From: Microlunatus soli
Lineage (GTDB): Bacteria; Actinomycetota; Actinomycetes; Propionibacteriales; Propionibacteriaceae
Reading direction: 5' to 3'
Length of the DNA stretch: 64,000 nt
NCBI RefSeq assembly: GCF_900105385.1
Contig: NZ_LT629772.1
Span: forward strand, 3,348,001 to 3,412,000
The position numbers were made by a program, and so were the translations under genes. The notes under the pieces are model-generated. The model searched no databases. It was not told the origin of the DNA and saw only the letters and a list, made by a program, of their open reading frames with translations. Below, piece by piece: positions 1-64,000 of this stretch (within the stretch, counting starts at the first letter, position 1; the number at the start of each line of letters is the position of its first letter).

Positions 1-1456
1 CCGCCGGGTCTTCAAGCACTTCCAGAAGCTCGACGTGAAGTTCCATGATCGCTACACCTCGGGTCGGGTGGTCTCCCGACTGACCAGCGATGTGGAAGCC
101 ATCCAGGAGATGTTGAACGGTGGCTTCGACAGTCTGATCAGGGCAGTCCTGACCCTGGTCGGCGTCGGCATCATGTTGATCACGATGGACGCCAAGCTCG
201 GCATCGTCTGTCTGCTCAGCTTCCCGCTGCTGATGCTGTTGGTCCGGTGGTTCTCGGTGAACTCGTCCAAGACCTACCGCAAGGTGCGGGAGTTCTCGGC
301 GATGGTGATCGTGCAGTTCGTGGAGACGATGACCGGCATCCGGGCCGTCCAGGCCTACCGCCGCGAACCGCGGAACGCCGAGATCTTCGAGGACATGGCC
401 CGCGGCTTCCGGGACATCAACACCAAGGCGTTCCGGCTGGTTGCGCTCTTCATGCCCGGCGTCAAACTGATCGGCAACGTCACCATCGGCATCGTCGTGC
501 TCTACGGCGGATTCCGTGCCCTGGAAGGCGATCTGACGGTCGGTGTGCTGACCGCGTTCCTGCTCTACCTGCGGATGTTCTTCGACCCGATGCAGGACAT
601 CAGTCAGTTCTACAACCTCTTCCAATCCGCCTCGGCGGCGTTGGAGAAGCTGTCCGGTGTGCTGGAACAGGACCCCGAAGTCGAGGAGCCGACCGAGCCC
701 ACCCCGATCGATCGGGCCAAGGGCACCGTCGAGTTCGAGCACGTCGACTTCGGCTATGTCGACGACCGGCCGGTCCTTCCTGATCTTGATCTGACGATCC
801 CGGCGGGACAGACCGTCGCGCTGGTCGGCACCACCGGTGCGGGCAAGACCACGATCGCGAAGATGATCTCGCGGTTCTACGATCCGACCGGTGGCCGGAT
901 CACGCTGGACGGGACCGATCTGCGTGAGCTCAGCGATGTCGACCTTCGTCGCAACGTGGTGATGGTGACCCAGGAGAACTTCATGTTCGACGGCACGGTC
1001 GCCGACAACATCGCCTTCGGCAAGCCGGAGGCCAGTCGGGACGAGATCGTCGCGGCGGCGTCGGCGGTCGGTGCGCACGAGTTCATCACGGCACTGCCGC
1101 ACGGCTACGACACCGACGTGGAGAAGCGGGGCGGCCGGCTGTCCGCCGGTCAGCGACAGTTGGTCGCCTTCGCCCGCGCCTTCCTTGCCGACCCGGCGGT
1201 GTTGATCTTGGACGAGGCCACCTCGAGCTTGGACATCCCGAGCGAACGGCTGGTCCAGCAGGCCTTGCAGACCATCCTGGCCAGCCGGACCGCGGTGATC
1301 ATCGCGCACCGGCTGAGTACCGTCGAGATCGCCGACCGGGTGTTGGTGCTCGAACACGGTCGGATCCTCGAGGACGGCAGCCCGGCCGAACTGATGCACG
1401 CCGAGGGTGGCCGCTACGCGGCTCTCTACGACGCCTGGGAGGAATCCCTGGCCTGA
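1..1456 (+). CDS. ABC transporter, fused permease/ATPase (5' partial)
   Basis: Half- or full-size exporter of the MsbA/multidrug type, in which membrane helices and the ATPase sit in one chain. The reading frame is open from base 2, so the start lies left of the window and about 484 residues are visible. The first ~210 residues are the end of the transmembrane domain. The ATPase domain follows, with Walker A (GTTGAGKTT), a Q-loop (TQEN), the ABC signature (LSAGQ), Walker B and D-loop (LILDEATSSLD) and the switch histidine (IAHRLST), so the ATPase looks functional. The substrate cannot be told. Such exporters often work as heterodimers with an adjacent homologue, which would lie outside the window. 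It ends just before a strong hairpin and converges on the next gene. Confidence 0.9.
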   Translation, partial: RRVFKHFQKLDVKFHDRYTSGRVVSRLTSDVEAIQEMLNGGFDSLIRAVLTLVGVGIMLITMDAKLGIVCLLSFPLLMLLVRWFSVNSSKTYRKVREFSAMVIVQFVETMTGIRAVQAYRREPRNAEIFEDMARGFRDINTKAFRLVALFMPGVKLIGNVTIGIVVLYGGFRALEGDLTVGVLTAFLLYLRMFFDPMQDISQFYNLFQSASAALEKLSGVLEQDPEVEEPTEPTPIDRAKGTVEFEHVDFGYVDDRPVLPDLDLTIPAGQTVALVGTTGAGKTTIAKMISRFYDPTGGRITLDGTDLRELSDVDLRRNVVMVTQENFMFDGTVADNIAFGKPEASRDEIVAAASAVGAHEFITALPHGYDTDVEKRGGRLSAGQRQLVAFARAFLADPAVLILDEATSSLDIPSERLVQQALQTILASRTAVIIAHRLSTVEIADRVLVLEHGRILEDGSPAELMHAEGGRYAALYDAWEESLA

Positions 1457-1475
1457 TCCGGGTCCGATAACACCG

Positions 1476-1521
1476 AAGGGGTGAGATTCAGCCGCATACT
1501 CGCGGCTGAATCTCACCCCTT
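1476..1521. terminator. Perfect 20-bp hairpin, copy 1 (bidirectional terminator / repeat)
   Basis: AAGGGGTGAGATTCAGCCGC at 1476-1495 is followed by a 6-base loop (ATACTC) and its exact reverse complement at 1502-1521. It lies between the convergent ends of the ABC transporter and the AbiEi-like gene, whose last codons fall inside the right arm. A second, nearly identical copy lies at 2563-2608. A transcription terminator is the simplest reading; there is no long T tract. Confidence 0.75.
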
Positions 1522-2496
1522 AGCCCGTACGGAGCCGGTGGGGCAGTGGGCACAGCGGGTGGGGGTGCCGGTCCAACCGCCACGGATCAGCATCTCGGCG
1601 ACCTGAAGTGCGACAGCACAACCCTGCTGAGTGACGTCGTGCCAGCCGTAACGGAGCGTCGCCTCGCCGTCGAGCAGGGCCGCGTTGTCCCGAATGAAGT
1701 CCCGGAACCGAGCAGTTCCGGCATGCCCGAGCTCCCCGTCCAGCTCAACCAACAGCCGGTACTTCCGGTACCGGACGTCTCGGCGGCGGCGGACACCTCG
1801 TTGATCGACCCGGACCTGCCGCTCTCCGACCGGGAGCCCGTGTGCCCGTTCCACGTCGTTGAGGTAGCACACCTCCAGAGGTGACTCGGCCCCGGCGTCG
1901 GTGTCGGCGAGCAATGCCATGAGTTCGTGTCGTCCGACCAGTCGAGCCCGAGCGTTGACCGCGCGTCGCAGCCGCGCCGGCGTGGTGAGATTGCGTTGTA
2001 CTGCGGTGGTCACCCAATGCACGGGTGTCTGCCGCCGGCCATCGCGGAACCGGTCGGAGGCAAGGTCCAACACCGTGTCGTCGATCGTGGTCCGGGGCAG
2101 CGAGCCGATGCTTCCGGGTTGCCGGACTCCGGACCGTTCCCGCACGAACTGCCAGGGTGGGCAGCTCGCCCGACCTCGGTCGTGGGGCAACAGCACAGTG
2201 ATCTTCGCCGGCGGATCGTCGACAAGCTTGCCGAGATAGGCCGCCGCATAACCGCCCAGCCGGGCGCCGGCGCCGGCGTGCAGCACTCCTGCCCAGGCGT
2301 TGGCGTTCCAGCTGGCCGCCTGATCATGGGTCAGCAGCACCCCAGGCAGCGGTCGTTGCCAGCGGCCCTGTGTGACCAGTCGCTGCAGGACGTGGCGGCT
2401 GACTCCAAGTCCCAGCGCCTGCTCCCGGGTCAGAACACCGTCCTGCAGTTCGGCGAGGCGACGGACCTCGACACTCGGCTGATAGCGCGCGTACAT
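1513..2496 (-). CDS. AbiEi-type antitoxin domain protein with C-terminal DUF559-like domain
   Basis: A 327-residue protein of a family common in actinobacteria. The N-terminus (about residues 10-60) has the winged-helix pattern of type IV antitoxin AbiEi proteins (LAELQDGVLTREQAL, then a bitter-end GVLL). The C-terminus (about 240-310) has a Vsr/DUF559-like pattern: LLVELDGELGHAG, then FRDFIRDNAAL and a final RYGWHDV strand. No AbiEii nucleotidyltransferase toxin lies next to it, so calling it an antitoxin would be unsafe. These proteins are usually solitary and of unknown role. It stands alone between two hairpins and is transcribed against the upstream ABC gene. The ATG at 2496 gives full family length. 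Confidence 0.75.
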   Translation of the reverse strand: MYARYQPSVEVRRLAELQDGVLTREQALGLGVSRHVLQRLVTQGRWQRPLPGVLLTHDQAASWNANAWAGVLHAGAGARLGGYAAAYLGKLVDDPPAKITVLLPHDRGRASCPPWQFVRERSGVRQPGSIGSLPRTTIDDTVLDLASDRFRDGRRQTPVHWVTTAVQRNLTTPARLRRAVNARARLVGRHELMALLADTDAGAESPLEVCYLNDVERAHGLPVGERQVRVDQRGVRRRRDVRYRKYRLLVELDGELGHAGTARFRDFIRDNAALLDGEATLRYGWHDVTQQGCAVALQVAEMLIRGGWTGTPTRCAHCPTGSVRAKG

Positions 2497-2562
2497 CGCT
2501 CAAACCTGCCGTCGAACCAGTCCCCATGCCGTGACACCTGTGGATAACTGCGGCCGCCTGAC

Positions 2563-2608
2563 AAGGGGTGAGATTCAGCCGCATACTCGCGGCTGATTCT
2601 CACCCCTT
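2563..2608. terminator. 20-bp hairpin, copy 2 of the element at 1476-1521
   Basis: The left arm at 2563-2582 and the ATACTC loop are identical to copy 1. The right arm at 2589-2608 differs by one base (GATTC for GAATC), leaving one mismatch in the stem. It lies between the start of the AbiEi-like gene and the end of the CPBP gene, whose TAA stop overlaps the right edge, so it can act as that gene's terminator. Confidence 0.75.
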
Positions 2609-3422
2609 AGCCTGAATCCACAGCGGACCGCCAGAACAGGGCTGCGAGGACGGCGAGCGTGACCATGATCAGCATCTCCAGGAGGGCGCCGGTGGTGCCG
2701 TGCGGTGGGAGCAGGGCGTCGGCGGCGTTGAAGGTGGCATGCGCGGCCACGGCGGCCCAGACACCACCGCGGAGCCGTTCGGTCGCCAGCAGGATCAGGT
2801 AGCTGAGGGCGATGACGGTGATGAAGAAGGCCAGGCCGCCGACTGTGAACAGGCCGATCTCGTGCTGACCGGTGCCGGGGAGGAAGAACAGCGGGATGTG
2901 CCAGCACGCCCAGCCGAATCCCAGCACGAGGGTGGTGGTGATCGTGCCGAAGCGTTGTCGCAGTCGGGGTTGGACGTAGCCGCGCCAGCCGAATTCCTCG
3001 GCCAGCGGTCCGGCGATCAGGGTGTAGCCGATGACACCGAGCGGGCCGCCGACGCCGGCAGTCACCGCCGCGGCATTGGCGGGGATCGCGGCTGGATGGC
3101 CCGCGTTCAGGATCAGTGCCGTGAGGACGGGGGCGGCGAGGCCGAGCAGCAGGCCGCCGAGTACGCCGTACCAGGTGGGGCGGCCGCTGCCGCGGATCCG
3201 CTCCGCAGGCAGACCGAGCCAGAGCAGTCCGGCGGCCAGTGACGGGCCGGCGGCGGCGATCGCGAAGACGATCTGTCCCGGACCACTGCCGATGTCGATG
3301 CCGGCGACGCCGAGGACGATCCACGGCAGCCAACTGAGCGCCAGCGTGAGGGCGCCGAACTGACCGAACCGACGGACCGGTGCCCGGGTCGTCAGCGGCG
3401 CGGTAGAGGTGCACGTCGTCAT
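2607..3422 (-). CDS. CPBP family intramembrane glutamic endopeptidase
   Basis: Polytopic membrane protease of the CAAX/Abi (CPBP) family, 271 residues with about eight hydrophobic segments. The catalytic signatures are present: EEFGWRGY (EExxxR), HIPLF in the following helix, and HATFN (HxxxN) near the C-terminus. Bacterial members are linked to peptide maturation or bacteriocin self-immunity, but most have no known substrate. I chose the ATG at 3422 because the longer frame (to 3467) would overlap the stop of the upstream gene at 3433. The ten-base gap then suggests co-transcription with the EamA transporter. Confidence 0.85.
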   Translation of the reverse strand: MTTCTSTAPLTTRAPVRRFGQFGALTLALSWLPWIVLGVAGIDIGSGPGQIVFAIAAAGPSLAAGLLWLGLPAERIRGSGRPTWYGVLGGLLLGLAAPVLTALILNAGHPAAIPANAAAVTAGVGGPLGVIGYTLIAGPLAEEFGWRGYVQPRLRQRFGTITTTLVLGFGWACWHIPLFFLPGTGQHEIGLFTVGGLAFFITVIALSYLILLATERLRGGVWAAVAAHATFNAADALLPPHGTTGALLEMLIMVTLAVLAALFWRSAVDSG

Positions 3423-3432
3423 GATCACGACG

Positions 3433-4416
3433 CTAGTGAGCGATCGGCGTCTCCGCGCTGGGATCAACCCGCTGATCGGCGGTGGGGTTGTCCCCCGATC
3501 GTCGCTGCGCGATCACGATTCCGGTGATCACCAGCAGCATCCCGACGACCTGCACCAGCGACGGCAACTGCCCGAGCAGCAGCGCACCGAACAGTGCCGC
3601 GAAGATCACTTCCGCCAGCGCTACGAACGACGCCGGGCCGGAGCTCAGTCGTCGTACGGCCAGGATGCCCGCCAGGTAGGCGAAAACGGTCGGGATCAAG
3701 ATCACCGCGGCGGCAGCCAGCGGCCAGGCCAGGTGAGCGGCACCGAGCCGGACCGAACCCGTCGCGGTGGTCATCGGGAGGATGCCGAGCAGGCCGATGA
3801 CGCCGACCATCAGTGCGCCGATGATCATGCCCGCGCCGGCGGTGAGCACGGGTGGCGCTGCCTCGGCATGATCGTCGGAGAGCAGGAAGTAGGCACACAG
3901 GCAGAACGCCGAACCCAATCCCCACGCCAGTCCGGGCAGGGTGCCGGATCCGAAGGTGCTGTGTCCAAGATCCAGGACCAGGACCAGTCCGACGACGGCC
4001 AGGGCGGCGGAGATCAACAGTGCACGGCTCGGCGGTCGCCGATCCCGGATCCAGAACCAGCCGAGCAGCCAGATCGGGGCGGTGAACTCCAACAGTGAGG
4101 CGGTCCCGACGGGCAGGTAGCGGATGGCGTTGAAGTAGCAGAGTTGCGCGCCGCCGGTGGCCGTCACGCCGTAGCCGATCAGTCGCAGCACCGCTCGCCC
4201 GGTCGGGTGCCAACGGCGGAGGGCGAGCACCGCCGGCAATAGCAGGACCAGGCCCGCTCCGCCGAGTCGGAGCAGCGTCACCGCTGCGGAGGACCAGCCG
4301 AGATCGAGCAGCGGGTGCGCCAGCGACCCGGCCGTTCCGTAGGCCGTCGCCGAGATCACCGCGAGCACGATGCCGTCTCTGCGGAGGTGCGCAGCCGGGT
4401 GCAGGTCGAGCGACAC
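3433..4416 (-). CDS. EamA/DMT family transporter
   Basis: Drug/metabolite transporter superfamily member, 327 residues, with about ten hydrophobic segments arranged as two EamA repeats (for example GTAGSLAHPLL in the first half and LAEVIFAALFGALLLGQ in the second). It probably exports a metabolite or amino acid. The start is the GTG at 4416, which has a CGGAGG ribosome site (4424-4429) seven bases upstream; a longer frame to 4548 would run into the divergent CGNR gene. The divergent pairing with a CGNR DNA-binding protein is often seen and suggests local regulation. Confidence 0.85.
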   Translation of the reverse strand: MSLDLHPAAHLRRDGIVLAVISATAYGTAGSLAHPLLDLGWSSAAVTLLRLGGAGLVLLLPAVLALRRWHPTGRAVLRLIGYGVTATGGAQLCYFNAIRYLPVGTASLLEFTAPIWLLGWFWIRDRRPPSRALLISAALAVVGLVLVLDLGHSTFGSGTLPGLAWGLGSAFCLCAYFLLSDDHAEAAPPVLTAGAGMIIGALMVGVIGLLGILPMTTATGSVRLGAAHLAWPLAAAAVILIPTVFAYLAGILAVRRLSSGPASFVALAEVIFAALFGALLLGQLPSLVQVVGMLLVITGIVIAQRRSGDNPTADQRVDPSAETPIAH

Positions 4417-4533
4417 AGACACACCTCCGTACGGGCGCCCTCGATGACCGCCGGGATCACCGACGATGAACATGTCAGGGGTAAAGGGATAGATTGGACG
4501 TGACACTACCGGGACGAGCTGACAGGAGTCAAT

Positions 4534-5088
4534 GTGCTTTTTGCCCATGACACCACCACGGCACTGGCCTGGCTGGCGGCCCTGGTGAACACCGAGCTCG
4601 AGGGCGAGGAGCAGCTGAACACGCCGGCGGACCTGGATGACCTCCTGACCACCTGGTCGATGTCGGGTCGGCGGCTGGGCACTCGTGCCGAGCTGGCGGA
4701 GGTCCGGGCCGTCCGGTCACGCATCGCCACCGCCTGGGACGCGACCGAGCCGGCCGAACTGGCGGCGATCGCCAATGAGCTCTTCGCCGATCATGCCGGC
4801 CGTCCCTGCCTGACCCGGCACGATCAGCAGGACTGGCACCTGCATCTCACCGATTCCGAGGCGCCGGTGGCCAGCCGGATCGGTTCCGAGGCCGCCCTGG
4901 CACTGACCGACCTGATCCGGGCGGACGGGCTCGATCGACTGCAGCGCTGCATCGCCGATGACTGTACGGCGGTGTTCGTCGACCTGACCAAGAACAGGTC
5001 GCGGCGGTTCTGTGAGACGGGCAACTGCGCCAATCGGGCCCACGTCGCCGCCTATCGGCGCCGCCGCCGAGCCGCCCACGAGTCCTGA
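4534..5088 (+). CDS. CGNR zinc-finger protein (ABATE domain)
   Basis: A 184-residue probable transcription regulator. The N-terminal ~120 residues match the ABATE domain (a putative ligand- or stress-responsive domain). The C-terminus carries the CGNR zinc finger: Cys at IADDC, a spacer with KNRSRRFC, then CANR and a basic tail (YRRRRRAA). The start is the GTG at 4534, six bases after CAGGAG; the overlapping ATG at 4532 is out of frame. It is divergent from the EamA transporter gene, which it likely controls. The ligand is unknown. Confidence 0.85.
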   Translation: MLFAHDTTTALAWLAALVNTELEGEEQLNTPADLDDLLTTWSMSGRRLGTRAELAEVRAVRSRIATAWDATEPAELAAIANELFADHAGRPCLTRHDQQDWHLHLTDSEAPVASRIGSEAALALTDLIRADGLDRLQRCIADDCTAVFVDLTKNRSRRFCETGNCANRAHVAAYRRRRRAAHES

Positions 5089-5155
5089 GGCCGTGCCGGC
5101 CGAGGCTGTCGGATTATTCCAAGACCGCTGCCGGATCCCCCGGTTGACTGGCTGC

Positions 5156-5557
5156 ATGACTCAGACTCACGACGAACAACAGACCGCAGGGGCCGCCGCG
5201 GCATCGGTCGCGATGTTCACCATCGACTGCGCCGACCCGGCTCCGTTGCTCGACTTCTACTCCCGCTTCCTCGGGCTGACCATCGCCTACCAGGACGAGA
5301 ACGTCGGCATGCTCACCGGTCCGAACGGGCCCGCCATCGGCTTCGGCAAGGTCGACAACTTCACCGCGCCGTCCTGGCCGGACGACAACAGCGACAAGCA
5401 GTTCCACCTCGATCTGAAGGTCGACGACGTCGACGTCGCAGCCAAGAAGGCGGTAGAACTCGGCGCCACCCTCCCCGATCATCAGCCCGGAGAGACCTGG
5501 CGGGTGCTCCTCGACCCGGCGGGGCATCCGTTCTGCCTCACGGTCTGGAAGATGTAG
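5156..5557 (+). CDS. VOC family (glyoxalase/bleomycin-resistance fold) protein
   Basis: A 133-residue single-repeat vicinal-oxygen-chelate protein. It has the usual opening (MFTIDCADPAPLLDFYSRFLGL), a FHLDLKVDDVD strand and the ending DPAGHPFCLTVW. The family includes dioxygenases, isomerases and antibiotic-binding proteins, and the substrate cannot be told from sequence. The ATG at 5156 was chosen because upstream in-frame sequence does not resemble the family and overlaps the preceding gene. Confidence 0.85.
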   Translation: MTQTHDEQQTAGAAAASVAMFTIDCADPAPLLDFYSRFLGLTIAYQDENVGMLTGPNGPAIGFGKVDNFTAPSWPDDNSDKQFHLDLKVDDVDVAAKKAVELGATLPDHQPGETWRVLLDPAGHPFCLTVWKM

Positions 5558-5895
5558 GAGTCTGCTGGCTGGCTGGCTGGCTGGCGCGGACTCGGTGGGT
5601 GGCTGCCGTTCGGTGCGGCCGAGAGGGCTCCCGCCCTCGAAGCCTCACCCCTGCTCGCAAGCTCGCAGGGCTGAGTTTCAAACGCCCCGACCCACCCTGA
5701 GCCCTCTCGGCCGCACCGAACGGCAGGCCTGCTGGGCCGCCCACCTTCGGTGTCGCTGAAACTGCCCGCCTAGCCGCCCCGTCTTCGGTGCCGGCCAAGC
5801 GGCCCGCCTTCGGCGTCAGTTCCAGGGAGGCGGTCTCGAAGTGCTGCCCGTCCCGCCGGGCCGAGGGGTTGTTGAAGGGCCTGGGCCGTCTCGGG
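5558..5895. other. Intergenic region of 338 bases with a long inverted repeat
   Basis: No convincing gene was found. It begins with a short GGCT tandem run (about 5566-5584), then carries the 28-bp inverted repeat described separately, several smaller GC-rich palindromic stretches (for example around 5655-5680 and 5805-5820), and reaches the 3' end of the methyltransferase gene. I found no tRNA cloverleaf. It looks like an intergenic repeat region between convergent genes. Confidence 0.6.
5603..5726. repeat. 28-bp perfect inverted repeat with 68-base spacer
   Basis: Bases 5603-5630 (beginning CTGCCGTTCGGTG) are the exact reverse complement of 5699-5726 (ending CACCGAACGGCAG). The spacer holds a smaller imperfect hairpin (CCCTGC...GCAGGG). 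It lies between two convergent genes. It could be a large terminator, a REP/MITE-like dispersed element, or an RNA structure; no coding capacity was found. Confidence 0.8.
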
Positions 5896-7002
5896 TCAGG
5901 TGCGGTGGGGGTCGAAGGCGGCGACCCGGCCGATGACGACGGTGGCGGGGGCGCCGAGACCTTCTCGGGTGGCGGCGTCGGCGATGGCGGAGAGGTCGGC
6001 GCGCAGGACGCGCATCGAGGCCATGGTGCCGTCGGCGATCACGGCGGCGGGCGTGGTCGGCTCCAGGCCGTTGATGATCAAGGTCTCGGCGATCGCCGCC
6101 AGGTTGGCCATGCCCATCATGATCACCAGCGTGGTGCCGGAGCGGGCGAGGGCCGGCCAGTCGATGGTCGAGCGGGGATCTCCCGGGGGTACGTGGCCGG
6201 TCACCGCGCTGAATCCCTGGGACAGGGTGCGATGAGTGATCGGGATCCCGGCGGCGGCGGGGGCGGCGGTCGCCGATGTGACGCCAGGGATGACCGTTAC
6301 CGGGATGCCGGCGGCGGCGCAGGCCTGCCACTCCTCCCCGCCCCGACCGAACACGAAGCCGTCGCCGCCCTTGAATCGGACGACCTTGTTCCCGGCGCGG
6401 GCACGGTCGATCAAGAGGTCCTCGATCGACCGCTGCTCGGCTCCCGGACCGCGAGGGATCTTGCCGACATCGATGATCTCGACGCCGTCGCGGGCCTGCT
6501 CGAGAGCCGCGAGCGGAGCCAGCCGGTCGGCCGCGATCACATCGGCCTCCTTGATCGCCTGCAGTCCGGCGACCGTCAGCAGGCCAGGGTCACCCGGGCC
6601 GCCGCCGACCAGGAAGACCTCGCCGGTCGATCCGGGCGTTGAGGTCGACGCGGAGGTGGCACCTGTGCTGCTGCCCTCCGGCTCGCAGCGCAGCACACCA
6701 TGATCATCGGCCCACCGAGACGCGAGGACGGCGTCCGGTGTGCCCGGCTCGACGACTACCACCAGAGCGGTGCCGTCCAGGTCGCTGCGATCCAGTCCGG
6801 CAGTGATCAGTCGCAGTCGGCGACGTTCGGCCAGGTCGACGACGGCGCTGCTCACCTGCGCTGCGGCGACCAGGAGGTCGGCGCCGGCCTCGAGCAGTGC
6901 GGTGATGATGCCGAGGGAACCACTGCCTCGGATCCCTGCACTGGTGGTCCCGACCACGGCGACTCGCCGACCACCGACCTCGAATCCGCGCCATGCGCCC
7001 AT
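5896..7002 (-). CDS. cobA: Uroporphyrinogen-III C-methyltransferase with degraded N-terminal domain
   Basis: SAM-dependent tetrapyrrole methyltransferase (SUMT) that makes precorrin-2 for siroheme or cobalamin, 368 residues. The C-terminal ~240 residues hold the family motifs: VGGGPGDPGLLT, then RFKGGDGFVFGRGGEE, VIPGVTSA and PITHR. The N-terminal ~130 residues resemble the precorrin-2 dehydrogenase (CysG-N) fold, but the nucleotide loop is changed to VVGTTSAGIRGSG, so that domain is probably inactive. The ATG at 7002 is preceded by GGAG at six bases; a GTG at 7017 is the alternative. No other cobalamin or siroheme gene lies nearby, and I see no cobalamin riboswitch upstream. Confidence 0.85.
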   Translation of the reverse strand: MGAWRGFEVGGRRVAVVGTTSAGIRGSGSLGIITALLEAGADLLVAAAQVSSAVVDLAERRRLRLITAGLDRSDLDGTALVVVVEPGTPDAVLASRWADDHGVLRCEPEGSSTGATSASTSTPGSTGEVFLVGGGPGDPGLLTVAGLQAIKEADVIAADRLAPLAALEQARDGVEIIDVGKIPRGPGAEQRSIEDLLIDRARAGNKVVRFKGGDGFVFGRGGEEWQACAAAGIPVTVIPGVTSATAAPAAAGIPITHRTLSQGFSAVTGHVPPGDPRSTIDWPALARSGTTLVIMMGMANLAAIAETLIINGLEPTTPAAVIADGTMASMRVLRADLSAIADAATREGLGAPATVVIGRVAAFDPHRT

Positions 7003-7159
7003 CTGCTGCTCCACCACGTCGACATGCCCGGACCGGTCGCCGGGCCCTGCACATTGTTCCGTACCACGTCGCCGATCCCGGCCACTGTCCGCTCAGTCGG
7101 ACCCAGTGATCCGACGGTTGCTCCTCCGCGGGCACCGTGCCCTCGTCCTGCGGCTTATG

Positions 7160-7219
7160 ATTTCGAACTATTTCGTTGTCTGATCGAAATGTCTGGCGGG
7201 GCTCCAGGTGAGTCGAAAT
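7160..7219. promoter_or_regulatory. Cluster of ATTTCG / CGAAAT half-sites
   Basis: ATTTCGA at 7160-7166, ATTTCG at 7170-7175, TCGAAAT at 7184-7190 and TCGAAAT at 7213-7219 lie in an AT-rich island between divergent genes. The first and third copies form an inverted pair. Such spaced half-sites are typical of a repressor binding region. The cognate regulator cannot be named. Confidence 0.4.
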
Positions 7220-7415
7220 GCGGGCTTCTGAGGGCCCCGGAGACGTCCCGGACGAAGGCGGAGGGGCAGCGTCAATCGATTCACCTACAGACCAGAAGCA
7301 GACTGACACTCCTAGTCAGAGGGAATATGAGCAGTCGGCGGTGATGTCGCGACCGATCAGCGAGGCCGGTGGGTGTCGACAACCTGAGTCGGACTGCTGG
7401 ACGCCGAACCCCACC

Positions 7416-7446
7416 CGTTGACAACTCAACGAAGGAGGCTCATTCT
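7416..7446 (+). promoter_or_regulatory. Candidate promoter with LacI-type operator for the sugar importer
   Basis: CGTTGA-CAAC-TCAACG (7416-7431) is a perfect 6-4-6 palindrome and contains TTGACA (7418-7423), a consensus -35. A weak -10 (CATTCT, 7441-7446) sits 17 bases downstream. A repressor bound here would cover the -35. The LacI-family gene that closes the operon is the natural candidate regulator; that link is inference. Confidence 0.45.
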
Positions 7447-7552
7447 TGTCCTTGGCGATCAGATTCGGTTCTCGCAGCAACCGACGTTCGCAAAGTTTCG
7501 TTCAGAGTCGAGCAGCGACCCGCCCTCGTGCAGCGGGTTCGGAAGGAAGATC

Positions 7553-8896
7553 ATGACAACTCCGATCACGGGTCGTTCAGTCTCCCGTCGGGGATTCCTC
7601 GGCGCGGCAGCAGGAGTCGGCCTGGCCGGCGCCGGCGTGCTGACCGGGTGCAACCGCGCGGCCAGCAGCTCCGGCGGATCCGGTGGCGGCGCCAAGCCGA
7701 TCAAGTTCTGGAACATGCCCTGGGGCAATACCGAGTTCAACGTCCTGGACAAGAAGATCACCACCGATTACAAGCCCGCAGGCGGACTCGGTGCGGCCAC
7801 CTACCAGATCATCCAGTGGGCCAACTTCACCCAGACGTTCTCGTCCGCGGTCGCCTCCAACACCGGTCCCGCGGTCAGCTCCGGTGGCGGCACCCAGGCG
7901 TTCCAGTTCGAAGCGCAGGGCAAGATCGCCTACGCCGACGACCTGCTGGAGTCCTGGAAGAAGAACGGTCTCTACGACGACTTCCTGCCCGGGCTGATCG
8001 ACACCATGAAGGTGGAGAAGGGGTATGCGGCCGTCCCGTACAACCTCGACATGCGCGTGCTCTGGTACAACACCGCGCTGCTGAAGAAGGCCGACGCCGA
8101 GCCGCCGAAGGACTGGCAGGGTTTCCTGGACACCTGCGCAGCGCTGAAGAAGATCAACGTGTACGGCTACGGCACTGCAGCTGGCGCCGGCGCCTTCACC
8201 GGGAGCCACATCCTGGTCAGCTGGATGATCAACAACGGCGGTGGCCTGTTCGACGCCGGACACCAGCCGGAGATGGTCACCCCGGCCAACATCGAGGCGA
8301 TCGAGTTCGTCCTGGAGTGTGTCAAGAAGGGTTACGTCGATCCGGCCAGCCCGACCTACACCAGCGACAACGCACAGTCCCAGTGGAAGGCCAAGAAGTA
8401 CGGCATGGGCTTCGATACCGCGGGACTGGCCAACAACGTCGGCGGCACCGTCGCCAAGGACCTGACGGTCGGCAGCCCGCTGACCAGCCCGGCCGGGAAG
8501 AAGGGCGCGCTCTACTTCCCGAACAACATCATGATGTACACCAACACCCCGAGCCAGAAGGGTTCGGAGGCGTTCCTCACCTACTACTACAAGAACATGG
8601 CCCCGCTGTGGACCAAGAACACCGGCATCGGGTTGCCGCCGTTGACCTCGATCACCAAGACCGACGGATTCCGCAAGGACGCCAATGCGGTCAAGGCGAT
8701 CGAGGAGTGGCAGCCGATCTCCAAGACCTGGGCCGCTCCCGGCTCGGATGCGCTGTTCCTCGGCGTCACCACCGTTGACGGCACACCGGCGATGGACACC
8801 TTCGCCCAGTCCGTGCTCGGCGGCAAGACCACCGCGAAGGCTGCCCTGACCAAGCTGCAGGACGCCACCGCGAAGGCGATCAAGGCACAGGGCTGA
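7553..8896 (+). CDS. Sugar ABC transporter substrate-binding lipoprotein
   Basis: Family 1 extracellular solute-binding protein of a carbohydrate importer, 447 residues. The N-terminus has a twin-arginine motif (SRRGFL), a hydrophobic stretch and a lipobox (LTGC, Cys about residue 30), so it should be exported by Tat and anchored as a lipoprotein. The mature part shows the usual family features, with many aromatic and Asn/Gly residues in the second half. The ATG at 7553 follows GGAAGGAAG. It is the first gene of an operon with two permeases and a LacI regulator. The sugar cannot be determined. Confidence 0.9.
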   Translation: MTTPITGRSVSRRGFLGAAAGVGLAGAGVLTGCNRAASSSGGSGGGAKPIKFWNMPWGNTEFNVLDKKITTDYKPAGGLGAATYQIIQWANFTQTFSSAVASNTGPAVSSGGGTQAFQFEAQGKIAYADDLLESWKKNGLYDDFLPGLIDTMKVEKGYAAVPYNLDMRVLWYNTALLKKADAEPPKDWQGFLDTCAALKKINVYGYGTAAGAGAFTGSHILVSWMINNGGGLFDAGHQPEMVTPANIEAIEFVLECVKKGYVDPASPTYTSDNAQSQWKAKKYGMGFDTAGLANNVGGTVAKDLTVGSPLTSPAGKKGALYFPNNIMMYTNTPSQKGSEAFLTYYYKNMAPLWTKNTGIGLPPLTSITKTDGFRKDANAVKAIEEWQPISKTWAAPGSDALFLGVTTVDGTPAMDTFAQSVLGGKTTAKAALTKLQDATAKAIKAQG

Positions 8897-9858
8897 TGTC
8901 GGGACAGGCTCTCCCCGGTGGGTTGCAGAAGGCCCGCCGGGGCGTCGGTGTCCGCGGTAGCGGTCGTCCGCTGCCGACCACACCCCGGCGCAAGAATCAT
9001 CGCGGCGCGTTGACCCTGCTGCTGTTCGCGCTGCCATCGTTGATCCTGTTGTTGTTGATCAATCTCTACCCGCTGCTGTACGCCGGCATGCAGTCGGTCC
9101 GCGCCGGCAACCTGATCAACCTGGGCAAGTTCGTCGGGCTGACCAACTACGTCGACGTGTTGAGCACACCGGAGTTCTGGAACTCGGCACTGTTCACGTT
9201 GATCTTCACCGTGACCGGTGTCTTCGGCAGTTGGGCCGTCGGTCTGGCGCTGGCGATGCTGTTGCGGACCAGGATTCCGGCCGGTGGTCTGTTCAAGGTG
9301 CTGCTATTGCTGCCTTGGGTTGTCCCGGTGGTGGTGTCGGCGACGTCCTGGAACTGGCTGGTCGCGACCCCGCAGAGCCCGTTGCCACGGCTGGCTGAGG
9401 CGATCGGCTTCGGCAACGTGTTGTTCCTGGCCGATCCGACGCTGGCCAAGATCACCGTCTGCATCTTCAAGGTCTGGATCAGCTTCCCGTTCATGATGAT
9501 GATGATGAGCTCGGCGCTGGCCTCGGTCGATGTCAACGTGTACGAGGCCGCCAAGGTCGACGGTGCGACCGGCTGGCAGTCGTTCCGTTCGATCACGATG
9601 CCGTTGATCGCCCGATCCACCTACATCAGCTGGATCCTGATGACGATCTTCTGCGTGAACGACTTCCCGACGATCTTCCTGCTCACCGGTGGCGGTCCGG
9701 TCAACGCGACCACATCCCTTGTGGTGATGGCATATCGCACCGTCTTCCAGAATTTCCAGACCGGACCCGGTGTGGCCATCGCGTTCCTGATGACGTTGGT
9801 TCTGGTGATCGTCTCGGTCGTGCTCTACCGCCAGATCCGGAAGGTGAACATCGAATGA
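8896..9858 (+). CDS. Sugar ABC transporter permease (MalF/UgpA type)
   Basis: Inner-membrane permease, 320 residues with six hydrophobic segments. The EAA cytoplasmic loop that contacts the ATPase is present (YEAAKVDGATGWQSFRSITMPLI). Its ATG overlaps the stop of the binding-protein gene by one base, so translation is coupled. A basic N-terminal tail of ~35 residues precedes the first helix. It should pair with the next gene product to form the channel. Confidence 0.9.
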   Translation: MSGQALPGGLQKARRGVGVRGSGRPLPTTPRRKNHRGALTLLLFALPSLILLLLINLYPLLYAGMQSVRAGNLINLGKFVGLTNYVDVLSTPEFWNSALFTLIFTVTGVFGSWAVGLALAMLLRTRIPAGGLFKVLLLLPWVVPVVVSATSWNWLVATPQSPLPRLAEAIGFGNVLFLADPTLAKITVCIFKVWISFPFMMMMMSSALASVDVNVYEAAKVDGATGWQSFRSITMPLIARSTYISWILMTIFCVNDFPTIFLLTGGGPVNATTSLVVMAYRTVFQNFQTGPGVAIAFLMTLVLVIVSVVLYRQIRKVNIE

Positions 9859-10730
9859 CCGACACGATGCTGCAAGCTCCGCCGGCCGCACAGCCGATGG
9901 TCCCACCGACCCGGACCCGCTCCATGGACGAACGCGGCAAGTGGTGGCGGTTCGTGCTGATCCTGGTGATCACCGCGATCGTGATCATCCCGATCGTCGC
10001 GGTCGGCTACCTCTCGCTGCGGCCGGGTCTGGGCAGTTCGGCGACCGGCCCGACCTTGGAGAACTTCGCCACCGTCTTCAGTCAGACCCACATCGACTAC
10101 TGGCTGGAGAACAGCCTGGGTGTCACGATCGTGACGGTGGTCGTCGCCGTCGGTGTCGCCGCGCCGGCCGGCTACGTGCTGTCCCGGGTCCGCAACAGGC
10201 TCGTCTCGGGCTACTCGCTGGTGTTGTTCATCGTCCAGTCGCTGCCGGTGGTGACAGCAGTGATCCCGCTGTTCATCCTGTTCTCCAAGCTCAATCTGGT
10301 CGACAACCTCGGTGGCGTCACGATCGTCTATGTCGGTTCGACGCTCTCGGTTGCGACCTGGATGTTGGCCGCCTACTACGACTCGATCCCGATCTCCTTG
10401 GAGGAGGCGGCCTGGATGGACGGCTGCTCGCTGTTCGGCGGTTTCCTCCGGGTGGTGCTGCGGAACGCGTTGCCGGGCATCCTGTCGACGGCGATCTTCT
10501 GCTTCCTGCTGGCCTGGAACGACTACCTGATCGCGGTGGTCTTCCTGCGTTCGGAGTTGAACTACACGCTGCCGGTCGGCCTGGAGACCTTCTTCCAGCA
10601 GAACGCCACCAACTGGGGCCTGGTGATGGCCGTCGCGGTGATCATGATGTTGCCGCCGGTGATCTTGTTCGCTGCACTGAACAAGTACTTCAGCGTCGGC
10701 GGCATCGGGGGTGCTCTTGCCGGTCGATGA
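9855..10730 (+). CDS. Sugar ABC transporter permease (MalG/UgpE type)
   Basis: Second permease subunit, 291 residues with six hydrophobic segments and an EAA loop (LEEAAWMDGCSLFGGFLRVVL). Its start overlaps the previous stop by four bases (ATGA). The operon has no ATP-binding subunit, so a shared MsmK/UgpC-type ATPase encoded elsewhere must drive it, as is common in actinobacteria. Confidence 0.9.
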   Translation: MTDTMLQAPPAAQPMVPPTRTRSMDERGKWWRFVLILVITAIVIIPIVAVGYLSLRPGLGSSATGPTLENFATVFSQTHIDYWLENSLGVTIVTVVVAVGVAAPAGYVLSRVRNRLVSGYSLVLFIVQSLPVVTAVIPLFILFSKLNLVDNLGGVTIVYVGSTLSVATWMLAAYYDSIPISLEEAAWMDGCSLFGGFLRVVLRNALPGILSTAIFCFLLAWNDYLIAVVFLRSELNYTLPVGLETFFQQNATNWGLVMAVAVIMMLPPVILFAALNKYFSVGGIGGALAGR

Positions 10731-11811
10731 GCGCTCCACGCTATCCCGGATCGCGGCCGACGCCGAGGTGTCCACCTCGACGGTCTCGAAGGTGCTCAAC
10801 GGTCGCACCGGAGTCTCCGACGCGACCCGGGCCCGGGTGGAAGCGCTGCTGCACCGGCACGGATACCAGCGCCGCGGCCTGCGGGACACCGCGCCGCTGA
10901 TCGAGCTGGTGTTCGTCCGCTACACCACCGCCTGGGCACCGGAGATCCAGCTCGGTGTGCAGCAGCTGGCACGGGCCCGAGGCCTCGGCGTCGTCGTCAC
11001 CGAGGGCGGCAATCGGTCGTCGCCCGGGCCGGAGTGGCTGGACGGTGTCGTCCAGCGCAATCCGCTCGGCGTGATCCTGGTGTCGTCGGGGATCAGTTCA
11101 CCGCAGGAACGGCAGCTGCATGCCCGCGGGATTCCCTACGTCCTGGTGGATCCCGCCGGCGATCCGGCACCTGGGGTGCCGGCGGTGGGGTCGGCCAACT
11201 GGAACGGCGGGATGCTGGCGACCCGGCATCTGCTGGCCCTCGGCCACCGCCGGATCGCAGTGATCGGTGGCCCGTCCCGACTGATGTGCTCGCGCGCCCG
11301 GTTGGCCGGCTATCGATCGGCGTTGGACGAGGCCGGGATCGCCGTCGACGAGCAGCTGATCGTGGAGGGGGATTTCGAACGGGACAGCGGTCTGCAGCTG
11401 GCCACCCGGTTGCTCGACCGGCTCGATCGACCGACCGCGATCTTCGCCTGCAACGACCTGATGGCGCTCGGCGTGTACGAGGCCGCCCGGCTGGCCGGAT
11501 TGTCCATCCCCGATGATCTCTCCGTCGTCGGCTACGACGATCTGAACGTTGCCGGCTGGCTCGGCCCACCGCTGACCACCGTCCGGCAGCCGCTGAAGGA
11601 GATGGGGCAGCAGGCAACCCAGATCATCCTCGATGTCGATCTTGCCGAGCGGACCCCTCGGGTCGATCTGGCCACCGACCTGATCGTCCGCAGCAGCACC
11701 GCAGAACCGGCGACCGCGGTTGACCGGACTCAGCCGGCCGCCCCGCGGTCGGACTCCTCGATCGTCACCGAGATCGGATCACCGGCCCCGAGCCCGAGCT
11801 CGGCCAGCTGA
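10711..11811 (+). CDS. LacI family transcriptional regulator
   Basis: 366 residues. The N-terminal LacI helix-turn-helix is clear (LSRIAADAEVSTSTVSKVLNG, then the hinge ending ALLHRHGYQ). The periplasmic-binding-like effector domain follows, with typical segments such as ATRHLLALGHRRIAVIGG and NDLMALGVYEAA. The frame opens with a GTG at 10711, inside the last codons of the permease gene, so it is translationally coupled to the importer. It very likely represses the operon in response to the transported sugar. The last ~25 residues are low-complexity and overlap the convergent DUF1905 gene. Confidence 0.9.
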   Translation: MLLPVDERSTLSRIAADAEVSTSTVSKVLNGRTGVSDATRARVEALLHRHGYQRRGLRDTAPLIELVFVRYTTAWAPEIQLGVQQLARARGLGVVVTEGGNRSSPGPEWLDGVVQRNPLGVILVSSGISSPQERQLHARGIPYVLVDPAGDPAPGVPAVGSANWNGGMLATRHLLALGHRRIAVIGGPSRLMCSRARLAGYRSALDEAGIAVDEQLIVEGDFERDSGLQLATRLLDRLDRPTAIFACNDLMALGVYEAARLAGLSIPDDLSVVGYDDLNVAGWLGPPLTTVRQPLKEMGQQATQIILDVDLAERTPRVDLATDLIVRSSTAEPATAVDRTQPAAPRSDSSIVTEIGSPAPSPSSAS

Positions 11812-11999
11812 TCCTTGCGCAGGCCGAGCCAGCTGACACCGCCGTAGCTGGCCAGGGTGGTGGTGAATTCCAGCTTGCCCTCGGCGACCACCCGTACCGT
11901 CGCCCGGGCCCGGCCGAAGACGTCCTTGGCCAGGAACGGCAGCCGCAATGCGTGCCCACCACCGCCGGCGCTCTCCACGATTCCGTCGACCGTCTGCAT
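11730..11999 (-). CDS. DUF1905 domain protein
   Basis: An 89-residue protein that is essentially one DUF1905 domain, a small beta-barrel found alone or fused to YdeI-like domains. Recognisable parts are LRLPFLAKDVFGRARATVRV near the N-terminus and LGLGAGDPISVTIEE at the end. The molecular function is unknown. It is the last gene of the minus-strand run led by the GntR regulator (17 bases after the AbgT stop), and its 3' end overlaps the convergent LacI gene by about 80 bases. Confidence 0.7.
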   Translation of the reverse strand: MQTVDGIVESAGGGGHALRLPFLAKDVFGRARATVRVVAEGKLEFTTTLASYGGVSWLGLRKDQLAELGLGAGDPISVTIEESDRGAAG

Positions 12000-12016
12000 C
12001 GGTCGATCATCTCACC

Positions 12017-13576
12017 TCAACGCACCGGTGCACCCGGCCCGAGCGGGATGCCCAGCGCCCACCACACCAGGAACAACACTGTCCAGGTCACGGTCATGCT
12101 GATCGCCAACGGGATCGTGTACGAAGCCAGCGTCCCGACCCCTGCGGACTTCCGGTAACGCTGCAGGAAGCCCAACGCCATCACGAAGTACGGGCTCATC
12201 GGCGTGATCGCCGTGGAGCCGGAGTCGGCGATCCGGAACAACGCCTGGGTGGTCTCGGCCGGGACGTGCAGCAGCAACATCATCGGCACCAGGATCGGGG
12301 CGGTCAGCGACCACATCGCCGATCCGCTGGTGACGAGCAGGTTGATGATCGTCAGGGCCAGCAGAATGCCGAGGAACAACACCACCGGCGGTGCGCCGAG
12401 GTCGCCGAGGGCGCGGGCTGAGGCAGCGGACACCAGATCCCCGACGCCGGTCCAGTCGAAGTACGCCAGGAACTGGGCGATCGCGAAGAACAGCACCAGC
12501 ACCGGCGCCATCTGCCGAATGCCCTCGGCCATCATCTTCGGCACATCGCCGGGCTTACGCAGGGACCCGGTCATCCCGCCGTAGATGATTCCGGTCAGCG
12601 CGAACAGGGCGGCGACGATCATCGCGATGCCGTCCAGGAACGGTGAGTCGGTCAGACTGCCGTGCTCGCCACGCAACGGCGAGGACTGCGGGATCAGGAT
12701 GATCACCAGCACTGCGATCGCGGCCAGCAGGGACAGTCCCGCGATCCGGAGCGCCCGCCGTTCCTTGCGGTCGATCTGCAGATCCTTGATGTCACCGAGA
12801 TCGGCGTCGGCGTCCGGTTCGAGGTCGGAGCGACGGCTCAGCACCAGCTTGGTGACCACGGTGATCACCGTCGCCAGCACGATCGACGAGGCGATGTTGA
12901 AGAACCAGTTCGACAGCGGCGACACGTAAGCCTCGGGATCGATCGTCTTCGCTGCGGCGGTCGTGATGCCGGCGAAGATCGCGTCGTTCGGGGTCGGGAT
13001 CGGGCTGGCGTCATAGCCGGAGGCGATCGCGGTGTAGGCGACGACGATGCCGAGGATCGGTGATCGACCGACGGCCCGAAAGGCGAGCCCGCCGAGCGGC
13101 ACCAGGATCACGTACGCCGCGGCCGACGCGACGTGCGCCATCGTGCCGGCGAAGGCCACCGCAAAAACGATCATGGAGGTCGGTACCCGGGAGATGCTGA
13201 CCCGCATCACCGCCTGCAGGAAGCCGGTCCGCTCGGCCAGCGCGACACCCATGATCACTACCACGATGGTCGCCATCGGAGGGAACTCGGCGAAGTTGTC
13301 GATCGCCGTCGAGACCGCCATCTGCAGGCCAGCGCCGGAGAACAGGTTGTGGATCTCGACCACCTTGCCGTCGGCGGGCGAGGTCACCGAGACATCGGTC
13401 CAGGACAGGATCGCGCTCGCGAGGCCCAGCGCGATGGCCAGGATCCAGAACAGCCAGAACGGATGCGGCAGGGCGTTGCCGACCCGTTCGATAGCGCCCA
13501 TCGCCCGGAGCAGCCGGGGCAGTCGCTCGGTGTCCTGCGGTTCGGTGGTCGGCAATCGCGCGCTGGTGTTGGTCAT
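12017..13576 (-). CDS. AbgT family transporter
   Basis: 519-residue polytopic membrane protein of the AbgT family, known for p-aminobenzoyl-glutamate uptake in E. coli and for antimetabolite (sulfonamide) efflux in other species. Typical signatures are HPFWLFWILA near the N-terminus, the re-entrant-loop region around TMAHVASAAAYVILVPLGG, and the second inverted half ending SMTVTWTVLFLVWW. The ATG at 13576 is preceded by GGGAG at five bases; the GTG six bases upstream overlaps that site. The gene lies 13 bases after the esterase stop and within a GntR-led hydrolase operon, which suggests it handles the substrate or product of those enzymes. Confidence 0.9.
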   Translation of the reverse strand: MTNTSARLPTTEPQDTERLPRLLRAMGAIERVGNALPHPFWLFWILAIALGLASAILSWTDVSVTSPADGKVVEIHNLFSGAGLQMAVSTAIDNFAEFPPMATIVVVIMGVALAERTGFLQAVMRVSISRVPTSMIVFAVAFAGTMAHVASAAAYVILVPLGGLAFRAVGRSPILGIVVAYTAIASGYDASPIPTPNDAIFAGITTAAAKTIDPEAYVSPLSNWFFNIASSIVLATVITVVTKLVLSRRSDLEPDADADLGDIKDLQIDRKERRALRIAGLSLLAAIAVLVIILIPQSSPLRGEHGSLTDSPFLDGIAMIVAALFALTGIIYGGMTGSLRKPGDVPKMMAEGIRQMAPVLVLFFAIAQFLAYFDWTGVGDLVSAASARALGDLGAPPVVLFLGILLALTIINLLVTSGSAMWSLTAPILVPMMLLLHVPAETTQALFRIADSGSTAITPMSPYFVMALGFLQRYRKSAGVGTLASYTIPLAISMTVTWTVLFLVWWALGIPLGPGAPVR

Positions 13577-13589
13577 GATCACTCCCGAG

Positions 13590-14618
13590 TCATCGGCGGT
13601 TCGGCAACGGGTGATCGGCGAAGAACTGCCAGCTCACCTCGGTGGCGGAAAAGGTCTGGGTCACGTAGCCGGGGCCGGAGGAGGAGTCCGAGCCGGGCCA
13701 GGTGTGGCCGCCGTCGGTCACGGCCAGATGCAGCACGTCGGCGCTGGTGTCGATCGGATGGTGCTGCGAACCGACGGGCTTGTCGGGCACCGAACAGCCG
13801 CGGTAACTGAAGGAGCTGACGTCGTCGCCGATCGTCTGCCGACGAGGCGAAAGTCGGCAGCCGTCCCGGACCGCCCAGTCGTGCACCCAGGTGCGGATCG
13901 CGGGTTCGTCCTTGGTGCCGTCACCGTCGTAGGGCACCACGGTGTCGCCCGTCCCGTGCACTTCCAGGACCGCGATCGGTCGGCTCGGACGGCACGGCTC
14001 GCCGGTGATGTAGAACGCTCCGGCGACCGGGGCGACGGCCGCGATCCGATCGGCCATCCGGCAGGCCAGGATCGCGGTGAAGCCGGCACCGTTGGACTTG
14101 CCGGCGGCAAAGACCCGATCCAGGTCGATGCAATAGTCCGACTCCACCTGGTCCATCAGGTCGGCGGTGAACGCGACGTCGTCGACGCCCTGTCGGGCAT
14201 ACGGGGCGCCCTGCCAGGCCTGTTTGTCCTCCTCGCCGATCACACCGTTGGGGTAGACCAGGATCGCCGGCTGTCGGTCGAAGCCGGTGAACTGCTCGGT
14301 CTGGGCCCCGGTCTTGCCGCGACCGTGGAAGACCATGATCAACGGATAGCTGCGGTCGGGCGAGTAGTCGTCGGGCACGTGCAGCTGGTAGCTGCGGTCG
14401 AGTCCGCCGCTCCGCAGCGGCTGCAGGGAACTTGATCCCGGTTGTTGTCCGGGTTCTCGGCCGCAGCCGGTGCTGGAATGCCGCGTTACCGGGCTCTCAT
14501 GATCGGTCGGGGTTGCGGCCACCGGCGGCATCGCGGAGACGGCGGTGATCACGACGGCGGTGCCGATCAGGCCGAGCAATCGGCGGACGGGTCGGGTCAG
14601 GCTGGGAGTGTGCGACAT
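13590..14618 (-). CDS. Secreted PHB-depolymerase/feruloyl-esterase-like alpha/beta hydrolase
   Basis: 342-residue esterase of the LpqC/PHB-depolymerase family. A signal peptide is visible at the N-terminus (basic VRRLLG, hydrophobic core, cleavage near AVAATP around residue 35). The oxyanion region is VFHGRGKTG, the nucleophile elbow is AGKSNGAGF (Ser about residue 175), and the late His is in DGGHTWPG. It should act outside the membrane on an ester of a plant phenolic, polyester or polysaccharide. It sits between the creatininase and AbgT genes on the same strand. Confidence 0.85.
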   Translation of the reverse strand: MSHTPSLTRPVRRLLGLIGTAVVITAVSAMPPVAATPTDHESPVTRHSSTGCGREPGQQPGSSSLQPLRSGGLDRSYQLHVPDDYSPDRSYPLIMVFHGRGKTGAQTEQFTGFDRQPAILVYPNGVIGEEDKQAWQGAPYARQGVDDVAFTADLMDQVESDYCIDLDRVFAAGKSNGAGFTAILACRMADRIAAVAPVAGAFYITGEPCRPSRPIAVLEVHGTGDTVVPYDGDGTKDEPAIRTWVHDWAVRDGCRLSPRRQTIGDDVSSFSYRGCSVPDKPVGSQHHPIDTSADVLHLAVTDGGHTWPGSDSSSGPGYVTQTFSATEVSWQFFADHPLPNRR

Positions 14619-14744
14619 CGGACATGCTCCTGGGTGATGGGCGCAGCGCGGCCGGCGCCGGTGGCGCGGAAGCGCGCGGCGTCCATCGTGGTGGGGTCGT
14701 CGTGTGGGTGTGCTGAGGTAGCGCGCCGGATCGGACAGGCAGCC

Positions 14745-15509
14745 TCAGTCGCCCATGATCATTTCCTGGGCGAATCGGGTGATCTTGTCGACGACGGCAT
14801 CGATGATCAACTTGCCGTCCTCGGCGGTGACCTGCCGGGGATCGCCCAGCACGCCTTGGTGGTAGGAGTCGAAGCCGACGGCCAGCTTCGGCCCGAGGGT
14901 GGAGCGGGACAGCCGAGCGCGGCCGGTCAACTGGGACACCTCGGTGGTACCCGGCTGCAGTTCCGCGTCGCGGACCAGCTCGGGTGCGAGGAACTGCATC
15001 TGGGCCGTTTCGGCCTGGCCCGAGTGGCCGTGCACCGACGTGACGTCGAGTTGCGCGATCTCCGGCTTGGCCAGCGCCGTGATCGGCGACCAGGCCAGCC
15101 ACAGCTCGGGGTGCAGCTGAAGTTGATCTTGAGCGACGACCGAGAGTGCGGGTGCGTTGCCGCCGTGCCCGGTGATGATCAGGATCTTGCGCCAGCCGGC
15201 GTCGTACAGGCTGTCGATCAGTTCGTTGATCATGGTCTGGAAGGTCGCCGCGGTCAGACTCATGGTGCCCGCGAAGGCCACGTGGTGCGGTGAGACGCCG
15301 TACGGCAGCGCCGGCGCCAGCACCGCCCGCCCGGCCAGTCCCTCGACCACCCTGCTGGCCACGCCCTCGGCCCGGACGGTGTCGGTGCACATCGCCATCC
15401 CGGGGCCGTGTTGCTCCTGCGCGCCGACCGGCAACACCACCAACGGTGCGGCCGCCACGGCTGTGGTCGCCTCGACGGTGGTCATCGTCGCCAGCTCCGG
15501 GAAGCCCAT
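14745..15509 (-). CDS. Creatininase family amidohydrolase
   Basis: 254-residue metal-dependent hydrolase. Family motifs are present: LPVGAQEQHGPG followed by the TDT Asp (metal ligands Glu, His, Asp), then GHGGN, and HGHSGQAETA in place of the more common HAGxxETS but with the metal-binding Glu kept. Family members open creatinine or related cyclic amides, including formamidopyrimidine intermediates and mycofactocin precursors. No mycofactocin or creatine gene is nearby, so the substrate is unknown. Its start overlaps the GntR stop by one base, so the two are translationally coupled. Confidence 0.85.
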   Translation of the reverse strand: MGFPELATMTTVEATTAVAAAPLVVLPVGAQEQHGPGMAMCTDTVRAEGVASRVVEGLAGRAVLAPALPYGVSPHHVAFAGTMSLTAATFQTMINELIDSLYDAGWRKILIITGHGGNAPALSVVAQDQLQLHPELWLAWSPITALAKPEIAQLDVTSVHGHSGQAETAQMQFLAPELVRDAELQPGTTEVSQLTGRARLSRSTLGPKLAVGFDSYHQGVLGDPRQVTAEDGKLIIDAVVDKITRFAQEMIMGD

Positions 15510-16249
15510 CAGCGATCACCGTCCGCTGCGGCCGCGTCGGCCTGCAGGTCGGCGCTGCTGATCGCCTCGCGGATGTGCGCCAGATGATCACGGGTCAGCT
15601 GCCGTGCCTGCGCGGGATCGCGATCATGAACCGCGGCGAGGATCTCCAGATGTTCGCGATGATCACGTTCGCGTTCGTCGTAGAGCCTGCGGATCGCGCG
15701 TTGTTGACGGCCGCGGACCAGGATCAGGGACTCGATCAGCTCACGCATCAGCCGGTTGCCGGTGGCGGCGGCCAACTCGATGTGGAAGTGGTAGGCCACC
15801 GGTCGATCGCCCGGCGGATTGAGGGCGTTGCCCGAGGCGAGTTCGAGTCGTCGGAGTTGATCATCGGTACGGGCCAGCGCGGCCGCCGCGGCGGTGTCCG
15901 GCTCGATCAGCTCGCGGGCGCCGATCAGCTCCAGCACCGACTCCTTGGTCAGCGGCGCCCGGTGCGGGTTGACCATCACCGCCCGGTCGATCGTCGGGCC
16001 GACATAGGTGCCGGATCCGTGGCGCAGTTCGACAGCGCCGGTCGCTTCCAGTTGACGCAGCGCCTCCCGGATCGTCGGGGTGGTGACCTCGAATCGGCTG
16101 GCCAGCGTCCGGGCCGACGGGATCGCGTCGCCAGTGGTCAGCCCGTCGGTCCGGATCAGGTCCAGGATCGCGTCGGCCAGCCGTCCCGACAGACTGTCGG
16201 TTCGCGAGAGGCTCGTGGGGGGCGGAGTGATCGACGACAACGGCGGCAT
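15509..16249 (-). CDS. FadR-type GntR family transcriptional regulator
   Basis: 246 residues. The N-terminal winged helix matches GntR (LADAILDLI..., then SARTLASRFEVTTPTIREALRQLEATG and ELRHGSGTYVG). The C-terminal all-helical FCD domain has the metal/ligand-binding His and Asp pattern (FHIELAAATGNRLM, EHLEILAAVHDRD, RDHLAHI). It leads the run creatininase, esterase, AbgT, DUF1905. A palindromic site at 16265-16292 lies just upstream of its start, so autoregulation of the operon is likely. Confidence 0.9.
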   Translation of the reverse strand: MPPLSSITPPPTSLSRTDSLSGRLADAILDLIRTDGLTTGDAIPSARTLASRFEVTTPTIREALRQLEATGAVELRHGSGTYVGPTIDRAVMVNPHRAPLTKESVLELIGARELIEPDTAAAAALARTDDQLRRLELASGNALNPPGDRPVAYHFHIELAAATGNRLMRELIESLILVRGRQQRAIRRLYDERERDHREHLEILAAVHDRDPAQARQLTRDHLAHIREAISSADLQADAAAADGDR

Positions 16250-16264
16250 CCTTACGCTCGAACT

Positions 16265-16292
16265 GGTGAAGTGACTAAATCACTTGCTCACC
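16265..16292. promoter_or_regulatory. GntR/FadR-type operator
   Basis: AAGTGACTAAATCACTT at 16269-16285 is a perfect palindrome (AAGTGA, 5-base centre, TCACTT), flanked by an outer GGTGA (16265) and TCACC (ending 16292). It lies between the divergent GntR and SARP genes. The length and symmetry fit FadR-subfamily binding sites. The adjacent GntR regulator is the likely binder (inference). Confidence 0.7.
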
Positions 16293-16359
16293 TTGGTGTC
16301 AACCCCTTCGCGACTGTCGGCACGGGCAAGGGGCATGGGATCTTGGGGTGGGAGGCGTT

Positions 16360-19338
16360 GTGTTGAGGTTCGATGTTCTCGGACCGTTCCGGATCCGTCG
16401 GGACGGTGTCGAGCTCAGCCTGCACGGACGCGTCCAGCGGCTGCTGCTGGCCATCCTTCTGGTGCACCCAAACCGACCGGTTCCGGCCGACGTCCTGATC
16501 GAGACCGTGTGGCCGGATGATCGATCGGGTCGTGGGCAGGCCAAGCTCCAGCTCGCCGTCCACCGGCTGCGCGCCCGACTCGACAAACCCGGCCGGCTGA
16601 CGTTGGAACCGGCCGGCTATCGACTGCAGCTCTCGGCCGGCGACTGCGACATCACCGAGTTCGACCGGCTGGCCGATCGTCTGCTCCGCCCGGAGTTGTC
16701 CCAGGCTCAGATCGCCGACACGGCGCGGACGGCATTGGATCTCTGGCGTGGCGCGGCCTTCGAGGACTTCGATGAGCTGGCGACACTGCCGGAGGCGGCG
16801 CGCTGCGCGGAGCGTCGACGATGGGTGTTCGACCTCTGGTGTGAGGCCGAGCTCGGCCGTGGCCGCGGGACGGCACTGATCCCCGAATTGCGGCTGCGGT
16901 GCACCGAGGAACCGCTGCACGAGCGGTATGCGGTGCTGCTGATCCGCGCGCTGCACTCCTGCGGGCGTCCGGCCGATGCGCTGGCGGTCTACCGGCGGAC
17001 CCGGTCCGCACTGTTGGAGGAGCTCGGCGTCGAACCGGGTAGCGAGCTGCAGCAGGAGCAGGCGACGGTGCTCGCCGGACAGCGCGATGACGTCGAGGAC
17101 CGACCGGAGCCGGCACCGGCCGTCCGTCCGGCGCAGCTGCCACCCGCCGTCGAGCTCACCGGACGTACTCGTGAACTGTCCGCGGTCGGCGACGCTGACG
17201 GCCCGGCGCTGCGGCTGATCACCGGAATGGGCGGCGTCGGCAAGACCTCGATCGCGTTGGCCTGGGCACACCGACACGCCGACGCCTACCCCGACGGTCA
17301 GCTGTTCGTCGACCTCCGCGGCTTCAGCGACGATCCGCCGGTCGACCCGGGTGAGGCACTGGAGAGTTGCCTGCGGACGGTCGGGGTGCCGTCGGAACGG
17401 GTGCCGGCCGGACTGCAGGACCGGAGCAATCTGCTCCGCAGTCTGCTGTCCTCCCGGCGGGTGCTGATCGTGTTGGACAACGCAGGATCGGCCGACCAGG
17501 TCCGGCCACTGCTTCCCGGGAGCGGTCCGGCGACGGTGATCGTGACCAGCCGGCACGCGTTACCGGGGCTGGTCGCTCGGGACGGTGCCGTCGTGACAGC
17601 CGTACGGCCGCTGACCCGCTCGGCATCGGTGCAGCTGCTCGGCGACCTGATCGGAAACCGGGCCGGCGGCGACACCGACGCGGTCCATGCGTTGGCCGAG
17701 CTGTGCGGGGATCTGCCGCTGGCACTGCGGGTGGCGGCCCAACAGGCCGTCGACCGGATCGACCAGACCATCGCCCAGTTGGTCGCCGAACTCGGCGATC
17801 AGCACGACCGGCTCGATCTTCTGGATGCCGGTGACGGACCGGCGACCGATGTCCGCGCGATCCTCTCCTGGTCCTACCGGTCGCTGCCCGAGCAGGCCGC
17901 CGAACTGTTCGCGCAGTTGGGACTGCTACCCGGTGCCGACGCCGACGTGCCGGCGCTGGCGGCCCTGAGCGGCACCTCCCGGTCGGTGGTGCGCCGCCGG
18001 CTCGACGTCCTGGTCCGGGCCCACCTGATCGACCGGTCGGTGAGAGGTCGCTACCGCCAGCACGATCTGCTGCGTGCCTACGCGGCCGAGCTTGCCGAAG
18101 GCATCGACGAGGCTCCGCGGTCCGCGGCCCGGGCCCGGCTGCTGCACTTCTACGCCCATGCCGCAGCGACGGCGGTGGCGATGGTCCGACCGGACGACGA
18201 CTACAACCGTCCGGTACCGGCGCGGAGTCCTGCCGATCCGATGATCTTCGACCAGCCAGCAGCCGCCGAACGCTGGCTGGAACAGGAGCAGGGCAACGTG
18301 CTCGCGGCGGCGCACGACGCCGACCCGGCGGAGGCCGAGAGCGTGCTGGTGATCGCCGCCGCGTACGGCTGGCGACTGATCGGTCGCGGACTCGTCGGCG
18401 ACGGGTTGCGGCTGCACACCCGCGAGCTCGAGCTGGCGCGGCTGGTCGGGAACCGGTACCTGGAGATGCGTGCGTTGTCCGGGATCGGCAGCTGCCGGTT
18501 CAGCCAGGGAGACTTCGACGGCGCCGAAGCGGCGTTCGAGGCGATCCGCGGGCTGCACGAGCAGCACGGGATCACCGACTCGCTCGGCGGCGTTCACGGT
18601 TATCTGGGGATCGTGGCGCTGACGCGCGGAAACCTGGCCCGAGCCGAGGCGTTGTTCTGCGAATCGATCCGGCGCTACCGGGCGTCGGACCGGGCGCTGC
18701 CGATCGCGATCGCGACGGCTCAGCACTATCGCGGCGTGATCGGACTCCGCGCCGGAGAGCCACGAGTAGCTGAACGGCACTTCCTGGCCGCGCGGTCGCT
18801 CTGCGAACAGCACGATCTGGCCTACTGCCGTCTCGATGTGCTGACCGGTCTGGCCGAAACGGCATTGGTCGACGGCGATCCGGTCGGCGCCGATGAACTG
18901 GCCCGGCAGGTCGTCGCCGAGGCACGGGCGCGGCACGCGATCAGCAGCGCTGTCCGAGCCCTGGTCATCCAGGGGCGGGCCCGGACGGCACTCGGTGATC
19001 ACGCCGACGGCCGTCGACTGTTCCGGGAGGCCACCCGGATGGTCCGTCGGACCGGCACGGTGGAGGACACGATGCTGGTGTTGGACGGCTCCGCGCGAGC
19101 GATGGCCGACGGGCCAGGCGCGCTGAGGCTTTTCGCCGACGCGATCGACTACGCCGCGGAACACGGGTTCGACGGATTCCAGGCCGGTCTGCGCGCCGAA
19201 CTTGCCGAGATCCTGGCCGGCAGCGGCGAACCGACGCAGGCCGTCGCCCAACTCACCCGAGCAGCACGGATCTACGCCCGGGTCGACGACCCCCGGGCAA
19301 CGACCGTCGTCGCGATCCGCGACCGACTCGCCGGGTGA
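16360..19338 (+). CDS. AfsR/SARP-type regulator with NB-ARC and TPR domains
   Basis: About 992 residues. Residues 1-95 form an OmpR-like winged helix (LRFDVLGPFRI, LQLAVHRLRARL). About 95-245 is the bacterial transcriptional activation domain, ending in SALLEELGVEPGSELQQ. An NB-ARC ATPase follows (P-loop GMGGVGKTS near 290, Walker B VLIVLDNAG), then a winged helix and a C-terminal half of TPR-like helices from ~600. This is the AfsR architecture, which integrates signals to activate secondary metabolism or other clusters. GGAGG at 16351-16355 supports the GTG at 16360 (or TTG at 16363). No biosynthetic cluster is adjacent, only a methyltransferase. Confidence 0.9.
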   Translation: MLRFDVLGPFRIRRDGVELSLHGRVQRLLLAILLVHPNRPVPADVLIETVWPDDRSGRGQAKLQLAVHRLRARLDKPGRLTLEPAGYRLQLSAGDCDITEFDRLADRLLRPELSQAQIADTARTALDLWRGAAFEDFDELATLPEAARCAERRRWVFDLWCEAELGRGRGTALIPELRLRCTEEPLHERYAVLLIRALHSCGRPADALAVYRRTRSALLEELGVEPGSELQQEQATVLAGQRDDVEDRPEPAPAVRPAQLPPAVELTGRTRELSAVGDADGPALRLITGMGGVGKTSIALAWAHRHADAYPDGQLFVDLRGFSDDPPVDPGEALESCLRTVGVPSERVPAGLQDRSNLLRSLLSSRRVLIVLDNAGSADQVRPLLPGSGPATVIVTSRHALPGLVARDGAVVTAVRPLTRSASVQLLGDLIGNRAGGDTDAVHALAELCGDLPLALRVAAQQAVDRIDQTIAQLVAELGDQHDRLDLLDAGDGPATDVRAILSWSYRSLPEQAAELFAQLGLLPGADADVPALAALSGTSRSVVRRRLDVLVRAHLIDRSVRGRYRQHDLLRAYAAELAEGIDEAPRSAARARLLHFYAHAAATAVAMVRPDDDYNRPVPARSPADPMIFDQPAAAERWLEQEQGNVLAAAHDADPAEAESVLVIAAAYGWRLIGRGLVGDGLRLHTRELELARLVGNRYLEMRALSGIGSCRFSQGDFDGAEAAFEAIRGLHEQHGITDSLGGVHGYLGIVALTRGNLARAEALFCESIRRYRASDRALPIAIATAQHYRGVIGLRAGEPRVAERHFLAARSLCEQHDLAYCRLDVLTGLAETALVDGDPVGADELARQVVAEARARHAISSAVRALVIQGRARTALGDHADGRRLFREATRMVRRTGTVEDTMLVLDGSARAMADGPGALRLFADAIDYAAEHGFDGFQAGLRAELAEILAGSGEPTQAVAQLTRAARIYARVDDPRATTVVAIRDRLAG

Positions 19339-19375
19339 AAGTGCGGGGAAAGTGGCCCGGTGAATCGTCACGGGC

Positions 19376-20251
19376 ATGACTGTCTCGTCGACGAATCATG
19401 TCCCGGCCGAGCCGACCCCGACGCGTCGTGACGGGACGCGCTATCTGTGGGACGACGAGCCCGACCTCGGCGCCGAGCATCTGGAGTTGCTCGAGCTGGT
19501 GCTCGACCCGTACTCGATCGGGCAGCTGGAACGGCTGGACCTGCCCGAACGCGCCCGCTGTCTGGAGATCGGGGCCGGCAACGGGTCGATCGCCCGCTGG
19601 CTGGCGCAGCGTCCGGACCCGGCCGTCGGATCGGTGCTGGCGACCGATCTGGACACCGCCTACCTGAGCCCGATGGCCGGCGTCAGTGTGCTCCAGCACG
19701 ACATCACCGACGGCGTCCCGGGCGGCCCGTACGACCTGATCCATGCCCGGATGGTGCTCACCCACCTACCCGATCGCGACGCGGTGCTGTCCCGGTTGGT
19801 CGATGCACTCGCGCCCGGCGGCTGGCTGCTGCTGGGCGATTCAGCCGCTCCGCCCACTCTTGCCGCCCGGCCGGATCCCGCGGACGAGGAGGCGTTCCAG
19901 CGGTTCGCCCGGATGGCGTACGAGATGGTGGCACCTGCCGCCGGACAGGCACTGACCTGGGCGGGTGGCACCCACACGCTGATGCAGGACGCGGGACTGT
20001 CCGACATCCACGCCGACCGCTTCAGCTTCCTCACCCGGGGCGGCGACCTCGGCTGTCGGCTGCACCTCAACCTGAGTCGTCAGGGCGCGACCCATCTGCG
20101 GAAGGCGGGTCTGTCGGAGGAGGACCTGGACCGCTACCAGAGGCTGTTGATGAAGCCGAGCTTCCGCAGCTGGTTCTACCAACTCGTCTACACCCGTGGT
20201 CGCAAACCGCAAGCCCGTCCGTCCGACCCGGTCAGGCCGCGCGGCGGCTGA
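19376..20251 (+). CDS. Class I SAM-dependent methyltransferase
   Basis: 291-residue Rossmann methyltransferase. Motif I is LEIGAGNGSIARWL, followed by the acidic strand VLATDLD, and then YDLIHARMVLTHLPDRDAVL and a glycine-rich LAPGGWLLLGD, the usual order for Methyltransf_25-type enzymes. The C-terminal half includes a long helical insert, as in small-molecule methyltransferases. The substrate is unknown. It follows the SARP gene by 37 bases on the same strand, so it may be co-transcribed with it or be its target. Confidence 0.85.
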   Translation: MTVSSTNHVPAEPTPTRRDGTRYLWDDEPDLGAEHLELLELVLDPYSIGQLERLDLPERARCLEIGAGNGSIARWLAQRPDPAVGSVLATDLDTAYLSPMAGVSVLQHDITDGVPGGPYDLIHARMVLTHLPDRDAVLSRLVDALAPGGWLLLGDSAAPPTLAARPDPADEEAFQRFARMAYEMVAPAAGQALTWAGGTHTLMQDAGLSDIHADRFSFLTRGGDLGCRLHLNLSRQGATHLRKAGLSEEDLDRYQRLLMKPSFRSWFYQLVYTRGRKPQARPSDPVRPRGG

Positions 20252-20450
20252 CCGGTCCGACCGCGCCGGGGAACTCGCCGCACATCCGCAGACCGGCGTT
20301 GATCAGCAGCTCTCCGACCGATCGCCGGAACGCTACCTTGTCCTGCGGCCGGCCGGTTCGCCGGCGGAACTCTCGGGCCAGGCGCCCGTCGGCGGCTCGG
20401 CGCAGCCGCTCCTGATAGAGCTGATTGGGTTCGGAATGATGCATGAGCAT
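20232..20450 (-). CDS. Small basic hypothetical protein
   Basis: A 72-residue frame from an ATG at 20450, rich in Arg, with a helical start (EPNQLYQERLRRAADGRLAREF) that resembles short actinobacterial hypotheticals of unknown role. The longer frame to 20540 adds residues with no family look. Its 3' end overlaps the convergent methyltransferase gene by 20 bases. There is only a weak ribosome site (AGGA). I regard it as probable rather than certain. Confidence 0.4.
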   Translation of the reverse strand: MLMHHSEPNQLYQERLRRAADGRLAREFRRRTGRPQDKVAFRRSVGELLINAGLRMCGEFPGAVGPVSRRAA

Positions 20451-20586
20451 GGCAGGTCCTGTCGAAGGGTCGGGGAAATTTGCCTTGCTTCCTCGAAAGG
20501 GCATCAACTGATTCCATCCTCTGCTGCTGGTGTTACACATCGCTTGCGAAGCGGTTACACGTCAGTTCGGTGCGCTGTGGTCTTGC

Positions 20587-21441
20587 TCACCAGGCGTAGG
20601 AGATCAGCTCCGCCAACACCTCCTCGGCATCGACCGGCAGCCCGCGGGTCGCGAACCAATTGCAGACGTTGCGGCAGTCCCGGGCCAGGAAGTCCATCCC
20701 GTTGGAGTTGCCGACGATGTCCACCACCTGCGGCACGTCGATGATCACCAGCCGGTCGCCGGCGGCCAGGATGTTGAACGGGGACAGGTCGCCGTGTGCC
20801 TGCTGACGACCGGCCAGCACCGCCATCGCCTGGTGCAGCTGGTCCCAGTAGTTGCGGAGTTGATCATGATCCGGCCGGGTCTGGGCCAACCGTGGCGCGA
20901 CCTCGCCGTCACGGTCGGTGATCAACTCCATCAGGATCTCGGTGCCGTCCAGCTGGATCGGGTAGGGGACCGGGAGGCCGGCCTCCCAGAGCTCGCACAG
21001 GGTGCCGAACTCCGCGCCCGCCCACTGCCCGGCCTGCACCGAACGGCCGTGCGCGGTGTGTTTGGCCATCGCTCGGCGGTCGCGGGTGTTCCGGGTCTTG
21101 CGGGCGTCGCTGTAGCCGGCGTCACGATGGAACTGACGATGCTCGGCTTCCCGATAACGTTTGGCGGCCAGCACGGTCGCAGCATCGTCGGTGGCACGTT
21201 CGAGCAGGAAGACATCGGCCTCCTTGCCCGTCTTCAGGATGCCCAGCTCGGTCTCGATCGCGCCGGACGCGGTGATCACCCAGTCGGGGACAGGCTCCGG
21301 ACCGGTCAGGACACCGATCTCGTCGTAGCGGGACCAGCGTTGATCGTCGTCGAGGTCGACGGTCGGGATGAAGGTGAAATCAAAGGGGTCGGGATGGGCC
21401 TGACGAGGCAACTGCTCGTCGGGCAGATCGTGACGGTGCAA
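20587..21441 (-). CDS. RIO family serine/threonine kinase
   Basis: 284-residue atypical kinase of the RIO1 type. The P-loop region is GILKTGKEADVFLLE (RIO STGKEA-like), the catalytic loop is HGDLSPFNIL, and the metal-binding Asp is in VIIDVPQVVD. Eukaryotic RIO kinases act in ribosome maturation; bacterial ones are little studied. The start is a TTG at 21441 preceded by AGGAG at six bases. A 38-codon upstream ORF with a much stronger ribosome site overlaps this start (see 21380-21496), pointing to translational coupling. Confidence 0.85.
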   Translation of the reverse strand: MHRHDLPDEQLPRQAHPDPFDFTFIPTVDLDDDQRWSRYDEIGVLTGPEPVPDWVITASGAIETELGILKTGKEADVFLLERATDDAATVLAAKRYREAEHRQFHRDAGYSDARKTRNTRDRRAMAKHTAHGRSVQAGQWAGAEFGTLCELWEAGLPVPYPIQLDGTEILMELITDRDGEVAPRLAQTRPDHDQLRNYWDQLHQAMAVLAGRQQAHGDLSPFNILAAGDRLVIIDVPQVVDIVGNSNGMDFLARDCRNVCNWFATRGLPVDAEEVLAELISYAW

Positions 21442-21496
21442 CTTCTACTCCTGGGAAGAGGATCGAGGTGTGGGCGCGATCCAGTGCGGCAGTCAT
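21380..21496 (-). CDS. 38-codon upstream ORF with perfect Shine-Dalgarno, overlapping the RIO kinase start
   Basis: AAGGAGG (21504-21510 on the minus strand) lies seven bases before an ATG at 21496. The frame runs 38 codons, past the RIO kinase TTG at 21441, and stops at 21380-21382 in another frame. It has the best ribosome site in this stretch, better than that of the kinase. It may be a leader peptide that tunes kinase translation, or the remains of an N-terminus separated by a frameshift. The peptide has no recognisable family. Confidence 0.45.
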   Translation of the reverse strand: MTAALDRAHTSILFPGVEVAPSRSARRAVASSGPSRPL

Positions 21497-21562
21497 GGCG
21501 CGACCTCCTTCTTCCCGGCGCTCGCCCGAGCGGGGCGGCGCAGCTGTAGCAGTTCCGGCCAC

Positions 21563-21590
21563 CTTGTAGCAAAAGAACTCGGGCCCGCAA
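21563..21590 (-). promoter_or_regulatory. Candidate promoter for the upstream ORF / RIO kinase
   Basis: On the minus strand TTGCGG (21590-21585) and TACAAG (21568-21563) are separated by 16 bases, a fair sigma-70-like pair. Transcription from here would give a leader of roughly 60 bases before the upstream ORF. The rest of the 21497-21822 gap shows no gene; it must also hold the divergent promoter of the dehydrogenase operon. Confidence 0.3.
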
Positions 21591-21822
21591 GTTGTTTTCC
21601 CTCCGTGACTCCTACCGGGGTACGTTGGGCGCCACAGGCGGGTGACGAGGTCGACATCCCTGAGCCGAGTCGACTGCCTGGCCGGGGCCCACGCTCAGCG
21701 ATCAGGTGGGTGCCGGAGTCGGGCCATTAGGCGTTGCACACCCCCGCCACGCCGGTGCTCGACATCGAGGCAGATTTCGGGTGCTGCGGTGATCCCGCAA
21801 CGGAGCGAGAGGATGCACGAGG

Positions 21823-22941
21823 ATGAGCGAGGAGAGTGGGTCGGCCGCGGAGGTCGACTTCATTCAGTTGCTGACGCCGGAGGGTATGCGCGTCAGCAAT
21901 GACGAGTACGAGTTCGCCGGCACCGACGAGCAGATCGCCGGCTTCTACCGCGACATGGTGCTGACCCGCCGGGTGGATACCGAAGCCACCGCCCTGCAAC
22001 GGCAGGGTGAGCTGGGGCTGTGGGCGTCCTGTCTGGGTCAGGAGGCCGCGCAGGTCGGGTCCGGCCGGGCGATCGGCGGCCAGGACCACGTCTTCCCCAG
22101 CTATCGCGAGCACGGTGTCGCCCTGGCCATGGGCGTCGACCCGGTCGATGTGCTGCGGCTGTTCCGGGGCGTCGACCTGGGCGGTTGGGACACCGAGAAG
22201 ACCCGGTTCAACCTCTACACCGTGGTGATCGGTGCCCAGACACTGCACGCCACCGGCTACGCGATGGGGATGGAGCGTGACGGCAACGTCGGCACCGGCG
22301 ACCCGGATCGCGACGCCGCCGTGATCGCCTATCTCGGAGACGGTGCCACCAGCCAGGGCGACGTCAGCGAGGCGTTCGTCTTCTCCAGTTCCTACAACGC
22401 CCCGGTGGTGTTCTTCTGCCAGAACAACCAGTGGGCGATCTCCGAGCCGATCGAGCGACAGTCCCGGATTCCCTTGTACAGAAGGTCGTCCGGCTTCGGC
22501 ATCCCCGGCGTCCGGGTGGACGGCAACGATGTGCTTGCCGTGCACGCCGTCACCACCAAGGCGATGGAACGGGCCCGGTCCGGCAACGGTCCGACCTTCA
22601 TCGAGGCCTACACCTACCGGATGGGTGCACACACCACGTCGGACGATCCGACCAAATACCGGTTGGACGACGAGGTCCAGCATTGGCAGTTGAAGGATCC
22701 GATCGCCCGGGTCCGTGCCTATCTGACCCGCAACGGTGCGGTCGGCGAGACCTTTTTCGACGAGGTCGAGGCCGAGGCAAATGATCTTGCTGCCGACGTC
22801 CGGGGTCGCTGCTTGGCGATGCCGGATCCGGAGTTGCTGGATGCCTTCGACGACGTCTACGCCGAGCAGACCCCTTACCTGGCTGAACAGAAGGCCGACT
22901 ATTCCAGCTATCTCGACAGCTTCATCGGGGGTGCACGATGA
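21823..22941 (+). CDS. 2-oxoacid dehydrogenase E1 component, alpha subunit
   Basis: 372-residue TPP-dependent E1 alpha subunit of a pyruvate or branched-chain 2-oxoacid dehydrogenase. The TPP motif is GDGATSQGDVSEAF ... CQNNQWAIS, with the phosphorylation-loop-like YRMGAHTTSDDPTKYR downstream. It catalyses decarboxylation and reductive acetylation/acylation of lipoyl-E2 together with the beta subunit. It is first in the operon E1alpha-E1beta-E2 and overlaps E1beta by four bases. Actinobacterial alpha/beta-type E1 enzymes are most often branched-chain or pyruvate specific; sequence alone does not decide. Confidence 0.9.
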   Translation: MSEESGSAAEVDFIQLLTPEGMRVSNDEYEFAGTDEQIAGFYRDMVLTRRVDTEATALQRQGELGLWASCLGQEAAQVGSGRAIGGQDHVFPSYREHGVALAMGVDPVDVLRLFRGVDLGGWDTEKTRFNLYTVVIGAQTLHATGYAMGMERDGNVGTGDPDRDAAVIAYLGDGATSQGDVSEAFVFSSSYNAPVVFFCQNNQWAISEPIERQSRIPLYRRSSGFGIPGVRVDGNDVLAVHAVTTKAMERARSGNGPTFIEAYTYRMGAHTTSDDPTKYRLDDEVQHWQLKDPIARVRAYLTRNGAVGETFFDEVEAEANDLAADVRGRCLAMPDPELLDAFDDVYAEQTPYLAEQKADYSSYLDSFIGGAR

Positions 22942-23912
22942 GTCGGATCACCATCGGCAAGGCGTTGAACGCCGGCCTACGGCGCGCGTTGGAAGCCGAT
23001 CCCAAGGTCGTCCTGGCCGGTGAGGACATCGGCAAGCTCGGCGGCGTCTTCCGGGTCACCGAGGGCCTGCAGAAGGATTTCGGCGAGGCCCGGGTGATCG
23101 ACTCGCCGCTGGCCGAGTCCGGCATCATCGGGACCGCCGTCGGGATGGCGATGCGCGGCTACCGGCCGGTCTGCGAGATGCAGTTCGACGGCTTCACGAT
23201 GCCGGCGTTCGATCAGATCGTCAATCAGGTCGCCAAGATGCACAACCGGTCCCGGGGGCGGATCAGGATGCCGATGGTGATCAGGATCCCGTTCGGCGGC
23301 GGCATCGGCGCGGTCGAGCATCACAGCGAATCGCCGGAGTCCTACTTCTGCCACACCGCCGGTCTGAAGGTGGTGTCGGTGTCGAACGCCAACGACGCCT
23401 ACTGGATGATCCAGCAGGCCGTGGCGTCGGACGATCCGGTGATCTTCTTCGAGCCAAAACGGCGGTACCACGAACGGGGCGAGGTCGACGAGGCGGGCCG
23501 GCCCCAGCCACTGCACAGTGCAACGATCGTCAAGCCAGGCAGCGATCTGACGTTGTTGGCGTACGGTCCGATGGTCAAGGTCTGTGTCGACGCAGCGACC
23601 GCCGCCGAGGACGAGGATCGCAACCTGGAAGTCATCGACCTGCGTTCGCTGTCCCCGCTGGACATGTCGGTGATCATCGAGTCGGCGCAGCGTACCGGCC
23701 GGGTCGTCGCGGTCCACGAGGCGGCGACCAGTGGTGGTCTCGGCGCCGAGATCGCGGCGCGCGTGACCGAGCGTTGTTTCTACTCCCTGGAAGCTCCGGT
23801 GCTCCGGGTCGGAGGCTTCGACATGCCGTACCCCGCCAGCCGGTTGGAGGACGAATACCTTCCCGATCTTGATCGGGTGCTGGACGCCGTCGACCGTTCG
23901 TTGGCCTACTGA
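22938..23912 (+). CDS. 2-oxoacid dehydrogenase E1 component, beta subunit
   Basis: 324-residue transketolase-like beta subunit. Hallmarks are VVLAGEDIGKLGGVFRVTEG near the N-terminus, the RIPFGGGIGAVEHHSESPES loop, and the C-terminal transketolase_C segment with VIDLRSLSPLD and RVVAVHEAATSGGLGAEIAA. It forms the heterotetramer with E1alpha and binds E2. The start overlaps the E1alpha stop (ATGA), and E2 follows after 20 bases with a GAGGAGAGG ribosome site. Confidence 0.95.
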   Translation: MSRITIGKALNAGLRRALEADPKVVLAGEDIGKLGGVFRVTEGLQKDFGEARVIDSPLAESGIIGTAVGMAMRGYRPVCEMQFDGFTMPAFDQIVNQVAKMHNRSRGRIRMPMVIRIPFGGGIGAVEHHSESPESYFCHTAGLKVVSVSNANDAYWMIQQAVASDDPVIFFEPKRRYHERGEVDEAGRPQPLHSATIVKPGSDLTLLAYGPMVKVCVDAATAAEDEDRNLEVIDLRSLSPLDMSVIIESAQRTGRVVAVHEAATSGGLGAEIAARVTERCFYSLEAPVLRVGGFDMPYPASRLEDEYLPDLDRVLDAVDRSLAY

Positions 23913-23932
23913 CCCGAGGAGAGGATCACGCG

Positions 23933-25369
23933 ATGAAGCAGTTCCTGTTGCCGGATCCGGGCGAGGGTCTGGTCGAGGCCGAGATCGTCAGCTGGCATGT
24001 CAAGGCCGGCGACCAGGTCAAGATCAACGACATCCTGCTCGAGGTCGAGACCAGTAAGTCGATCGTGGAGTTGCCCAGCCCGTACGCGGGTACCGTCGGC
24101 GAGTTGATGGTCGCCGAAGGTGACACGGTCGAGGTCGGCACGCCGATCATCTCCATCGACGACGGGACCGGTCCGGCCACACCGACGGAATCGGCCGCAG
24201 CGCCGGCAGCGGAGGGCGACGAGGGCGGTGAACGGGTCGCGAATCTGGTCGGCTACGGCCCCCGCGCCGCGCAGACCAAGCGCCGGGCCCGCAAACCGGC
24301 GGCGACTCCGCCGGCCGAACCGCACCAGGCCGTCGCCGACGCCTTCACCACCGCTCACCCGGTCTCGCACCGACCGGAGGAGCCGGCACCGCTGCAGCCG
24401 GTGCCGGCCGAGCCGGTGGGCGCGCCGTTGCCGCCGCCCGGTCAAGCACCCGCCGAGCCGCACCCGGCCGGGGGAGCGGTGCTGGCCAAGCCACCGGTTC
24501 GCAAGCTGGCCAAGGATCTCGGCCTCGATCTGGCGACGATCACCGGGACCGGGGCGGGTGGTGTGATCACCCGCGACGACGTCGAAGCAGCCGCGCAGAG
24601 CCCTGCGCCTGCTCGGGGTCCCGAGCCTGTCGAAGGACCGATCGCGCACCAGCAGCCCACAACCGATACCCGGATCCCGATCAAGGGCGTCCGGAAGGCG
24701 ACCGCGCAGGCGATGGTGACGTCCGCCTTCACCGCACCGCACGTCACCGAATGGGTGACCTGCGATGTGTCGGCAACCATGCAACTGGTCGAGGATCTCA
24801 AGGCCCGCAAGGAATTCGCCGATGTCCGGATCTCGCCGTTGTTGATCATCGCCAAGGCTGCCCTGCTGGCGTTGCGCCGGACCAGGGCGATGAACGCGAC
24901 CTGGGACGAGTCCGCGCAGGAGATCATCCAGCACGGTGCGGTGAATCTCGGCATCGCGGCCGCGACCCCGCGGGGTCTGGTGGTGCCCAACATCAAGTCT
25001 GCCGACCAGCTCGACCTGCTCCAGCTGGCCGCGGCACTGGGTCAGTTGATCACGGTCGCCCGGGACGGCAAGACCCAGCCGGCCGAGATGTCCGGCGGCA
25101 CCTTCACGATCACCAACGTCGGCGTCTTCGGTGTCGACGCCGGCACCCCGATCCTCAACCCGGGGGAGTCCGGCATCCTCGCCGTCGGTGCCATCAACCG
25201 CCGCCCCTGGGTGGTCGGCAGCGGAGCCGACGAGCGCATCGAACCCCGCTGGGTGACCACCCTGGCCGTCTCCTTCGACCACCGCATCGTCGACGGCGAG
25301 CAAGGCTCGACCTTCCTCTCCGACCTGGCCACCCTGCTCAACAACCCCGCCACCGCCCTCCTCTACTAG
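23933..25369 (+). CDS. Dihydrolipoamide acyltransferase (E2)
   Basis: 478-residue E2 core of the complex. Residues 1-78 form one lipoyl domain, with the lipoylated Lys in EVETSKSIVEL (about residue 43). A Pro/Ala-rich linker follows, then the E1/E3-binding domain around 185-220 (VRKLAKDLGLDL, GVITRDDV). The catalytic domain fills the C-terminal half and ends with the active-site motif SFDHRIVDGEQG (His and Asp). It transfers the acyl group to CoA. No E3 gene is in the operon; a disulfide oxidoreductase at 55445-56788 is not obviously its partner. Confidence 0.95.
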   Translation: MKQFLLPDPGEGLVEAEIVSWHVKAGDQVKINDILLEVETSKSIVELPSPYAGTVGELMVAEGDTVEVGTPIISIDDGTGPATPTESAAAPAAEGDEGGERVANLVGYGPRAAQTKRRARKPAATPPAEPHQAVADAFTTAHPVSHRPEEPAPLQPVPAEPVGAPLPPPGQAPAEPHPAGGAVLAKPPVRKLAKDLGLDLATITGTGAGGVITRDDVEAAAQSPAPARGPEPVEGPIAHQQPTTDTRIPIKGVRKATAQAMVTSAFTAPHVTEWVTCDVSATMQLVEDLKARKEFADVRISPLLIIAKAALLALRRTRAMNATWDESAQEIIQHGAVNLGIAAATPRGLVVPNIKSADQLDLLQLAAALGQLITVARDGKTQPAEMSGGTFTITNVGVFGVDAGTPILNPGESGILAVGAINRRPWVVGSGADERIEPRWVTTLAVSFDHRIVDGEQGSTFLSDLATLLNNPATALLY

Positions 25370-25393
25370 CCCTGCACTAAGCGCGATATATCA

Positions 25394-25434
25394 AGGTTGC
25401 GCACGTTCCCGCGGGCCGGGGACGTGCGCAACCT
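25394..25434. terminator. Hairpin after the 2-oxoacid dehydrogenase operon
   Basis: AGGTTGCGCACGT (25394-25406) pairs exactly with 25422-25434, extended by three more pairs after one mismatch, around a GC-rich loop. It begins 25 bases after the E2 stop and suits a terminator for the operon, though no T tract follows. Confidence 0.6.
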
Positions 25435-25555
25435 CGTCGTGGATCGAGCCGGCGGGTACGACCTGGGTCTTGAGGTCGCCGGTACGGATCGGACTCCGGT
25501 CGACGGTCGTCGCGGAAACCTTGGGTGCGGTCGCCGGATCGGTGACGATCGGGTC

Positions 25556-26113
25556 ATGGAGATCCCCGGGCAGCAGACCAGTCCGTACGACGTGCATCCC
25601 GCGGGTGCGTACCGGCACCGGCCGAACGTTCCGGTCGTGCACGGGGACTACTCCGGTGCGACGGCATCGTTCGCGCCGGTACCGCGGGCGCCGGCCGCGG
25701 AACGGGTCGGGGATGCCGAACGGTCCGCAGTCTGCGACGCGCTCTCTACCCACTTCGCTGCCGGCCGATTGGGGGCCGAGGATCTGGAGTATCGGCTGAC
25801 GATGGCCGTCCAGGCGGTGACCCGCGATGATCTCTACCGGCTGACCGCCGATCTCCCGACCGCATCCCAGCCCGTGCCGTCGGGGCACCGACCGCCGCCG
25901 ACCCAGCGGGCCTGGCCGGCGCTGAGCGTGCTCGCTGTCCTCGCCCTGATCGGCTCGTTCGTCGTCGCCGGCGGGATGCTGATGGTGCTCGGCGCGGTCG
26001 AGCCGTTCCTGTTCGTCGCCGCCTGCTTCGGCGGCACCGCGGCCGCTCTCGGCGGCGCCAGCGGGACCTATCTGCTGATGCGGCACCTCCGGTTGCGGCG
26101 TGCCGACGAGTAG
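25556..26113 (+). CDS. DUF1707 domain membrane protein
   Basis: 185 residues. The DUF1707 domain (SHOCT-like) lies at about 50-105: RVGDAERSAVCDALSTHFAAGRL, then LEYRLTMAVQAVTRDDLYRLTADLP. Two transmembrane helices follow, and the chain ends in a basic tail. The N-terminal ~48 residues are Pro/Ala-rich. DUF1707 proteins are common actinobacterial cell-envelope proteins of unknown function. The ATG at 25556 was preferred because the longer frame to 25397 runs through the operon terminator hairpin. Confidence 0.75.
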   Translation: MEIPGQQTSPYDVHPAGAYRHRPNVPVVHGDYSGATASFAPVPRAPAAERVGDAERSAVCDALSTHFAAGRLGAEDLEYRLTMAVQAVTRDDLYRLTADLPTASQPVPSGHRPPPTQRAWPALSVLAVLALIGSFVVAGGMLMVLGAVEPFLFVAACFGGTAAALGGASGTYLLMRHLRLRRADE

Positions 26114-26140
26114 CAGCCGACGAACAGCGGCTCCCGTCGT

Positions 26141-26992
26141 TCAGTCCAGCTGATCACGCCAACTGTAGGTCGGGGTCCAACCGAACAGGGTCCGCATCTT
26201 CGTACAGTCGAAGGCGGATTGCGGGTCGGTGTAGTCGGTGGCGAACGCGTCGTACCCGTCGTAGTACTCCGCCATCAGCTCACGCAGGCCGCGTCGTGCC
26301 CGGGTGTCCGCGGCAGCGATCAGACACACCTCATGACCGGTGCTGTCGCCCTCGATCGCTGCCCGATAAGCGGTTCCGACGTCTCGGGCGTCGATGTAGC
26401 TCCAGAAGTTCGCCATGTTGCGACGGGGATCGGCCCATTCGTCGCGGAAGCTTTCGTAGGAGTCGGGCGGGATGACGTTGTTGATCCGGAGCCCGACCCA
26501 CGCAGACTCCGGATGCGCCAACACCAGCGACTCGGCGATCACCTCGCTGATGTACTTGCTCAACGCATAGGCATTCGGTGACGGCCGTCGCTCGGACTCG
26601 TCGAACGGGATCTGCTCCGGAACGACGCCCTCGGTGAGCAGTCCGGTTGCCATCTCGCTCGACGCGTACACCACTCGGCGTACGCCGAGGTCGCCGGCGG
26701 CCTGCAGCACGTTGTGAGCGCTGATCACGTTGTTGTCGAAGACATCGATCCGCGCCTGGCCGCTGGGAGCAGGGTTGGCTGCGAGGTGGGCGACAGCATC
26801 CGGCCGGAACTGCGCCAACGCGTCGTAGACCCGGCCGGCATCGGTCAACTCGACACGGCAGAACTCTCCCGGGAGGTCGAGATCCGGACGCCGCCCGAGA
26901 TCGAAGTTGATCACCTCGTGCCCCGCGGCGGCGAGTTCGCGGACCACCCATTGCCCCGCCTTGCCGTTGCCTCCTGTGACGACAACCCGCAT
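26141..26992 (-). CDS. NAD-dependent epimerase/dehydratase family (extended SDR) protein
   Basis: 283-residue Rossmann oxidoreductase. The nucleotide loop is VVVTGGNGKAGQWV, followed by a DVAHLAA-type segment (AVAHLAANPAPSG). The catalytic residues are SSE (YASSEMA) and YALSK (Tyr/Lys). Such enzymes act on nucleotide sugars or related carbonyl compounds; the substrate is unknown. The ATG at 26992 is preceded by GGAGG at nine bases. It is monocistronic and divergent from the cold-shock gene. Confidence 0.85.
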   Translation of the reverse strand: MRVVVTGGNGKAGQWVVRELAAAGHEVINFDLGRRPDLDLPGEFCRVELTDAGRVYDALAQFRPDAVAHLAANPAPSGQARIDVFDNNVISAHNVLQAAGDLGVRRVVYASSEMATGLLTEGVVPEQIPFDESERRPSPNAYALSKYISEVIAESLVLAHPESAWVGLRINNVIPPDSYESFRDEWADPRRNMANFWSYIDARDVGTAYRAAIEGDSTGHEVCLIAAADTRARRGLRELMAEYYDGYDAFATDYTDPQSAFDCTKMRTLFGWTPTYSWRDQLD

Positions 26993-27214
26993 AGCTGTAT
27001 GCCTCCGTCGATCAGTACGTTTCCGGCCTGGACAGGGGTATCCGGGCCGACTTCGACGATACTGTCAACTGCCGGGCGACACTTTCCCAGCCCTCGGTCC
27101 AACCGGGTCCAATGATCGGGAAAGCTTGATCAACTTCACCATGCATCGGGCTTGGAGCGAATCCACAATCCGCGCGAGGAATGCTGACCGGGCGTCGGAC
27201 TACGATGCGCGATC

Positions 27215-27442
27215 ATGAAGTCCGTGGTCGGTACCGTTCTCAACTGGAACGACGAAGAAGGCTGGGGTGTGCTGCGCTCCGCCGACGTCACCTCCGACGT
27301 CTTCGCCCACTTCTCCGAGCTTGCCCTGGACGGGTACCGAACCGTTCAGCCCGGACAAGCCGTACGGTTCGGATGCGAACACGTCCCAGGCGGCCAGGAC
27401 GGCTACGACTACCGAGCGGTGGACGTTCGCGTGATCGATTAG
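27215..27442 (+). CDS. Cold-shock-domain protein (divergent)
   Basis: 75-residue single-domain OB-fold protein of the CspA family. It opens GTVLNWNDEEGWGVL and contains the RNP2-like DVFAHFSEL. RNP1 reads EGWGVL rather than KGFGFI, and the chain is acidic, as in a divergent actinobacterial subgroup. It should bind single-stranded nucleic acid, though binding may be weakened by the changed RNP1. TACGAT at 27201-27206 lies eight bases before the ATG with no ribosome site, so the mRNA may be leaderless. Confidence 0.8.
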   Translation: MKSVVGTVLNWNDEEGWGVLRSADVTSDVFAHFSELALDGYRTVQPGQAVRFGCEHVPGGQDGYDYRAVDVRVID

Positions 27443-27472
27443 CTCCCGGCTCCGGGCAGGCTTTGCCTCCGA

Positions 27473-27904
27473 TCAGAGACCGCGCGGTTCCTCTTGGACG
27501 AGCAAGCAGAACGGGTGTCCCGCCGGATCGGCGAGCACGTAGAGCGGTTCACCCTGATCCTGCGAACGGTCGTAGAGCAGTTGAGCACCCAACGATTCGG
27601 CCCGTGCTCGGTGTCGCTCCAGCGCCTCGGTGCTACGGACCCTGAAGTCCATGTGCATCTGCATCGGCACCCCGCTCCGCCGGCCAGGTGGGCGGCGTGG
27701 TGTCCTTCTTCTCCTGGATGGTCAGCACTCTGTCGCCGTTGTCGTCGACCAGGACAGCCAGCCGGCGTCGTCCTGACTGCCATCGGTGGGCGGTTCGTCA
27801 CCCTCGCGGTAGTGCAGGCCGAGAAGCTCTCGATAGAACTCGCCCAGTCCACGGCAGTCCTTCGCGTCGATGGCGGTGTGCAGCAGCACGGGATACCCAG
27901 ACAT
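27473..27904 (-). pseudogene. VOC family protein, broken by two frameshifts
   Basis: Three reading-frame pieces join into one glyoxalase-fold protein of about 140 residues. The first (27904 to about 27755) gives MSGYPVLLHTAIDAKDCRGL and REGDEPPTDGSQDDAGWL. The second, in another frame, gives VLVDDNGDRVLTIQEKKD and TTPPTWPAE. The third, from about 27670, gives PMQMHMDFRV to DPAGHPFCLLVQ. The order and content match a known actinobacterial VOC family. Shifts fall near 27755-27765 and 27667-27685. It is either a recent pseudogene or a stretch with sequencing errors; two independent shifts favour the former. Confidence 0.75.
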
Positions 27905-28034
27905 CCTCGGTCTCCTCGCCTCGCGGTGGGATCCAAACTAACGCCTGGGGCATGCCAGAACGGTTGGACCCTCGCCCGGGTTCAGCGTCGCGATCGTGGT
28001 CCGGTGCCGCCTGCTCGAGAAGGGACGCGAACGC

Positions 28035-28118
28035 GGCCGCCGGTGCGATCCTGCTCTGGTGGTGATCCCCGGCCGCCGGTGCGATCCTGCTGGTTCATCC
28101 TGCTCTGGTGGTGATCCC
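28035..28118. repeat. Interleaved short direct repeats
   Basis: A 21-base unit beginning GGCCGCCGGTGCG occurs at 28035-28055 and 28071-28091. A second unit beginning ATCCTGCTCTGG (22 bases) occurs at 28048-28069 and 28097-28118. They overlap each other and lie in the noncoding 27905-28200 gap between the broken VOC gene and the HNH gene. They look like the result of local slippage or duplication; no gene is visible here. Confidence 0.7.
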
Positions 28119-28200
28119 GGGCGCTGGTGGCGGAATCTTCGTGCTGCTTCGGATCTCGTCGCCGGGGACAGAAGAGCGATCACCGGAATCCGACCCGGGG

Positions 28201-29874
28201 TCAGGCGGTGGGTGGTGTGGGCGCGGCGGATTGCCAGATGTGTTGGGCGTAGTTGCCGCGACCGAGGTCGTAGCTGCCGGTCGCGTCGACCAGGAACACT
28301 CTGCCTTCCGGCGCCCGGAACAGGAACGTTCCGGGCTCGGGTCGTCGCCGTTTCCAGAGTCCGTGGGTGATCACGTTGTGTTCGCGGCGGCCGTCGGGTG
28401 CGAGGTTGTTCTCCCGGGTCTGCGCCGGGACACCTTCCACGTAGGGGATGTTGTGATCAAGATCAAGATGACGCCCGACGGACCCGGAGAACGGGAACAT
28501 ACTCCCGGGGTACTTCAGGAACATCCGTTCCCGCATCGCCTGCGGGATCTCATAGGAATCCACCGGCGTCATATCGACGTTGAGGTCGATCACGGGTTTG
28601 AGGGTGATGTTGCAGTCTCCGAGCCAGCCGGCGACCAAGCTGCTGATCATGGGGCCGATGTCTTCGACCCTAGTCACGCCGAGTCCGGTGTCGAGGGTTT
28701 CCTTGGCGATGTGGACGTAGAGGGTGGCATTCGGGCGGAACTTGGCCGGGTCGATCTTGCCGATGGCGCGGATCGTGAGCTCGGCCAGCCGCCGGTCTTG
28801 ATCAACGCGGGGGAACCGTGCCGTCGCACGGTCGTCGTCCAGCGGGTCGGGTGGCGGCTCGTCCTCGGAGTCGTGATCGTGCGGCTGCTGGCCTGGGTTG
28901 TCGGGCGTGGTCTCGGCGGGCTGGTCTGGGTCGGCATCCGTGCCGGAGGCTGCGGCTGGCGACGCGGACGCGTCGGGACTCACCGTCCAGGCGTCGGCAG
29001 CATTCGATGTCGGCTTGGGGAACAGGGAATCGTCGTCAGGATCAGGGTCGGGATCGAACAGGGTGGGTTCGGTGTCCTCGGCGATCAACCGGACCGCGTC
29101 GAGGGGGTTGCCCAACACGTCGATCGCTGCGGCCATGCGTTCGTTCTTGGTACCGGTGTGGCCTCGGCGGGCCAGGATGTCGGCGATCCGAGTCACCTGG
29201 GCATAGAAGCGGATCCCGGCTGGCGAATCGGTCAGGATGTAGATGCCTTTGATGCCATGCTCGTTGCTCTGATTGATGAAGACGCCCACATCGTGAGCCG
29301 CTTGTTCGGCGCGTTTCTTCACGTTGACGGCGTCGACCCGGATGATGGTGGCTTCGAGTTGGGCGAGCAGTTTGTTCCAGGACCAGCGCCCGACCATCGG
29401 TGCGATCGACCGATCAACCTCCAACGCCTGTTCCAGGGTCAGGTGCCGGGTTTGGCGGGCGATGGTTTGGCAGTCGAGGGCGTCGACTTCGTTGTTGCAG
29501 AGTCGGTGCCACAGGTAGGGGAGGCGGTGGCGCAGGTCGAGAGCGTCAGCGATGATCCGTTCGGCGGTGCCGGTGGATTTGTGCATGCTGGCGGCGAGGT
29601 CGGTGACGCAGAATCGGGTCAGCTCGGGTGTGCCGTCGCCGCCGGGTCGGATCGGGCGGTCGCCGCCGGGGATCGCCAACTGGTAGGCGGCGATGGTGTC
29701 GGCGGGGAAGCGGTCGGCGAAGGCTGCTGCGAGGCAGAGTTTGGCGTTGGTGGTGGCGCGGACGAGCCAGTCGATCGCTGTTACTTGGTGGAGGAGTTGG
29801 TCGGTGGCCAGGCAGGACGGATCGAGACCCGCCGCCCTCTGGACTGTGTGCATCAGCCCGCTGCCATCGATCAT
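28201..29874 (-). CDS. DUF222 / HNH endonuclease domain protein (13E12 repeat family)
   Basis: About 557 residues. The DUF222 helical region fills the first ~300 residues. A low-complexity acidic linker rich in D, P and A follows (about 295-355), and the HNH domain is at the C-terminus (LDLDHNIPY, NNLAP, REHNVITHGLW). The zinc Cys seen in many homologues are absent (FPFSGSVGR in their place), as in one known subgroup. Function is unknown; these proteins are abundant multicopy genes in actinobacteria, once described as 13E12 repeats. I chose the ATG at 29874 because TAGTGT lies seven bases upstream, which fits a leaderless mRNA; the frame extends to 29934. Confidence 0.85.
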   Translation of the reverse strand: MIDGSGLMHTVQRAAGLDPSCLATDQLLHQVTAIDWLVRATTNAKLCLAAAFADRFPADTIAAYQLAIPGGDRPIRPGGDGTPELTRFCVTDLAASMHKSTGTAERIIADALDLRHRLPYLWHRLCNNEVDALDCQTIARQTRHLTLEQALEVDRSIAPMVGRWSWNKLLAQLEATIIRVDAVNVKKRAEQAAHDVGVFINQSNEHGIKGIYILTDSPAGIRFYAQVTRIADILARRGHTGTKNERMAAAIDVLGNPLDAVRLIAEDTEPTLFDPDPDPDDDSLFPKPTSNAADAWTVSPDASASPAAASGTDADPDQPAETTPDNPGQQPHDHDSEDEPPPDPLDDDRATARFPRVDQDRRLAELTIRAIGKIDPAKFRPNATLYVHIAKETLDTGLGVTRVEDIGPMISSLVAGWLGDCNITLKPVIDLNVDMTPVDSYEIPQAMRERMFLKYPGSMFPFSGSVGRHLDLDHNIPYVEGVPAQTRENNLAPDGRREHNVITHGLWKRRRPEPGTFLFRAPEGRVFLVDATGSYDLGRGNYAQHIWQSAAPTPPTA

Positions 29875-30127
29875 GTGATCAACACTAGACGTGGCCACTG
29901 ACAGTCTTGACCGGTCAGGATTCCAAGCCAGCAACGGTTATCCACAGATTGAAGGAGATTCTGTAGGTCGCGTTGATGGCCCTTCGACAAGACCGGGGCC
30001 GTGCGATCTTCGACCACGAGTGCTCACTCGTCGGTCTATCGGGATGGGTACGCGCACGCACCATCCGGTCGTCCACATCAACCAGCACCGTTCGCTCAGT
30101 CACGGCAATGTGGCCAAGGCTTTGTCG

Positions 30128-31117
30128 TCAAGACTGCACGGCTTGACTGACGTAGTCGTCAATCGCTGCACGCCAAATCTGCGGCGAACGCCAGGCAGGA
30201 TCGGTATCGGGGCCGATGATCGACCACATCCGCAGCGCGTACCAGCCGAGAACGATGGTCTCGACCCGCCGCAGGTCGGCGATGTTGCTGATCGTGGGCA
30301 GTCCGAGCGCACCACGTTGCTCGTCGAGGAGTAGAATAAGTTCCCGCCAGCCAACTCGCGCCGGGTCGGAGTTCAGGACCTGACAGTAGGCGGCCTCGAA
30401 CACCCAGGGCATGAGGCAGGGTTCGAAGTCGATCAAGAGTGCGTCGCTGAGCTGCGGCGCCGGTGTGCGACTGAGGACATTCGCCATGTGGAGGTCGCCG
30501 TGGCAGATCTCCGGCGGACAGGCCTGACTGACAAGTTCCCAGTCCTGGTCGACGCTCCCGAGCAGCGCGGCCGCCGGACCGGGAACGCCGCGTGTGATCG
30601 CGGAGTCGATCCAGGAAGCGACGTCACCAGCTGTCGTGACAGAATGAGGACCGCTCGGGTGACGACGGGCGAAGCGGTGAAAACGAGCCGCGGCCGCCAT
30701 CAGCATGGTGAACTCCTGCCCATGCCAGCCCGCATGAAGTCCGCCGGGCAGCCGTTCGGACACCATCCAACCAAGATCGATGTCGCCGAGCCGGCCTCCG
30801 CTGGCGAACAGGATCGGCGCCAGGGCAGGATCTTCCCTGGAGATCGCCTCGGTCCACCACCGTTGCGAGGGCGACACTCCGATCTTCACGATGACGTCGG
30901 CGCCGGTTGCATTCCAGGTGCCGACGAAGTGGAGGCCGCTGGCGCCCCACTCGGCTTCGAGGACGGCAAGGTCGGTCAAGGCACCCAACGCAGGTTCAGC
31001 GCGAAGCTGCTGACGGATGCGCGCGATCGCCTCTGGATCAGCCCGGACACGACCGTCCTTGCCGATCAACGATGATCGACCCATCTCCGCGCCCGAGTCC
31101 GTGACAGACATCGTCAT
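30128..31117 (-). CDS. Aminoglycoside phosphotransferase (APH)-fold kinase
   Basis: About 329 residues. The kinase catalytic loop HGDLHMANVL (Asp and Asn) and metal motif LIDFEP mark the APH/choline kinase fold; the N-lobe has VIVKIG with the ATP-binding Lys. It phosphorylates an unknown small molecule (a drug, sugar or amine) or protein. The start is uncertain: in-frame ATGs lie at 31117, 31111 and 31084, none with a good ribosome site. The frame extends to 31198 but would overlap the hemerythrin gene there. Confidence 0.75.
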   Translation of the reverse strand: MTMSVTDSGAEMGRSSLIGKDGRVRADPEAIARIRQQLRAEPALGALTDLAVLEAEWGASGLHFVGTWNATGADVIVKIGVSPSQRWWTEAISREDPALAPILFASGGRLGDIDLGWMVSERLPGGLHAGWHGQEFTMLMAAAARFHRFARRHPSGPHSVTTAGDVASWIDSAITRGVPGPAAALLGSVDQDWELVSQACPPEICHGDLHMANVLSRTPAPQLSDALLIDFEPCLMPWVFEAAYCQVLNSDPARVGWRELILLLDEQRGALGLPTISNIADLRRVETIVLGWYALRMWSIIGPDTDPAWRSPQIWRAAIDDYVSQAVQS

Positions 31118-31163
31118 CGAAGGACGTGCCACGAGCAATCCGGACGGTCGGCGGAGCTCAGAG

Positions 31164-31634
31164 TCACAGCGGCCCCAGGACGTCGTGTGGATCGGCATCG
31201 AGGCCCAGGGTGTCGAGGATCGTCAGCAATTGCTGCTCCTCGTAACGGAAGTGATTCTCCATGATCGCCGCGACGCCATCGAGATGCCGGTCGATCTCTA
31301 CCGGGGATGCGTTTCGTCCGACGGCATCCTGCAGGGCGGCGACGAGATAGCCGATCATCGAATGATCTTGGCGCAGCTGCCGCAAGGTGCCTGCCAACTC
31401 CGGATGAGCAGCGGCGACAGCGGGGAAGAGTTCGCGGTCCTCACTCTGGTGGTGTCCGGTCAGCGCCGTACAGAAACCGTGGCAGAACATCAACAACTCA
31501 CGGGTGGCCGGGGCGGATGCCTCACCCGCTTCCAGCGCGTCGCGGGTGACCCGCAACGCCGTCCGCAGCCGTTGATGGACCGCGCGCAGTTCCTGGCTCC
31601 AGGCGATCAACCTGGTGTGCTCGCCCTCAGTCAC
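31164..31634 (-). CDS. Hemerythrin HHE domain protein
   Basis: 156-residue all-helical diiron protein. The metal ligands are visible in order: an early His in HTRLIAW, HGF, HHQSEDRELFP (HxxxE), QDHSM and HFRYEEQQLL (HxxxE). Such proteins bind O2, NO or iron and are linked to oxidative or nitrosative stress. It starts at an ATG at 31634 and lies upstream of the kinase gene on the same strand, with a gap of about 45 bases to its likely start. Confidence 0.85.
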   Translation of the reverse strand: MTEGEHTRLIAWSQELRAVHQRLRTALRVTRDALEAGEASAPATRELLMFCHGFCTALTGHHQSEDRELFPAVAAAHPELAGTLRQLRQDHSMIGYLVAALQDAVGRNASPVEIDRHLDGVAAIMENHFRYEEQQLLTILDTLGLDADPHDVLGPL

Positions 31635-31758
31635 GTGAGGGCGAAGGGAGCGACGTGATCATCGTCGGCCTCCTTCGTGCTTCGGCGCCTCCATGCCTGA
31701 CACGGTCTGCCACCGACACGCGACGCTGCGCTCAGACTAGCGCAGTTGTCGCACCAGA

Positions 31759-32658
31759 TCAGGCCGACCGGTCCAGACGTTCGGTTGTTGCAGGGTCGAC
31801 AGCCTCGGCGTCCCGAACCCACACGGCGGGCTCGTCGCCCACCAGCCGGTCCAGCTCGGCAAGCCGGTCGGTCGTCTGCGGGTCGGCGGCGGTGAGCATG
31901 CCGATCCGGCTGCCGGACGTTTCGCCGAGCGGCAGCCGGGACAGCTCCAGACGCAGCTCCCCGACCAGCGGATTGTCGATCACCTTGATCATTTCCTGCA
32001 CGTCGGTGACGATCTGGCCCTGCCAGATCCGGCGGAACTCCGTCGACCGGTCGCGGAGCGAGGTGATCAACTCCTGCCAGGACGGGTCGCCGGGCTGATG
32101 CGCGATCCGGGACCTGATCCGACCGACCAGCGATTGGCCGAGGGTGTCCCGGTCGCCGAACCGGCTGCGCCAGCCGTCGTCGGTGAAGAACAACGACGCG
32201 TAGTTGCGGTCGGCTTCCGGGATCGCGTTCAGGTCCGAGACCAGGAAACGATAACTGCGGTTGTAGGCGTAGAAGTCGAAGCGGGCGTCGTGGATGCAGA
32301 CCGGATTCGGCAGCATCCGCTCCAGCAGTTCGAGATGGCCCGGCAGGATCTCTGCCCGAGCCAGCAGGTCCAAGCGGCGTGGATAGCCGGTCAGCGCCAG
32401 CAGGTACGCCGTCTCGTCGCAGTCCAGCTGCAGCGCCCGCCCGATCGCGCGGGTGACACTCTCCGACGGGTGGACATCGCGGCCCTGCTCGAGCCAGGTG
32501 TACCAGGTCACTCCGACTCCGGCGAGCTGCGCTACCTCTTCGCGGCGCAGCCCCGGCGCCCGCCGTCGGCCGGTGCTCACGATGCCGGCCGCCGCAGGGC
32601 TGAGCCGGTCCCGCCTGCTGCGCAGGAATGCGCCCAGCGCTTGCCGTGCCTCCACCAT
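31759..32658 (-). CDS. XRE regulator with MmyB-like ligand-binding domain
   Basis: 299 residues. The N-terminal Cro/C1 helix-turn-helix is of the actinobacterial type (LGAFLRSRRDRLSP, PGLRREEVAQLAGVGVTWYTWLEQGRD). The C-terminal MmyB-like PAS-related domain includes VCIHDARFDFYAYN and ends with a conserved LGELRLELSRLPL strand. These regulators typically control a divergent transporter or dehydrogenase gene, here an MFS exporter. GGGAGG ends one base before the ATG at 32658 and four before the GTG at 32655, so the GTG is also possible. Confidence 0.85.
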   Translation of the reverse strand: MVEARQALGAFLRSRRDRLSPAAAGIVSTGRRRAPGLRREEVAQLAGVGVTWYTWLEQGRDVHPSESVTRAIGRALQLDCDETAYLLALTGYPRRLDLLARAEILPGHLELLERMLPNPVCIHDARFDFYAYNRSYRFLVSDLNAIPEADRNYASLFFTDDGWRSRFGDRDTLGQSLVGRIRSRIAHQPGDPSWQELITSLRDRSTEFRRIWQGQIVTDVQEMIKVIDNPLVGELRLELSRLPLGETSGSRIGMLTAADPQTTDRLAELDRLVGDEPAVWVRDAEAVDPATTERLDRSA

Positions 32659-32701
32659 GCCTCCCAGTCTGCCGGGACAGCTGCACCGCTCACAATGCCA
32701 G

Positions 32702-32722
32702 CCTGGTGGTCTCGATACCAGG
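32702..32722. promoter_or_regulatory. Palindrome between divergent XRE and MFS genes
   Basis: CCTGGT (32702-32707) and ACCAGG (32717-32722) form an inverted pair around nine bases, in the 110-base gap between the regulator and exporter genes. Position and symmetry suit the operator of the adjacent XRE regulator. This is inference from placement. Confidence 0.4.
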
Positions 32723-32769
32723 ATGAGGAGGCTCTGGTACGGGTACTCGCCCGCGCGTTGGCTGGGAAC

Positions 32770-34311
32770 GTGAGCACTACCGACCTCGATGCGTCCCGGC
32801 GTTCCCAAGCCGGCCGCCACGGCGAACCGTCCCAGCCACCACATTCAGATCAGCCAGACCTCACCGCCTCCGGCCTGGCCGGGTTGCTGCTCGGCGGTCT
32901 GCTGTCCACCTACACCTTCGGCAGCATCAATGATGCATTGCCGGTGATCGGTCGCGATCTCGGTGCCTCAGGAGCCGAACTGTCGTTGCTGCTGGGCGGC
33001 TTTGCCTGTGGTTTCGCCGCGGTGTTGATCATCGCTGGTCGGCTGGGCGATCGCTTCGGTCGGCGGACCGTCTTCCGGATCGGCATCGTCGCCTTCGCCG
33101 TTGCCTCTGCGGCCGCGGGGTTCAGCACCGGGATCGAGACCTTGATCGCGCTCCGGGTGGTGCAGGGGCTGGCCGCCGGTGCGTTCATGCCGCAGGTGCT
33201 GTCCACCATCCAGGCCACCACCACCGGCGCTGCACGGGTCCGGGCGGTGTCGGCCTACGCCGCGGTGCTCGGCTGCGGCACCGGCGTGGGGCAGGTGTTG
33301 GCCGGAGCGCTGATCGGCCTCGATCTCGGTGGGACCGGTTGGCGTCCGGTGTTGTGGTCCGGCGTGTTGTTGGCGGGCGTTGCGTTGCTGGCGACCGTAC
33401 GTGTCCCGCAGACCCGGTCGGCGACGCCGTCGTCCGCCGATCTGCCCGGCGCGATCATGATGGCGTTGTCCATCGCCGCTCTGGTGTACGCCCTCTCCAT
33501 CGGTCCGTCGGCAGCATGGCCACCCTGGTCGATGATCATGATCGGCGGTGCGGTGGTGTTGGCGGTGATCTTCTACCGACATGAACGACGGACCGAGCGG
33601 TCCGGACGGATCCCGCTCGCGCCGCCGTCCATCCTCCGACTGCCTGCACTACGACTCGGATTGATCATGGCCGGAGTCTTCTTCATCGGTTACGGCGGGC
33701 TGATGAACGTGTTCGCGTTGATGAGTCAGTCAGCGCCCGGCGAGGGTGGCCTGGGGCTGTCGGCGATGCTCTCCGGGGTGACGGTGATTCCGTTCGTGAT
33801 CGCCTACGTGATCGCCTCGATGCTGGTCGGTCGACTGATGACGGCACTGGGGTCCGTGATCATGATCGTCGGCGCGCTGGCGCAGATCGTCGGCCTGGTC
33901 GCGATGGCGATCACCGGCTACCTGCTGGCCGGTGCCGACGCCGACCGGCTGACGGTCGCGGTCGCGATCCAGATCCCGTTCATGATCACCGGGGCGGCGC
34001 AGGCGATCATGTTCGGTCCGATGATGCAGACCGTGATGGTCGAGGTCCCGGTGTCCGCGGCAGGGCTGAGTGGCGGATTGATCAGCACGGTCCAGCAGAC
34101 CGCCTTCGGGCTCGGGGTGGCGATCCTGGGTGGCGTCTACCGGTGGATCGCCGCGAGCTCCGGCGCGTTGATCGGCTTTGCGACCGGGGTGATCACCGAC
34201 GCCGTCGCGGCAGTGTGCTTCGTCGTGTTGGCCTTCCGGCTGCGTCGGTTGCGCAGCCCCCGAGATCAGGAAGGGCCGTCCACCACGGTTCGGATGGACG
34301 GCCCTACCTGA
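32770..34311 (+). CDS. MFS transporter (14-helix drug exporter type)
   Basis: 513 residues with about 14 hydrophobic segments. The MFS motif A loop is GRLGDRFGRRTVF, and motif C-like GCGTGVGQVLAGALIG follows, as in DHA2-family multidrug exporters. It probably exports a toxic compound sensed by the divergent XRE regulator. The GTG at 32770 opens a Ser/Asp-rich N-terminal tail before the first helix; a frame extends far upstream but is antisense to the regulator. The last codons form a terminator hairpin. Confidence 0.85.
   Translation: MSTTDLDASRRSQAGRHGEPSQPPHSDQPDLTASGLAGLLLGGLLSTYTFGSINDALPVIGRDLGASGAELSLLLGGFACGFAAVLIIAGRLGDRFGRRTVFRIGIVAFAVASAAAGFSTGIETLIALRVVQGLAAGAFMPQVLSTIQATTTGAARVRAVSAYAAVLGCGTGVGQVLAGALIGLDLGGTGWRPVLWSGVLLAGVALLATVRVPQTRSATPSSADLPGAIMMALSIAALVYALSIGPSAAWPPWSMIMIGGAVVLAVIFYRHERRTERSGRIPLAPPSILRLPALRLGLIMAGVFFIGYGGLMNVFALMSQSAPGEGGLGLSAMLSGVTVIPFVIAYVIASMLVGRLMTALGSVIMIVGALAQIVGLVAMAITGYLLAGADADRLTVAVAIQIPFMITGAAQAIMFGPMMQTVMVEVPVSAAGLSGGLISTVQQTAFGLGVAILGGVYRWIAASSGALIGFATGVITDAVAAVCFVVLAFRLRRLRSPRDQEGPSTTVRMDGPT
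34272..34305. terminator. Bidirectional hairpin between convergent MFS and DUF4282 genes
   Basis: AGGGCCGTCC (34272-34281) and GGACGGCCCT (34296-34305) form a perfect 10-bp stem inside the last codons of the MFS gene. The convergent DUF4282 gene ends 19 bases further on, so this stem can terminate both transcripts. Confidence 0.65.
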
Positions 34312-34323
34312 GAAATGTGGCTG

Positions 34324-35442
34324 CTACTCGTCGACCTTCTCGCGAATCCCGCGGGCATCCTCGGCGACCCGGACCAGCGCCATCGCGGCCTCCAGGACGA
34401 CCCGGACGAAGAGCACCCAGAGCAGTGCCGGGATCCAGCCCAGCACCAGGGTCAGGATGCCGAGCACGATGCCGCCTCCGCCCCCGCCGCTACTGCCGGT
34501 CATGCTGCCGATGCTCGATGCCGCGGCTCCGAGCACGAAGGTGCTGATGGTGCCACCGATCCACCACACGGCCGCGATCACCACGGCCAGGATGTAGATG
34601 ATCTTGACCAGACCGGGCGTCGCATAGCTGCCGAAGCTGAAGTCGAACGCGGCCTTCAGCGGGTTGGCGTCGGCGAACTTCCGCTGCTTCTGCGGCGCCA
34701 CCTGCTGCTGCTCCCAGCCGGGGTAGGCCTCGGCGCCGGGTTGCTGCCCGTAGCCCGCGTTCTGATCGCCGTACTGCCCCTGCTGGCCCTGGGGGTAGCC
34801 GGCGGAGGACTGACCTTGGGGGTAGCCGGCGGAGGACTGACCTTGGGGGTAGCCGGCGGAGGACTGACCTTGGGGGTAGCCGGCGGAGGACTGGCCCTGG
34901 GGGTAACCGGCGGAGGACTGGCCCTGAGGGTAGCCGGCGGAGGACTGGCCCTGCGGGGTGTAGGGATCCGCCTGTTGGCCGGACTGCCATTGGGACTGTC
35001 CCTGACCTTGGGAGCCCTGACCCTGGTAGCCCTGACCCTGATAGCCCTGACTCTGGTAACCCTGGGCTGGGTAGCCCTGGCCCTGCTGCTGGTCTTGACC
35101 CCGCGGCTGGTTCTGATACGGGTCGCCCTGCGACTGCTCGGTCTGCCACTGGCCGCCTGGCTGCCGGTCGCCAGCCGGTTCCTGCTGGCCCGACTGATGC
35201 TGCCAGCCGGGCTGATCGTCCTGCGGTGCGTTCCATTGGCCGCCCTGCCAGTCGCCGGAAGCGGCCGGCCTGATCTGGGTGGCGTCATCGGGTTCGGACG
35301 GTCCTCCGGGTGCCGACGATGACGGCTGCCCGGTCTGCCAGGGGTTGTTCTCCTGGCCCGGGCTGTCACGCGGCGGGTTTTCGTCGGAGGAACGATCTCT
35401 CGGGTCGGGATGAGGCGGATCGGGATGCGTCATGCCTCCCAT
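34324..35442 (-). CDS. DUF4282 membrane protein with long Gln/Gly/Pro-rich repeat region
   Basis: 372 residues. The C-terminal ~120 residues form a DUF4282 domain ([19 protein letters not shown], two transmembrane helices, then [23 protein letters not shown]). The N-terminal ~250 residues are disordered and rich in Q, G, P, S and Y, including six copies of a nine-residue unit (PQGQSSAGY) and several GYQGQ units. Such a tail may drive protein-protein assembly at the membrane. A paralogue without the tail lies at 38411-38827, and both share the same start context (GTCGGCAGG before ATG), which supports the ATG at 35442. Confidence 0.8.
34793..34954. repeat. 27-bp in-frame tandem repeat, six copies
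   Basis: Six near-identical 27-base units (each containing GCCGGCGGAGGACTG) encode the PQGQSSAGY repeats of the DUF4282 protein. Units differ by a few bases (for example TGACCTT against TGGCCCT), so they have begun to diverge. Copy number could vary between strains. Confidence 0.85.
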
Positions 35443-35523
35443 CCTGCCGACCCGAAGCCCGATTCGGTGGATCTCGGACCGCCGATCTCGCAGATTATCG
35501 GTGATCGGCGGGGCGATGGCCTC

Positions 35524-35577
35524 TTGGCGCGGAGGTTACCGCCAAGTAGTATTTGAGGTAAGTTACTCATCGGTAAC
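35524..35577 (+). promoter_or_regulatory. Promoter with TetR-like operator for the FadE5-like gene
   Basis: TTGGCG (35524-35529) and TAGTAT (35547-35552) are separated by 17 bases, a good promoter. The palindrome GTTAC-TCATCG-GTAAC (35562-35577) follows directly, where a bound repressor would block the transcription start. Similar GTTAC/GTAAC palindromes are typical of TetR-family fatty-acid regulators. The regulator gene is not in the window. Confidence 0.65.
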
Positions 35578-35638
35578 AACGCCGGCGCGCAGTCGCGGCC
35601 GGTTCAAGGCTCGACGAAGACCCGAGGTGTGCGGCGCG

Positions 35639-37498
35639 ATGACCCATTACAAGTCCAACCTTCGCGACATCAAGTTCAACCTGTTCGAGGTGCTGGGACG
35701 GGGCGCCGTCCTGGGCTCCGGTCCGTATGAGGACATGGATGTCGAGACCGCCGAGGCCGTGTTGGACGAGGTCGACAATCTGGCCAGGACCAAGTTGGCC
35801 GAGTCCTTCGCCGCCGCCGACCGCGAACCCCCGGTCTTCGATCCCGAGACCCACACGGCGCCGCTGCCGGCGGCGTTCAAGAAGTCGTTCGACGCGTGGA
35901 TGGAGTCCGAGTTCTACAAGATCGGCTTGCCCGCCGAGGTCGACGGCCAGCCCGCTCCGCCGTCGCTGCGCTGGGCGATGAACGAGCTGATCCTCGGCTC
36001 CAACCCGGCCATCTACATGTACGCCTCCGGTCCCAAGTTCGGCGAGATGATCTTCCGCAACGGCACCGAACGCGATCAGAAGATCGGCAAGCTGATGAAC
36101 GACAAACGCTGGGTCGCCACTATGGTGCTGACCGAGCCGGACGCCGGCTCCGACGTCGGTGCGGGCCGGACCCGGGCGATTCCGCAGCAGGACGGCAGCT
36201 GGCACATCGAAGGTGTCAAGCGTTTCATCACCTCGGCCGAACATGATCTTTCCGATCAGATCATCCACCTGGTCTTGGCCCGTCCGGTCGGCGTCGAAGG
36301 CGTCGGCGGACCGGGCACCAAGGGGCTCAGCCTCTTCATCGTCCCCAAGTACGAGTTCGACGTCGACACCGGCGACCTCGGCGAGCGCAACGGTGTCTAT
36401 GTCACCGGTGTCGAGCACAAGATGGGCCTCAAGGTGTCCAATACCTGCGAGCTCACCTTCGGTGCCGACCAGCCCGCCAAGGGCTACTTGCTCGGTGAGG
36501 TGCACGACGGCATCGCGCAGATGTTCCAGGTGATCGAGGACGCCCGGATGATGGTCGGCACCAAGGCGATCGCCACCCTCTCCACGGGATATCTGAACGC
36601 TCTCGAATACGCCAAGAGCCGGGTGCAGGGAGCCGATCTGGTCAACAACCGGGACCGGACCGCGCCGCGCGTGACGATCACTCATCACCCCGATGTCCGC
36701 CGATCACTGTTGACCCAGAAGTCTTACGTGGAAGGGATGCGCGCGCTCGTCCTCTACACGGCAAGCATCCAGGACAAGGTTGCCCTGGCCGCAGCCGGTG
36801 GCGAACCGGATGCCGAGGCCGAGGCGCTGAACGATCTGCTGTTGCCGATCGTCAAGGGCTACGGTTCGGAGAAGTCCTGGACATTGCTCGGCACCGAGTC
36901 GCTGCAGACCTTCGGCGGTTCCGGCTTCCTCACCGACTACCCGCTGGAGCAGTACGTCCGCGACGCCAAGATCGACACCCTGTACGAGGGCACCACCGCG
37001 ATCCAGGGGCAGGACCTGTTCTTCCGCAAGATCATCCGCAACCAGGGCCAGGCCCTGGGGCAGCTGCAGGGTGAGGTCACAGCATTCCTCGAGTCGCAGG
37101 CCGGCAACGGTCAGTTGAAGGACGAGCGCGAGCTGCTCGCCAAGGGCCTGGAGGACATCGAGGCGATCGGCACCGCGATGGCGTCCAGTGCGATGGCGGC
37201 CGATCCGCGGGTGCCCGGTGGTGATCCGCGCAACCTGTACAAGGTCGGGCTGAACACCTCTCGGCTGTTGTTCGGTCTGGGTGACGTGATCTGTGCGTGG
37301 CTGCTGCTGCGTGGTGCCGAGGTTGCTCTCGACGCCCTGAACGGTGAGCTGTCGGCATCGGAGAAGTCGTTCTACGAGGGCAAGGTCGCCTCCGCTCGCT
37401 GGTTCGCCCGGACCGTCCTGCCCAAGTTGGCCTCGGAGCGGGTCATCGCCGAGAACACCGACCTCGCTGCGATGGATCTCCCCGAGGACGCCTTCTGA
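35639..37498 (+). CDS. Acyl-CoA dehydrogenase, FadE5-like
   Basis: 619-residue FAD enzyme of the long acyl-CoA dehydrogenase type. The N-terminus ([20 protein letters not shown]) closely follows mycobacterial FadE5, which oxidises medium- to long-chain acyl-CoA in the first step of beta-oxidation. Core motifs include [12 protein letters not shown] and [13 protein letters not shown], and the catalytic Glu segment [13 protein letters not shown]; the C-terminal extension is family-typical. The ATG at 35639 was chosen by that match. A promoter and a GTTAC/GTAAC palindrome lie upstream. It is monocistronic. Confidence 0.9.
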
Positions 37499-37572
37499 CG
37501 GCCCCTGAGCCGAAGGGCAGGTGACTCTGGCTGGGCTCGCGAGGCTGCCTGGGCTGCGAGTCTGGGCCAGGC

Positions 37573-38289
37573 TTACTGCTCCGGCGGTTCCAGGGCCGCT
37601 CTGATCGCGACGGCCTGGGACCTTGCCCGCGCGATGAACGTCGTCACGGAGGCGGGAAGTTCGGTCCCGTCCGGGACGTCTGAGGTCGGGATCGCGCTGC
37701 TGGGCTGCAGCGCCAGCGGGATGACCCCGGCCCACGCGGTACGGTCTTCGCCGTCGTCGGGCTCGGTGGAGGCTGTCGCGGCACGGATCTTGACGCTCGC
37801 GGTGTCCAGCGGGAGCCGGAGGATCAGGGTAGCGGCCAGTTCTTTGGCCGTCGACGGTCGGACCTCGGCCGAGCGGTCGGGGAGCAGCCGATCGGTCAGC
37901 GTGGCCAGCGCCGCGATCTTGTCATCGCCCTGCAGAACGGTCGGCGTGCCGAAGATCACCGCGCTGCGATAGTTCATCGAATTGTCGAAGGCCGACCGGG
38001 CGACGACGAGGCCGTCGATCAGGGTCACCGCGACCGAGACCGGCGCCCCCGAGGCGGCCAGCCGCAGCGCACCGGCACCGGTCGAACCGTGCAGCAGCAC
38101 CGCGTCGCCGTCCCGCGCGCAGGCGATCGGCACGACCAGCGGTTCGCCGTCGCGGACCACGGCAAGGTGCGCCACCAGGGCTTCGTCGAGGATCGCGTAC
38201 AACGCTGACCGATCGGTCGCCTGGCGCTCCGGCCGGCGGCCGATCCGGGTGCGTTGATCGACGTCGAGGTGCTCGTCCTCCATCGCCAT
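37573..38289 (-). CDS. Pyridoxamine 5'-phosphate oxidase-like flavin/heme-binding protein
   Basis: 238-residue split-barrel protein of the PNPOx-like, NimA-related type. Recognisable parts are ALVAHLAVVRDGEPLVVPIA, LHGSTGAGALR and ARSAFDNSMNYRSAVIFG. These proteins bind FMN, F420 or heme and reduce small molecules; the substrate is unknown. The frame starts MAMEDE, and the second Met (38283) is an alternative; neither has a clear ribosome site. It lies after the FadE5-like gene in the opposite orientation. Confidence 0.8.
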   Translation of the reverse strand: MAMEDEHLDVDQRTRIGRRPERQATDRSALYAILDEALVAHLAVVRDGEPLVVPIACARDGDAVLLHGSTGAGALRLAASGAPVSVAVTLIDGLVVARSAFDNSMNYRSAVIFGTPTVLQGDDKIAALATLTDRLLPDRSAEVRPSTAKELAATLILRLPLDTASVKIRAATASTEPDDGEDRTAWAGVIPLALQPSSAIPTSDVPDGTELPASVTTFIARARSQAVAIRAALEPPEQ

Positions 38290-38410
38290 CCAATCGTCGT
38301 TTGGTTCTGGCTTCGTTCTGGCTGTCCGTCACCGAAATGCCGATTCTTCCATCCCCGTTCGGACCGTCTGGTCACGCTCCCGCCGGTGCCGGAGGTATTC
38401 AGCAACCGGG

Positions 38411-38827
38411 TCAGCTCACCGGGCCCAGATTCTTATCGCGCATCGCGCGGACATCCTCCGCTGCCCGGACCAGCGCCAACGCTGCCTCCAGCACCACGCG
38501 GACGACCAGCACCCAGAGCAGCCCAGGGACCCAGCCGAACAGCAGCAGGAGGACCGGCGAGATGAACATGGCGACCGATGTATCGGTCTGCGGTGGCCCG
38601 CCGAGCCTGCTGACGGCGGTGTGCGTCGTGGCCGCCAGCACGAAATAGCTGATCGTGCTGCCGATCCAACCGATCGCTGCGATGATCACGGCCAGGATGT
38701 AGATGATCTTCACCAGCCCCGGCGTTGCGTAGCTGGCGAAGCTGAAGTCGAACGCCGCCTTCACAGGGTTGGTGTGGGCGTAGCTTCTGCCTCGCGGAGG
38801 AGGTCCGGGATGGGACATGCCGCTCAT
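38411..38827 (-). CDS. DUF4282 membrane protein (short paralogue)
   Basis: 138 residues, almost only a DUF4282 domain: [19 protein letters not shown], then helices around IIYILAVIIAAIGWIG and LLLFGWVPGLLWVLVVRVVL. It is strongly similar to the C-terminal domain at 34324-35442 but lacks the Gln-rich tail, keeping only a short Pro/Gly stretch. The ATG at 38827 shares its upstream bases with the paralogue. Function is unknown. It is divergent from secA2, 90 bases away. Confidence 0.8.
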   Translation of the reverse strand: MSGMSHPGPPPRGRSYAHTNPVKAAFDFSFASYATPGLVKIIYILAVIIAAIGWIGSTISYFVLAATTHTAVSRLGGPPQTDTSVAMFISPVLLLLFGWVPGLLWVLVVRVVLEAALALVRAAEDVRAMRDKNLGPVS

Positions 38828-38917
38828 CCTGCCGACTCGGGGGTCAGAACGGCAGCACGTGGACCGGAGTGGGGTGACAAGCGAACGCAGTGTGGCTGTG
38901 CATGTACTGTCAACGGC

Positions 38918-41224
38918 GTGGGTTTGAAGGCATCGCTCCGCCGGTTCATCGGCAAGCCGGGAACGGCAAATCTGGGCAGGCAGCAGTCGCTGGCCGCGTC
39001 GGCCGGCGAGTTGGAGGCCGAGCTCGAAGCGCTCGACGACGACGCGCTGCGGGACCGTTACGACGCACTCTGGGGTCCGATGGACACCAAGGCCGAGCTG
39101 CGCGAATTCTGTGCGGTGCTCCGCGAGGCGGCTCGCCGGACGATCGGCGAGCGGCCGTTCGACGTCCAGTTGCAGGGCGCGCTCGGCATCCTGGACGGCA
39201 CCGTGGTGCAGATGGCCACCGGCGAGGGCAAGACGCTGGCCGGGGCGATCGCCGCCCTGGGGATGACAGCCCGCGGCCGCCGGGTCCGGGTGATGAGCGT
39301 GAACGACTACCTGGCTCGTCGGGATGCGGAATGGATGGCTCCGCTCTATCGACTGCTCGGGGTCGAGGTCGGCTGGATCACGGCCGGCATCGACCATGAT
39401 CAACGCAAGGCCGGCTACGCCGCGGACATCTGCTACGGATCGGTCAGCGAGATCGGCTTCGATCTGCTGCGGGACCGGATGCGGACCAGCGTCGACGAGC
39501 GGGTCCAGACCGACGCCGACGCCCTGATCATCGACGAGGCCGACTCGGTGATGATCGACGAGGCGAAGGTGCCGCTGGTGCTGGCGGGCAGCCTGCCGGT
39601 CGGCGACGACGGCGGCAGTATGGCCGAGATCGTCAGCCAGCTGACCAAGACCGAGGACTACCAGACCTCCGACGACGGCCTGCAGGTCAATCTGACCGAC
39701 ATCGGACTGACCCGGGTCGAGAAGCTGCTCGGGGTGGACAACCTGTACGCCGAGGGCAACGAGCTGCTGCTGACCAAGATCAACGTCGCGCTCTACGCCG
39801 AGACGCTGGTGCAGCGCGACATCGACTACATCGTCACCGACGGTGCCGTCCAACTGGTCGACGCCAACCGGGGCCGGGTGGCGCAACGGCAACGCTGGCC
39901 CGACGGATTGCATGCCGCGGTCGAGGCCAAGGAAGGGCTCGAGGTCACCGACCGCGGCGAGATCCTGGACACCATCACCGTGCAGGCATTGATCAAGAAG
40001 TACGACCTGGTCGGCGGGATGACCGGGACGGCGACGTCGGCCGCCGAGCAGTTCCGGGGCTTCTACGATCTGGAGACCGGCGAGATCGCCAACAACACCC
40101 CGTGCATCCGGACCGACGATCCCGACCGGATCTTCGTCGACGACGATTCCCGGGATGCCGCGATGGTGGCGCTGATCAAGCAGGTCCATGATCAACAACG
40201 GCCCGTGCTGGTCGGCACGCACAGCGTCGCAGGATCGGAACGGATCGCGGCGATGCTGACCGAGGCCGGCATCGAACCGGCCGTTCTGAACGCCAAGAAC
40301 GACACCGAGGAGGCCGAGATCATCGCCCGCGCCGGACGGATCGGCGCGGTGACGGTCTCGACCCAGATGGCCGGCCGCGGTGTCGACATCAAGCTCGGCG
40401 CCGACGCCGACGAGCATGATCAGGTCGTCGAGCTCGGTGGCCTGTTGGTGATCGGGCACGGGCACTATCACACCCGGCGACTCGATGATCAACTTCGCGG
40501 TCGATCCGGCCGGCAGGGCGACCCGGGCAGTTCGGTGATCTTCGTCAGCCTCGATGACGACCCGACGACGGCAGCGTTCCAGGTGCGGAGCACCGAGGTC
40601 GACGAGGACACCGGGGAGATCTCCGCGGCCCGCGTCGCCGACGAGGTCGAACACGCCCAGCGGATCACCGAAGGCGCCTTGCTGGACACCCATCGGAACA
40701 GTTGGAATTACAGCCAGCAACTGGAATCACAGCGCAATGACGTCGCCGGCTATCGCGACCGGGTGCTGAAAGACGACCTTGCGGCGACCGAGTTCGCCCG
40801 ACTCCGGGCAGATCGCTGGAAGGAGCTGTCCGAGGACGTCCCCGTCGAGGTGCTGAACGAGGCGGCCCGGCAGGTGATGCTGCACGAGCTGGACAAGGTC
40901 TGGAGCGAGCATCTCGCCTTCGCCGATGAGCTACGGGAAGGCATCCACCTCCGGGCACTCGGTCGGGAGACTCCGTTGATGGCGTTCCATGCCGCCTGCG
41001 ACAACGCCTACCGGGAGCTGCGGGACGGACTACTCGACCGGGCCGCGGCCGCGTTCGACGACGCGGTGATCACCGCCGACGGGCTGGACGAGGAGGCGTC
41101 CGGGATGGAGCGGCCCACCTCGACCTGGACCTATATGGTCGACGACATGGCCTTCGGCTCACCGGAGGACCGCTTCCTTCAGGCGCTCGGCGGTGTCATC
41201 CGGCACGCGGTCCGCGCCGACTGA
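38918..41224 (+). CDS. secA2: Accessory Sec system translocase ATPase SecA2
   Basis: 768-residue SecA-family motor that exports a subset of proteins. Present are Walker A (ATGEGKT), the DEAD-like ADALIIDEADSVMIDEAK, GMTGTA and the helicase motif TQMAGRGVDIKLGAD. It lacks the C-terminal zinc-binding tail of housekeeping SecA, and its length fits actinobacterial SecA2. The GTG at 38918 follows TACTGT (38905-38910) by seven bases without a ribosome site, suggesting a leaderless mRNA. No SecY2 or accessory secretion protein is adjacent, so it probably works with the housekeeping SecYEG channel. Confidence 0.9.
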   Translation: MGLKASLRRFIGKPGTANLGRQQSLAASAGELEAELEALDDDALRDRYDALWGPMDTKAELREFCAVLREAARRTIGERPFDVQLQGALGILDGTVVQMATGEGKTLAGAIAALGMTARGRRVRVMSVNDYLARRDAEWMAPLYRLLGVEVGWITAGIDHDQRKAGYAADICYGSVSEIGFDLLRDRMRTSVDERVQTDADALIIDEADSVMIDEAKVPLVLAGSLPVGDDGGSMAEIVSQLTKTEDYQTSDDGLQVNLTDIGLTRVEKLLGVDNLYAEGNELLLTKINVALYAETLVQRDIDYIVTDGAVQLVDANRGRVAQRQRWPDGLHAAVEAKEGLEVTDRGEILDTITVQALIKKYDLVGGMTGTATSAAEQFRGFYDLETGEIANNTPCIRTDDPDRIFVDDDSRDAAMVALIKQVHDQQRPVLVGTHSVAGSERIAAMLTEAGIEPAVLNAKNDTEEAEIIARAGRIGAVTVSTQMAGRGVDIKLGADADEHDQVVELGGLLVIGHGHYHTRRLDDQLRGRSGRQGDPGSSVIFVSLDDDPTTAAFQVRSTEVDEDTGEISAARVADEVEHAQRITEGALLDTHRNSWNYSQQLESQRNDVAGYRDRVLKDDLAATEFARLRADRWKELSEDVPVEVLNEAARQVMLHELDKVWSEHLAFADELREGIHLRALGRETPLMAFHAACDNAYRELRDGLLDRAAAAFDDAVITADGLDEEASGMERPTSTWTYMVDDMAFGSPEDRFLQALGGVIRHAVRAD

Positions 41225-42111
41225 TCCGTCGGGGTCGCCGGCAGACCGAAGAAGTCCTGAATCTCGGCAACGGTGTCCAGGGCGAGGAAGGTGTGACCCA
41301 CGATCGGGAAGGCCCGCTTCGTCCCGGGCACCGTGTGTCCGGAACCGTGGACGGTGTAGAGCGTCACCGGTTGGTGTCCGTCCTCGCGGAAGTCGGTGCG
41401 TTCGGCGTACATCCCGCGTTCCCGTCCCGGGATCATCATCGTGGTCGGCGCCGTGGTGATCCGGTTGCGGTCGGCGTAGTAGCGGGCGGTCGCCGGAGCG
41501 GACAGGCCGCGGCCGCGGGGCCGGAACCCCCACAGGCTGGCCATCCCGCCCTCGTACGGGACAAGCGGGTCCTTGGTGCCGTGGAAGAGGACGACAGGAA
41601 CTGGCGCGGCATCCGTGGCGTCGGGCCAGAAGTTCTCCCGGTCGGGCTGGGTCGCCGAGATCAGGGCGGCCCCGGTCAGCGCCGTGGGGATCTCGTGGAT
41701 CAAGCGGATGACCAACTGGCCGCCGTTGGAGTAGCCGACCGCGAAGACGCGTCGATCGTCACCGTGGTAGTGGCTGGACAACAGGTCGACGGCGGCCTCG
41801 GCGAACGCGACATCGTCATAGCCCTCGCGGCGGGTCGCGAAGTCCTGGGAACGGCGGGCGTCGTTCCAGTGCTTCCGATAACCGTCGAGGTAGCCGACCA
41901 CGGCGCCGGACTCGTCGGCGAGCCGGTCGAAGGCATTCGCGGTGAACTCGCGGAACTTCTGTGCGGTCTGATTGGACCCGTGGAAGACCAGAACGATCGG
42001 AGCCCTGTCGTCAGATCTGGCGCCGGTGTTGTCGTTGTCCCGGGCGATGATCATGGTGCGGGCCCTGCCGCGGACGTCGAGGGTCTCGGTGGTGATGCTG
42101 ACAATGCTCAT
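41179..42111 (-). CDS. PHB-depolymerase-like alpha/beta hydrolase (cytosolic)
   Basis: 310-residue esterase with VLVFHGSNQTAQKF (oxyanion loop), nucleophile AVGYSNGGQL (Ser about residue 130), Asp near HGTKDPLVPYEGG and a late His in VHGSGHTVPG. It belongs to the same broad family as the secreted esterase at 13590-14618 but has no signal peptide. Substrate unknown. Its 3' end overlaps the convergent secA2 gene by 46 bases. Confidence 0.8.
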   Translation of the reverse strand: MSIVSITTETLDVRGRARTMIIARDNDNTGARSDDRAPIVLVFHGSNQTAQKFREFTANAFDRLADESGAVVGYLDGYRKHWNDARRSQDFATRREGYDDVAFAEAAVDLLSSHYHGDDRRVFAVGYSNGGQLVIRLIHEIPTALTGAALISATQPDRENFWPDATDAAPVPVVLFHGTKDPLVPYEGGMASLWGFRPRGRGLSAPATARYYADRNRITTAPTTMMIPGRERGMYAERTDFREDGHQPVTLYTVHGSGHTVPGTKRAFPIVGHTFLALDTVAEIQDFFGLPATPTDQSARTACRMTPPSA

Positions 42112-42132
42112 GGCGACCTTCGGTGTGAGGGG

Positions 42133-42645
42133 TCAGGGGCGGATCGGGTCCAGGAAACGATGCTCGGTGTCGAGTCGGCGGGCCACCGGATCGGTGCGAC
42201 GGGTCGGACGGTCCGGATCCGGTGCGCTGAACACATCGCGGATCGGCGGCACCAGGTCGCAGCGCGGGCAGCGGCCCTGTTGATCAAGGTCGGTTCCGCA
42301 GAGGTGTCGCCAGCGGCGGGTCGGTAGGTCATCGGGATTGGCGTAGGTCTTGCCCCAATGTGCCAGCGTCGCGAGCACCGGTGCGAACGCCAGGCCGGCC
42401 TCGGTGAGCAGGTACTCCGGATGGCCGCCGTCACTGCGCTTCTCCAGCAGCCCGTGTTCGACCAGGCCGGCCAGCCGCTGCGCGAGCACGCCCTTGGCGA
42501 TGTCCAGGTGGGCCTGGAGATCGCTGAACCGGCGAACCCCCAGCAGGCAGTCGCGCAGGATCAGGATCGTCCACCGCTCACCCACGACCTCCAGAGCCCT
42601 GGCCACCCCGCAGTCCTGCAGTTCGTAGTCGTTGCCCAACGCCAT
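42133..42645 (-). CDS. HxlR family transcriptional regulator
   Basis: 170 residues. The winged-helix core is typical (CGVARALEVVGERWTILILRDCLLGVRRFSDLQ, followed by GVLAQRLAGLVEHGLL and YLLTEAG). The C-terminus adds a four-Cys segment (LCGTDLDQQGRCPRC), which may bind zinc or sense redox state. It is divergent from an MFS exporter and two copies of a 16-base repeat lie between them, so it likely represses that exporter in response to a reactive or toxic compound. Confidence 0.85.
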   Translation of the reverse strand: MALGNDYELQDCGVARALEVVGERWTILILRDCLLGVRRFSDLQAHLDIAKGVLAQRLAGLVEHGLLEKRSDGGHPEYLLTEAGLAFAPVLATLAHWGKTYANPDDLPTRRWRHLCGTDLDQQGRCPRCDLVPPIRDVFSAPDPDRPTRRTDPVARRLDTEHRFLDPIRP

Positions 42646-42668
42646 GACTCCACCGTACCCCCTTTTGG

Positions 42669-42729
42669 TCTTGTCATAGAACCATCTTGCTGACACAATC
42701 GACGGCGATTGAGTCTTGTGACAGGACCA
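42669..42729. promoter_or_regulatory. Paired 16-base direct repeats, candidate HxlR operator
   Basis: TCTTGTCATAGAACCA (42669-42684) and TCTTGTGACAGGACCA (42714-42729) match at 13 of 16 bases and are 45 bases apart (start to start), about four helical turns. They sit in the 117-base gap between the HxlR and MFS starts. Two in-phase sites are what a dimeric regulator binding cooperatively would need. Confidence 0.55.
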
Positions 42730-42762
42730 AATGGTGGTTCGAGGATCCCAGAGGAGGACGTC

Positions 42763-44160
42763 GTGGCAGATCTCGCCGAAGCCGTACCGCTGTCCGGACA
42801 GCGGTCCCGGCGGGCGCTGCTGGCGGTTGCATCCGTCGGCACCTTCCTGGCGCTGATGACCTACACGCTTCCGCTGTCCGACGTCGGCACCATCAGCCGG
42901 GTGTTTGCCGCCGGCCCGGTCGCCCTGACCTGGATCCTGGGATCGATGAGCCTCGGGTTGACCGTCTCGATGCTCATCGCCGGAACCCTCGCCGATCGCT
43001 ACGGCCGCCGCCGGATCTTCCAGCTCGGCCTGGCGGTGTTGATCCTCGGTACGGTGATCTGCCTGCTGGCCGGTGCGGCGCCGGCCGGGCTGCGCTCCGC
43101 GCTGTTCGTGGTCGGGCGGATCGTGCAGGGTGCCGGTGCGGCGGGCACGATCGCCGCCGCCCTGGCGCTGATCGGCGTCGGCTTCCGGCAGCCGGCCGAG
43201 CGGGCGACCGCCAGCGGTATCTGGGGCGCAGCGCTGGGGGCGGGGATCGCCGCCGGCCCGTTCGCAGCTGCGGCGGCCGACCGACTCGGGCACTGGTGGT
43301 TGGCCTACGCGCTGATCGCGATCGCCGCCGTCGCGCTCGCGGCCTTCTGCGCCGCGGCCGTCACCGAATCGACCGGTGAACGCCGTCGCTCGGACGCCCT
43401 CGGCGTGCTGATCTTCCTGGCCGCGGCGATGTTGATCATGGTCGGGCTGATCGAGCTGCGGAGTACGGCGCCGCGTTGGGTCGCCGGGATCATGATCATT
43501 GCCGCGGCCGGCCTGTTCGCCGGATTCGTCCGGCTCGAGCTGCGGCGTGCCGAGCCGATGCTGGACCCGCGCTTCTTCGCCGAACCGCGGTTTGCCGCGG
43601 TGCATCTGGCGGCCTTCATCACCGGCGTCGGATCGGTCGGTCTGTTGTCCTTGTCCGGGACCTTCATGATCACCGTGCTCGACTCGAGCGTTCTGCTGTC
43701 GGCGATCATGATCGGCATCTGGGCGATCACCAGCGTGCTGGTCTCGCTGGCCTCGCGTTGGCTGCCGGCCTGGATCGCCGGTGGGCGGCAGCTGGTCGCC
43801 GGTCTGGTGCTGTCGGGGCTCGGGCAACTGCTGATGACGGCACCGCAATCCGTCACCGGTCTCTGGCCCGGCATGCTGATCGCCGGTATCGGGGTCGGGG
43901 TCGTCAACGCCGGGCTCGGCCGCGAGACGGTCGCCAGCGCCCCGGCCGGCAGGGGTGGTCTCGGCAGCGGCGTCAACAACTCCGCCCGCTACCTCGGGTC
44001 GGCAATCGGGATCGCCCTGAGCGCGTTGCTGCTGACCACCCTCGGCTGGCCGGTCGCGGTGCTGGTCGCTTCGATGATCTTGATCGCCGGTGCGGTCGCC
44101 GTGCTTGCCCTGACCGTACGGGCCGAGCTGCTCAGACCGCGGCTGCCAGCCGCTCGCTGA
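42763..44160 (+). CDS. MFS transporter
   Basis: 465-residue exporter-type MFS protein with 12-14 hydrophobic segments. Motif A is GTLADRYGRRRIF. The start GTG at 42763 has AGGAGG (42752-42757) at five bases; a longer frame to 42709 overlaps the putative operator. Substrate unknown; regulation by the divergent HxlR protein is likely. The 3' end overlaps the WYL regulator gene by 29 bases in a convergent arrangement. Confidence 0.85.
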   Translation: MADLAEAVPLSGQRSRRALLAVASVGTFLALMTYTLPLSDVGTISRVFAAGPVALTWILGSMSLGLTVSMLIAGTLADRYGRRRIFQLGLAVLILGTVICLLAGAAPAGLRSALFVVGRIVQGAGAAGTIAAALALIGVGFRQPAERATASGIWGAALGAGIAAGPFAAAAADRLGHWWLAYALIAIAAVALAAFCAAAVTESTGERRRSDALGVLIFLAAAMLIMVGLIELRSTAPRWVAGIMIIAAAGLFAGFVRLELRRAEPMLDPRFFAEPRFAAVHLAAFITGVGSVGLLSLSGTFMITVLDSSVLLSAIMIGIWAITSVLVSLASRWLPAWIAGGRQLVAGLVLSGLGQLLMTAPQSVTGLWPGMLIAGIGVGVVNAGLGRETVASAPAGRGGLGSGVNNSARYLGSAIGIALSALLLTTLGWPVAVLVASMILIAGAVAVLALTVRAELLRPRLPAAR

Positions 44161-45088
44161 ACTGCCGCGCAAACTCGGCAACCTCGTCGTCACAGATCAG
44201 CGTCCAGCTGTAGTCCGGCGGGATCCAGAGCAGCGCCATCAACATCTCGTGGATGGAGCTGCCACCGATCGGCCAGTCCACGGTGCCGTCCGGGCCCGCG
44301 GACGACCCTGATGCCCAGACGCCGAAGTAGCTCAGCACCTGTTCCATCGTTGCCCGCATCCGGACCGTGGCGTTGAAGCGCTGCGGTCCGCTGCCGACGC
44401 TGACCGTGACCAGTTCGGCGGCCGCTTGGGGTGAGAGCTCGCGCGGTGCGACCCGGACACCGGTCGGGGCCAGGTCGGCCAGCCGGTCGATCCGAAACGT
44501 CCGCCAGTCGTCGCGGTCGACGTCCCAGGCGATCAGATACCAACGACGTTCGCGGGGCACCAACGAATGCGGCTCGACCAGTCGTCGACTCTGTACGCCA
44601 TGGGCAGAGGTGTAGCCGAACCGGAGCCGTTCATGATCACGACAACCCAGCGCCAGTGTCGCGAGCACGTCGGCCTGCACCTGGGCGTCGGCCCGAACAG
44701 CTGGGATCGTGTACTGCTGCAACGCCGACACCCGGCGGCGCAGGTTGCGGGGCAGCACCTGCTCCAGCTTGGCCATCGCGCTGAGCGAGGTGTGCTCGCC
44801 GTCGCCGACCCCCTGCACGGCGGCAGTCCGCAGTCCGACCGCGATCGCGACCGCCTCGTCGTCGTTGATCAACAACGGTGGCAGATTATCCCCGCTCTCC
44901 AGTTGATAGCCGCCGTACGCGCCCGGGTGCGCGGCCACCCGATAGCCGAGCTCGCGGAGCCGGTCCACGTCACGCCGCAGGGTGCGTTCGGAGACCTCCA
45001 GTCGCTCGGCCAGATCGGGGCCGGACCAGAAGCGATGGGTCTGCAGCAGGGTGAGCAACCGCAGTGCTCGGGCCGTCGGATCGGTCAT
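44132..45088 (-). CDS. HTH/WYL domain transcriptional regulator
   Basis: 318 residues. The N-terminal DeoR-like winged helix is clear (RALRLLTLLQTHRFWSG, VSERTLRRDVDRLRELG), and the WYL domain follows (ERLRFGYTSAHG, RRWYLIAWDVDRDDWRTFRIDRL). A C-terminal WCX-like extension completes it. Such proteins sense nucleotides, sugars or DNA damage. It is divergent from a DrrAB-type transporter and separated from it by a perfect 19-base palindrome. TATTTT (plus-strand 45095-45100) lies six bases before its ATG, consistent with a leaderless mRNA. Confidence 0.9.
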   Translation of the reverse strand: MTDPTARALRLLTLLQTHRFWSGPDLAERLEVSERTLRRDVDRLRELGYRVAAHPGAYGGYQLESGDNLPPLLINDDEAVAIAVGLRTAAVQGVGDGEHTSLSAMAKLEQVLPRNLRRRVSALQQYTIPAVRADAQVQADVLATLALGCRDHERLRFGYTSAHGVQSRRLVEPHSLVPRERRWYLIAWDVDRDDWRTFRIDRLADLAPTGVRVAPRELSPQAAAELVTVSVGSGPQRFNATVRMRATMEQVLSYFGVWASGSSAGPDGTVDWPIGGSSIHEMLMALLWIPPDYSWTLICDDEVAEFARQFSERLAAAV

Positions 45089-45109
45089 GGATCCAAAATA
45101 GGCTTGTAT

Positions 45110-45128
45110 GCGGACAGGATCTGTCCGC
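45110..45128. promoter_or_regulatory. 19-bp perfect palindrome, candidate WYL operator
   Basis: GCGGACAG-GAT-CTGTCCGC at 45110-45128 is an 8-3-8 palindrome in the 62-base gap between the divergent WYL and ABC genes. It lies upstream of the weak -10 (TTAGCT, 45137-45142) of the ABC operon, near its -35. It is the best operator candidate for the adjacent WYL regulator. Confidence 0.6.
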
Positions 45129-45150
45129 GAAGCGGATTAGCTTCTCGTTC

Positions 45151-46254
45151 ATGGCGACAACCGAAGCAATCATCGAAGCACGCGGCCTGCGCAAGGAGTT
45201 CCCCGGCCGCGGTCGCGGAAAACCACCGGTGCTGGCCGTCGAGGACCTCACCGTCGACATCGAAGCCGGCTCGCTGACCGCCTTTCTCGGTCCCAACGGT
45301 GCCGGGAAGTCCACCTCACTCCGGATGTTGACCACACTGCTGGCTCCGAGCGCCGGCTCCGCGACGGTCTGCGGCTACGACATCGTTACCGAACCGGCCG
45401 CCGTCCGCGCCCGGATCGGCTACATCGGTCAGAAGAACGGCGCCAGCCAGTATCAACGGGTGCGGGACGAGTTGATGAGTCAGGCGGCGATCTACGGTCT
45501 GCGACGGGTCGAGGCCCGGCAACGGGTGGACGAGGCGATTGATGCACTCGAGTTGGGCGAGGTCGCCGGCCAGCAGACGATGAAACTGTCCGGCGGTCAA
45601 CGTCGGCGGGTCGACATCGCGCTCGGACTGATTCCGGCTCCCGGGCTGCTGTTCCTGGACGAGCCGTCGACCGGCCTGGATCCGCAGTCCCGGGCCAACC
45701 TGTGGGAGCACATCCTCAACCTGCGTCAGCGCTACGGGATGACGTTGATCCTGACCACGCACTACCTGGACGAGGCCGACCAGTTCGCCGAACGGGTCCT
45801 GGTGATCGATCACGGCAAGGTGATCGCCGACAACACCGCCCGAGCGTTGAAGACAGAACTGGCCGGCGACCGGCTGACCGTCACCGTCGAGGATGACTCT
45901 GATTCGACGGCCGACGTTCGGGCCGGTGCGGCAGCGATCATCAGCCGGATCGCTGCCGAGGCCGGCGCCACCGACGACAGCGGGACCGGTACGCCGACCG
46001 CCGACGGGGTGCGGTACGTGATCGCGGTCGATCAGGGCGATCGGGTGCTGCCGCGACTGCTCCGCGAGTTGGACGCCGCCGGGCACACCGTGATCGCCGC
46101 CGAGCTCGATCGGCCGACCCTGGACGACGTCTTCCTGAACCTGACCGGCCGCAGCCTGCGGGAGGACAACCGGGGCGCCGACGACCCCGCATCGACCAAT
46201 GGACCCGCATCGACCCCCGTAACCGAATCGCAGATGGCAGGAGCACAACGATGA
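45151..46254 (+). CDS. ABC exporter ATP-binding protein (DrrA type)
   Basis: 367-residue ATPase of the daunorubicin-resistance DrrA type. Walker A is GPNGAGKST, the signature LSGGQRRR and Walker B LLFLDEPSTGLD. The C-terminal ~100 residues hold the DrrA-type extension with a late LNLTGRSLREDN. It pairs with the permease that follows (overlapping by four bases) to export a hydrophobic compound. It is divergent from a WYL regulator. The ATG at 45151 was chosen over the upstream frame because it lies next to the ABC fold start. Confidence 0.9.
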   Translation: MATTEAIIEARGLRKEFPGRGRGKPPVLAVEDLTVDIEAGSLTAFLGPNGAGKSTSLRMLTTLLAPSAGSATVCGYDIVTEPAAVRARIGYIGQKNGASQYQRVRDELMSQAAIYGLRRVEARQRVDEAIDALELGEVAGQQTMKLSGGQRRRVDIALGLIPAPGLLFLDEPSTGLDPQSRANLWEHILNLRQRYGMTLILTTHYLDEADQFAERVLVIDHGKVIADNTARALKTELAGDRLTVTVEDDSDSTADVRAGAAAIISRIAAEAGATDDSGTGTPTADGVRYVIAVDQGDRVLPRLLRELDAAGHTVIAAELDRPTLDDVFLNLTGRSLREDNRGADDPASTNGPASTPVTESQMAGAQR

Positions 46255-47048
46255 CCACGATCACCGCTCCCGACGCACGACTGTTCGGCCGGCCGTCGGG
46301 ACTCGTCCGCGACTGCGCGACGGTCTTCGTCCGCGAACTCAAGCCGATGATCCGCGACCCGTTCAGCCTGGTCTTCTCGCTGATGCAGCCGCTGATGTTC
46401 CTGGCCTTCTTCGGCCCGTTGCTGAGCGGGATGTCCGGTCGGCCGATCGGCGAGGCGTTCCAGTGGTTCGTGCCCGGCATCGTGGTGATGATCGCGTTGT
46501 TCGGCACCGGGATGACCGGGGCGAATCTGCTGTTCGAGATCCAGTCCGGCGCGCACGAACGGATGCTGGTCGCCCCGGTCTCCCGACCGGCGCTGCTGAT
46601 CGGTCGGGCCTGCAAGGAGATGGTTCCGCTGGTGCTGCAGGCGGTCGTGATCTCCGCTCTGGCTGCGATCTTCGGCTTCCGGCCGTCGATCCCGGGGATG
46701 ATCAGCGGGCTGGTGATGCTGGCGGTCTTCGGTCTCGGTCTGGGGGCGTTCAGCTACTCGCTCGGCATCATCTCCCGGGAACGGGACTGGATGTTCTGGG
46801 CCGTCCAGCAGGGGCTGCTCTTCCCGCTGATGCTGCTGTCGGGAATGCTGCTGCCGCTGGAATCGGGCCCGACCTGGATGCAGCTGCTGAGCCGCTTCAA
46901 CCCGTTGACCTACATGGTCGACGCCGAACGGGCGCTGTTCAACGGCCGGTTCGCCGATCCGACGGTCTGGCAAGGCATGATCGCCGCCGTGATCGTCGCG
47001 GCGATCGGTCTGCTGGTCGGCGTCCGCGCGATCCGGCACAGCATCTGA
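46251..47048 (+). CDS. ABC-2 type permease (DrrB type)
   Basis: 265-residue membrane partner of the DrrA-type ATPase. There are six hydrophobic segments, a basic amphipathic entry (FVRELKPMIRDPFSLVFSLMQPL) and the ABC-2 signature region in the second half (LSGMLLPLESGPTWMQLLSRFNPLTYMVDAERALFNG). The start overlaps the ATPase stop by four bases. It likely gives export of an antibiotic or lipid; the substrate is not predictable. Confidence 0.9.
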   Translation: MTTITAPDARLFGRPSGLVRDCATVFVRELKPMIRDPFSLVFSLMQPLMFLAFFGPLLSGMSGRPIGEAFQWFVPGIVVMIALFGTGMTGANLLFEIQSGAHERMLVAPVSRPALLIGRACKEMVPLVLQAVVISALAAIFGFRPSIPGMISGLVMLAVFGLGLGAFSYSLGIISRERDWMFWAVQQGLLFPLMLLSGMLLPLESGPTWMQLLSRFNPLTYMVDAERALFNGRFADPTVWQGMIAAVIVAAIGLLVGVRAIRHSI

Positions 47049-47070
47049 CCACGCGGACCCGGGAGCAGGG

Positions 47071-47958
47071 TCAGCCGTCGGCGAGGGCGGCCAGGGCGGC
47101 GGACACGGCGTCCTCGGCGGCCCGCTCGGCCGCGCGGAGATCGTCCACGGCGTCGTTCGCGGTGTCCCGATCGGCGGCGGCCGCGTCGGCCTCGCGTTCG
47201 GCGCGATCCAGTTGCTCACGGAGCTCGTCGACCCTGGTGCTGCGCTGGGCCGCGGTGTCGGCGGCCTTGGCCGCCCGTTCGGTTGCCCGTTCGGTCTGCA
47301 CCCGGATCCGGTCCAGCGCTGCCTGGGCGGTGTTCAGTCGTTCGATCAGTCGCTCGTGCTCCGCCGCGTCGGCATCCTCGTCGTCGGTGCCGGAGCCGCC
47401 GCGGTCATGATCATCATCGTCGGTACCCGCGGCGGCGGCCGGAGCAGGCAGGTCCGGAGCGGCGCCTGCCGCAAAGATCATCTCCGGGCCGAAGCCGCTG
47501 TACTCCTGGGCCTGGGGCAACCGGCCGGCCCGGACCCGATCGGCGATCCCGGGGTCGGACAACGCAGCCTGCAGGGTCTCCGAGACCGCCCGTCGGGTGG
47601 CCTCGGTGGCGGTGTGGCCCCGGACCTCGGCCAACTGCGCACCGCGTTGGGCCAGCGCCGCGATGGCGGCGTGCCGCTGGCTGGACAACCGGCGCAGGTC
47701 GGCGCCGGAAAGGCGCTGTTGAGCCTCGGCCAGGGCCGCTCCGAGGTCGAGCAGGGCAGCAAGATCATCGGCGGCCTGGTCGGCGATCAGATTGACGATC
47801 CAGGCCGACCGGGTCGGACGTCGCAACGCCAGTACCTGTTTGGCGAGCTCGCGGTCACCGGCGGCGCGCGCCTCGGTCGCGCGCTGCTTGCGCAGCGCGG
47901 TGAACTCCTCGGGTGGGCCGTTGTACAGTTCGGCGGCGATCGCGTCGAGGTCCATCAC
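47071..47958 (-). CDS. Conserved actinobacterial coiled-coil protein, function unknown
   Basis: 295 residues. The N-terminus (MDLDAIAAELYNGPPEEFTAL) and RPTRSAWIVNLIAD define a family seen across actinobacteria with no assigned function. An acidic low-complexity stretch lies at about 178-200 (DDDDHD, DDEDAD), and a long helical coiled coil fills the C-terminal third (REQLDRAEREADAAAADRD). It is convergent with the DrrB gene. It may be a scaffold or nucleoid-related protein, which is speculation. Confidence 0.65.
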   Translation of the reverse strand: MMDLDAIAAELYNGPPEEFTALRKQRATEARAAGDRELAKQVLALRRPTRSAWIVNLIADQAADDLAALLDLGAALAEAQQRLSGADLRRLSSQRHAAIAALAQRGAQLAEVRGHTATEATRRAVSETLQAALSDPGIADRVRAGRLPQAQEYSGFGPEMIFAAGAAPDLPAPAAAAGTDDDDHDRGGSGTDDEDADAAEHERLIERLNTAQAALDRIRVQTERATERAAKAADTAAQRSTRVDELREQLDRAEREADAAAADRDTANDAVDDLRAAERAAEDAVSAALAALADG

Positions 47959-47999
47959 CCCATCCTGGCCGAAGAATCCCCGATCGGGCGACAGGCCGA

Positions 48000-48829
48000 T
48001 CAGTCGGTCGCAGCGTCCAGAGCCCGTGCCAGGCGCCGATGAGTGTCGCCACTCGGGTCGGTGAGATAGGCAACGACCGTCCGATCCTGGTCCACGGCGT
48101 ACAGCTTCAAGGGGCGCAGCCGGATCCGTCCGAGCAGCGGATGCTGCACCTGTTGATCAACGGGGCGGAACTGCTCCAGGTCACGTCGCTCCCACAGCGC
48201 GGAGAATTCGGCCGAGGTCGAACGGAGTCTGTCGACAAGGGAGACGAATGGTGCGGTGTGCAGCAGCTCGGTGGCCTGGGTCCGGAACAACGCGACCATG
48301 AACGCGGCATCGGCCTCCCAGTCGACGACCAACGTGCGGGCCTGTGGTGTGCTGAAGGTGTACCAGAGCATGTTGCGCTCATCGCCCTCGAACCGGCCGA
48401 AGTCTCCGAACAGCAGGGTGCTCGCACGATTCCAGGCGATCACATCGAAGCGGTGGTTGGTGATCATCGCCGGGCACGGCAGGAGTTGATCAAGCAGCAT
48501 CCGATAGCCGGGTTGCAAGGCTGGCTGGGGCGTCTCGCGGCTCGGTGGCCGCTGACCGGCGAGCCGGAACAGGTGGGCGGTCTCGGCATCGTCCAGCGCC
48601 ATTCTCGGGCCAGGCTGGACAGCACCTGGTCCGACGGTCGGATGTCACGGGCCTGCTCCAGCCACGCATACCAGGTGACGCTCACCCCGGCCAGCGCCGC
48701 CACATCCTCGCGCCGCAGTCCCGGCGTCCGTCGACGTCCAGCGATCAGACCGGCATCGCTGGGTGAGCGACGTCGGCGGCGGCTGCGCAGGAAGGCGGCG
48801 AGTTCCTCCCGCTCGACTCGGGTGGTCAT
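48000..48829 (-). pseudogene. XRE/MmyB-like regulator split by a frameshift
   Basis: The first part (48829 to about 48600) encodes an XRE helix-turn-helix (LAAFLRSRRRRRSP, PGLRREDVAALAGVSVTWYAWLEQARD). The second part (from about 48602 to 48000), in another frame, encodes LDDAETAHLFRLAG and the MmyB-like domain with ALYDAEDRFDVIAWN-type sequence (FDVIAWNRASTLLFGDFGRFEGDERNML has the family order). A single-base indel near 48600 (in ...CTCGGGCCA... on the plus strand) separates them. The paralogue at 31759-32658 is intact. It may be a real pseudogene or a sequence error; the divergent SDR is its likely target. Confidence 0.8.
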
Positions 48830-48988
48830 CGCCGATCAGCCTACGTCGCCGCGGTTGCTCTTGGGTGGTGCTCTCGGTGACAGGTCCACGACCGACGGCA
48901 GCAGCGGCGTCTGGCAGTTGCCGATCGTCTCCACAAGAGTCGACGCAACGACGGATCGACCGTCGGGAGGTGAAGGTGAGGAATCTCC

Positions 48989-49717
48989 ATGACTACAGGA
49001 AATCGGCTTCAGGGCCAGCACGTGATCGTGATCGGCGGCAGCACCGGCATCGGCCGGGCGGTGGTGGATGACGTGGTCGGCGCCGGCAGCATCGTGACCG
49101 TTGGCAGCCGGTCGGCGGAGAAGCTCTCTGCGGTCGCCGCTGAGCACGGTGATCGGGTCAAGACCGGGGTCGTCGACGTCACCGACGAGGACTCCGTACG
49201 GGCCTTCTTCGCCGCCGCCGAACAATCAGATCATGTGGTGGTCTGCCCCGGCGACATGGCGGTCGGGTCGGCGGCCGACGTTACCCGGTCCGCAATCGAC
49301 GGCTGCCTGAACACCAAGATCATCGGACAGTTGTGGTGCGTCCGGCATGCACTGCCGTCACTGACCGCGACCGGTTCCATGACGCTGCTCGCCGGAGCCG
49401 CCGGATTCCGCGCCTACAGCGGGATGCCGGTCACCGCGGCCGCCAACGCTGGCATCGGCGGCCTCGGCCAAAGCCTTGCCCTCGAACTGGCGCCGCGTCG
49501 GGTCAATGTGGTGGTCGCCGGCGTGGTCGACACCCCGCTGTGGTCGGGGATGGAGACCGGACAACGGGAGCAGTTCTACGCAGCAGCGGCGGCGCAGACG
49601 CCGGTCGGACGGATCGGACGGCCGACCGACATCAGCGCAACGGTGCTGCACGTGATGATCAACGACTTCATCGACGGTGCGGTGCTGATGGTCGACGGTG
49701 GCGCGCTGATCGCCTGA
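48989..49717 (+). CDS. SDR family oxidoreductase without the classical catalytic tetrad
   Basis: 242-residue short-chain dehydrogenase fold. The cofactor loop is VIGGSTGIGRAV, and the C-terminal end is family-typical (RIGRPTDISATV, FIDGAVLMVDGGALIA). The usual Ser is replaced (LLAGAAG), and the Tyr-x-x-x-Lys pair is missing: the position reads YSGMPVTAAANAG. Some actinobacterial SDR subgroups share this loss, so it may be a non-catalytic or mechanistically different member. It is divergent from the broken XRE regulator. The ATG at 48989 follows GAGGAA. Confidence 0.8.
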   Translation: MTTGNRLQGQHVIVIGGSTGIGRAVVDDVVGAGSIVTVGSRSAEKLSAVAAEHGDRVKTGVVDVTDEDSVRAFFAAAEQSDHVVVCPGDMAVGSAADVTRSAIDGCLNTKIIGQLWCVRHALPSLTATGSMTLLAGAAGFRAYSGMPVTAAANAGIGGLGQSLALELAPRRVNVVVAGVVDTPLWSGMETGQREQFYAAAAAQTPVGRIGRPTDISATVLHVMINDFIDGAVLMVDGGALIA

Positions 49718-49726
49718 ACCCGGCGA

Positions 49727-50626
49727 TCACAGATCCTCCTGGTCGACTCCCAGGTCGGGGACGTACTTGACCAGTGCGCAGTTCTTCTTGATCAACTCGG
49801 CGCTGACCCGGTTGCCGGTGGTGCGGTCGATCACGTCGCGCCAGATCTCGTTGTGCCGGAACCAGTCGTCGCCGTGTTGGCTGAAGCCTTCCCGCTGGGC
49901 ATAGACCGAGTAGGAGTGCGGGATCACCTCCGCCGCCCGCAACTCGCCTTCCAGATAACGTTGCCCGACCTTGGTCCGCAGCTGGAAGGTGGTCGAGGTG
50001 TCGTTGCGGAAGCGCAGATCGACGTAGTTGTAGTAGACCGCGCAGCCGACGCCCCAGGGCAGCACCCGTCCGTTGTCGGGGAACGGATCGAAGGAGTGCT
50101 CGGAACGTTCGGTCACCGTCAACGGGCTGTGCAGCACCATCCAGTGCAACAGGTTGGCCATCTGGCAGATGCCGCCGCCGAGCCCGGCCTTGGCCTCGCC
50201 GTTGTCCAGCAGCATGCCGTCCAGATACCCCTTGCGCCGGGTCGCTTTCCCGACCAGCCGGCAGAACGAGAACTCCTCGCCGGGCTTGATCAGGATCCCG
50301 TCCAGGCGGTCGGCGACGATCCGCAGGTTGTGCACCTTGTTGTGCTGCATCCACATGTCCGATTCACCGAGGGTGCGCAGCAGCAGCGACTTGTGCTGCT
50401 TGACCCGGATCGGCAAGTCGGTCCGATCATGCTCGGTGGCCCAGTCGATGTTCCACAGCCACCACTTCGCCCGCCGCCGGAGCCGGAGTCCTTCGACCGC
50501 CAACGGGTAGATCGCCGGGAAACGTTCGGACAGCCGGGGCCGTCGATCACGCAGTGCCGGCGGCAGTTCGAACGCGGCCTCGGTGTCGGTCCTCGGAGCA
50601 AGGGTCGGACTGATCTCTGGTCTCAT
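49727..50626 (-). CDS. VanW family protein
   Basis: 299 residues with the VanW-type core: FSFCRLVGKATRRKGY, GGGICQMANLLHWM, FRNDTSTTFQLRT. VanW proteins occur in some vancomycin-resistance clusters and in many genomes without them; the function is unknown and may concern the cell wall. GGAGAAAGG lies five bases before the ATG at 50626. It is divergent from the Gfo/Idh gene, with no van genes nearby. Confidence 0.85.
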   Translation of the reverse strand: MRPEISPTLAPRTDTEAAFELPPALRDRRPRLSERFPAIYPLAVEGLRLRRRAKWWLWNIDWATEHDRTDLPIRVKQHKSLLLRTLGESDMWMQHNKVHNLRIVADRLDGILIKPGEEFSFCRLVGKATRRKGYLDGMLLDNGEAKAGLGGGICQMANLLHWMVLHSPLTVTERSEHSFDPFPDNGRVLPWGVGCAVYYNYVDLRFRNDTSTTFQLRTKVGQRYLEGELRAAEVIPHSYSVYAQREGFSQHGDDWFRHNEIWRDVIDRTTGNRVSAELIKKNCALVKYVPDLGVDQEDL

Positions 50627-50860
50627 CTGAACCTTTCTCCAAGCACGCCACCTCGACGTTCCGGGCTGGACGCGTCGCGACGACGTTACTGGCAGATCGG
50701 GCCCGGACCCGGTCACGACAGCGTTCTTGCCGTGGCTGTGACCAAGCTGGTGCCTCGCCGTGAGTCTTGCGCTGCTCCGACGGCGCGCCGGAGTCCGACG
50801 TCGGGCAGATCCGGACGGTGGTTCGAGGTTGCGCAAATCGGCTCCACTAGATTGAGGCCC

Positions 50861-51997
50861 ATGACCAATGGCGTGCAGAAGGTGGCGATTCTCGGGGCGG
50901 GCATGATCGGCGAGGTGCATCGCCGAGCGGCGGTGCTCGCCGGCGCACAGGTGGCGGGGGTGCTGGCCTCCAGCCCGGAACGGTCCCGAGAGGTTGCCTC
51001 TCGATGGGGTGTCGAACATGCTTACGCCGACATCGACGAGGTGATCGGCTCCGACGTCGACGCCGTCCACATCTGTACGCCGAACTCCTACCACGTGCCG
51101 TACGCGATCGCGGCGCTGGAGGCGGGCAAGCACGTGCTGTGCGAGAAGCCGCTCGGCGTCAGCCTGGACGACGCCAAGAAGGCGGCGGCCGTGGCGGAGC
51201 GGACCGGACTGGTGAACACCATTCCGTTCGCCTATCGGTTCCACCCGATCGCCCGCGAACTGCAGGCCCGGGTCCGTTCCGAGGAGTTCGGTGCGCCCAA
51301 CCTGATCCACGGGTCGTACCTGCAGGACTGGATGTTGGACCCGAACGCCAGCGGCTGGCGGGTCGACCCGGAGGCCGGCGGTCCGTCGCGGGCGTTCGGC
51401 GACATCGGTTCGCACTGGTGCGACCTGGCCGAGTGGGTGACCGGTGAGCGAATCGTCGAACTGGTCGCCGACACCTCGATCGCGATCCCGCAACGACCCT
51501 CGGGCACGGCCGCCTCGTTCAGCGCGGCCGCCGGCGAAGGTCCGCTGGTCGACGTGGTGACCGAGGACAGCGCGCTGATCCTGTTCAAGACCGACAAGGG
51601 GACCTCCGGGTCGGCGGTGATCAGCCAGTTGGCCGCGGGCCGCAAGAACCGGCTGTGGTTGGAGGTCGATGGAGCGGCGCACAGCGCGGTCTTCGACCAG
51701 GAGCACGCCGAGGAGCTGTGGATCGGCGGCGACGCGGAGTCGATCACCGTCGTCCGCGATCCGAACAACGGCTCGGCCGAGCAGCGCCGGCTGTCCCAAC
51801 TGCCTGCCGGCCACGCCCAGGGTTACGCCCAGTGCTTCGAGAACTATGTCGCCGACAGTTACGCCGCGATCGCCGCGCACAACGGATCGGGCGAGGCGCC
51901 GCAGGGGCTGCCGACCTTCGCCGACGGGCTGCGCGCCGCCGAGATCTGCGACGCGATGCTGCGTTCGACCAAGTCCCGCGCCTGGGAAACCGTCTGA
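50861..51997 (+). CDS. Gfo/Idh/MocA family oxidoreductase
   Basis: 378-residue NAD(P)-dependent sugar or inositol dehydrogenase type. The Rossmann loop is VAILGAGMIGEVH, the catalytic Lys is in VLCEKPLGVS (EKP motif), and the C-terminal domain has GPSRAFGDIGSHWCDLAEW with the usual Asp and His. It oxidises or reduces a sugar derivative. TAGATT (50848-50853) lies seven bases before the ATG with no ribosome site, so the mRNA may be leaderless. It precedes a carbohydrate esterase and GH140-like hydrolase on the opposite strand. Confidence 0.85.
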   Translation: MTNGVQKVAILGAGMIGEVHRRAAVLAGAQVAGVLASSPERSREVASRWGVEHAYADIDEVIGSDVDAVHICTPNSYHVPYAIAALEAGKHVLCEKPLGVSLDDAKKAAAVAERTGLVNTIPFAYRFHPIARELQARVRSEEFGAPNLIHGSYLQDWMLDPNASGWRVDPEAGGPSRAFGDIGSHWCDLAEWVTGERIVELVADTSIAIPQRPSGTAASFSAAAGEGPLVDVVTEDSALILFKTDKGTSGSAVISQLAAGRKNRLWLEVDGAAHSAVFDQEHAEELWIGGDAESITVVRDPNNGSAEQRRLSQLPAGHAQGYAQCFENYVADSYAAIAAHNGSGEAPQGLPTFADGLRAAEICDAMLRSTKSRAWETV

Positions 51998-52043
51998 TCC
52001 GGTACCGGTTGTTGTGCTGCGGTGTGGTCCGGGCGATCAGCCC

Positions 52044-53024
52044 TCACAGCTCGATGATCGGCGGAAGTTCGTCGACGTCGTCGGCCGCCAGGAATCGTCG
52101 GGCCGCCGATTCGACGGCAAGGTTCTGCTCCGCCTCACCGGGGAACTCGGCGTGGCCGGCGGTGCAGACGACCAGCCGCTTGGTGCCGGCCAGCGCGTGG
52201 TAGACGGCGAACTGGCCGCGCGGATCGACCGCCGGATCGGTCCGGGCCGCGCTGACCTGGACGTCGATGCTGATCTCGGCCGCCGCCAGGGTGCTGTCGA
52301 AGTAGTCCAGCATCGGCCGGTGCTCGGGATGCCCGAGCAGATGCTGCCGGACGGCCTCGCCGCTGCCGGTGCAGCGCCGGGACAGCCGGATCGGGAAATA
52401 CCCGAAACTCGGGACATGCAGCGTCGCGCGCCGGAACCGGTCGTCCCACGGCAGGGCCAGGGCCCCGATCCCGCCGCCGAAGCTGCCGCCCCGGTAGTCC
52501 AGACAGGCCGCGGCATCGGGATAGCGCTGCAGCAGGATCGTCGCCGCCCGCCAGATGTCGGCGGCGCTGAAACGATGCGCATACCGGTACCGGTCGCCGA
52601 TCCCGATCAGCACGTGCTCGCTCCCGGGCAGCCCACCGGCATTGATCGGCAGCCACGGCGCCACCGGAAAGATCGCGGCCGCGTTGTCGGCCACCTGCAG
52701 CGGGTCGGGCAGTTCCCGGCCGCCGTACCCGTGGCTGATCACCAGGCCGCGCCGGACCGGTTGCCGGTCGCCGGGCCCGACCAGCCAGCCGAGCACCCGG
52801 CCACCGGACGATGATCGAAAACTGATCAGCTCGATCGATCGACCGCCGGCCGAGCAGTCGCGTTCGATCCGGACCTCGCCGGCCGGTGCGGTGAGTTCGA
52901 CGTAGGTCTCCCGCCAGAACTCGGCGAAGTCGTCGGGCGGCCGCAACGGTGGCAGCGGGGTGAGCAGCTCATCCAGCGGATAGCTGGTGAATTCCTCGCC
53001 ATCGGGAAACCGGTGATCAGGCAC
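52044..53024 (-). CDS. Acetylxylan esterase / cephalosporin-C deacetylase-like (CE7-type) hydrolase
   Basis: 326-residue alpha/beta hydrolase. The nucleophile elbow is YRGGSFGGGIG, with Asp in AARTDPAVDP and the catalytic His in TAGHAEFPG, the order of the AXE1/CE7 family that removes acetyl groups from sugars. There is no signal peptide, as usual for cytosolic CE7 enzymes. The GTG at 53024 follows AGGG and was chosen because the longer frame overlaps the GH140 gene. It lies 44 bases after the GH140-like gene and likely shares its transcript. Confidence 0.8.
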   Translation of the reverse strand: MPDHRFPDGEEFTSYPLDELLTPLPPLRPPDDFAEFWRETYVELTAPAGEVRIERDCSAGGRSIELISFRSSSGGRVLGWLVGPGDRQPVRRGLVISHGYGGRELPDPLQVADNAAAIFPVAPWLPINAGGLPGSEHVLIGIGDRYRYAHRFSAADIWRAATILLQRYPDAAACLDYRGGSFGGGIGALALPWDDRFRRATLHVPSFGYFPIRLSRRCTGSGEAVRQHLLGHPEHRPMLDYFDSTLAAAEISIDVQVSAARTDPAVDPRGQFAVYHALAGTKRLVVCTAGHAEFPGEAEQNLAVESAARRFLAADDVDELPPIIEL

Positions 53025-53068
53025 CCGTCGGACCCTAGCGTCATCGCCCCTGGACGTCGCCGGGCAGG

Positions 53069-54595
53069 TCAGTTCTTGTACGCCGACTCGCCCGGTTTGC
53101 CGAATCCCTTGCTGCTGTCGTCCAGGACCAGCACCCAGTCGTTGCCGTCCTTGATCTTGCCCGGCGGATCGAAGGTGTGGGTCCCGATGTTGGTGATCTT
53201 GCCGATCGACGACGCCTTGCCGGTGCGCGGGTCGTACCACCAGGCCGTCACCTGATCGCCGGAGATGTGGCCCAGCTTCAGCGAGAACGCCCGTCCGGTG
53301 TGGATGTAGGCGAACAGGTAGTCCTCACCGCGGGTGGTCAACACCCGGTCGTGTTGATGACCGGGGTTGCCGTCGATCACGGTCGGGTCGGGGATCCGTT
53401 TGAAGTAGGGCCGGGACAGCATCAGATCCTGCAGATGCCGCAGCTGGCCGGCGCCCGGATCATCCATCGTCTCGTACCAGAGCTCGGCGACGTCGTAGCC
53501 GTTGACCGGCGGATCGGTCTCCACATGCATCGGCATCACACCACCGTTGCCGTAGGTGTGCCCGCAGGAACCGCCGAACACCGACCAGTACGCATAGCGC
53601 CGGACGTCGGCGTCGTTCCAGAACGGCAGGTTGAAGTCGTAGATCCCTTGATGGATGTGCTCGTAGCTGGGCTCCCCGTCCAGCGTCGGCTTGGCCGGGT
53701 AGTAGCCGTAGTCGGCCTGGACGTACATCCAGTTGTCCTCGGCCTTCCAGTTGGTCGCCAGGTCGACGCCGACATTCGACGGGCCGAGCCGGGAATAGAT
53801 CTGGTCGTAGTTGCCGTGGCCGGACTGGAACATGTTGAAGTCCAGCCAGGACTCGTTGTTGAACCAGGTGGAGGAGGAGAAGCGACCGTTGGGATGGAAC
53901 GTCATCAGATGATCGGGATCCTCGGCCCGGATCGCCGTGGCCAGGTTCTGCCAGACCTCGGTCTTCTCGGTGCCCATCGCGTCGCCGCCGTTCAGCCAGA
54001 CGATGTTGGGGTAGCTCTTGTACCGCGCCGCCAACCACTGGCCGTACCAGGTGGCGTCCTCGGCGGTCAGGTAACCGCCCTTGACGAACTGCCGCCAGAC
54101 CGCGTCCATCCCCAGATAGATGCCGTGCCTGGCCGCCTCGTCGAGCATCGCGGTGACGTGCTTCCAGTAGGGCGGATTGGGCTTGCGGACGTTGCCGCCG
54201 ATGAACGCCTTGTCGCCGTAGTAGTTGACGAAATCGGGGCTGGCCGGGATGACCTGCAGCAGCACGACGTTGAACTGCTTGTCCTGGCGGTTGCCGAAGT
54301 AGCGCGGCAGTTCCTGACGGTTGAGCTTGTGCAGCAGCCAGGCGGTGTCGGCCGTCCAGAAGAACGGGGTGCCGTTCTGATGCTGCAGATAGCGGCTGTT
54401 CTCCGACACCTGCAGCTTGCCGTTCTGCCACGGCCCGGGCAGGTTCGCGGCCGCGTCGCCGCCGGTGTCCGCGGCCGCAGACGTCGTGCTGGCGGTGGCG
54501 GCTCCGACTCCGGTCACCACGCTCGCGGCGAGCACGCGCCGACGCGAGATCCCGGTGCCCGGCGCGGGGCTGGTCGATGAAGATTCGTCCGACAT
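53069..54595 (-). CDS. GH140-like (DUF4038) secreted glycoside hydrolase
   Basis: 508 residues with a Tat signal (SRRRVLAAS). The catalytic (beta/alpha)8 domain is DUF4038-type: FFWTADTAWLLHKL near the N-terminus, the putative acid/base Asp in WLNGGDAMG and the nucleophile Glu in DGEPSYEH, as described for GH140 apiosidases. A putative collagen-binding-like C-terminal domain follows. Its substrate could be apiose-containing plant polysaccharide, but homologues with other specificities exist. GGAGG precedes the ATG at 54595 by four bases. Confidence 0.8.
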   Translation of the reverse strand: MSDESSSTSPAPGTGISRRRVLAASVVTGVGAATASTTSAAADTGGDAAANLPGPWQNGKLQVSENSRYLQHQNGTPFFWTADTAWLLHKLNRQELPRYFGNRQDKQFNVVLLQVIPASPDFVNYYGDKAFIGGNVRKPNPPYWKHVTAMLDEAARHGIYLGMDAVWRQFVKGGYLTAEDATWYGQWLAARYKSYPNIVWLNGGDAMGTEKTEVWQNLATAIRAEDPDHLMTFHPNGRFSSSTWFNNESWLDFNMFQSGHGNYDQIYSRLGPSNVGVDLATNWKAEDNWMYVQADYGYYPAKPTLDGEPSYEHIHQGIYDFNLPFWNDADVRRYAYWSVFGGSCGHTYGNGGVMPMHVETDPPVNGYDVAELWYETMDDPGAGQLRHLQDLMLSRPYFKRIPDPTVIDGNPGHQHDRVLTTRGEDYLFAYIHTGRAFSLKLGHISGDQVTAWWYDPRTGKASSIGKITNIGTHTFDPPGKIKDGNDWVLVLDDSSKGFGKPGESAYKN

Positions 54596-54855
54596 GGTTC
54601 CTCCGTGACTCTGATCTGCTCTGATCGAGGCCCGCCGGGCCCGGCAGCGGCAGATGTTGGACCAGTTGACATGTGCGGCGCGCTGCTGGGAGCCCTCCGA
54701 AGCGGGTATTCAAGCGGTCCTGCGTGGATATGCGTGTTCAGCATAGCGTGTTGCCCGGCGGCCGGCCGAGCCGGTCATCGGCCGGCGTCTATTCTGCGCG
54801 GGACGGGCAACGAGGTTTGCCGGTCGGTGCGTGGACCAGGGCGAGGGGTGGATCA
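54596..54855. other. 260-base divergent intergenic region upstream of the GH140-like gene
   Basis: No gene is visible. A short palindrome (TATGC-GTGTTCA-GCATA, 54729-54745) lies in its most AT-rich part and is a possible operator for the GH140-esterase unit. The frame of the glycosylase gene extends through here but has no good start. Confidence 0.35.
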
Positions 54856-55482
54856 GTGGAATTGTCGCGGGAACGGGATCTGTCCGGCGATGTCGAGACG
54901 GCAGCCCGGGCCCTGCTGGGCTGCCTGATCCGGCGCGGCCCGGTGGCGGTCCGGATCGCCGAGGTGGAGGCGTACGACGGTCCGACCGATCCGGCAGCCC
55001 ATACCCACAACGGAAAGACCGACCGCAACTGGGTGATGTTCGGCCCGGCCGGACACCTGTACGTCTACTTCAGCTACGGCATGCATCACGCCGCCAACGT
55101 GTCGGCCGGGCCGGTCGGCCGCGGTAGCGGTGTGTTGTTGAGGTCCGGCGAGGTGGTCGACGGCATCGGGATCGCCCGCGATCGTCGGGGCCCGAGGATC
55201 AGTGATCGTGATCTTGCTCGTGGCCCGGGCCGGCTGACCCAGGCGCTCGGCATCACCCGACCCGACAACGGCACCGACCTGCTCGCCGCCGGTCCGGAGC
55301 CGACCATCACGCTGACCGCCTCGGAGTCTCCGGTGATCAAGATCAACACCGGCCCTCGGGTAGGGATCACCAAGGCGGTAGACAAACCCTGGCGGTTCTG
55401 GATCGCCGACGACCCGTACGTCTCCGACTATCGGCCCGGAGTGATCAGAGCTCGGTCAGCGAAGACATCAGCGTCGGAATGA
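54856..55482 (+). CDS. DNA-3-methyladenine glycosylase (MPG/AAG type)
   Basis: 208-residue base-excision enzyme that removes alkylated purines. Recognisable parts are ARALLGCLIRRG, AEVEAYDGPTDPAAHT with the catalytic Glu region, and FGPAGHLYVYFSYGMHHAANV. The length fits the Aag family. The GTG at 54856 was chosen because the fold begins right after it (ELSRERDLSGDVE). The 3' end overlaps the convergent disulfide-reductase gene by 38 bases. Confidence 0.9.
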   Translation: MELSRERDLSGDVETAARALLGCLIRRGPVAVRIAEVEAYDGPTDPAAHTHNGKTDRNWVMFGPAGHLYVYFSYGMHHAANVSAGPVGRGSGVLLRSGEVVDGIGIARDRRGPRISDRDLARGPGRLTQALGITRPDNGTDLLAAGPEPTITLTASESPVIKINTGPRVGITKAVDKPWRFWIADDPYVSDYRPGVIRARSAKTSASE

Positions 55483-56788
55483 ATTCCGCCACCGTCGGAT
55501 GGATCGGCAGCGCATCGCGCAGTTGCGGGTAGCGCACCCCGGCCTGCATCGCCAGTCCGAGCTGCTGGACAAGATCATCTCCGTGCATCCCGAAGAAGGT
55601 GGCGCCGAGCACCTCCTCGGTGTCGCCGTCCACCAACACCCGCATCAACCCGATCGTCTCGCTGTCCAACACCGCGCGACTGACACTCGACATCGGCACC
55701 TCGGCCTGCAGCACCCGCCGCCCCGACGACCTGGCCTCGGCTTGCGTCATCCCGACCCTGCCCAGCGGCGGGTCGGTGAACATCGCGTACGCGGTGATCC
55801 GGCCGTCGACCGTACGCTCCGGATCGAGCAGGATCTGGCTGTCCTGGTAGGCGGTGTGGGTGAAAGCGCCGTGTCCGTTGATGTCCCCGAGCGCCCAGAC
55901 GCCGGGCACCGAGGTGGCGAACCGGGAGTCGATGGCGATGAAACCCCGGTCGTCGATCTCGAGCCCGTGGTCCTCGCCGAGCAGATCGATGTTGGGCCGT
56001 CGACCGGCCGCGATCAACAGCTGGCTGCCGGTCACGATGCTGCCGTCGTCGCAGCTGACCGAGATCCGATCGCCGTCCCGGGCGACCTTCTCGGCCCGGG
56101 CCTCGACGACCCGTACGCCTTCGCCGGTCAGCAGGTCCTTGATCGCCGACGACACGTCCGGATCCTCGCGCGGCGCGATCGAACCGATGATCGTCACCCG
56201 GGAGCCGAACCGGCCGAACATCTGGCCGAACTCGCAGCCGATGTAGCTGCCGCCGATCACGATCAACTCGGCGGGGAGTTCGGTCAGTTGCAGCAACTCC
56301 ACCTCGGTCAGATGGTCGACCTCGTCGAGACCGGGGATCGGCGGAACCGCCGCCCGCGCGCCGAGATCGAGATACACCTCCGGGGTGCTGAGTTCCCGGT
56401 CGCCGGCGATGACCCGATGATCACCGGTGGTGGAGCTGATCAGTCGCGCGGTCTGATGGATCACTTCCAGGCTCGGTAACGAGTCCAGCCAGTCCGACAG
56501 CCCGGACCGCATCGAGTCGATCATGGTATGCATCCGCTGCATGACGGCCGGGAAGTCGACCCGCACCTCACCGGTCCGGACGCCGAAGTCGGCCGCTCGG
56601 CGGGCGCTGTGCGCGGCCACCGCGCTGGCCCGCAATGCCTTGGTCGGACGGCAGCCATGATTGAGGCAGGTGCCGCCGACCTGTTCGTACTCGATGAGGG
56701 CGACCTTCCGGCCGTTGCCGGCGAGTTCCCCCGCCACACCCGGCCCGGCCTGGCCGGCGCCGATCACGATCGCGTCGAAGCGTTCCAT
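55445..56788 (-). CDS. Pyridine nucleotide-disulfide oxidoreductase (mercuric reductase-like)
   Basis: 447-residue FAD enzyme. The FAD loop is AIVIGAGQAGPGVA, the redox-active pair is GGTCLNHGCRPTKA (CxxxxC), and the NAD domain has VIGGSYIGCEFGQMF. The second FAD motif is WALGDINGHGAF, and the C-terminal dimer motif has LPIHPTVAEF with the catalytic His-Pro-Thr and Glu. It has no N-terminal heavy-metal domain and no C-terminal Cys pair, so it is not a classical MerA. It could act as a dihydrolipoyl or other disulfide reductase. Confidence 0.85.
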   Translation of the reverse strand: MERFDAIVIGAGQAGPGVAGELAGNGRKVALIEYEQVGGTCLNHGCRPTKALRASAVAAHSARRAADFGVRTGEVRVDFPAVMQRMHTMIDSMRSGLSDWLDSLPSLEVIHQTARLISSTTGDHRVIAGDRELSTPEVYLDLGARAAVPPIPGLDEVDHLTEVELLQLTELPAELIVIGGSYIGCEFGQMFGRFGSRVTIIGSIAPREDPDVSSAIKDLLTGEGVRVVEARAEKVARDGDRISVSCDDGSIVTGSQLLIAAGRRPNIDLLGEDHGLEIDDRGFIAIDSRFATSVPGVWALGDINGHGAFTHTAYQDSQILLDPERTVDGRITAYAMFTDPPLGRVGMTQAEARSSGRRVLQAEVPMSSVSRAVLDSETIGLMRVLVDGDTEEVLGATFFGMHGDDLVQQLGLAMQAGVRYPQLRDALPIHPTVAEFIPTLMSSLTEL

Positions 56789-56942
56789 GCGGTCACTCTA
56801 ATGTCGTGAGTCGCAGCAACGGGCGGGAAGCGCTGTCCCGACATCACCGGTCACAAGAACCACTTGAGTTGCACGCGGGTGAGCGTTGACCACGATCCAG
56901 CAGGAATGTCAATGAGTTCCATCGGCGGATGTGAATAGTTCT

Positions 56943-56972
56943 TTGTCCGGTGTCAGTACCCGGACGTAACCT
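56943..56972 (+). promoter_or_regulatory. Promoter of a leaderless mRNA
   Basis: TTGTCC (56943-56948) and TAACCT (56967-56972) lie 18 bases apart, and the GTG of the next gene starts six bases after the -10, without any ribosome site. This is the clearest example of the leaderless arrangement seen several times in the window. Confidence 0.55.
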
Positions 56973-56978
56973 GAAAGT

Positions 56979-57458
56979 GTGCTCGGCCCCGTGATTGCTG
57001 GATTAGGCCTGCTGGCCTTGGGGACCGTGATCGGCCTGACGTTGTTGATCATGGTCCGATTCGGCATAGCCGCTCGGCGGTTGGACCGGGCGATCAGTGA
57101 GCTCACCGGCGGACGCCTTCGACACCCGGTCGAGCAACGGCTGGAGCACCGTCGCAACATCAAGGCCCTGAAAAATCAGTGTGGGATCCCGATCGAGCGA
57201 CTCAGCTTCGACCTGCGACGGCTGCGCGAATTGATCGCGCACAGCCACGGTTCGGCGACCCAGCAGTCCGCGCTGCGACAGGCCTACGACGGCGTCCTGA
57301 TGGACACCTGCAGGATGCTCGACGTGCCGCACGAGCTCGATCGTCCGACCGCCGGCCTGGAACGCGACATCGAACGGGTCCGGGTCGAGGCAGTGCTGGA
57401 GTCCCGCGGCATCGTGCTGAGCCGAGGTCATCGCCGGGATCAGAACGCGGACCACTGA
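56979..57458 (+). CDS. Membrane-anchored hypothetical protein
   Basis: 159 residues. A single transmembrane helix at the N-terminus (PVIAGLGLLALGTVIGLTLLIMV) is followed by a helical, basic cytoplasmic part (RRLDRAISELTGGRLRHPVEQR, HRRNIKALKNQCGI, ELIAHSHG). I do not recognise the family. The start is a GTG six bases after a good -10, suggesting a leaderless mRNA. It is monocistronic. Confidence 0.65.
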   Translation: MLGPVIAGLGLLALGTVIGLTLLIMVRFGIAARRLDRAISELTGGRLRHPVEQRLEHRRNIKALKNQCGIPIERLSFDLRRLRELIAHSHGSATQQSALRQAYDGVLMDTCRMLDVPHELDRPTAGLERDIERVRVEAVLESRGIVLSRGHRRDQNADH

Positions 57459-57515
57459 CCCCGGGACACCGGCGTAGTGCATCGTCCGCGATCCCTGCTG
57501 GTGAAGGAATAGAAG

Positions 57516-57535
57516 TCGTAACGGCCGTGTTACGA
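57516..57535. promoter_or_regulatory. 20-bp palindrome upstream of a small gene
   Basis: TCGTAAC-GGCCGT-GTTACGA at 57516-57535 has two perfect 7-base arms. It lies about 120 bases upstream of the 50-codon gene at 57657. Such a site would bind a dimeric regulator (TetR- or MarR-like in spacing); the regulator is not identified. Confidence 0.6.
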
Positions 57536-57656
57536 TTGGTGAGCCTTTCGACAGTGAGGTCCCTAGGTCTCACCCATCACCATCAGGCACCGATCCCCAG
57601 CCAGGAACGACGTTCGCGTCCGCCGGTGCCGACGTCGAAAGAAAGCAGGAACCCGC

Positions 57657-57809
57657 ATGTCCCGCCTCGGTAAGGCCATCCGCCGCCGTGAGGTCGCTCG
57701 TAGCCGCCGCGCTCTTGATCGCGCGATCGCTAATGCCCCCACTCCCGCAATGCGTGACGAGTTGATCATCGTCGCCCAGCGCGACGGACTGTTCCGCTCG
57801 GTCCGCTGA
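57657..57809 (+). CDS. Conserved 50-residue basic protein
   Basis: MSRLGKAIRRREVARSRRAL begins a 50-residue protein that ends AQRDGLFRSVR. A ribosome site (AGGA, seven bases before the ATG) supports it. The Arg-rich helical N-terminus followed by NAPTPAMRDELI matches short actinobacterial hypotheticals I have seen before, of unknown role. A palindrome lies upstream and a factor-independent terminator directly downstream, so it forms a complete small transcription unit. Confidence 0.75.
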   Translation: MSRLGKAIRRREVARSRRALDRAIANAPTPAMRDELIIVAQRDGLFRSVR

Positions 57810-57829
57810 CCGGCGGCTCTCGCAAACCC

Positions 57830-57861
57830 AAGGCTCCTGCACTTCGGTGTGGGAGCCTTTT
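57830..57861 (+). terminator. Factor-independent terminator
   Basis: AAGGCTCC (57830-57837) and GGAGCCTT (57852-57859) pair, with an inner CAC/GTG closing a TTCG tetraloop, followed by TT. It ends the small 50-residue gene 20 bases after its stop and precedes the sigma-factor gene. Confidence 0.8.
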
Positions 57862-57907
57862 GCTGCCCCCAGCAGCCGTGGATCCCTTTGTAGGCGAGGA
57901 TGCAGTG

Positions 57908-59167
57908 ATGATGACCGACCGGGACGTCGATGAGGTGCTGCGTCGCGCCCATGACGAGGAATGGGCCCGTGTAGTGGCGGCCCTGGCCGGCCGCTTCGGC
58001 GATCTCGACCTCGCCGAGGAAGCCGCGTCCGAGGCCTTCGTCACCGCGGTGGAGCGGTGGCCGACGGACGGCGTACCGGCCAATCCCGGCGGCTGGCTGA
58101 CCACCACCGCGACCCGCAAGGCGATCGATCGGATCCGGCGCGAGGGTCAGCGCCACGCCAAGCATCAGGCGGCGTTGTTGTTGTCCGACGACTCGCCTGC
58201 CGAGCCGACCGGGCCGGTCCGGGACGACCGTCTCCGGCTGGTCTTCACCTGCTGCCATCCGGCGTTGACGATGGAGGCTCGGATCGCGCTCACCCTGCGA
58301 CTGCTCGGTGGTCTCACCGTCTCCCAGATCGCCCGGGCCTTCCTGGTCAGCGAGACCGCGATGGCGCAACGGATCACCCGGGCCAAGGCCAAGATCAAGT
58401 CCGCGGGTATCCCGTACCGGATGCCGTCGGCCGACGACATCGATCGACGTCGGTCCGGCGTGCTGGCCGTGATCTATCTCGTCTTCAACGAGGGCTACCT
58501 GGCCGCCGACGGGGACGATCCGCTGCGGGTCGATCTGAGTGACGAGGCGATCCGGCTGGGACGGCTGCTGCATCAGCTGCTGCCGGCCGATGGCGAGGTG
58601 GTGGGGCTGCTGGCGCTGATGCTGCTCACCGATGCTCGGCGACCGGCGCGGCTGTCGCCCAGCGGCGAGTTGGTCACCCTCGACGAACAGGATCGTGCTG
58701 CTTGGGACCGGACACTACTGGCCGAAGGGCAGGAGCTGATCCGTGGCAGGGCCGAAGCCTTCGCCGCCGGAGCGGCTCCCGGACGCTACCAGGTGTTGGC
58801 CGCGATCAACGTCGTGCACACGACTGCGGCATCGACCCGGGACACCGACTGGTCACGGATCGTCGCGCTCTACGACCAACTGCTCCGACTCGAACCGTCA
58901 CCGATCGTGCGGCTGAACAGGGCGGTCGCGATCGCCGAGGTCGACGGCCCGTCGCCGGCGCTGGCCGAGGTCGATCGACTCACCGAACCGTTGGCCGGCT
59001 ACCACGCCTTTCATGTCGCGCGGGCCGATCTGCTGCGACGACTCGGACGGATCGCCGATGCGCGGGTCGCCTACGATCGCGCCGTCGAGCTCGCCGGCAA
59101 CTCTGCCGAGCGGGACCATCTCATCCGGCGACGCGACCAGCTCGGCGCACCGGGCCCGTCGAGCTGA
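57908..59167 (+). CDS. ECF42-type RNA polymerase sigma factor
   Basis: About 419 residues. The sigma-2 region has VVAALAGRFGDLDLAEEAASEAFVTAVERWP and NPGGWLTTTATRKAIDRIRRE; sigma-4 has LTLRLLGGLTVSQIARAFLVSETAMAQRITRAKAKI. The C-terminal ~230 residues form the SnoaL-less, TPR-like extension of the ECF42 group, ending RDQLGAPGPSS. ECF42 genes usually sit beside a YCII/DGPF gene; none is here. GAGGA lies seven bases before the ATG at 57908. The signal it answers is unknown. Confidence 0.85.
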   Translation: MMTDRDVDEVLRRAHDEEWARVVAALAGRFGDLDLAEEAASEAFVTAVERWPTDGVPANPGGWLTTTATRKAIDRIRREGQRHAKHQAALLLSDDSPAEPTGPVRDDRLRLVFTCCHPALTMEARIALTLRLLGGLTVSQIARAFLVSETAMAQRITRAKAKIKSAGIPYRMPSADDIDRRRSGVLAVIYLVFNEGYLAADGDDPLRVDLSDEAIRLGRLLHQLLPADGEVVGLLALMLLTDARRPARLSPSGELVTLDEQDRAAWDRTLLAEGQELIRGRAEAFAAGAAPGRYQVLAAINVVHTTAASTRDTDWSRIVALYDQLLRLEPSPIVRLNRAVAIAEVDGPSPALAEVDRLTEPLAGYHAFHVARADLLRRLGRIADARVAYDRAVELAGNSAERDHLIRRRDQLGAPGPSS

Positions 59168-59181
59168 GCAGTCACCTCTCG

Positions 59182-59922
59182 TCAGGGAGTGAACATCGGG
59201 CGGAAGAGGGCGATCAGCGACGGCAGCAGCACCGCCGTACCGAGGGCGAGCCCGGCGAGATTGCAGAGTAGGAACAGTACGGCCCAGAGCCCACCGGGCA
59301 CCCTGGTCAGGCGAGCGAGTTGATCAACATCGGAGCCGCGGTCGCGTCGCTGACGGCGCATCGCGATCAGTTCGATCACCGGCTTCGGCGCGGCGATCAG
59401 CAGCAGCCAGGTGATCAGATAGGCCACCGCCGACTGCCAGGCCGGCGCCAGGAGCCAACTGATCGCGAACACCAGACCACCGGCGACCACCAGGACCAGG
59501 ACACCGTAGGCGTTCCTGATCATCAGCAGCATCAGGGACAGCAGCAACACCAACAGCCAGAGCAGGCCGACGCTGTGTCCGGCGGCGAGCAGCGCGGCGG
59601 CGCCGAGACCGGCGGCGGCGGGACCGAGGTAGCCGGCGGCGAGCATGATCACCATGCCCGGACCGCGAGTCTTTCCCCGGGACACGGTCAGACCCGAGGT
59701 GTCGCTGTTCAACCGGATACCGGAGAGCCGACGACCGGCCAGCAGCGCCGCCAGCGCGTGGGCGCCCTCGTGGGTGATGGTGACCAGCAGGCGAGTGATC
59801 AGCCAGCTGCGGCGATACAGCACCAGGACCAGTCCGAGGATCGCGATCGCCCCGACGACCTCCGGGGTCGGTGGCGGCTGCACGGCCGTCGCGCGCCGCC
59901 AGATCTCGGTGATGACCTCCAC
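59182..59922 (-). CDS. M50 family metallopeptidase
   Basis: 246-residue polytopic membrane protein. The zinc-binding HEGAH (HExxH) lies near residue 51 in [15 protein letters not shown] second family segment with [13 protein letters not shown] follows, and ~6 hydrophobic segments are visible. Members of this M50B-like group in actinobacteria are uncharacterised; related M50 proteases cut transmembrane anti-sigma factors. It converges on the sigma-factor gene 14 bases away, which invites but does not prove a link. Confidence 0.8.
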
Positions 59923-59964
59923 GCAGCAACCCTGCCTGATCGGGTCAAGTCCGACCCGATCAGG

Positions 59965-60600
59965 TCAGTGGCCCTTGGACGGGTCGACCTGCTGGGTCTG
60001 CTGACGATGCACGGCGCTGAGCAACTCCAGGACGTGTCCGGCGGGGAAGACGGTCCCGAGCAGCATCGTGCGCGGGACGGCTGTCTCGTCGGGAGCGACG
60101 AGCCGGGGCAGCCGACGGCGATATCGGAGTGCTGCGGCGGCGATCGATGCGTCCTGGGTGAGCCGATAGCCGCAGAAGCGTGGACCGTGAAGCGGCCAGC
60201 GACCGCCGATCTCACGGGAGAAGAAGTCCGCGATGTCGGTCCAGGGGATCCGGCCGACCTGCTGCCAGCGCCGGTGCTGCCAGACCTCCTCGGTGAAATC
60301 CTCGGGCCCCAACAACAGCCGTCGTCGCCGCAGCAGAGCACGAATGCCGACCGGCAGCCCCCACGCTCCGAAGAACAGCACGGCCAGAGTGCCACCGATG
60401 AAGGGCCTGGACAGCAGTGCCAGCACCGGGCCGACCCGCGGGATCGAGGTGAGTGCGATGGTGATCATCGTGACACCGATCGCGGTGAAGGCCGCGCAAC
60501 CGATCACGGCACACCCGACCCGCGCCCGACGACCGGTCACGACGACGGTGCCACCGGCTCGGATGGTCCGCAACTGCTCGGTGAGGTCGGAGTTGCGCAT
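59965..60600 (-). CDS. Membrane protein of unknown function
   Basis: 211 residues. Two transmembrane helices lie at about 28-50 and 62-85, followed by a cytosolic domain rich in Arg and Trp ([23 protein letters not shown]). It resembles actinobacterial PH-like or DUF-type membrane proteins, but I cannot name the family. The ATG at 60600 was chosen because TATCGT (plus 60608-60613) lies seven bases upstream, a leaderless arrangement. It lies 42 bases upstream of the M50 peptidase gene on the same strand. Confidence 0.65.
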
Positions 60601-60777
60601 CGGGGCAACGATAGAGCAGCCGGGTGTCTCGCCGGCGGACGATCGGCCCCCGTGGAGGTCCGACATCGGTGGTCAGTAATGTGCCGAACGAGGGGTGGGA
60701 AGGTATCGACCCACAACTCCGTTGACCCCAGAACAACACGCATCAGCCCGTTACCCGACTCAACAAGGGCGGTAGTC

Positions 60778-62451
60778 ATGACATCTCCGGTCGATCCCAC
60801 CGGCACCCCGGCCTGGGCGAAGCTCACCGAGTTGCAGCAGAATCTCGAGCCGGACCTCCGCAGCTGGTTCGCCGAGGATCCGGAGCGCGCGAAGAGCTAC
60901 ACCTTCACCGCAGCGGACCTGTTCGTCGATCTGTCCAAGAACCTGATCACCGAAGAGATCAAGCAGGCGTTGCTCGACCTCGCCGAGCAGGTCGGGCTGA
61001 CCCAGCGGGTCGAGCAGATGTTCGGTGGCCAACACATCAACGTCACCGAGGATCGCGCGGTCCTGCACACCGCGCTGCGGGCACCGCAGGACGCGACGGT
61101 CGAGGTGGACGGTGAGAACGTCGTCCCCGAGGTGCACGAGGTGTTGCAGCGGGTCTATGCCTTTGCCGAGAAGGTCCGCAGCGGAGAGTGGACCGGGGTC
61201 ACCGGCAAGCCGATCGCGACCGTGGTCAACATCGGGATCGGTGGATCTGATCTTGGTCCGGTGATGGCGTACGAGGCCTTGCTGCCGTACAAACAGGACG
61301 GCCTGGAGGCGCGCTTCATCTCCAACATCGATCCGACCGACAATTACCTGAAGACTCATGATCTTGATCCGGAGACGACGCTGTTCATCGTCAGCTCCAA
61401 GACGTTCGGGACGCTGGAGACGCTGACCAACGCACGGCTGGCCCGGACCTGGCTGCTGGACGGGCTGACCGCCTCCGGAGCCATCTCCGGTGACGACGAC
61501 TCCCGCAAGGAGGCCGTCGCCAAGCACTTCGTCGCCGTCTCGACCGCGCTGGACAAGGTGGCCGACTTCGGCATCGACCCGGCCAACGCGTTCGGCTTCT
61601 GGGACTGGGTCGGCGGCCGCTACTCCGTCGATTCAGCGATCGGCACCTCGCTGGTGGTGGCGATCGGCCCGGAGAACTTCGCCGACTTCCTGGCCGGCTT
61701 CCATGCCATCGACGAGCACTTCCGCCGCACGCCGCTGGAACAGAACGTGCCGGCCCTGATCGGTCTGCTGAACGTCTGGTACAGCAACTTCTTCGGCGCC
61801 GAGACCCACGCCGTGCTGCCGTACGCGCAGTATCTGCATCGCTTCCCGGCCTACCTGCAGCAGTTGACGATGGAGTCCAACGGCAAGGGCGTCCGCTACG
61901 ACGGGACGCCGGTCACCACCTCGACCGGTGAAGTGTTCTGGGGTGAGCCGGGCACCAACGGTCAGCACGCCTTCTACCAGCTGATCCATCAGGGCACTCG
62001 GCTGATCCCGGCCGACTTCATCGGCATCGCCAACCCGTCCCACCCCTTGCAGGACGGCGATACCGACGTGCACGAGGTGTTCCTGGCCAACTTCTTCGCC
62101 CAGACCAGGGCGCTGGCCTTCGGCAAGACCGCCGACGAAGTGCGTGCCGAGGGGACCGCGGAGGCGATCGTGCCGGCCCGGGTCTTCACCGGCAATCGGC
62201 CGACGAATTCGATCATGGCGCCGGCACTGACCCCGTCGGTGCTCGGCCAGCTGATCGCGCTGTACGAGCACATCACCTTCACCGAGGGTGCGGTCTGGGG
62301 CATCGACAGCTTCGACCAGTGGGGTGTCGAGCTGGGCAAGAAGCTCGCCCTCGAGGTGACCCCGGCTGTCGAGGGGGACGCCGAAGCCCTGGCCCAACAG
62401 GATTCCTCGACCCAGTCGTTGATCAACTACTACCGGTCACAGCGCCAGTAG
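60778..62451 (+). CDS. pgi: Glucose-6-phosphate isomerase
   Basis: 557-residue enzyme that interconverts glucose-6-phosphate and fructose-6-phosphate. Family signatures are present: the sugar-phosphate-binding [24 protein letters not shown], signature [12 protein letters not shown] and the C-terminal [11 protein letters not shown]. Catalytic Glu, His and Lys are all in their usual places (ESNGKG region, [15 protein letters not shown]). The ATG at 60778 is about 60 residues into a long open frame with no upstream family match. It is monocistronic. Confidence 0.95.
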
Positions 62452-62520
62452 TGGGCGTCGTCGCGGCGAGCCCGTCTCACCCAGTGAGCGGCCCGCTGCG
62501 GCGCCGTTCGGCGATCTACG

Positions 62521-62976
62521 GTGAACGATGTGTTGACCGGCCTGATCGCATTGCTGATCGCCTCGGCCGTCGCCGTGGCTGTGGTGATCTATCGGCGCCG
62601 GGTGGACGGTCGGTTCCGGCGCGCTCCCGAGCGGGTCGCCGAGCGGCCGCGACCGTCGAGCGATGACCGCCTGAGCGGGGCGGAGCTGGGCGACCGGCTC
62701 GGGCCGGAGGCCACCGTCGTCCAGTTCTCCAGCTCGTTCTGCGCGCCCTGCCGGGTGGCCGAGCGGGTGATCCGGGACGCCGTCGGAGGGATGGCCGGCG
62801 TGCGGTACGTCGACCTCGACGCCGAGCGGCACCTCGATCTGGCCCGTCGCTTCAAGATCCTGCGCACCCCGACCGTGTTGGTGGCCGACGCCGACGGCCG
62901 GATCATCGCTCGCACCTCCGGGGTGCCGACCAAGCAGTCTCTCCTGGCGGTCATCCCCAGCCTCGATTCCCGATAG
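62521..62976 (+). CDS. Membrane-anchored thioredoxin-family protein
   Basis: 151 residues. An N-terminal transmembrane helix (LIALLIASAVAVAVVIY) anchors a thioredoxin domain with redox motif FCAPCR (CxPC) and the cis-Pro segment ILRTPTVLV. It reduces or oxidises disulfides, here probably on the side facing out. The start is a GTG at 62521. A DUF4395 protein follows after 22 bases; this pair is conserved in actinobacteria and likely works together. Confidence 0.85.
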   Translation: MNDVLTGLIALLIASAVAVAVVIYRRRVDGRFRRAPERVAERPRPSSDDRLSGAELGDRLGPEATVVQFSSSFCAPCRVAERVIRDAVGGMAGVRYVDLDAERHLDLARRFKILRTPTVLVADADGRIIARTSGVPTKQSLLAVIPSLDSR

Positions 62977-62998
62977 ACGTACTAGGGTTCTGATCATC

Positions 62999-63466
62999 AT
63001 GGAACAAACCGAAGGCAGCAGTACGCAGGCGCCGCCGGCGTCCCCGGCGGGCTGGATCGACCCGCGCGGCCAGCGGCTGGCCGCCGCGATCACCTCGGTC
63101 GTGCTCGCCGTCGCCCTGGTGCTGCAGAACCCGTGGGTGCTGCTGTTCCAGGTTGTCGTCTTCGCCATCACGGTGCTGGTCGGCCCGGCCCGCGGACCGT
63201 ACGGGCTGCTCTACCGGCGGCTGGTCCGGCCGCGGATCTCCGCCCCGGAGGAGTTGGAGGATCCGCGGCCGCCGCGTTTCGCCCAGGCCGTCGGACTGGT
63301 GTTCGCCGTCGTCGGTTTCGTCGGCTTCACCGCAGACCTCGGGCTGGTCGGGCCGATCGCCACCGCCTGCGCCTTCCTGGCCGCGATGCTCAACGCGGTA
63401 ATCGGCTTCTGCCTCGGCTGTGAGCTCTATCTGCTCGGTCGCCGACTGCTGCCGTCGCGTGCCTGA
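62999..63466 (+). CDS. DUF4395 membrane protein
   Basis: 155 residues with four hydrophobic segments. A Cys pair in GFCLGCELYLL lies near the C-terminus. DUF4395 proteins commonly lie next to a membrane thioredoxin, as here, and may relay electrons across the membrane like DsbD-type partners; this is inference. The start ATG at 62999 lies in GATCATCATG with no clear ribosome site. Confidence 0.75.
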   Translation: MEQTEGSSTQAPPASPAGWIDPRGQRLAAAITSVVLAVALVLQNPWVLLFQVVVFAITVLVGPARGPYGLLYRRLVRPRISAPEELEDPRPPRFAQAVGLVFAVVGFVGFTADLGLVGPIATACAFLAAMLNAVIGFCLGCELYLLGRRLLPSRA

Positions 63467-63478
63467 CCGGCGGTTCGG

Positions 63479-64000
63479 TCAGCGCTCCTCGGTCCCGTCC
63501 TGATCCGACCCCTGCTCGTCCTGCTCGGGATCGTCCAGCTCCGGCCCCTCGGCCCGGAGCTTGTCGACCTCGGCCATCGCCGAACGCAGATCGGTGAGCC
63601 ACGTCTCGGTGTGCTGACCGACCAGCTTGACCGCCCAGGACAGCGCCTCTGAACGGGACCGGGCGACGCCGGCGTCGACCAGCGTGTCCAGCACCCGGCG
63701 TTCCGGCTGGCGGAGCCTGGTCATCACCGGCACCGAGACGTTGGTGAACAACTCCTCGGCGTCTCCGGCGCGAGCGGCCCAGGAAACCTTCCGCCGATAG
63801 CGGCTCTGGGCCTCATCGGCGATCTCCATCCGGGTTTCCCGGCTGTCGCTGCGGAACCGGCTGATCCGACCTTCGGCCTCGGCGCCGGTCAAGGCGTCGC
63901 TGTCGGCCAGTGTCCCGGTGACGATGATCTCTTCGCGGTCGACGGTCACTGTGACGTGGGAGAACCAGTCCTGCGGCAGTCGGCCGGTGAACCAGGACTC
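63479..64000 (-). CDS. RHH-like DNA-binding domain protein (5' partial at window edge)
   Basis: The frame stays open to the right edge, reading ESWFTGRLPQDWFSHVTVTVDREEI, so the start lies just beyond base 64000; an internal GTG at 63949 is a worse start because it removes a conserved segment. The middle part (RRVLDTLVDAGVARSRSEALSWAVKLVG) resembles a ribbon-helix-helix domain. The C-terminus is acidic and disordered. It probably binds DNA or a partner protein. Family name unknown. Confidence 0.65.
   Translation of the reverse strand, partial: ESWFTGRLPQDWFSHVTVTVDREEIIVTGTLADSDALTGAEAEGRISRFRSDSRETRMEIADEAQSRYRRKVSWAARAGDAEELFTNVSVPVMTRLRQPERRVLDTLVDAGVARSRSEALSWAVKLVGQHTETWLTDLRSAMAEVDKLRAEGPELDDPEQDEQGSDQDGTEER

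What the first reader, a model, noticed from the sequence alone, without database searches (positions are those of the whole stretch)
57516..57861. Complete small transcription unit for a 50-residue basic protein
A perfect 7-6-7 palindrome, a ribosome site, a 50-codon gene and a tetraloop terminator follow each other. The protein is short enough to be missed by gene finders and its tight control suggests a real job.
Basis: partly seen in the sequence, partly recalled or inferred. Interest (0 to 1): 0.55.

Follow-up and report, generated by a model that had tools for sequence, protein, structure and literature searches.

The report
Stress-promoter gene for small basic protein
A real, conserved gene for a 50-residue arginine-rich protein sits behind a promoter that looks like those switched on by oxidative stress in actinobacteria; the palindrome that drew attention to it is not conserved, and what the protein does is unknown.

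Summary
The gene is real. The protein occurs in at least 18 of 20 genomes of the genus, shows purifying selection in 78 of 78 pairs compared, and has weaker relatives in other actinobacterial families. The window protein matches no Pfam or NCBIfam family.

The palindrome is not conserved: 20 other loci lack it, and the window holds 18 perfect 7-6-7 palindromes against 9 in shuffles. What is conserved is GGAAT-N18-GTT, the published sigma-R motif: 16 of 21 loci, against a mean of 0.5 of 21 for 90 letter orders. In the same genome, trxB and a SigH_actino gene beside rsrA carry this type of site.

Best reading: a sigma-R-type thiol-stress gene for a small Arg-rich two-helix protein. Function is inferred only. 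Outside two families this promoter is nearly absent; in family f7, 14 of 20 homologs instead carry a TNAC-type direct repeat, whose GTNAC form the window's palindrome also fits.

The parts
57506..57510 (+). -35 element GGAAT of the proposed sigma-R (SigR/SigH-type) promoter
   Evidence: Sequence; GGAAT-N17-19-GTT in 16 of 21 homologous loci; matches GGAATN18GTT as given in PMC2375139 (passage)
57529..57531 (+). -10 element GTT of the proposed sigma-R promoter, 18 nt after GGAAT; overlaps a TANNNT hexamer TACGAT (57531-57536)
   Evidence: Sequence; consensus of alignment A3
57516..57535 (.).
   Evidence: MtrA-site wording from PMC13189361 (passage)
57537..57656 (+). Presumed 5' leader, about 115-120 nt (start of transcription not mapped); holds only a degenerate form (57545-57559) of the dyad seen at this place in relatives
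   Evidence: Alignment A3; folding not better than shuffles, z -0.8
57644..57651 (+). Ribosome-binding site AGCAGGAA
   Evidence: Sequence
57657..57809 (+). Gene for a 50-residue Arg-rich protein (12 R, 1 K, no C; computed pI 12.0)
57830..57861 (+). Hairpin with UUCG tetraloop and short T tail, probable intrinsic terminator
   Evidence: z -4.9; comparable hairpins in 17 of 21 loci; not listed by the consensus scan

Best explanation
This is a free-standing gene for a conserved small protein of actinobacteria. Its promoter is of the sigma-R (SigR/SigH) type, used in the response to thiol (disulphide) oxidative stress. Proposed course: an oxidant inactivates the anti-sigma factor RsrA; the freed SigR directs RNA polymerase to GGAAT-N18-GTT; a short mRNA with a leader of roughly 115-120 nt is made and ends at the UUCG hairpin; the 50-residue, strongly basic, two-helix protein accumulates. 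It has no cysteine, so it is unlikely to be a thiol sensor itself. It most likely acts by binding a negatively charged partner (RNA, DNA, ribosome) or a regulatory protein. Shown here: conservation, purifying selection, conserved promoter motif, the same type of site at trxB and the sigma gene, a conserved hairpin after the gene. Inferred: use by SigR, induction by stress, termination, and everything about the protein's action.
For: Protein in 16 of 20 genus genomes with the single sequence, two more with the profile. pN < pS in 78 of 78 pairs, means 0.18 and 0.48. GGAAT-N17-19-GTT within 200 nt upstream in 16 of 21 loci; 90 letter orders, the true one included, average 0.48 of 21, and the next best (9, 4, 3) look like shifts of the same site. 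Within the genus 14 of 16 loci plus L063 and L065. Background 12 of 650 windows of 200 nt, true sites included. Nine further family members: 5. Second family f36: 3 of the 6 loci looked at, of 7 found. Motif GGAATN18GTT in PMC2375139 (passages). Own genome: RsrA over cut-off beside a TIGR02947 SigH_actino sigma gene, 348 bits against a cut-off of 252, with GGGAATA-N15-CGTT (GGAAT-N17-GTT) upstream; the only thioredoxin reductase over cut-off has GGAAT-N18-GTT 211 nt before the matched domain. Model: two helices, mean pLDDT 82.6, single sequence. Computed pI 11.1-12.0 and no cysteine in 23 of 23 aligned proteins.
Against: 5 of 21 loci, 4 of 9 and 3 of 6 lack the motif, and nearly all loci of other families do: 1 match (GGAAC) in 11, 1 implausible match 13 nt from the start in 18. 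In f7 14 of 20 loci carry another kind of element. So the protein is not tied to SigR everywhere. A TANNNT hexamer overlaps the -10, so a housekeeping sigma factor could also read it. Of four strict sites in the genome, one (L070) precedes no obvious gene, and the window's own site does not meet that strict form. No expression data; no partner, activity, family or significant fold match.
Confidence: 0.7

Rival explanations
1. The gene is real but is transcribed mainly by the housekeeping sigma factor through the TANNNT hexamer; GGAAT-GTT is a minor feature and the protein is a general one.
For: A TANNNT hexamer is still there where GGAAT is missing (L006, L008, L018, by eye). Other families lack GGAAT.
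Against: GGAAT and GTT are kept at a fixed distance while the bases between them change. The scan for TTGACA-N16-18-TATAAT found none at 57300-58000.
Confidence: 0.18
2. The palindrome is a working operator in this species: read as a direct repeat GTNACN-N5-GTNACN it is one base off the Streptomyces MtrA site, so an OmpR-type regulator (MtrA-like) acts on this copy, possibly as a repressor because the second repeat overlaps the -10. This can be true together with sigma-R control.
For: MtrA site GtnAcC-n5-GTnAcn as quoted in PMC13189361 (passage). In family f7, [GT]TNAC-N6-[GT]TNAC lies within 170 nt upstream in 14 of 20 homologs against 0 of 891 random stretches, and among spacers 0-15 only 6 stands out (14; the next are 2).
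Against: GTNAC-N6-GTNAC is present in only 1 of 21 loci of the own family, the window's own. In f7 the second repeat lies upstream of the presumed -10 and does not overlap it (by eye). The reading was made after seeing the site.
Confidence: 0.2
3. Chance open frame between two real genes, with no product.
For: Short, and no family model.
Against: Present in at least 18 of 20 genus genomes, pN < pS in 78 of 78 pairs, conserved flanking elements.
Confidence: 0.02

Closest known systems
Sigma-R (SigR/SigH) regulon of actinobacteria, with anti-sigma factor RsrA
   Same: GGAAT-N18-GTT promoter; the same genome has RsrA, an adjacent SigH_actino sigma gene and trxB with the same type of site.
   Different: No direct evidence that SigR transcribes it; the passages I read do not mention such a gene, and I did not read any full regulon list.
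DUF1127 small arginine-rich proteins (YjiS and relatives; PMC12501420, abstract and outline read)
   Same: About 50 residues or fewer and Arg-rich.
   Different: 1 of 21 members gives a weak match to PF06568 (E 0.034); the window protein gives none.
DUF2795 (PF11387)
   Same: 6 of 21 members match weakly, best E 0.0051.
   Different: In 13 genomes searched the model matches in 2, at other places than the small gene; the window protein has no match.

Membership tests
Sigma-R regulon (promoter class) | GGAAT-N18-GTT upstream of the gene | tested here: met
   57506-57531, spacer 18; 16 of 21 loci with spacer 17-19; motif from PMC2375139
Sigma-R regulon (promoter class) | SigR/RsrA pair in the same genome | tested here: met
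   TIGR03988 87.5 bits, over cut-off; adjacent TIGR02947 348.2 bits, over cut-off
Sigma-R regulon (promoter class) | Transcription dependent on SigR and induced by thiol oxidants | not testable with these tools
   Needs RNA from wild type and a sigR mutant
DUF1127 (PF06568) | Match to the Pfam model | tested here: not met
   1 of 21 members at E 0.034; window protein none
DUF2795 (PF11387) | Match to the Pfam model over its cut-off | tested here: not met
   6 of 21 members weak, best E 0.0051; no match in the own genome at E 0.001
MtrA-controlled genes | Binding site GtnAcC-n5-GTnAcn | tested here: inconclusive
   Window site one base off; 1 of 21 family loci has GTNAC-N6-GTNAC; related repeats in 14 of 20 f7 loci
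Known solved folds | Significant sequence or fold match in the PDB | tested here: not met
   Profile search best E 2; Foldseek 0 matches at E <= 0.001

The most novel reading that the evidence does not exclude
The small Arg-rich protein is a stress-made mini-regulator that binds nucleic acid, RNA polymerase or the ribosome. Its gene has been rewired between regulators in different actinobacteria (sigma-R in two families, an OmpR-type direct repeat in a third), and in most genus relatives it is further gated by a dyad TTCGANNTCGAA on the presumed start of transcription, possibly bound by the protein itself.
Probability: 0.08. Interest if true: 0.65.

Novelty: new member of a known kind. Interest (0 to 1): 0.36.

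Why it matters
It adds a small-protein family for which the searches made here found no Pfam or NCBIfam model and which, in at least one genus, appears wired into the thiol-oxidative stress response. It is a single short gene, easy to delete and test, and its spread over several actinobacterial families with different upstream elements makes comparison possible.

Tried and rejected
Palindrome as a conserved operator: rejected for the genus and family, and such palindromes are common; a role in this species alone is kept as a rival.

Structured RNA leader: window leader z -0.8; four relatives z between 0.22 and -1.76. In alignment A3 I saw no compensating changes in the TTCGA/TCGAA arms (L004, L011, L016, L017 change one arm), so I read the block as DNA sequence; by eye, no pair count was run.

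Rfam: 0 matches in the window at gathering scores. Plasmid or phage family: no match with one protein each in three searches.

Functional neighbour: none inferred. Outside the own family no neighbour gene recurs beside the small gene except in pairs of related regions (L083/L086, L084/L087, L089/L090).

Leader dyad unique to the locus: it looked so at first (10 of 10 occurrences of TTCGANNTCGAA in L001-L021 are in leaders; TTCGANNTCGAANNNTTCGA in 8 of 20 genus genomes, in 7 of them at this locus and in the own genome only inside frames elsewhere). One search, with TTCGAWRTCGAA, gives matches in 18 of 19 genomes; by my count 15 of 19 have one away from the locus. I fetched 8 regions with 10 sites: 9 of 10 lie inside long mechanical reading frames, 1 between frames, but L167 and perhaps L161 show the same arrangement as the leaders (by eye). 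This weakens the self-regulation idea.

Corrections after checking: my notebook says 17 of 21 loci and GGGAATA-N16-CGTT; the right figures are 16 of 21 and N15. After I raised the operator rival from 0.12 to 0.2 and lowered the housekeeping rival from 0.2 to 0.18.

Rows left out: the pN/pS count used 13 of the 16 genus loci (L016, L017, L021, the most diverged, left out) and about 43 codons. A3 used the 16 genus loci, window included; its rows L003 and L004 begin inside the promoter. Of 7 f36 loci I read 6 (L131 not read). The f7 repeat test used 20 loci (L110, of another family, and L120, which looks spurious, left out).

Full report
OBSERVATION. The hairpin folds far better than shuffles (z -4.9), but its T tail is short, and the consensus scan did not list it; that scan listed the palindrome on the minus strand instead.

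IS IT A GENE? The protein was sought in 57 genomes, the own included: 20 match, 16 of the 20 of the genus, 4 of 13 others of the family, 0 of 24 from other families of the order. A profile (A1) added G014 and G017; G012 did not match, and G013 is not in the part of the listing shown. In one search, 20 of 245 order genomes match, all in the own family; the weakest, L066, looks doubtful. Over 43 aligned codons of 13 of the 16 genus loci, mean pS is 0.48 and mean pN 0.18, pN below pS in 78 of 78 pairs. This is a protein-coding gene under selection. Across the class 13 of 394 and, with a broader profile, 20 of 394 genomes match, own genome and one of its genus included; 14 of 101 in family f7; 7 of 40 in f36. 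The two class searches scored at most 17 candidates per genome, so misses are possible; some low-scoring hits (L110, L120) look spurious.

THE PALINDROME. A perfect 7-6-7 palindrome is not rare here: 18 in the window, 9 on average in 20 shuffles. None of the 20 other loci has this one within 250 nt upstream, the best having 4 to 7 mismatches of 14; three of them have some other perfect 7-6-7 palindrome. It can also be read as a direct repeat GTNACN-N5-GTNACN, one base off the Streptomyces MtrA site as quoted in PMC13189361 (passages). That reading gains weight from family f7: [GT]TNAC-N6-[GT]TNAC lies upstream of 14 of 20 homologs, 0 of 891 random stretches, and spacer 6 alone stands out. Among 21 loci of the own family only the window's has GTNAC-N6-GTNAC.

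THE PROMOTER. Upstream lie GGAAT (57506), 18 bases, GTT (57529). PMC2375139 (passages) gives GGAATN18GTT as the motif recognised by SigR of Streptomyces coelicolor. Of 21 loci (L001-L021, own copy included) 16 have GGAAT-N17-19-GTT within 200 nt of the start; the mean over 90 letter orders, the true one included, is 0.48. Ordinary 200-nt stretches of the same loci show it in 12 of 650, true sites included. The misses are L001, L006, L008, L018, L019. Within the genus it is 14 of 16 loci and also L063 and L065. Of nine further loci, those two included, five have it (L054 repeats the sequence of L001). In f36 three of six loci read have it, the last base of GTT read by eye. In other families it is essentially absent (1 of 11; 1 implausible of 18). 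Positive controls in the own genome: RsrA over cut-off; the neighbouring sigma gene is TIGR02947 SigH_actino over cut-off with GGGAATA-N15-CGTT upstream; the only thioredoxin reductase over cut-off has GGAAT-N18-GTT 211 nt before the matched domain. The stricter pattern GGGAATA-N15-17-CGTT occurs four times, the reversed control never: before the sigma gene, before a LigB-type dioxygenase gene, before a B12-binding, methylmalonyl-CoA-mutase-C-like gene, and once with no obvious gene. The window's own site does not meet that stricter form.

A SECOND ELEMENT. In 13 of the 16 rows of A3 (by eye, some with changed bases) a block like TTCGANNTCGAANNNTTCGA follows the -10, where transcription should start; the window, L007 and L012 lack it. 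It also appears in f36 (L126, L129 and L093 exactly, L127, L128 and L130 as variants). It is not exclusive to this gene. I read it as a possible operator for an unidentified regulator.

THE PROTEIN. 23 of 23 aligned members have computed pI above 11 and no cysteine. R33 is invariant in both alignments. AlphaFold2 from the single sequence gives helices 3-25 and 30-42, mean pLDDT 82.6, pTM 0.50. No significant family or fold match; weak hits to DUF2795 and DUF1127 fail as membership.

SURROUNDINGS. Among ten genus regions (window included) the 159-codon upstream gene is found in 10, the M50B gene in 9 and the FAD oxidoreductase gene in 8; in three regions (L073, L074, L082) the 159-codon gene lies further away. 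The window's pgi gene is confirmed. In the window an ECF-type sigma factor gene with a DUF6596 domain lies between the small gene and the M50B gene; in the eight relatives with the M50B gene it begins about 225-310 nt from the small gene's start. Among eight distant regions, neighbours recur only in pairs of them, apart from a DUF6596-type sigma match in L089 and one pair of far-off frames.

CONCLUSION. A genuine small-protein gene with a sigma-R-type promoter (0.7 for the whole statement; near certain that it is a gene). The protein's mechanism is inferred. Literature: seven searches, of which I saw the listings; outline and abstract of PMC12501420 and PMC11796252; passages of PMC4921905, PMC2375139, PMC13189361 and PMC10654065. 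Nothing I saw describes this protein, which does not show that it is undescribed. That SigR answers thiol stress through RsrA is from PMC4921905 (passages).

Noticed in passing
57909-59167: ECF-type sigma factor gene with a DUF6596 domain lies between the small gene and the M50B gene in the window; in the eight fetched relatives with the M50B gene it follows the small gene closely. A similar sigma gene lies 1.9-3 kb downstream of the small gene in one f7 region, L089.
   Followed up: partly
56979-57458: A 159-codon gene just upstream, with no Pfam or NCBIfam match, is found in 10 of the 21 regions compared, all ten of the genus.
   Followed up: no
1489-1508 and 2576-2595: Two identical 20-base palindromic sequences about 1.1 kb apart.
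   Followed up: no
L167 around 1236 and L161 around 1367: The dyad TTCGANNTCGAA with a downstream TTC extension; in L167 it stands after a TATATA hexamer before another reading frame, suggesting a regulator with further targets in family f36 (by eye).
   Followed up: partly
L045, L046, L047, L103-L109, L111, L112, L116, L117 upstream of the small gene: Direct repeats [GT]TNAC-N6-[GT]TNAC upstream of 14 of 20 f7 homologs, 0 of 891 random stretches, like sites of OmpR-type regulators such as MtrA.
   Followed up: partly
L068 and L069: Strict sigma-R-type sites also precede a LigB-type dioxygenase gene and a B12-binding mutase-like gene in the own genome.
   Followed up: partly
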